From: a virus
Length of the DNA: 20,597 bases
Reading direction: 5' to 3' (one strand)
Virus record (IMG/VR): IMGVR_UViG_3300027973_000260
Coordinates: 1-20,597 of that record
Below the pieces are notes generated by a model, which was given only the letters and a program-made list of their open reading frames with translations, ran no database searches and was not told the DNA's origin. Below, piece after piece: positions 1-20,597 of this stretch (its first letter is position 1; each line of letters opens with the position of its first letter). The position numbers and the translations under genes are program-made.

Positions 1-10
1 TGTGTAGTTT

Positions 11-352
11 ATGAAGAATACGACAAAGCAAAGTACCTTAAATTGCTCGTCCAATATATTAGAAAATTTGTTGGAGATAAACTTGAGCAGTATGGAACCA
101 AATAAAGAACTAGAGCAGGTAATGGAGGATAAATTCCTCACCCCTTCCAAGTTTGCACTGGAAGTGGAAAAAATTGTTGCAGAAGAAAAGTGCAACTATA
201 TTGATGCAATCGTTCACTATTGTGAAGTGAATGGTATTGAAGTAGATTCAATTACGAAACTCGTATCAAAACCACTTAAAGAAAGATTGAAGTATGATGC
301 TATCAACCTAAACTTTATGAAAAAAACTTCGAGAGCAAAATTGCCCCTATGA
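11..352 (+). CDS. 33: Late transcription co-activator, T4 gp33-like
   Basis: Small protein (113 aa from the first ATG) assigned as the T4 gp33 family: in T4 it bridges RNA polymerase, the sigma factor gp55 and the sliding clamp to activate late promoters. The assignment rests on the core starting near MEDKFLTPSKFALEVEK, the basic C terminus ending in RAKLPL that I associate with cyanophage gp33, and position directly before genes 59 and 32 as in T4. Start choice is uncertain: in-frame ATGs at 92 and 122 lie closer to the conserved part, and the first 30 residues (Asn/Ser-rich) look unconserved, so the real protein may be about 77-86 aa. The stop overlaps the next start (ATGA, 349-352), implying translational coupling. 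The first ten bases of the window probably contain the end of the preceding gene; too little is present to call it. Confidence 0.75.
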   Translation: MKNTTKQSTLNCSSNILENLLEINLSSMEPNKELEQVMEDKFLTPSKFALEVEKIVAEEKCNYIDAIVHYCEVNGIEVDSITKLVSKPLKERLKYDAINLNFMKKTSRAKLPL

Positions 353-939
353 GTCCTTTTGAGACCTATCAACATTATCTTTCACTCAAAAGTCATTTTA
401 CAAATCCAAAATACGATTTCTTTAAATATGGTGGGAAGTCAAGGGCAACTCTAACTTCTTTTAACAAACGCAAAGATAAATATTGGTTTGAGAAATCCAG
501 TCGTAAATATTCTGATAAAGAAATAGTAGATTATTTTCTTGCCAATTTTCTTGCCGCCGATAACCCACAAAACATATGGATTGGAGAAATTATAAATTCT
601 GGAGAAAGAACATACGTCGAGTGGATGAAACGACAGCAGAGTTTGACCTACTTGTTCAAAGAACAATCGGAAGAATTACTCTCGGAAACAAAATTAGAAG
701 ATGCTTTCAATTGTTCGAAAGGACATCCACCAGTTCTAAAAAAGTTCCTGGGCGGGAAGATTGGTATTGAAACCCTGGTGATTTATGATATAATATTCCA
801 GTTCGGGAATGTGTTTGATAAAAAACTTTTGGACCCAGTGTGGGAAACCGTAAGTTTAAAAATTAAAAAATACAAACCGTTTCTAAATATCGATGTATTC
901 CAGTACAAAAAACTTTTACGGGAAATTGTAAATGAGTAA
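349..939 (+). CDS. 59: Replicative helicase loader, T4 gp59-like
   Basis: 196 aa, close to T4 gp59 (217 aa). gp59 binds fork DNA and gp32 and loads the gp41 helicase during recombination-dependent replication. The all-helical N-terminal HMG-like half is recognisable by the pattern YxHYLSLKSHF..YDFFKY followed by KRKDKYWFEK, which matches the T4 protein's KRRDKYFFQK region; the block DNPQNIWIGEI matches T4's DAWIGDI; and the C-terminal part has WETVSLKIKKYKPFLNID, matching T4's NNYSIKLKAYRKILNID. It overlaps gp33 by 4 nt and the next gene by 8 nt, so it sits in a tightly coupled operon with its functional partner gp32 downstream. No in-frame disruption is seen. Confidence 0.92.
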   Translation: MSPFETYQHYLSLKSHFTNPKYDFFKYGGKSRATLTSFNKRKDKYWFEKSSRKYSDKEIVDYFLANFLAADNPQNIWIGEIINSGERTYVEWMKRQQSLTYLFKEQSEELLSETKLEDAFNCSKGHPPVLKKFLGGKIGIETLVIYDIIFQFGNVFDKKLLDPVWETVSLKIKKYKPFLNIDVFQYKKLLREIVNE

Positions 940-1264
940 ATTCTTTGATTCTGAATTGATTCAGGAAGAACTTGAAGAAATTAATGAACTTCAAAAGTTC
1001 ATTTATGGAAGTATTCTTACTTTTGGTTCGATGACCCGTGAAGATAAACTGGAACACATTGATAAATTGACTCAGTTGCTAGAAAAGCAACGTATTATGT
1101 ACACAAGACTTTCTCTTTCTGATGATCCACAAGCGGTTGAGATGAAAGAGAATCTTCGCAAATCTGTGGCAATTATGGGATTTCCTCCTGACACAGATAT
1201 GAATATACTTTTCAATAGTATGAACAAAACAATTGAGTCTCTCAAGGAATTTATTGACAAGTGA
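932..1264 (+). CDS. DUF1825-like protein between gp59 and gp32
   Basis: 110 aa, predicted almost entirely helical, acidic. It begins MSKFFDSELIQEELEEIN and has a central block DKLTQLLEKQRIMYTRLSLSDD and a C-terminal NILFNSMNKTIESLKEF. This layout (FFDS.LVQEE start, short length, helix with YK.F.KRFELS-like block, MNKTL ending) resembles DUF1825, a family of small proteins known to me from cyanobacteria; the function of that family is not established. The gene overlaps gp59 by 8 nt. Its last codons and stop overlap the -35 hexamer of the gp32 promoter. The position suggests a role linked to the replication proteins gp59/gp32, but that is inference only. Alternative: an unrelated small coiled-coil protein. 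Confidence 0.6.
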   Translation: MSKFFDSELIQEELEEINELQKFIYGSILTFGSMTREDKLEHIDKLTQLLEKQRIMYTRLSLSDDPQAVEMKENLRKSVAIMGFPPDTDMNILFNSMNKTIESLKEFIDK

Positions 1265-1282
1265 TATTATTTTTGTTATAAT
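1254..1282 (+). promoter_or_regulatory. Consensus sigma70-type promoter of gp32
   Basis: TTGACA at 1254-1259 and TATAAT at 1277-1282 separated by exactly 17 bases, a perfect match to the host-type sigma70 consensus. The predicted start is near 1289, leaving a leader of about 37 nt before the gp32 ATG at 1326. The -35 overlaps the last codons of the DUF1825-like gene. No strong Shine-Dalgarno is visible just before 1326. Such a promoter would let gp32 be made early and abundantly, independent of the upstream operon. Confidence 0.85.
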
Positions 1283-1325
1283 ATCTAAGTAAATCCAAAA
1301 CATCCAATTTACACAACGAATCCAA

Positions 1326-2243
1326 ATGTCTTTTTCTGATCTTAAGAAACAATCTAAACTTGGTTCCCTGACCGCAAAACTGGTCAAGGAAGTAGAAAAA
1401 ATGAATAATAACACATCATCTGGCGATGATCGTCTTTGGAAACTCGAATGTGATAAGAGCGGCAATGGTTATGCCGTCATTCGTTTCCTCCCTGCTCCTA
1501 ACGGTGAAGATCTTCCGTTTGTAAAACTGTACTCCCACGCATTTCAAGGCCCTGGCGGTTGGTATATTGAGAATTCTCTTACTACCATGAACCAGAAGGA
1601 TCCCGTATCGGAACTCAACTCCGAATTGTGGAACAATGGTACTGATGCTGGTAAAGAAGTAGCACGTAAGCAGAAGCGCAAACTGACTTATGTGAGCAAC
1701 ATCTATGTTGTCAAGGATCCTGCTAATCCTGCTAACGAAGGTAAAGTGTTCCTTTATAAGTTTGGTAAGAAAATCTTCGATAAACTGACTGCTGCAATGC
1801 AACCAGAGTTTGAAGATGAGACTCCTATCGATCCGTTTGACTTCTGGCAGGGTGCTAACTTCAAACTGAAGGCAAAGAATGTTGCTGGTTATCGTAATTA
1901 TGATTCTTCAGAGTTTGCCGCACAAGGTGCTCTTCTGGACGATGATGATGCAATGGAAGCAATCTGGAAGAAGCAGTATTCTCTTGCAGAACTCGTTGCT
2001 GCTGACCAGTTCAAGTCTTATGATGAACTGAAGAAGCGTCTTGATTATGTTCTCGGCAACAAGACTGCTCGTCGTCAAGACCCTGAGGTTGCTGATGAGG
2101 AAGAGACTTCTCGCGGTCCAGTTCGTGACCTTGATGAAGATCTTCGCACCGAATTGAGTAATCTGAGTTCTTCTTCTAAGTCTTCTTCATATGATGAAGA
2201 TGAGGATGATACTCTGTCCTACTTCGCAAAGTTGGCAGAATAA
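1326..2243 (+). CDS. 32: Single-stranded DNA-binding protein gp32
   Basis: 305 aa (T4 gp32 is 301 aa). It coats ssDNA cooperatively in replication, recombination and repair and recruits the T4-type replisome through its acidic tail. The N-terminal LKKQSKLGSLTAKLVKEVEK region corresponds to the basic cooperativity (B) domain; the core includes WKLECDKSGNGYAVIRFLPAP, SHAFQGPGGWYIENSL, KVFLYKFGKKIFDKL and DPFDFWQGANFKLK, all hallmark blocks of cyanophage-type gp32; the C terminus is Ser-rich then strongly acidic (DEDEDD), as expected for the A domain. The protein has a single cysteine (Cys42), so the His-Cys3 zinc site of T4 gp32 is absent. It has its own consensus promoter upstream and a hairpin terminator downstream. 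Codon use appears richer in C-ending codons than the neighbours, consistent with high expression. Confidence 0.97.
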   Translation: MSFSDLKKQSKLGSLTAKLVKEVEKMNNNTSSGDDRLWKLECDKSGNGYAVIRFLPAPNGEDLPFVKLYSHAFQGPGGWYIENSLTTMNQKDPVSELNSELWNNGTDAGKEVARKQKRKLTYVSNIYVVKDPANPANEGKVFLYKFGKKIFDKLTAAMQPEFEDETPIDPFDFWQGANFKLKAKNVAGYRNYDSSEFAAQGALLDDDDAMEAIWKKQYSLAELVAADQFKSYDELKKRLDYVLGNKTARRQDPEVADEEETSRGPVRDLDEDLRTELSNLSSSSKSSSYDEDEDDTLSYFAKLAE

Positions 2244-2260
2244 GATATTTGTGCTATAAT
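2232..2260 (+). promoter_or_regulatory. Sigma70-type promoter for HNH/Mom cassette
   Basis: TTGGCA (2232-2237), 17-base spacer, TATAAT (2255-2260). The -35 lies inside the last codons of gp32. The expected start (about 2266-2268) falls within the left arm of the gp32 terminator hairpin, so transcripts begun here lack most of that arm. The leader to the ATG at 2301 would be about 34 nt. Confidence 0.7.
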
Positions 2261-2261
2261 G

Positions 2262-2296
2262 GGGGAGAAGTTGAGAGTCCTCTCCCCTATTTTTTT
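2262..2296 (+). terminator. Intrinsic terminator behind gp32
   Basis: GGGGAGA (2262-2268) pairs with TCTCCCC (2281-2287) to give a 7-bp GC-rich stem with a 12-nt loop, followed after TA by a run of seven T (2290-2296). It stands 18 bases after the gp32 stop codon. This is a standard rho-independent terminator for gp32 mRNA. Confidence 0.8.
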
Positions 2297-2300
2297 AATT

Positions 2301-2699
2301 ATGAAAAATCCTTGGAAAGCACTTATTCATAAAGCAAAAACTGCTGCGCGACCTGGACAAGAAAAGAAAAACGGAATCAAAAGAACAGAACCATTAGATG
2401 TTACTATTGATGAAACGTATTTAGTTGAGCAATTTTTTAACCAAAATGGCAAATGTTATTGGACAGGATTTCCAATTAACCCACAAGGAGTTTTTGAATC
2501 TCATAATCCACTTGCGCCAAGTTTAGAAAGATTGGACGAATTTGATGGTTATATTCCTGGCAATGTTGTTATTGCACTTAGATTATTTAATTTGGGCAGA
2601 CAACGCTGTCCAGAAGAAAAATTTAAAGAACAAGTAAATTTGTTAAAAAATCATTTTAGTGGTAGTGATATTAGAAATCCTTTAGAAAAACTCTTATGA
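2301..2699 (+). CDS. HNH-like endonuclease-type protein
   Basis: 132 aa from the ATG at 2301. An in-frame ATG at 2259 exists but lies within the -10/terminator region and would add residues encoded by the hairpin, so it is rejected. The basic N terminus (KNPWKALIHKAKTAARPGQEKK) is followed by NGKCYWTGFPI (Cys52 onward), then APSLERLDEFDGYIPGNVVIA. The order Cys-x-x-TG, then SLxRxD...GYxxGNV is typical of small phage HNH-family proteins, where the second block contains the metal/catalytic part. A second zinc-type cysteine pair is not visible and the canonical catalytic His is unclear, so activity is uncertain. It overlaps the Mom-like gene by 4 nt (ATGA, 2696-2699), so the two are co-transcribed and probably translationally coupled. 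Could be a free-standing homing-type nuclease that inserted behind gp32, or a functional partner of the modification gene. Confidence 0.55.
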   Translation: MKNPWKALIHKAKTAARPGQEKKNGIKRTEPLDVTIDETYLVEQFFNQNGKCYWTGFPINPQGVFESHNPLAPSLERLDEFDGYIPGNVVIALRLFNLGRQRCPEEKFKEQVNLLKNHFSGSDIRNPLEKLL

Positions 2700-3283
2700 A
2701 GTCAGATTTTTATATAGATCGCATAAGTAAATCCGAATCTTCAGAGTTACTTCTGAAGTTTCATTATCTTAAAGATATATCTAAAGATTTTAAATCTGGG
2801 TATAACTATGGTCTTTATAAAAATAATGATTTTTGCCCATTAAATATTGGTGGTCTTCAAGGAGTTTGTATTTTTACTGGACTGCCTGTTCCCGAAATTG
2901 CAACAGGTGCATTTGGACTTGAACGAAATGAACAACAAGGACTTTTTGAGTTATCAAGACTCTGCATCCATCCCGAAACTCAACGAACTGAGCATAATAT
3001 CACTTCTTGGTTTGTTTCAAGAGCGATTAGACAGTTACGGAAGGATACTGAAGTTAAAGCAATCATCTCTTACGCTGATAGTGATTTCCATAATGGTACA
3101 ATCTATCGCGCTTGTAATTTTAAATATTGCGGACTCACAGACGCAAAAAAAGATTTCTATTATGCAGACGGAACTAAACACTCTAGAGGCAAAATTAAAG
3201 GTGCTGAAGGAGACTGGAAAGACCGCTCCCGCAAACATCGATATGTAATGATATTTGATAAGAATCTAGAACTCTTATGGTAA
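2696..3283 (+). CDS. Mom-like DNA modification acyltransferase-fold protein
   Basis: 195 aa. It resembles the Mom family (phage Mu Mom converts adenine to N6-carbamoylmethyladenine, protecting phage DNA against many restriction enzymes; GNAT-like fold). Visible family blocks in order: LLLKFHYLKDIS near the N terminus, GVCIFTGLPVPE, FELSRLCIHP (residues 84-93), an ISYADSDFHNGTIYRACNF segment (about 124-142), KHSRG (161-165) and a C-terminal RKHRYVMIF. The FELSRL, YAD.D.H.GTIY.A and HRYV motifs are the best support. It overlaps the HNH-like gene by 4 nt and shares its promoter at 2232-2260. Its stop overlaps the end of the convergent gp53 gene by 9 bp. Role in this phage is inferred: modification of phage DNA to evade host restriction. 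Confidence 0.75.
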   Translation: MKSDFYIDRISKSESSELLLKFHYLKDISKDFKSGYNYGLYKNNDFCPLNIGGLQGVCIFTGLPVPEIATGAFGLERNEQQGLFELSRLCIHPETQRTEHNITSWFVSRAIRQLRKDTEVKAIISYADSDFHNGTIYRACNFKYCGLTDAKKDFYYADGTKHSRGKIKGAEGDWKDRSRKHRYVMIFDKNLELLW

Positions 3284-3922
3284 GGTATTTCTAGTATTTT
3301 CAGTTTTAATCAATTTTTCATTAATATATTGTGAAGATTCATCATAAAGTAAACTGTTTCTCATATCTTTAATAATTTGTTTTAAGTAAGATGGTTTGAT
3401 AACATATATTAATCTTTTTTTATTATTTTTTCTTACTTCATATTCATAATTAGTAATTCCAGTTACAGGATTTATAGTTTGAGTCAACAAATTTTGGTTT
3501 GGTATAGTGAAGGATGCATCAACAACTTTTCCTGCAGGAAGAATTAATCTTCCTTTTAAATCTTTGACTTCCGTAGTCTCATAATGATGAATATCATTTA
3601 AATTTTCACCATATATTTCTTCGGCATAAGTATAAAGATCTCTATCGGATAATGGCCATTGATCCCTAACATTAGTGATTCCTGCACCAATTAAAACAAT
3701 CCAATCATATTGTGCGCTATTATAGATCTCTTTAGCAACTAATTCTGGTCTAGATCCATCTGGTATTTGATACTTATTAAAGATCGTAAAAACATTTTGA
3801 AGATCTTCTCTAAGTTTTGCTCTACGAAATAAATTTTTTACAATTAAATATTCGTCAGAAGATACTCTATCAGAAAGTATTGATTGATATTCTAGATTTG
3901 GTAATTCTCTAAAGTATGACAT
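3275..3922 (-). CDS. 53: Baseplate wedge protein gp53
   Basis: 215 aa (T4 gp53 is 196 aa). gp53 clamps neighbouring wedges together around the hub in the T4-type baseplate. Family blocks: start MSYFRELPNLEYQS, then SRPELVAKEIYNSAQYDWIVL, the DQWPLSDRDLYTYAEEIYG block and HHYETTEVKD. The DWxVLL..NNITD..FDWPLS-type pattern of gp53 is recognisable although here the middle reads GAGITNVRDQWPLS. The gene follows gp48 with one base between the stop and the ATG, so both are on one minus-strand transcript. Its 3' end overlaps the Mom-like gene on the opposite strand. Confidence 0.9.
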   Translation of the reverse strand: MSYFRELPNLEYQSILSDRVSSDEYLIVKNLFRRAKLREDLQNVFTIFNKYQIPDGSRPELVAKEIYNSAQYDWIVLIGAGITNVRDQWPLSDRDLYTYAEEIYGENLNDIHHYETTEVKDLKGRLILPAGKVVDASFTIPNQNLLTQTINPVTGITNYEYEVRKNNKKRLIYVIKPSYLKQIIKDMRNSLLYDESSQYINEKLIKTENTRNTLP

Positions 3923-3923
3923 T

Positions 3924-4820
3924 TTAGTAACCTACTCCTATTGTACCGTCTCCTTCATTATAATCTTCAGCATATACAACAGATAATTCTTGAAATGAAA
4001 GACTTAGTTGTAGATGAACTGGAGTAGCATCTGAATAAGTTGCATACTGTCCAGAAGCAGTATAGTTTACTCCCATATTTAATAGAGCACAAGGTTTAAA
4101 TTTGTTTAAAAATGGGTGTATTTTTCCACCACTCATGTAAGATAGTAAGAATACATTTGGAGATTTTACAAAAAATCCTCCACCATTAGACTCTGCACTA
4201 CCTTTACTTGCTGTCATATTTTGTTTGAATAATCTAATAATATTTTTAACCACTAACGATTCTTCTTCAGATCTGGGTATCAAGTCGTATGAAAATTGAA
4301 ATGGTGTTCTAATCGTAACTCCTCCAAATAACAACTCAACATTCTGATTAATAACTGCTCCAGTTGATCTGGAAACTAGTTGATTAATATTTGCTTCTCC
4401 ACTTAATAATGTTTGTACTGCTAATCCTGTAAATGCTGTCGTTGCTGCTTTTTGTCCTGTAGCATCAGTAACTCCTCCCGTAACTTTATCAATTACACCT
4501 TTTACTGCTTTTAATCCAGTATTAAATGGAGTTGATGAGGACATTACATCTGCAGTTCCACTCATAAGTCCACCCGCAACAGAATCTAATGAATTTTCTC
4601 CCCAACTAGCAGAATTTGAATCTGAAATATTTTGTGGTATTGGTAATATAATCGTCTGTAATAGTTTTTTATTATTTTTTATTGCTTGATCCGTAGTTCC
4701 CAATGCAAATCCTTGCCCTTGCTGCCCAAGTCCAGGTGGAACATATTCAACAATCTCTATTCTGAGATAATCATCATTTATTCCTATGTTTTTAATCGGA
4801 TATCTTAAAGATCCTGCCAT
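3924..4820 (-). CDS. 48: Baseplate tail-tube cap gp48
   Basis: 298 aa. Assigned to T4 gp48, which with gp54 forms the platform on which the tail tube polymerises. Visible: an N-terminal strand segment YLRIEIVEYVPPG; IILPIPQNISDSNSASWGE; a Gly/Ala/Thr-rich low-complexity middle; then VELLFGGVTIRTPFQFSYDL, a helix SEEESLVVKNIIRLFKQNM, and a C-terminal QLSLSFQELSVVYAEDYNEG segment. The tail-tube-like fold (strands around FSYDLxPRSxxExxxVxxIIxxFK and an LSFQEL ending with an acidic YAEDY) is shared with the gp19/gp54 group, so gp54 is the main alternative. A late-promoter-like sequence lies just upstream at 4835-4842, and gp53 follows one base after its stop. Confidence 0.8.
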   Translation of the reverse strand: MAGSLRYPIKNIGINDDYLRIEIVEYVPPGLGQQGQGFALGTTDQAIKNNKKLLQTIILPIPQNISDSNSASWGENSLDSVAGGLMSGTADVMSSSTPFNTGLKAVKGVIDKVTGGVTDATGQKAATTAFTGLAVQTLLSGEANINQLVSRSTGAVINQNVELLFGGVTIRTPFQFSYDLIPRSEEESLVVKNIIRLFKQNMTASKGSAESNGGGFFVKSPNVFLLSYMSGGKIHPFLNKFKPCALLNMGVNYTASGQYATYSDATPVHLQLSLSFQELSVVYAEDYNEGDGTIGVGY

Positions 4821-4834
4821 TATTGTTTTCTAAC

Positions 4835-4842
4835 TATTTATC
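4835..4842 (-). promoter_or_regulatory. T4-type late promoter before gp48
   Basis: On the minus strand 4842 to 4835 reads GATAAATA, 7 of 8 to the T4 late consensus TATAAATA, 15 bases before the gp48 ATG (4820). It overlaps the TGA stop of the upstream gene. Leader would be very short. Single-site motif matches are common in AT-rich DNA, so this is tentative. Confidence 0.45.
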
Positions 4843-5407
4843 AGGTCTTTGTAATATATTTTGCATAAGGAAGTTGCTTCAAGGAATAAAATTCTCGAAC
4901 TGAAACTTCAAAAAATGGACTAGCAGCTTCTGGATAAGTATATCGGCGTACTTTTCCCCAGTGATAATTGAATCCATAAAATCCATTTGCAGTAGAATCG
5001 CCAGCAAGAATAAGTGGATGTTGATCGTAAGTTATTCTTGGAGTTTTTGCATAATATAAAAAGGTGTAGTATTTTCCTTTGGATGTACTTGAACTTCCTC
5101 CATCAGACAGTGCTTCCAAAATATAATCCATCAGTTCCTCAGGTTCCTCAGTTCCATATAAACTGTTAACCAGTCTTTGAATTCTATTAACTGGTCTATT
5201 ATTAATATTTGGATTTGCATCCTTATAGTCATTATCATTACGAATAATTGAAATTAACTTTTCTTTTGTTAATTTGCTATAACCAGATGTTTTTCCTTGA
5301 CCAGATTCTCCAATATAATAAATTGTATATTTCTGTGCAATTTCGACCAATTCATTTTTAGTATAACTGTCTAATTGTTTCTCGTATCCAGTTAATTTAG
5401 ATGCCAT
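4841..5407 (-). CDS. Unidentified protein with SAP-like N terminus
   Basis: 188 aa; I do not recognise a named T4 counterpart. The N-terminal 55 residues have a helix-turn-helix pattern (SYTKNELVEIAQKYTIYYIG ... YSKLTKEKLISIIRNDND) resembling SAP/LEM/Rho-N-like small helical nucleic-acid-binding folds. A linker rich in Ser/Gly (SDGGSSSTSKGK) leads to a C-terminal module with YYTFLYYAKTPRITYDQHPL, NGFYGFNYHWGKVRRYTY and SVREFYSLKQLPYAKYI; similar short modules occur in T4-like marine phages but I know no function. Its start overlaps the gp4 stop by 1 nt (TAATG on the minus strand), and it precedes gp48, so it is co-expressed with a head-completion nuclease and baseplate proteins. A structural or DNA-end-associated role is possible but unproven. 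Confidence 0.85.
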   Translation of the reverse strand: MASKLTGYEKQLDSYTKNELVEIAQKYTIYYIGESGQGKTSGYSKLTKEKLISIIRNDNDYKDANPNINNRPVNRIQRLVNSLYGTEEPEELMDYILEALSDGGSSSTSKGKYYTFLYYAKTPRITYDQHPLILAGDSTANGFYGFNYHWGKVRRYTYPEAASPFFEVSVREFYSLKQLPYAKYITKT

Positions 5408-5844
5408 TATTTAATCCCCAAATCATCTTCGGTTAAAACTTTAAATTCCCATTGGCGATCTTCACAGAATTCCCGCGCCACTTTCCATTTTGCCTGATTT
5501 TTAGCATATTCATAAACTTCATAGATATATCCTTTTGTTTTTCTTTTTTGTGGTATTGGTTCTACTGTTTGTTTTTTTGGTTTGATTTCAATTAGATATT
5601 TCTTAATTGAACCGTTACTTTCTTTGACCTTAATATAAAAGTCTGGAAAGTATCTATGAATGCGATTATCTATTGGAGATCTATAAGGAAGCGCCAATTC
5701 TTCACTTCCCCATTCTAAAATATTTTCATTAGTATCACAATACACCATAAATTTACGTTCCCACAAAGACCTATATGTGATATTTGATGGATCGCCCTTA
5801 TACTTTTTGGGGAATGCTGGTTGATATTTTCCCTTATATGACAT
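5407..5844 (-). CDS. 4: Head completion nuclease-like protein gp4 (gp50)
   Basis: 145 aa (T4 gp4 is 150 aa). gp4 acts late in head maturation, after packaging, and is often described as a nuclease-fold head-completion protein. Motifs: SNITYRSLWERKFMVYCD with Glu29, a core FPDFYIKV with Asp68, and YLIEIKPKKQ with Glu86 and Lys88; D...ExK spacing fits a PD-(D/E)xK-type (TnsA-like) nuclease active site. The C terminus has a helix with AKNQAKWKVAREFCEDRQWEF. First gene of the minus-strand transcript; its ATG (5844) abuts one arm of the divergent promoter region, with no Shine-Dalgarno visible, and its stop overlaps the next start by 1 nt. Confidence 0.87.
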   Translation of the reverse strand: MSYKGKYQPAFPKKYKGDPSNITYRSLWERKFMVYCDTNENILEWGSEELALPYRSPIDNRIHRYFPDFYIKVKESNGSIKKYLIEIKPKKQTVEPIPQKRKTKGYIYEVYEYAKNQAKWKVAREFCEDRQWEFKVLTEDDLGIK

Positions 5845-5851
5845 CTAAATA
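5844..5851 (+). promoter_or_regulatory. T4-type late promoter, rightward (gp54)
   Basis: TCTAAATA matches TATAAATA at 7 of 8 positions and lies 28 bases before the GTG of the gp54 gene, with a predicted start roughly 6-8 bases downstream. It is one arm of a CTAAATAC/GTATTTAG inverted repeat (5845-5852 and 5871-5878), and its first base is also the first base of the gp4 ATG on the other strand. Confidence 0.6.
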
Positions 5852-5871
5852 CTAATACGACATATAATAGG

Positions 5872-5879
5872 TATTTAGA
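5872..5879 (-). promoter_or_regulatory. T4-type late promoter, leftward (gp4 operon)
   Basis: Read on the minus strand, 5879 to 5872 is TCTAAATA, 7 of 8 to the T4 late consensus, 27 bases before the gp4 ATG. It mirrors the rightward element and abuts the gp54 start codon at 5880. It would drive gp4, the SAP-like gene, gp48 and gp53. Confidence 0.6.
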
Positions 5880-6692
5880 GTGGCTTCACCGCGTAGAATA
5901 TCGGACATTAAACCACTATTTTCAAATCTTGCCCAAACTTCACACTATGAAGTTCAATTTGGTGGATTTAGTGGTCAATTGCTGTCCTATTTGGATAGGA
6001 GAGGAATAACTCAAAGATTTATTACCAATGATGCTGGACTTCTGTGTTCTTCCACATCTCTTCCAACATTTCAATTGGGATCTGGGGAGATTTATAATCA
6101 TATAGGAGTTCAAGAAAAATTTGCCCATTCGAAAGTTTATTCTCAAATTTCGATGGAATTTTATGTTGATAGTAATTATAATATATTAAAATTTTTAGAA
6201 TATTGGATGGAATTCACTACGAGTGGTTCTTATAATCCAATTGCAGGAGTTTCTAATCCTATTCGGCAAGAATCTCAGGCATATTTTGTTAGGATGCAGT
6301 ATCCAAAATACTATAAATCGGAATCCACAAAAATAATTAAATTTGATCGAGATTATAATGCAGAAATTGAGTATAACTTTATTGGACTTTTCCCGTTAAG
6401 CATATCCTCAATTCCAGTTTCATATAGTTCTTCAAATATAATGCTCATCAACGTTTCATTCCAATTTGATCGTTATATTGCAGGAAGAACTACTAGTTTA
6501 TCAATTTATCAAAATATTAACAATAATTTAATACCAGCATCTGCTACAATTGACAATAGTGTATTGCCAAATAAACTTGCTACTGGTAAGCAGGAAATGC
6601 TTTGGAGAAATCTAAATCAAGGTACGGGAAGATTGGATGATCCAAGACCAAGAGGAGTTGGTGGACCATACAATCCTATTCAAACAATTTGA
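5880..6692 (+). CDS. 54: Baseplate tail-tube initiator gp54-like
   Basis: 270 aa with a GTG start. Assigned to T4 gp54 (tail-tube initiator, sits on gp48 and starts tube polymerisation). The sequence has a tail-tube-type layout: an N-terminal strand YEVQFGGFSG, then CSSTSLPTFQLGSGEIYNH followed by IGVQEKFAHSKVYSQISMEF, and YNILKFLEYWMEFTTSGS, a pattern shared by gp19/gp54-type proteins (target side chain, EKFAH, FY.D..Y..LKFLE.W). The C-terminal 70 residues are Asn/Pro-rich and extended. The upstream 35 bases carry the divergent late promoters. It is divergent to gp48, its presumed structural partner, whereas in T4 48 and 54 are adjacent on one strand. gp48 or another tube-fold protein is the alternative. 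Confidence 0.77.
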   Translation: MASPRRISDIKPLFSNLAQTSHYEVQFGGFSGQLLSYLDRRGITQRFITNDAGLLCSSTSLPTFQLGSGEIYNHIGVQEKFAHSKVYSQISMEFYVDSNYNILKFLEYWMEFTTSGSYNPIAGVSNPIRQESQAYFVRMQYPKYYKSESTKIIKFDRDYNAEIEYNFIGLFPLSISSIPVSYSSSNIMLINVSFQFDRYIAGRTTSLSIYQNINNNLIPASATIDNSVLPNKLATGKQEMLWRNLNQGTGRLDDPRPRGVGGPYNPIQTI

Positions 6693-6693
6693 C

Positions 6694-6701
6694 CCTAAAT
6701 A
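6694..6701 (+). promoter_or_regulatory. Possible late promoter before gp26
   Basis: CCTAAATA, 6 of 8 to TATAAATA and sharing the CTAAATA core of the divergent pair, two bases after the gp54 stop and 25 bases before the gp26 ATG. An AGG-containing Shine-Dalgarno-like element (6717-6720 area) stands before the ATG. Confidence 0.45.
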
Positions 6702-6726
6702 AATTTACTGAATTCTATAGGTCATT

Positions 6727-7446
6727 ATGCCTTTACCAACAATCTCTACACCAACATATGAGTTGGAAATTCCTTCAATTAAAAAAACAATTAAATATAG
6801 ACCATTTCTTGTAAAGGAAGAAAAAATTCTTATCATTGCAATGGAAAGTGAAGATTCCAAGCAAATTGCAGATGCTGTTAAAAATGTAATTTCAAACTGT
6901 TTGATTACAAGAGGAATCAAAATTGAAAAACTATCCACATTTGATATTGAATATCTATTTTTAAATATTCGTGGAAAATCTGTAGGAGAAACTGTAAATG
7001 TTTTGATTACTTGCCCAGATGATGGTGTAACAAAAGTACCAGTAAGTATCAATCTTGACGAAATTAAAGTTGAAGTTAGTGATCAACATTCTCGGGATAT
7101 TAAATTGGACGATGCTTTGACAATGAGAATGAAGTATCCATCTATACAGGAATTTATTAAAAGTAATTTTTCCAATACTAATGATGTTAGTGTTGATGAT
7201 ACTTTTGACCTGATCTGTTCATGCATTGAGCAAGTTTATAGCGAAGAAGAGTCTTGGAATGCAAGTGATTTTTCCAACAAAGATCTAATTCAATTTTTGG
7301 AGCAATTAACTTCTAATCAATTTAAAGAAATTGAAAAATTCTTTGAGACTATGCCAAAACTTTCTCATACTGTTAGTCTCAAAAATCCAAATACTAATGT
7401 TGAAAGCACAGTTGTTTTAGAGGGATTGTCAAGTTTTTTCGCTTAG
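6727..7446 (+). CDS. 26: Baseplate hub protein gp26 (short chaperone form)
   Basis: 239 aa (T4 gp26 is 208 aa); matches the T4-type baseplate hub/assembly protein family. Visible: MPLPTISTPTYELEIPSIKK, the block IKYRPFLVKEEKILIIAMES, ITRGIKIEKLSTFDIEYLFLNIRGKSVGE, a Cys-containing VLITCPDDG turn, and an all-helical C-terminal half with IQFLEQLTSNQFKEIEKFFETMPKL. These are hallmark gp26 features: an N-terminal beta part and a C-terminal part resembling small-phage tail chaperones. The last codons contain a T-TTT-TTC heptamer (7434-7440) in the correct phase for -1 slippage into the gp51 frame. The ordinary stop is TAG at 7444-7446. So two products are likely: 239 aa gp26 and a minor 300 aa gp26-gp51 fusion. 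Confidence 0.87.
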   Translation: MPLPTISTPTYELEIPSIKKTIKYRPFLVKEEKILIIAMESEDSKQIADAVKNVISNCLITRGIKIEKLSTFDIEYLFLNIRGKSVGETVNVLITCPDDGVTKVPVSINLDEIKVEVSDQHSRDIKLDDALTMRMKYPSIQEFIKSNFSNTNDVSVDDTFDLICSCIEQVYSEEESWNASDFSNKDLIQFLEQLTSNQFKEIEKFFETMPKLSHTVSLKNPNTNVESTVVLEGLSSFFA

Positions 7447-7476
7447 GTATGTCGCATGAAGATCTTGCGTCATACT
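7434..7476 (+). promoter_or_regulatory. Predicted -1 programmed frameshift signal, gp26 to gp51
   Basis: The slippery heptamer T TTT TTC occupies 7434-7440 in X-XXY-YYZ phase with the gp26 frame. Five bases later a stem-loop runs from 7446 to 7476: pairs 7446-7451 with 7471-7476 (one G-U), a U-U mismatch (7452/7470), pairs 7453-7456 with 7466-7469, another U-U mismatch (7457/7465), pairs 7458-7459 with 7463-7464, and a 3-nt loop. That is 12 base pairs. After a -1 slip the frame reads CGC TTA GGT and enters the gp51 ATG without a stop. All of this is directly in the sequence; its use in translation is inference. Confidence 0.72.
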
Positions 7477-7628
7477 ATAAAACGAACTTTGCTTTGATTC
7501 AACATCATAAATACTCTTTGACGGAGTTAGAAAATATGATACCTTGGGAAAGAGAAATTTATGTATCTCTTCTCCAACAATACATCGAAGAAGAAAATCT
7601 GAAGAATCAATCAAATGGCGGAAGTTGA
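7449..7628 (+). CDS. 51: gp51-like hub assembly factor / frameshift extension
   Basis: 59 aa from the ATG at 7449, two bases after the gp26 stop, ending TGA at 7626-7628 and overlapping the next gene by 14 nt. Sequence blocks YYKTNFALIQHHKYSLTELE, NMIPWEREIYVSLLQQYIEE are typical of the short gp51-annotated proteins of T4-like marine phages (baseplate hub assembly catalyst; T4 gp51 itself is much longer). The motif LIQHHKYSLTELENMIPWER also resembles the T domains of tail-assembly chaperones in siphophages (compact helical, Trp/Tyr-rich). The gene lies in the -1 frame of gp26 and can be reached by frameshifting. Its ATG sits inside the predicted stem, and no clear Shine-Dalgarno is present, so independent initiation may be weak. 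Confidence 0.8.
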   Translation: MSHEDLASYYKTNFALIQHHKYSLTELENMIPWEREIYVSLLQQYIEEENLKNQSNGGS

Positions 7629-9357
7629 TTTAAAATCAGTTGCTAGTAATGGAGTAGATCCAATTACAGGATCTCCGCTGTCCAAAGAAGTAAGGCAGGC
7701 AATTTTAAATAGTACAAAAATATCAAGTTCATCCTTTAGGGGAGATACTACTTTTATATCCCAATATGTAGAGAATAATAATCAAAATTTACAACTTGCA
7801 CAAACAAATCAACAATCTTTAATTGCACTTGATACTCAGGTTAAAAATCTCAATCAGCAAGTTGTAACTTTAAATTCTGGATTAGAAAAAATTGCAGTAT
7901 TAATTCAGCAAGATGGTGCTTCCGACCAATCTAGATTAATATCAGAAGCAGAAAGACAAAGAAGATATGCAGAACAGGAAATAAGAATTGGTAAAGAAAA
8001 TGAGATAGAGCAGAAAATACAATCTGCAGTTCTTATACCAGTTCAAAAACTTACACCAAAAGTTCAAGATATTTTTGGTAATGTTCAAAAGGCACTCACA
8101 TTTCTTTTTGCTGGGTGGCTAACAAATGAGTTAGTTAAATTTTTTGATGCTAAGCAGCAAGGAGATAGGAGTAAACTTACTGAGATTAAAAATAATATTA
8201 TTAAACATCTTGGTATTGCCGCTGGAATTCTTTTTACAATTAAAGGTGGATTTAATTTAATTATTAAAACACTTGGAAGTGTTGTTGCAAAAATTACAGG
8301 ATTGATTGGAAAAATTATTACCGCTCCAATTAAAGCAGTTACATCTACGGCAAAAAGTATTTTTAGTGGTGGTGCTGCTAAAGGCGCAACAACGGCCGCC
8401 ACTAAAGGTGCAACAGAGGGTGCCACTAGTGGATTATTAAAAAATACTGGTAATGTACTTAAGGGTGTTGCTAAAGGTGCCGTTAATGTTGTTCTGGGTG
8501 CTACCGAATTTATAGAAAGAAAGAATGAGGGACAAACAAATGTTCAGGCGGGAGCAGGAACTGCTGCTAGTCTTTATGGGGCAGAAAAAGGCGCTCAGAT
8601 GGGGGCAAAATTGCCAGGACCATTAAAACTTCCAGGAATGATTGCTGGTGGAGCTGCAGGATTTATACTTGCAGGAAAAGGTACTGACCTTCTTACAGGA
8701 GCAAATGCACCAAAACCAGCAGAAAAATCATCAGAAACAGCAAAACCAAAAATTAATTCACAAAAATCAACACCTTCACCAGCAGCTGCACCATCAGTAA
8801 CAGCAACACAACCAAAGATTAATTCAGCAACACCTTCACCAGCAGCTGCACCATCAGTAACAGCAACACAACCAAAGATTAATTCAGCAACACCTTCACC
8901 AGCACCAACACAACCTGAAATTAAATCTACTCCACAAACACCAATGACTGCTGGAGTTGGTAATTATACTTTCAATATTGACACATCAAATCCAGAATTT
9001 AAGCGTATCGAAAATTCATTTGATAGTAAACAATCTGAACAAAAATTAGAGGTAGAGTCTAAAACAAATGAACAAAATATTCCAGAAGTAACTTCACCCA
9101 CTCAATCAAATGAGAAAAAATTAAATATACAACCAGCTCAAGTTCAAAATATACCAAAACCAGTTCCAAATGTAGGTAATTTGCCCGAAGCAAAACCAAA
9201 TGTTATCGTCACATCATCTGGACAATCTCCACAAAAATCACAGAAAGTTTTTCCAAGTACTGGTGAAAGTATGACTGATGTTCCATTGATAAATTCAGCA
9301 AACCCTGATAATTTTTATATCTTGTATTCTCAGTTAAATTATAATGTGGTAATGTAA
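7615..9357 (+). CDS. Large hub/tail protein, tape-measure candidate
   Basis: 580 aa. Layout: residues 1-150 polar and helical, with Gln/Asn-rich heptad-like stretches (LALDTQVKNLNQQVV-type region) suggesting coiled coil; residue 161 onward a hydrophobic LTFLFAGWLTNELVKFF; then hydrophobic/Gly-Ala segments (about 195-360), including GIAAGILFTIKGGFNLIIK and AAKGATTAATKGATEGATSG; then a Pro/Ala/Thr-rich linker with a 20-residue tandem repeat (about 385-430); then a polar tail. I recognise no named family by residues. Length (T4 gp29 tape measure is 590 aa), coiled-coil plus hydrophobic make-up and location directly after the gp26/gp51 chaperone-like pair and before the gp27 hub gene make it the best tape-measure (gp29-type) candidate. 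That is inference. It starts inside gp51 with no Shine-Dalgarno. Confidence 0.85.
   Translation: MAEVDLKSVASNGVDPITGSPLSKEVRQAILNSTKISSSSFRGDTTFISQYVENNNQNLQLAQTNQQSLIALDTQVKNLNQQVVTLNSGLEKIAVLIQQDGASDQSRLISEAERQRRYAEQEIRIGKENEIEQKIQSAVLIPVQKLTPKVQDIFGNVQKALTFLFAGWLTNELVKFFDAKQQGDRSKLTEIKNNIIKHLGIAAGILFTIKGGFNLIIKTLGSVVAKITGLIGKIITAPIKAVTSTAKSIFSGGAAKGATTAATKGATEGATSGLLKNTGNVLKGVAKGAVNVVLGATEFIERKNEGQTNVQAGAGTAASLYGAEKGAQMGAKLPGPLKLPGMIAGGAAGFILAGKGTDLLTGANAPKPAEKSSETAKPKINSQKSTPSPAAAPSVTATQPKINSATPSPAAAPSVTATQPKINSATPSPAPTQPEIKSTPQTPMTAGVGNYTFNIDTSNPEFKRIENSFDSKQSEQKLEVESKTNEQNIPEVTSPTQSNEKKLNIQPAQVQNIPKPVPNVGNLPEAKPNVIVTSSGQSPQKSQKVFPSTGESMTDVPLINSANPDNFYILYSQLNYNVVM
8768..8904 (+). repeat. 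60-bp tandem repeat in tape-measure candidate
   Basis: Exact period of 60 bp: copies 8768-8827 and 8828-8887 plus a 17-bp partial copy to 8904. All three are identical at the base level. The 20-residue unit is Pro/Ala/Ser/Thr-rich (SPAAAPSVTATQPKINSATP register) and forms a flexible linker. Perfect identity points to a recent duplication. Confidence 0.95.
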
Positions 9358-9358
9358 G

Positions 9359-11329
9359 ATGGCATCTATATCCAGTTCTTTTAGATTATCTTTACTTGCA
9401 TCCGAAGATGCTAATAGATCTATTAATACTACAAAAAACCAAATCTTAAAATCTAATATTTCTATTAATAAAATTTCTAGAGTAATATCATCTAATACGA
9501 AAGAAAAGGAAAGATTGGCATTTAAATCAAGTATTCTTGATGCAAGAAGAAGAGAAGCATCTAGAAGAAAGGAAATTGAAGATAGGATTGAAGCATCAAA
9601 AGTAACTACAAATCCAACAAGTGGATTTAGAATGATTAGTTCAAGTTCTGCTGGACCATTTCAGAGATTATTGGGATTTCTTGGATTTTTAACTGCTGGA
9701 TGGTTAGTTGAGAATTTGCCAACAATAATTTTTATAGGAAAGGAATTTATTTCTAGAGTATTTAAAGTTGGAAGTTTAATATCGGATTTTATAGGAGATA
9801 CTTTAAATATAATAAGTAATTTTGGAACTCTTTTAACAAGTGTTGTTACTAACATAGCAACTTTTGATTTTACTGATCAATCAGGCAGAGTAAAAAATTC
9901 ATTTTTAGATTTAAATTCTTCCATGCAATCTGTAAATGATGAATTGTTTCAAGCTTATAAATTATTAACCACACCACTTACACAATCTTCTGATACTGAA
10001 GAAGAAGCACCACCATTAGGAGAAGAAGCGCCAAATACACTTTATCCTCAACCATCAACACCTTCTAGCCCTGTAGGAGGAATTCATAAACAAGCATTGG
10101 ATATTATTGCTGGTCCAGAAAGTGGTGGCAATTATAATGCTATGAATCAAGGAACTGATAAAAATGGAAACATAGTTGGATCAACTATGGGAGGCAAAAC
10201 TTCAAAAGATATTATTGGTAAAAATTTAACTGATATGACCATTGGTGAAGTCATTGATCGTCAAAATGAAAGAAAATATCCAAGAAACGCAAAACCTGAT
10301 TTGGGAGTTCATGCTGCTGGAAAATATCAAATGATTGGTAATACTCTTCCAGGAGCAATGAATTCTGCAGGTTTAAAACCAAGCGATCAATTTAGTCCCG
10401 AAAATCAAGATAGAATGGCACTTGCATTAATGCAAGAAAGGGGAATAGCACCTTGGACTTCTGGAGGATCCAAATACTCTACTAAAGAAAGGGCAATTGT
10501 TGAGCAGGCGAGAAGAACTCCAGTATCAAAGGCACAACCAACACAATCAGCAAAACCAACTCCAACAACAATCTCAACAAAACCTACAAATACTTCCACT
10601 GGATTATCACTTATACCCCAAAGTGGGTCTGGTGGATTTATTCAGGGTGGATCTGGAAATGGTAAAGATAAATTATATGCAACACATTTTCATTTGGATT
10701 ATTCTTCCAAAACAAATGATCCATCAATACTTGCAAGAATTAGAGATGTTGCCTTTTATGCTGTAAAGGCAATGTTTGCAAGAGGATCTAGTGTTTATTT
10801 TGGAAATGCTGGAATTTTTGCAAGTAAAGATGATGCAACTCTAAAATCTCAAATTGCTGCAGAACAGCAAGCACATGGTGCAAGAAGCAGCATGGCAGTT
10901 GATATACAGGAAACTAATCCTTCAGTGCAAAGAACTTTTCCATCTCAACCAGGATCGGCAACTAAATTTCCCTTTGCCGTAGGTTCGGTCTATTATAGGG
11001 GAGGATATGGAAGAGAGGCAGAAATTGTTGGAAGTCAGGGAATTACCGTTTCTCACGGTGCTTCTGGATCTTCTGGATCGGATCTTTCTGGAAAACCAGC
11101 GAAGGCAAATTTATATCCTACAGCAAAATCAAATGTTGAACAAGTAATTACTCCAGAAAGAAAAGGTCAAACAATTGTTGTCGATGTTCCCGAATCATCA
11201 CCACCTCCACAAACCACAGTAGCATCTTATCCAACAGAAGGAAAAAAACCTACTGGTCAAGTAGATAATACTTACTTGTTAAATAGATTTATTAAGCAAA
11301 AACTTCTTCTAGAGCTAGCGTATCTATAA
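9359..11329 (+). CDS. Hub protein with lysozyme-like domain
   Basis: 656 aa. Residues 1-100 helical and charged (REASRRKEIEDRIEA); residues 102-125 hydrophobic LLGFLGFLTAGWLVENLPTI; residues 180-240 acidic/Pro-rich linker; residues about 241-384 a lysozyme-like domain starting IHKQALDIIAGPESGGNYNA with Glu254 as candidate catalytic acid, then TIGEVIDRQ, HAAGKYQMIGNTLPGAM and FSPENQDRMALALM, the usual order in phage glycoside-hydrolase/transglycosylase domains. A Pro/Thr linker leads to a C-terminal globular part (about 425-580) with THFHLDY (442-447) and HGARSSMAVDI (His506, Asp515), which vaguely recalls DD-peptidase-type metal sites. Start is one base after the preceding stop; the stop overlaps the gp27-like start (TAATG). 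It probably supplies the tail-tip cell-wall hydrolase that T4 carries in gp5. Confidence 0.8.
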   Translation: MASISSSFRLSLLASEDANRSINTTKNQILKSNISINKISRVISSNTKEKERLAFKSSILDARRREASRRKEIEDRIEASKVTTNPTSGFRMISSSSAGPFQRLLGFLGFLTAGWLVENLPTIIFIGKEFISRVFKVGSLISDFIGDTLNIISNFGTLLTSVVTNIATFDFTDQSGRVKNSFLDLNSSMQSVNDELFQAYKLLTTPLTQSSDTEEEAPPLGEEAPNTLYPQPSTPSSPVGGIHKQALDIIAGPESGGNYNAMNQGTDKNGNIVGSTMGGKTSKDIIGKNLTDMTIGEVIDRQNERKYPRNAKPDLGVHAAGKYQMIGNTLPGAMNSAGLKPSDQFSPENQDRMALALMQERGIAPWTSGGSKYSTKERAIVEQARRTPVSKAQPTQSAKPTPTTISTKPTNTSTGLSLIPQSGSGGFIQGGSGNGKDKLYATHFHLDYSSKTNDPSILARIRDVAFYAVKAMFARGSSVYFGNAGIFASKDDATLKSQIAAEQQAHGARSSMAVDIQETNPSVQRTFPSQPGSATKFPFAVGSVYYRGGYGREAEIVGSQGITVSHGASGSSGSDLSGKPAKANLYPTAKSNVEQVITPERKGQTIVVDVPESSPPPQTTVASYPTEGKKPTGQVDNTYLLNRFIKQKLLLELAYL

Positions 11330-12651
11330 TGTCAATAAAAAAATCTATATTTGAAGAATTAATTATAGAATCAAACGATCAAAGTAGAACTGTTGATATT
11401 AGTAGTGGTACTATTGCAGTTGAATATTTTGAAGATATTTTTTCACCTACCATTACTGCCAAAATTAAAGTAATGGACACTGGAAATGTAATTGCTCCCA
11501 AAGAAAATCCAGATGGAGATAAGCAATCAATTTATAATGGACTTCCTTTAAGAGGTGGAGAGAGATTATCAATAAGAATTTCAGGAAACAGTGAAAAAAA
11601 TCCAGGATTAGATTTTTCAAAAAATTCTAATGGTTATCTTTATGTTTCAAGTATTACTGATGTAATTTCTGAGACTCAAAGAGAAAGTTTTACTCTTCAT
11701 TTAACTTCAAGAGAATCAATTACAAATGAAACTTCTAGAGTTCCAAAAAAATTTAACCCATCATCAACAATTGATAATTCTGTTAGAGCAATTCTTAATG
11801 ACTATTTGATAGCGAAAAAAATTGGAAAAATTGATAAGACCTCAAACAAATATGGTTTTGTTGGAAATATGAGAAAACCATTTACAATTTTAACTTGGTT
11901 AGCATCAAAATCTGTTCCCGAATCTTCTGGATCTGGTACAGCAGGATTTTTATTTTATCAAACAATTGATGGATTCCAATTTAGATCTATTGATAATTTG
12001 ATTGAACAATCTCCAAAAGCAACATACACATATAGTGAAGCAACAACTTCTTATGATTCTGAAGATAAGAAAGATGATAATGATTTGAAAATTTTAAATT
12101 ATATTACTGATAAAAATCAAAATCTAATAGAAAAACTTAGATTAGGGGCGTATTCTAGTCAAAGATTATTCTTCAATCCATTGGATTTTAATTTTTCAAA
12201 CACTGTATTTACATATAATAATTATTCTAAAAAAACAAAGAATCTAGGTAAAAAATTAGAACTTCCAAAAATTTCAAATAGTTCCAATCTAGGTCTCGAT
12301 GAAGTACCAACAAGAATTATGAGTCAAATTTTGGATGTTGGAACAATGGATCCAGGCGTATCTACATCGCAAAATTCGGATCCATCATTACACCAATCAC
12401 AATCATTGATGAGATATAACACTCTTTTCACACAAACTATGAGTATTATGGTTCCCTCAAATACAAATTTGAGAGCAGGTGATATTATCGAATGTCAATT
12501 TCCCAAAATTTCCGAATCTGATGCAAAAGAATATGATTCAGAAACAAGTGGTCTATATATGATAAAAGAATTATGCCATCATTTTGATGTTGAAAGATCA
12601 TATACTTCTATGAAGTTAATTAGAGATACATTCGGACCCAAAAAGAAATGA
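11329..12651 (+). CDS. 27: Baseplate hub protein gp27-like
   Basis: 440 aa (T4 gp27 is 391 aa). Central hub ring that carries the gp5-type spike; gp27/gpD/VgrG-like fold. Visible features: N-terminal strand-rich part with SSGTIAVEYFEDIFSPTITA and IKVMDTGN, an ESFTLHLTSRESI strand block, a helix/strand stretch KPFTILTWLASKSVP, GFLFYQTIDGFQFRSIDNLI (typical of hub proteins, where a Phe..I..DG..FRSID block occurs in the middle domain), and a C-terminal VPSNTNLRAGDIIECQFPKI, SGLYMIKELCHHFD, YTSMKLIRDTFG. The last segment (NTNLRAGDII.C.FP..., L...H......Y.T.M.L.RD) is the hallmark of T4-type hub proteins. It overlaps both neighbours by 1 and 4 nt and lies next to the gp5-like gene as 27 associates with 5 in T4. 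Confidence 0.83.
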   Translation: MSIKKSIFEELIIESNDQSRTVDISSGTIAVEYFEDIFSPTITAKIKVMDTGNVIAPKENPDGDKQSIYNGLPLRGGERLSIRISGNSEKNPGLDFSKNSNGYLYVSSITDVISETQRESFTLHLTSRESITNETSRVPKKFNPSSTIDNSVRAILNDYLIAKKIGKIDKTSNKYGFVGNMRKPFTILTWLASKSVPESSGSGTAGFLFYQTIDGFQFRSIDNLIEQSPKATYTYSEATTSYDSEDKKDDNDLKILNYITDKNQNLIEKLRLGAYSSQRLFFNPLDFNFSNTVFTYNNYSKKTKNLGKKLELPKISNSSNLGLDEVPTRIMSQILDVGTMDPGVSTSQNSDPSLHQSQSLMRYNTLFTQTMSIMVPSNTNLRAGDIIECQFPKISESDAKEYDSETSGLYMIKELCHHFDVERSYTSMKLIRDTFGPKKK

Positions 12652-15149
12652 TTGATCAATCACTACTTCAAAGTAATTTTATAGGAAGAGATGGATTTCG
12701 TTGGTGGATTGGGCAAATTCCACCAATTGAGTCTCAAGGAAAGCAGACTAATGGTGGTGGATGGGGAAATCGTTGTAAAGTTCGTATTATGGGTTATCAC
12801 CCATATAATAATGTAGAACTTAAGAATGAAGATTTGCCCTGGGCGCAAGTTCTTCTTCCAACAACTTCTGGATCTGGCGCAGCAAATTACTCAACAAATC
12901 CCAAACTTCGACCTGGTGATGTTGTTTTTGGATTTTTCTTGGACGGAGATAATGGACAAAATCCTGTAATTATGGGACTTTTTGGTAGAACAAGTCAAGT
13001 TCCATCCAATGACTATGTTTCTCCATTCGTTCCATTTACTGGGTATACTGATAATGTTGCAGATCCAAATGGTAAAGTATATAATAGTCAAACAAGTGAA
13101 TCAAATTCAACATCTCAGAAATCTCCAAGAGATGTTCCGCCAAAGGTTATTAATAAATTAAATTCAAATAAAGAAACTAAAGATGAAATTGCATATTACA
13201 GTGGTGTAGGTAAAAAAATTGTATTCGCAAATACTTGTGATGATACTGCAGTAAAGGGAATAATAACTGAAGTAACTAATTTGTTGGATAAGGTATCTGA
13301 TGGAGTTTCAAAAGTTTCAAATATTGCCGGAGAAATTAGTCGTTCGGTTGAAAAAATAGTTTCGATTGCAAATAACATAGTTGGACAAATGTTCAACTCT
13401 CTTTTCAATAAACTTATTCCACTTCTTAAAAAAGGTCTTCAATTATTATTTAAAACAGTTTTTGCAAAAGTATTGGCAGCAACACTAAATCCTGGAATTG
13501 CACATTTAGCAGGAGTAGCAGCACAAACTGCTATGATTAATCCAGTTAAAAAGTTGGAAGAAGCAATTCCATGTGTTGCTGGAAAAATTGTAAGTGGACT
13601 TGGCAGTATTGTAAAAAATCTTTTAAAATCTGTCTTAGATAATGTTGACAACTTTGTTACATGTGCTGGAAATCAATTTTCTGGTGCATTTATGAATGGA
13701 ATTATTAATAAGATTGTTCAAGGTCTTGCAGGACCTTTAAATGGGGTGCAAAAACTCCTATCTTTAATTGGGGGGTTTAATGTTGCTAATTTTCTTCGTA
13801 GTGGCATTGATTCAATTAAATCTATTGGTGGATTGTTTGATTGCAACCAATCAAAGGGAAAATGTTCTGGACTTGTTAAAGAATGGACTATTGGAAGTGG
13901 TGCAAAATCAAGCGAAAATGAAGAGAGCACCTTTAAAAGTATATTGGATAATATGAATGTTGCTGCAGCTGTTGGACTATCACCATATGTGAAAGATGTT
14001 CAAGAAAATGATTCTATTGTAAAAGATAATTACGTAGGATTAAGAAAAGTAACTAGTATAGTTACTAAAACCGATAATACTCTTTTATTTGATAATTTGA
14101 ATGGTTTTGAAGTTGATGGATTACTTACAAGTAATTCTGAAATTATGAAAATTACTTCAATAAATCCAAAAATCAATCAAATTTCTGTTGAAAGGGCATA
14201 TTCTGGAATTTCTACAAATTATGATGTTGGATCAAGTTTTTCATTAATTTCTCCAATTACAGATACTACTTTATCGGAAGCATCTCCAACTTTCACATTT
14301 AATCAAGAATATGGTCAATGGGATATTTTTGGAGCAGGAACAAAAACCCCTGCAACTAATAGTCCTTTAGGGGGATGTTATACTGGGAAACCAACATCGT
14401 GTGGGCCTCCCAAAGTTCGTATTTTTGGTGGTGGTGGATCTGGGGGAACAGCAACAGCAATTTTGGGAAATTTTGCTAACAATGTATTAAACAATAATAA
14501 TATTACCGAACAAAGAACCGCAAGTATAATTGGAGTTAGATTAGATAATGCTGGATCGGGATATCGTTATCCACCATTTGTAGAATTTGTCGATAATTGT
14601 AATCAAGGATATGGGGCTGTTGCTAGATCAATAATTAATGATGCTGGTGAAATAGTTGAGATTTATATGGTATCAGAAGGTGAAAATTATCCTTTAGGAG
14701 ATGTTAATTTCCAATCATCAGTATCTACTGCTGAAACAAATCCACAATACAAACCATATGGTGTTGTTAGAGTTGCAGTTATTAATGGTGGAATAGGATA
14801 CAATGCTGGAGATGTCGGAACTGATAATTATAATAATACCTACAATCTAATTGTTGATGATGTTGGAACTGTTACGTCAGTTTCCATAACCTTACAAGAC
14901 ACCCTGACCCCAGAAATCATATCAAATATCATTCAAGAAAATCCTGGACTAACAGTTTCTAGTACCAATACCAATACTAATAAAAAACTTACTCAGAGAC
15001 GACCAATAAATAGTATGACAATATCAGATTTACCAGTTATTAAAATTAAATCGAAAACTGGTGTTGGAGCAATATTAAAACCAATTGTTGGAGAACTTTC
15101 AACAACTCCTCAGGGAGAATTAAAAATAGTAGTTGACTGTATAACATAA
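12648..15149 (+). CDS. 5: Baseplate hub OB-fold protein, gp5-like without lysozyme
   Basis: 833 aa. Residues 1-130 match the T4 gp5 OB-fold domain: GFRWWIGQIPP, GNRCKVRIMGYHP, DLPWAQVLLPTTS, LRPGDVVFGFFLDGDN and GQNPVIMGLFG align to FVGVVEDR..RVRVVGLHP..LPWMSVIQPITS..VYGHFLD..GIVLGTYGG. The T4 lysozyme domain is missing. Instead, residues about 150-430 are amphipathic helical (alternating GKIVSGLGSIV, GLAGPLNGVQKLLSLIGG) with several Cys; residues 460-530 hold KITSINPKINQISVERAYSG, a motif seen in phage structural proteins; and the C-terminal 250 residues contain Gly/Asn-rich repeats with RLDNAGSGYRYPPFVEF and VINGGIGYNAGDV, a repeat type often seen in marine T4-like structural proteins. It overlaps gp27 by 4 nt and is followed after 1 nt by the beta-helix spike gene. 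Confidence 0.85.
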   Translation: MIDQSLLQSNFIGRDGFRWWIGQIPPIESQGKQTNGGGWGNRCKVRIMGYHPYNNVELKNEDLPWAQVLLPTTSGSGAANYSTNPKLRPGDVVFGFFLDGDNGQNPVIMGLFGRTSQVPSNDYVSPFVPFTGYTDNVADPNGKVYNSQTSESNSTSQKSPRDVPPKVINKLNSNKETKDEIAYYSGVGKKIVFANTCDDTAVKGIITEVTNLLDKVSDGVSKVSNIAGEISRSVEKIVSIANNIVGQMFNSLFNKLIPLLKKGLQLLFKTVFAKVLAATLNPGIAHLAGVAAQTAMINPVKKLEEAIPCVAGKIVSGLGSIVKNLLKSVLDNVDNFVTCAGNQFSGAFMNGIINKIVQGLAGPLNGVQKLLSLIGGFNVANFLRSGIDSIKSIGGLFDCNQSKGKCSGLVKEWTIGSGAKSSENEESTFKSILDNMNVAAAVGLSPYVKDVQENDSIVKDNYVGLRKVTSIVTKTDNTLLFDNLNGFEVDGLLTSNSEIMKITSINPKINQISVERAYSGISTNYDVGSSFSLISPITDTTLSEASPTFTFNQEYGQWDIFGAGTKTPATNSPLGGCYTGKPTSCGPPKVRIFGGGGSGGTATAILGNFANNVLNNNNITEQRTASIIGVRLDNAGSGYRYPPFVEFVDNCNQGYGAVARSIINDAGEIVEIYMVSEGENYPLGDVNFQSSVSTAETNPQYKPYGVVRVAVINGGIGYNAGDVGTDNYNNTYNLIVDDVGTVTSVSITLQDTLTPEIISNIIQENPGLTVSSTNTNTNKKLTQRRPINSMTISDLPVIKIKSKTGVGAILKPIVGELSTTPQGELKIVVDCIT

Positions 15150-15150
15150 A

Positions 15151-15705
15151 ATGGCAGAAAGACCGAATCAAAATTGGGAAGCAAGAGATATTTGGAGTTT
15201 AGGTCCAAAGTTTAGAATTGACGTTACTAATCCCCAAATGGGATCCAACGGAACAAATGTTTATGCTCTTTATGGAGTAACTGACAACAATGATGTCAAT
15301 CTTGTCGGTTTAACTGAATCTGGATCATATAGAATTTATAATGATAGGCATATTGAAATTATTGCAGGAAATAAGGAAAGTAGTGACGGGGTAGACATTG
15401 TAATTGCGGGAATGAGTGGAGATGTTACTATTACAGCAATGAGAAATGGTTCAGTTAGAATTAAGGGGAAAAATATAATGATAGATGCAGATGAAGACGT
15501 AGATATTAAAGCGGGAAGAAATATTACATTAAATTCTGGATCTGGTAGAATTTTAATGAAGGGTAATAAAGCTGATATTGATGCTTTAACTGGAAATGCG
15601 ATTAAACAATCTTTTGGTAGTCAAATATTTTCTGGAAGTTTTGTTGGTGGAGATATTGTTGGTAAAGCGTTTGATATAGCAAAAACTACAGTGATAGGTT
15701 CATAA
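15151..15705 (+). CDS. Spike beta-helix protein, gp5 C-terminal-like
   Basis: 184 aa. After an N-terminal 70 residues (YALYGVTDNNDVNLVGLTES), the region from about residue 60 to 150 consists of short alternating strands: YRIYNDRHIEIIAGN, DIVIAGMSGDVTITAMRNGS, VRIKGKNIMIDADEDVDIKA, NITLNSGSGRILMKGNKADI. This is the pattern of the triple-stranded beta-helix of T4 gp5C, VgrG and gp138-type spikes. It follows the gp5-like OB-fold gene by one base. Together the two genes reproduce two of the three parts of T4 gp5. No metal-binding HxH tip motif is visible at the C terminus. The short gap and identical TAAAATGGCAG junctions before this gene and the next suggest one operon. Confidence 0.77.
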   Translation: MAERPNQNWEARDIWSLGPKFRIDVTNPQMGSNGTNVYALYGVTDNNDVNLVGLTESGSYRIYNDRHIEIIAGNKESSDGVDIVIAGMSGDVTITAMRNGSVRIKGKNIMIDADEDVDIKAGRNITLNSGSGRILMKGNKADIDALTGNAIKQSFGSQIFSGSFVGGDIVGKAFDIAKTTVIGS

Positions 15706-15706
15706 A

Positions 15707-18700
15707 ATGGCAGATATTACCGTATTTGGAAATGAATCTTATTTTAATGAAAAGGTAACTTTTTTTAAAAATATTATTGCACCAAATCTTCAAGATGGTA
15801 AATATCAATTAGCTTCAGAATGGGAATCTGAAAATGAAATTTTATCAGCTGGTACTTTAGGTATTGAATCTGATACTAATCGCTTTAAGTTTGGTGATGG
15901 AGTTACTCCTTGGAATAATCTAGGATACGCATCCGTCGAAGCTATTCAGGGTACAAGTGGGCAATTTTCTGGACAAGGTACTCAAGGTCTTCAAGGTCGC
16001 CAAGGTCTACAGGGACTTCAAGGTACTCCGGGCAATCAAGGATTCCAGGGTACTCAAGGTACTCAAGGATTTCAAGGTACTCAAGGTACTCAAGGTACTC
16101 AAGGAAACCAAGGCAATCAGGGTACTCAGGGTACTCAAGGTGATCAAGGTGTCCAAGGTACTCAAGGTCGTCAAGGTGCTCAAGGATTTACTGGTGGTTT
16201 TGGTTCTCAAGGTAATCAAGGCACTCAAGGTGACCAAGGTACTCAAGGTCGTCAAGGTGCTCAGGGCACTCAAGGTGTTCAAGGTGTTCAAGGACCATTA
16301 AGTGATTTCCAAGGTACTCAAGGTAATCAAGGTCTTCAAGGTCTTCAAGGTCTTCAAGGTCGTCAAGGCACTCAAGGACTTCAAGGACTTCAAGGACCAT
16401 TAAGTGATTTCCAAGGTACTCAAGGAAACCAAAGTACTCAAGGACTTCAAGGAAATCAAGGTGTTCAGGGATTTTTGAGTAATTTTCAGGGTACTCAGGG
16501 TGCTCAAGGTACTCAAGGTCGCCAAGGATTTCAAGGTACTCAAGGTCGCCAAGGACTTCAGGGACCATTAAGTAATTTCCAAGGTACTCAAGGTCGCCAA
16601 GGTACTCAAGGTGATCAAGGTGTCCAAGGTAATCAGGGAAACCAAGGTAATCAGGGTCGCCAGGGTACTCAAGCTGCTCAAGGGCGCGTGGGCGCCCAAG
16701 GTACTCAAGGACTTTCCAATCAAGGTATTCAAGGAAATCAAGGTCTTCAAGGTCAACAAAGTGCTCAAGGTACTCAAGGTCGCCAGGGTAATCAAGGAAA
16801 CCAAGGTACTCAAGGTGACCAGGGCACCCAAGGTAATCAAGGAAACCAAGGTACTCAAGGTGACCAGGGTACTCAAGGTACTCAGGGACGCCAGGGGCGC
16901 CAAGGTACTCAAGGAAATCAAGGAAACCAAGGTACTCAAGGTGACCAGGGTACTCAAGGTAATCAAGGAAACCAAGGTCTTCAAGGAAATCAAGGAAATC
17001 AAGGAAATCAAGGTCTTCAAGGAAATCAAGGAAATCAAGGTACTCAAGGAAACCAAGGTCGCCAGGGTCTACAAGGAAATCAAGGTCGCCAGGGTCTACA
17101 AGGAAATCAAGGATTCCAAGGTACTCAAGGAAATCAAGGTACTCAAGGTGATCAAGGTACTCAAGGTACTCAAGGATTAGGTAATCAAGGACTTCAGGGT
17201 GCAGCATCTTTTCAAGGGTCCCAGGGTACTCAAGGTGCTCAAGGAAACCAAGGTGCTCAAGGAAACCAAGGTACATTAAGTAATTTCCAAGGTACTCAAG
17301 GTACTCAAGGTCAACAAAGTGCTCAAGGTATTCAAGGTCCCCAAGGTCGTCAAGGTGTTCAAGGATTTTTAAGTAATTTCCAAGGAACTCAAGGTGCCCA
17401 AGGTACTCAAGGTACTCAGGGTGCTCAAGGGCGCCAGGGTACTCAAGGAAATCAAGGTACATTAAGTAATTTCCAAGGAACTCAAGGACTTCAAGGACCA
17501 TTAAGTGATTTCCAAGGTACTCAGGGACTTCAAGGTAATCAAGGCCTTGGTGCTCAAGGTACTCAAGGAAATCAGGGTCGTCAAGGAACTCAAGGTAATC
17601 AAGGTACGCAAGGTAATCAAGGTACGCAAGGTAATCAAGGTCGCCAAGGACTTCAAGGACCATTAAGTAATTTCCAAGGTACTCAAGGTGCTCAAGGTAC
17701 TCAAGGATTCCAAGGTACTCAAGGTGACCAGGGTACTCAAGGAAACCAAGGTGTTCAAGGATTTTTAAGTAATTTCCAAGGTACTCAAGGTAATCAAGGT
17801 ACTCAAGGTAATCAAGGTACACAAGGTACACAAGGTAATCAGGGATTTCAAGGCACTCAAGGACAACAAAGTGCTCAAGGCACTCAAGGCACTCAAGGAA
17901 ACCAAGGTGTTCAAGGATTTTTAAGTAATTTCCAAGGAACTCAAGGTAATCAAGGTACACAAGGTACACAAGGTAATCAAGGACTTCAGGGTGCAGCATC
18001 TTTTCAAGGGACTCAGGGTACTCAAGGTACTCAGGGTAATCAAGGTGTTCAAGGTACTCAGGGTAATCAAGGTGTTCAAGGTACTCAAGGTCGCCAAGGT
18101 CTTCAGGCTAATCAAGGACTTCAGGGTGCAGCATCTTTTCAAGGTCCTCAAGGTACTCAAGGTACTCAAGGTACTCAAGGACGCCAAGGTACTCAAGGAA
18201 ACCAAGGTCTTCAAGGAATTCCTGGTTCTGGAGTCATAGTATTAGAAGACAATAATACTACCAATGAAGTTGATTATCTAACATTCGTAAAACAAACAAG
18301 TGGAACAACAAATAATGAATATGTTTCTTCTAAAAAATTAGTTTATAATCCATCATCCGGTAGTGTTGGTATTGGAACAAGTATTGTAACAAATACTTTA
18401 ACAGTTGTAGGAACAACAACTTCCACGGAATATTTTGGTAGTGGTGTAAATCTAGTTGGAATTGTAACGCAATTAGTACCTGGTATTGGTATTGATATTA
18501 CCTCAACACAAAATCCAGGAAAAGGTAGGGTAACTGTTGATGCATATCGTCCAATTGGAAAAACAATTTATGTTTCTCAAACTGGTAATGATGATAATAC
18601 TGGATTAGCAGAAAATTATCCAAAAAGAACTATCAAATCAGCTGCCTCTGTTGCTTTGTTTGGAGACACAATTAAAGTATTTCCGGGAGTATATGTTGAA

Positions 18701-20597
18701 AATAATCCAATTGTTCTGGCAAAAACAGTATCAGTACAGGGAACAGAACTTCGTAACTGTGTAGTAACACCACAATATCCAGATCAGGATCTATTCTATG
18801 TAAACAATGGATGCCACATTACTAATATAAGTTTCATTGGACCAAATATGACCAGTGGATCTGCTGTCGTTTCTTTACAACCACTATCTGGTGTGGCGAC
18901 AGATAGATTCTTTGATGCAGCAAGAATGATTCGTTTGAATTTAGATTATATTGCAAAAGAATCTGTTGGATTCTTAACAAGTGGATTTAGTGGATTTGCA
19001 GGCAGTCACAGAGAGCAAGATGCTGCAAGACTAATTGATAAGAACTTAAATTATATTTCTGCAGAAGCAGTTGGATTCTTAACATCACCTGTTGGATATG
19101 GATTTACATTATCAAGCGGAGATTATACAAACTGTAGGGAAGATGTTGTCAGCATTATGAATGCTGTTTCTTATGATCTTAAGGCAAACAGTAATCGCAA
19201 ATCAATTGGTGCGGGATATTCATATTTCAATAGTTCTGGTGGTCTAATTCATATTACTGGTATTGCAACTCAAAGAGCAACAATTGCTGCACTAAATTAT
19301 GCTGCAGGAATTGCAACTCATGTGATTAATAATTATACTCCTCCAATTTCATATCAATCTGGAATTGGTAGTGTTTCCCAAATCAAAGATGCATCGGTAA
19401 TTATTGTAAATGGTGGATGTGTTGGTGTCGGAACAACTATTCGCCAACTTGTCGGTATTGTGACCAATATGATTGGGGCAGCAAGTACATTAACTGCACC
19501 ATCAGTTCGTTATGGTGTTGTACTTGAAAGTGGAGATTGTTCAGATGATGTTAGATCGGTATGGAAGTGTATAATTCATGATATTACAAGAGGTGGAAAC
19601 TCTAGATCGGTTGCGGCAGGTAAAGCTTATTATGATTCTAATTGGAATCTAATTCCACAAATTCTTCATAATCCTGGAGAAGTTCAACAAACAATCTCAA
19701 CATTTAATTATTCATTCAATATTGCCCGAGCCGTAATTAATAACTGCTCCTGGGGAGGTTATCCTGTTGGATTGGGAACCACTGTGGTAAATGCTGTGTA
19801 TGATGCAAATACAGGTATTACAACTATAACCGCAATAAACCACGGATTGACTAAAAATGATCCAGTAAAGATTGCTGGTCTTGGATTCACTTGCCCTTCT
19901 GGACCTGGAACATTATTATATCCAAGTGGAAATCTTGGGTATATTTTCCCAGTTAAATCTATAGTTGGAGTGAACACATTTGAAGTTGTAGTTGGACAAT
20001 CAACCTTACCACATACTTATGTTTCGGGTGGAACAATTCAAAAATACACAAACTTCCAAAATCAATACACACAAATCAAAGATCTTGCAATGCAAGTTGA
20101 TCCTAAAACCGGATTTAATGATGTTATTGCTTCGTGTGCCGATGTTGCATCAGCATTAAAATCTTGTGTTGGCATTGTAACTTCAATTGTAGGATTTGGA
20201 TCTACAGCATTTGCATATGTTGGATTTAATACCACATATCCCGGAAATAGGGGATCTGGATTTGATTCGATTAGAAAAATTCAAAATGCAATTTATGATG
20301 AAAAGAGTGGTAAAACAACAATTACATCACAAGGATTCTCTTTGAAAAAGGGTGATATTATCGAAGTCCGTGATTTACTTTTCTCTTGTTCATCTGGTGG
20401 ACCAACATCGACTCAATTATTCCCATCTGGAAGATATGGATATGAGTTTTATATTGAAAAAGTCTATCCAAATGGGACATTTGACATCTATACTGGAATT
20501 AGTACTATTCCACATACATATGTTTCTGGAGGATATATTATAAATCGTTCAGTAGGTGTTACCACTGCATCATATAATAATTTAACTGGAATTACCA
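15707..20597 (+). CDS. Giant collagen-like tail fibre, 3' end outside window
   Basis: Open from the ATG at 15707 to the last base with no stop, so at least 1630 codons; partial at its 3' end. Order of parts: residues 1-80 with GTLGIESDTNRFKFGDGVTPWNN, which is the Mtd_N-type (tropism determinant) motif; residues about 82-842 collagen-like Gly-X-Gln triplets; residues 850-940 a fibre module with YNPSSGSVGIGT; residues 951-1045 a pectin-lyase-like right-handed beta-helix start (TIYVSQTGNDDNTGL, DTIKVFPGVYVENNPI); residues 1067-1135 two 35-residue repeats with RLNLDYIAKESVGFLTS; residues 1370-1443 and 1537-1612 two copies of a beta domain ending PHTYVSGG. It is likely an adsorption fibre or whisker; which end binds host is unknown. 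It starts one base after the spike gene stop. Confidence 0.9.
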   Translation, partial: MADITVFGNESYFNEKVTFFKNIIAPNLQDGKYQLASEWESENEILSAGTLGIESDTNRFKFGDGVTPWNNLGYASVEAIQGTSGQFSGQGTQGLQGRQGLQGLQGTPGNQGFQGTQGTQGFQGTQGTQGTQGNQGNQGTQGTQGDQGVQGTQGRQGAQGFTGGFGSQGNQGTQGDQGTQGRQGAQGTQGVQGVQGPLSDFQGTQGNQGLQGLQGLQGRQGTQGLQGLQGPLSDFQGTQGNQSTQGLQGNQGVQGFLSNFQGTQGAQGTQGRQGFQGTQGRQGLQGPLSNFQGTQGRQGTQGDQGVQGNQGNQGNQGRQGTQAAQGRVGAQGTQGLSNQGIQGNQGLQGQQSAQGTQGRQGNQGNQGTQGDQGTQGNQGNQGTQGDQGTQGTQGRQGRQGTQGNQGNQGTQGDQGTQGNQGNQGLQGNQGNQGNQGLQGNQGNQGTQGNQGRQGLQGNQGRQGLQGNQGFQGTQGNQGTQGDQGTQGTQGLGNQGLQGAASFQGSQGTQGAQGNQGAQGNQGTLSNFQGTQGTQGQQSAQGIQGPQGRQGVQGFLSNFQGTQGAQGTQGTQGAQGRQGTQGNQGTLSNFQGTQGLQGPLSDFQGTQGLQGNQGLGAQGTQGNQGRQGTQGNQGTQGNQGTQGNQGRQGLQGPLSNFQGTQGAQGTQGFQGTQGDQGTQGNQGVQGFLSNFQGTQGNQGTQGNQGTQGTQGNQGFQGTQGQQSAQGTQGTQGNQGVQGFLSNFQGTQGNQGTQGTQGNQGLQGAASFQGTQGTQGTQGNQGVQGTQGNQGVQGTQGRQGLQANQGLQGAASFQGPQGTQGTQGTQGRQGTQGNQGLQGIPGSGVIVLEDNNTTNEVDYLTFVKQTSGTTNNEYVSSKKLVYNPSSGSVGIGTSIVTNTLTVVGTTTSTEYFGSGVNLVGIVTQLVPGIGIDITSTQNPGKGRVTVDAYRPIGKTIYVSQTGNDDNTGLAENYPKRTIKSAASVALFGDTIKVFPGVYVENNPIVLAKTVSVQGTELRNCVVTPQYPDQDLFYVNNGCHITNISFIGPNMTSGSAVVSLQPLSGVATDRFFDAARMIRLNLDYIAKESVGFLTSGFSGFAGSHREQDAARLIDKNLNYISAEAVGFLTSPVGYGFTLSSGDYTNCREDVVSIMNAVSYDLKANSNRKSIGAGYSYFNSSGGLIHITGIATQRATIAALNYAAGIATHVINNYTPPISYQSGIGSVSQIKDASVIIVNGGCVGVGTTIRQLVGIVTNMIGAASTLTAPSVRYGVVLESGDCSDDVRSVWKCIIHDITRGGNSRSVAAGKAYYDSNWNLIPQILHNPGEVQQTISTFNYSFNIARAVINNCSWGGYPVGLGTTVVNAVYDANTGITTITAINHGLTKNDPVKIAGLGFTCPSGPGTLLYPSGNLGYIFPVKSIVGVNTFEVVVGQSTLPHTYVSGGTIQKYTNFQNQYTQIKDLAMQVDPKTGFNDVIASCADVASALKSCVGIVTSIVGFGSTAFAYVGFNTTYPGNRGSGFDSIRKIQNAIYDEKSGKTTITSQGFSLKKGDIIEVRDLLFSCSSGGPTSTQLFPSGRYGYEFYIEKVYPNGTFDIYTGISTIPHTYVSGGYIINRSVGVTTASYNNLTGIT
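15949..18226 (+). repeat. Collagen-like Gly-X-Gln repeat region
   Basis: About 250 triplets dominated by GGT/GGA-NNN-CAA/CAG, so the Y position is almost always Gln, while Pro is nearly absent. X is mainly Thr, Asn, Leu, Arg, Asp, Val, Ala or Phe. The reading frame is kept throughout. Regular interruptions are present: eleven G-[P/F/T]-L-S-[D/N]-F-Q-G motifs (first near 16292, last near 17918), which shift the triplet register by one residue, GAASFQG (three copies), and Gly-to-Ser or Gly-to-Ala single changes (NQSTQ, QQSAQ, LQANQ). High base-level similarity makes it prone to unequal recombination. Confidence 0.95.
17180..18144 (+). repeat. Three dispersed 38-bp copies within collagen region
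   Basis: The same 38-base block encoding NQGLQGAASFQG-type sequence occurs at 17180-17217, 17972-18009 and 18107-18144, the last with GCT instead of GGT at its first codon. Such near-identical blocks show recent internal duplication of the repeat. Confidence 0.85.
18914..19113 (+). repeat. Two 35-residue repeats in fibre
   Basis: Two diverged copies start at 18914 and 19019, exactly 105 bp apart. Both encode DAAR-[ML]-I-x(2)-NL-[DN]-YI-[AS]-x-E-[SA]-VGFLTS. The type is familiar from structural proteins of marine T4-like phages. Confidence 0.8.
19816..20541 (+). repeat. Two copies of a beta-domain ending PHTYVSGG
   Basis: Copy 1 (19816-20036) and copy 2 (20317-20541) share the plan TITxxxxxLxKxDxxxI, then a Cys-containing F.C, then FPSG/YPSG, GY.F, TF.., ST.PHTYVSGG. 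About 75 residues each, with a helical-looking spacer of roughly 90 residues between. The reading frame continues past copy 2, so more copies may follow outside the window. Confidence 0.75.

Follow-up and report, generated by a model that had tools for sequence, protein, structure and literature searches.

The window, i.e., the whole 20,597-nucleotide stretch of viral DNA that was analyzed, carries adjacent gp26 and gp51 genes of the T4-like cyanophage type, with the tail-tube-like gene, gp26, the signals at its 3′ end, gp51 and the next gene all on the plus strand. Directly upstream of gp26 lies a tail-tube-like gene (5880..6692, with a GTG start as listed), which matches PF23849 Phage_TTP_2 (E 4.6e-11) and the phrog_45 tail tube family (E 1.8e-38). 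The gp26 gene (6727..7446) codes for a 239-aa protein with the C-terminus ...SSFFA, the putative short form of a tail-assembly chaperone (TAC-N), which profile searches match to PF12322 T4_baseplate (E 4.6e-72; 242.7 bits versus a curated cut-off of 24.5) and phrog_150 (E 1.6e-79). The usually annotated gp51 is a 59-aa frame from the ORF list that is conserved in relatives (7449..7628); its ATG at 7449 sits 2 nt past the gp26 stop in the −1 frame.

The 3′ end of the gp26 frame reads AGT TTT TTC GCT TAG, followed by GT ATG. One codon before the 0-frame stop TAG (7444..7446) is a slippery heptamer, T TTT TTC (7434..7440; T7434, TTT 7435-7437, TTC 7438-7440), and a 5-nt spacer (7441..7445) separates it from a predicted 12-bp stem-loop with two U-U mismatches (7446..7476). 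The heptamer, spacer and stem had been counted in the same way by the first-pass annotation, made from the letters alone. Among 5,869 codon positions in the window's listed coding sequences, T TTT TTC occurs in frame only once, as the heptamer itself. A −1 shift at this site would lead into the −1 frame (7440..7625), joining residues 1-238 of gp26 through Arg-Leu-Gly to the 59 residues of gp51 (the putative TAC-C); translation yields the 300-residue fusion of 238, 3 and 59 residues that had been foreseen, the candidate long form (TAC-NC). The −1 frame product matches phrog_634 (E 2.8e-28) and also the C-terminal positions 238-278 of phrog_150 (E 8.6e-07). The predicted tryptic peptides in the window are NPNTNVESTVVLEGLSSFFR and LGMSHEDLASYYK for the fusion, NPNTNVESTVVLEGLSSFFA for the short form and SHEDLASYYK/MSHEDLASYYK for a re-initiated gp51, with ENEVVLEGLQSFFR and ISMAHEDLESYYK being the corresponding fusion peptides of P-SSM2.

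Downstream lies a gene for a 580-aa product (7615..9357), which position and length make a tape-measure candidate. The earlier naming of the next gene as the tape-measure candidate stands as to position. Single-sequence hhalign related the 7615-9357 product neither to T4 gp29 nor to the product of the gene that follows, and profile searches gave no informative family match. A hydrophobic stretch with an AGWL motif is present in the products of both 7615-9357 and 9359-11329 (LFAGWLTNELVKFF and FLTAGWLVENLPTI), of which the second also matches the endolysin families phrog_90 and phrog_1200; either gene is a candidate for the tape measure.

Conservation of the slippery heptamer

A first scan yielded 80 viral contigs with a gp26 gene (68-82% identity). 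T TTT TTC stands one codon before the stop in 79 of them, the eightieth (L017) being an in-frame fusion of the two genes; wherever tblastn located gp51 in the remaining loci, it lies without exception in the −1 frame, 5 nt downstream of the first base of the stop codon. Extending the set to sister clades, annotated isolates and distant T4-like phages brought it to 180 unique junctions, 171 with T TTT TTC, three with T TTT TTT and two with T TTT TTG, variants that can still slip. The remaining four are L017, RB43 (T4-type, with separate genes) and two atypical cases, Vibrio D532 and Ackermannviridae BX-1. The site thereby spans Kyanoviridae, KVP40, Aeh1, AS-yj, LPCS28, Pootjesviridae, Menderavirus and others, with P-SSM2, S-RIM2, Moby, OLIVR6 and SRB7757 being further bearers, and phiM9, RL38J1 and Atu_ph04 having a final G or T.

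An alignment of 75 gp26 genes has 96 codon columns with an invariant amino acid, and the only ones using a single codon are the two Phe of the heptamer (TTT in 75/75 and TTC in 75/75, with TTC accounting for 30% of all Phe codons). Every one of the 75 genes has a T just before these codons, supplied by AGT, TCT, GCT, AAT or GAT. Elsewhere in the gp26 relatives, T_TTT_TTC is found at none of 43,726 other codon positions. The heptamer is conserved far beyond chance and past what protein constraint alone would explain. One could still suppose that the two Phe residues are kept for the protein, with TTT TTC and the hairpin arising as by-products of AT-rich codon use, a notion encouraged by the conservation of a GLxxFF motif even in T4 gp26 (RGLKEFFELL). 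However, other Phe codons vary in the same genes, T_TTT_TTC is absent from all 209 other Phe-Phe pairs, and T4 gene 26 reads GAG TTC TTT, retaining the FF residues with the heptamer lost; we give this explanation next to no credence.

Individual junctions show further variation. In the 236-kb viral contig L017 (L017:3194-3240), gp26 and gp51 form one in-frame gene reading TCT TTT TGG TTA GGA ATG, with a slip region two bases shorter than in its relatives; this is either a natural fusion without a short form or an assembly error. Vibrio D532 (L086:3180-3260; CTT TTC AAG TAA) and Ackermannviridae BX-1 (L111:2215-2260; GTT TTT CGC TAA) keep the −1 gp51 frame without the standard heptamer, and a search for loci related to the Vibrio D532 gp26 found no relatives. 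In Rhizobium phage RL38J1 (L102:1806-2125), an annotated 'Repeat 1' takes in both the slip site and gp51, close to where the record ends.

The open −1 frame and the expression of gp51

Leaving out L017 (in-frame fusion) and RB43 (split genes), we examined the reading frame beyond the gp26 stop at 178 junctions, and the −1 frame remains open for at least 122 nt in every one of them. At 26 of the 178 junctions, drawn from five or more lineages, no ATG, GTG or TTG is able to start the conserved gp51 tail; these include S-RIM2, S-RIM8, ACG-2014d, Aeh1, AS-yj, LPCS28, SRB7757, OLIVR6 and the contigs L018 and L045. Since there is no start codon there and the slip site and open −1 frame are retained, frameshifting is the sole plausible route to gp51 at these junctions. 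In public annotations, the gp51 gap is left empty in Aeh1, ACG-2014d and Syn10, and gp51 begins at an internal ATG in S-RIM2 and S-RIM8.

The competing account is that ribosomes terminate at the TAG (7444-7446) and re-initiate at the gp51 ATG, making gp51 a separate 59-aa protein and the heptamer incidental. The TAG-GT-ATG geometry of the window is of the kind expected for this, and 145 of 178 relatives likewise have an ATG no more than 20 nt away. As the whole explanation it is nevertheless very improbable: it fails to account for the 26 start-less junctions or for the invariant TTT TTC with its preceding T, and the window's ATG falls within a paired part of the predicted stem, with no Shine-Dalgarno sequence at a starting distance. 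Stop-restart may also coexist with frameshifting; because the window's gp51 ATG is present, re-initiation could add some free gp51. The first-pass suggestion that frameshifting may be the main route to gp51 is supported for the lineages without a gp51 start codon only.

The downstream stem-loop and an upstream Shine-Dalgarno-like element

The stem in the window comprises 11 Watson-Crick pairs and one G-U pair, with the two U-U mismatches and an AGA loop. The RNA fold of 7434-7490 has an energy of −14.9 kcal/mol versus −7.7 ± 2.2 for shuffled sequences (z = −3.3), with 1 of 200 shuffles being as stable as the native sequence. In the predicted fold the gp51 ATG is paired in the 5′ arm, in keeping with its earlier description as buried in the stem.

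Covariation was assessed over 71 unique junctions of the window's clade. Pairing is kept in 87% of the stem cells; there are 42 cells with changes on both sides versus 18 in shuffles, and the covariation score lies above all 500 shuffles and all slid versions of the stem. The pair at columns 44-58 occurs as G-C (31), U-A (30) and A-U (4); on the gp26 tree, column 44 has changed at least 11 times and column 58 at least 12 times. One side of this pair usually falls at the third position of an Ala codon and the other at the second position of a codon switching between Ala, Glu and Val; therefore, the gp51 residue changes while the pairing is kept. An independent-pairs test on the tree, underpowered as it is, found 3 pairs when restricted to supported branches. 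In 45 of the 71 loci, the stem is more stable than every tested gp26 window. The comparison of junctions across relatives proposed at the outset has thus yielded a heptamer conserved in 171 of 180 and compensatory changes in the stem of the window's clade.

A universal stem was rejected, with fold and consensus tests indicating that it is clade-specific. The junction folds no better than shuffles in S-RIM2-type phages, Aeh1 and L018; a sister clade has different or shorter hairpins for which a consensus structure was not found, and L164, L179 and L192 have a stem with a different arm and the ATG in the loop. The median stem strength is −12.1 kcal/mol at junctions with the ATG versus −5.3 kcal/mol at those without any start codon. 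This association fits a locking of the ATG by the stem, and could simply reflect the ATG being part of the stem arm. We tentatively raise the idea, which we think rather doubtful, that the stem of the window's clade has a dual role, both stimulating the −1 shift and locking the gp51 ATG. If so, the tail-binding domain would occur solely within the long product, with no free copy to compete with it.

The T run also invites the thought that a base is gained or lost in some mRNAs during transcription, giving the fusion without ribosomal slippage; the site is a homopolymer of six T, and the protein product would be identical. Six T is a short run for polymerase slippage. Moreover, the window's clade shows no variation in the codon register (a third base plus two Phe codons) or in the trailing C, and the compensatory changes in the downstream stem suit ribosomal rather than polymerase slippage, leaving transcriptional slippage as a very improbable source of the fusion.

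Upstream, a Shine-Dalgarno-like GAGGG (7420..7424) lies 9 nt before the heptamer and 24 nt before the gp51 ATG. It is too far from the ATG to start gp51 and is a possible frameshift stimulator; an element of this sort promotes the −1 shift in E. coli dnaX. The motif is commoner than codon preference would predict: the Glu codon at this place is GAG in 62 of 71 relatives versus 29% elsewhere in the same genes, the Leu codon before it ends in G in 47 of 71 versus 27% elsewhere, and GGAGG is present in 41 of 71. The motif overlaps the conserved protein motif E/R/K-G-L, and T4, without the slippery site, also has AGAGG here.

A predicted two-form tail-assembly chaperone

Taken together, the site very probably directs −1 programmed frameshifting to produce a gp26-gp51 fusion. 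The mechanism put forward in the first-pass annotation, a −1 shift joining the two genes by a tail-chaperone-like logic, finds strong support in the comparison with relatives, through the heptamer conservation, the open −1 frame, the start-less gp51 genes, the stem compensation and the split T4 genes as a control. From these sequence features we infer the occurrence and efficiency of slippage and the chaperone function. On this reading, gp26 and gp51 would together form a single tail-assembly-chaperone gene with two modes of translation. Most ribosomes would stop at the gp26 stop, giving the short form, while a minority would slip back one base at the Phe-Phe codons on U UUU UUC and read on through gp51 to give the long form; in the window's clade the downstream stem-loop, and perhaps also the GAGGG, would aid the slip. 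If the parallel with lambda gpG/gpGT holds, the short form would serve to coat the tape-measure protein, and the gp51 tail of the long form would recruit the tail-tube protein.

The chaperone function is suggested by synteny, the two-form design and the literature. Structure prediction drew on proteins of the window and of viral contigs. An AlphaFold model of the L017 fusion has a pLDDT of 85.9 overall, with the gp26 blocks mostly at 88-97 and a helical gp51 tail of weaker confidence; when it is compared with viral models, most of the top hits that carry a name are T4-like baseplate-hub proteins. A fold search with this model against solved structures gave no significant match (the HK97 tail assembly chaperone 2ob9 ranks 38th, with a non-significant E of 5.2 and an rmsd of 3.0 over 56 columns), and a PDB sequence search found no significant chaperone match.

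The slippery sequence of lambda is G GGA AAG, different from the one seen here; the present system additionally has a hairpin, and no sequence link to gpG was found. The likeness to lambda gpG/gpGT lies in the tail-tube gene upstream and the long gene downstream (PMC5009743), and a 2016 review describes the G-T frameshift as conserved 'except T4' (PMC5009743). P2 E/E+E′ (Christie et al. 2002, as described in PMC3091744) likewise has a −1 shift at a T_TTT_TT-type site (TTTTTTG), placed by that account between the major tail protein and tape-measure genes; the same account reports no hairpin downstream of the P2-type site, whereas the window's clade has one. The TAC frameshift of Vandenendeviridae and Andersonviridae (PMC12846349) is similar in having an invariant GTTTTT motif and a −1 frame that stays open and is often wrongly annotated as a gene of its own, and differs in phage family and slip motif; BX-1 resembles their GTTTTT.

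T4 genes 26 and 51 are divergently transcribed. Residues 1-202 of T4 gp51 (249 aa) align to the gp26 profile (E 2.9e-7) and residues 199-249 to the gp51 profile (E 9.5e-6). The T4 protein thus has both domains and, by these alignments, is the long form carried as a separate gene, while the gp51 of the window is the 59-aa tail only, without the gp26-like N-terminal domain. The abstract of the 2022 study by Vladimirov and colleagues reportedly states that frameshifting is apparently conserved in several T4-like groups and that T4 uses the separate genes 26 and 51. Vibrio phage pv27 (L109:311-1653) has a gp26-like gene, annotated as baseplate hub, and next to it a second gene that ends in the gp51 tail; they are apparent tandem short and long genes, possibly an intermediate towards the T4 arrangement. 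The two-domain make-up of T4 gp51 and the pv27 pair agree with the conclusion, cited in PMC10274946, that some T4-like phages have one short and one long gene.

The first-pass annotation knew of no report of frameshifting in T4-type gp26/gp51, which is wrong. Our literature search for frameshifting in these genes or for cyanophage slippery sites returned no direct report among the papers it covered, and the prior one surfaced through reference lists: Vladimirov, Gautam & Davidson 2022 (Virology 566:9-15, pmid 34826709) identified T4-like tail assembly chaperone genes, as cited in PMC10274946 and PMC12846349, the latter citing it for poly-T frameshift signals in TAC-N genes of T4-like phages. 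The genes are of the same kind as those discussed here (gp26 as TAC-N and gp51 as TAC-C, with the poly-T site in TAC-N), and the separate short and long genes of T4-type phages in that literature, so far as these citing papers describe it, are likewise found here. Given that work as cited in PMC12846349, frameshifted T4-like chaperone genes are a known kind, reported in 2022, to which the window locus adds another member. Our large and diverse data set supports the view that the lambda-type two-form strategy extends through most T4-like phages sampled, with T4 itself as an exception that has a separate gene for each form. The same data indicate that gp51 is mis-annotated in many phage genomes, as an independent 'hub assembly catalyst', as truncated or as missing (e.g., Aeh1, ACG-2014d, Syn10 and S-RIM2).

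Farther along, a fibre-like gene (15707-20596; 1,630 aa) that runs off the end of the window contains a very long region of collagen-like QGxQG repeats, and the opposite strand is also open there over 603 codons.
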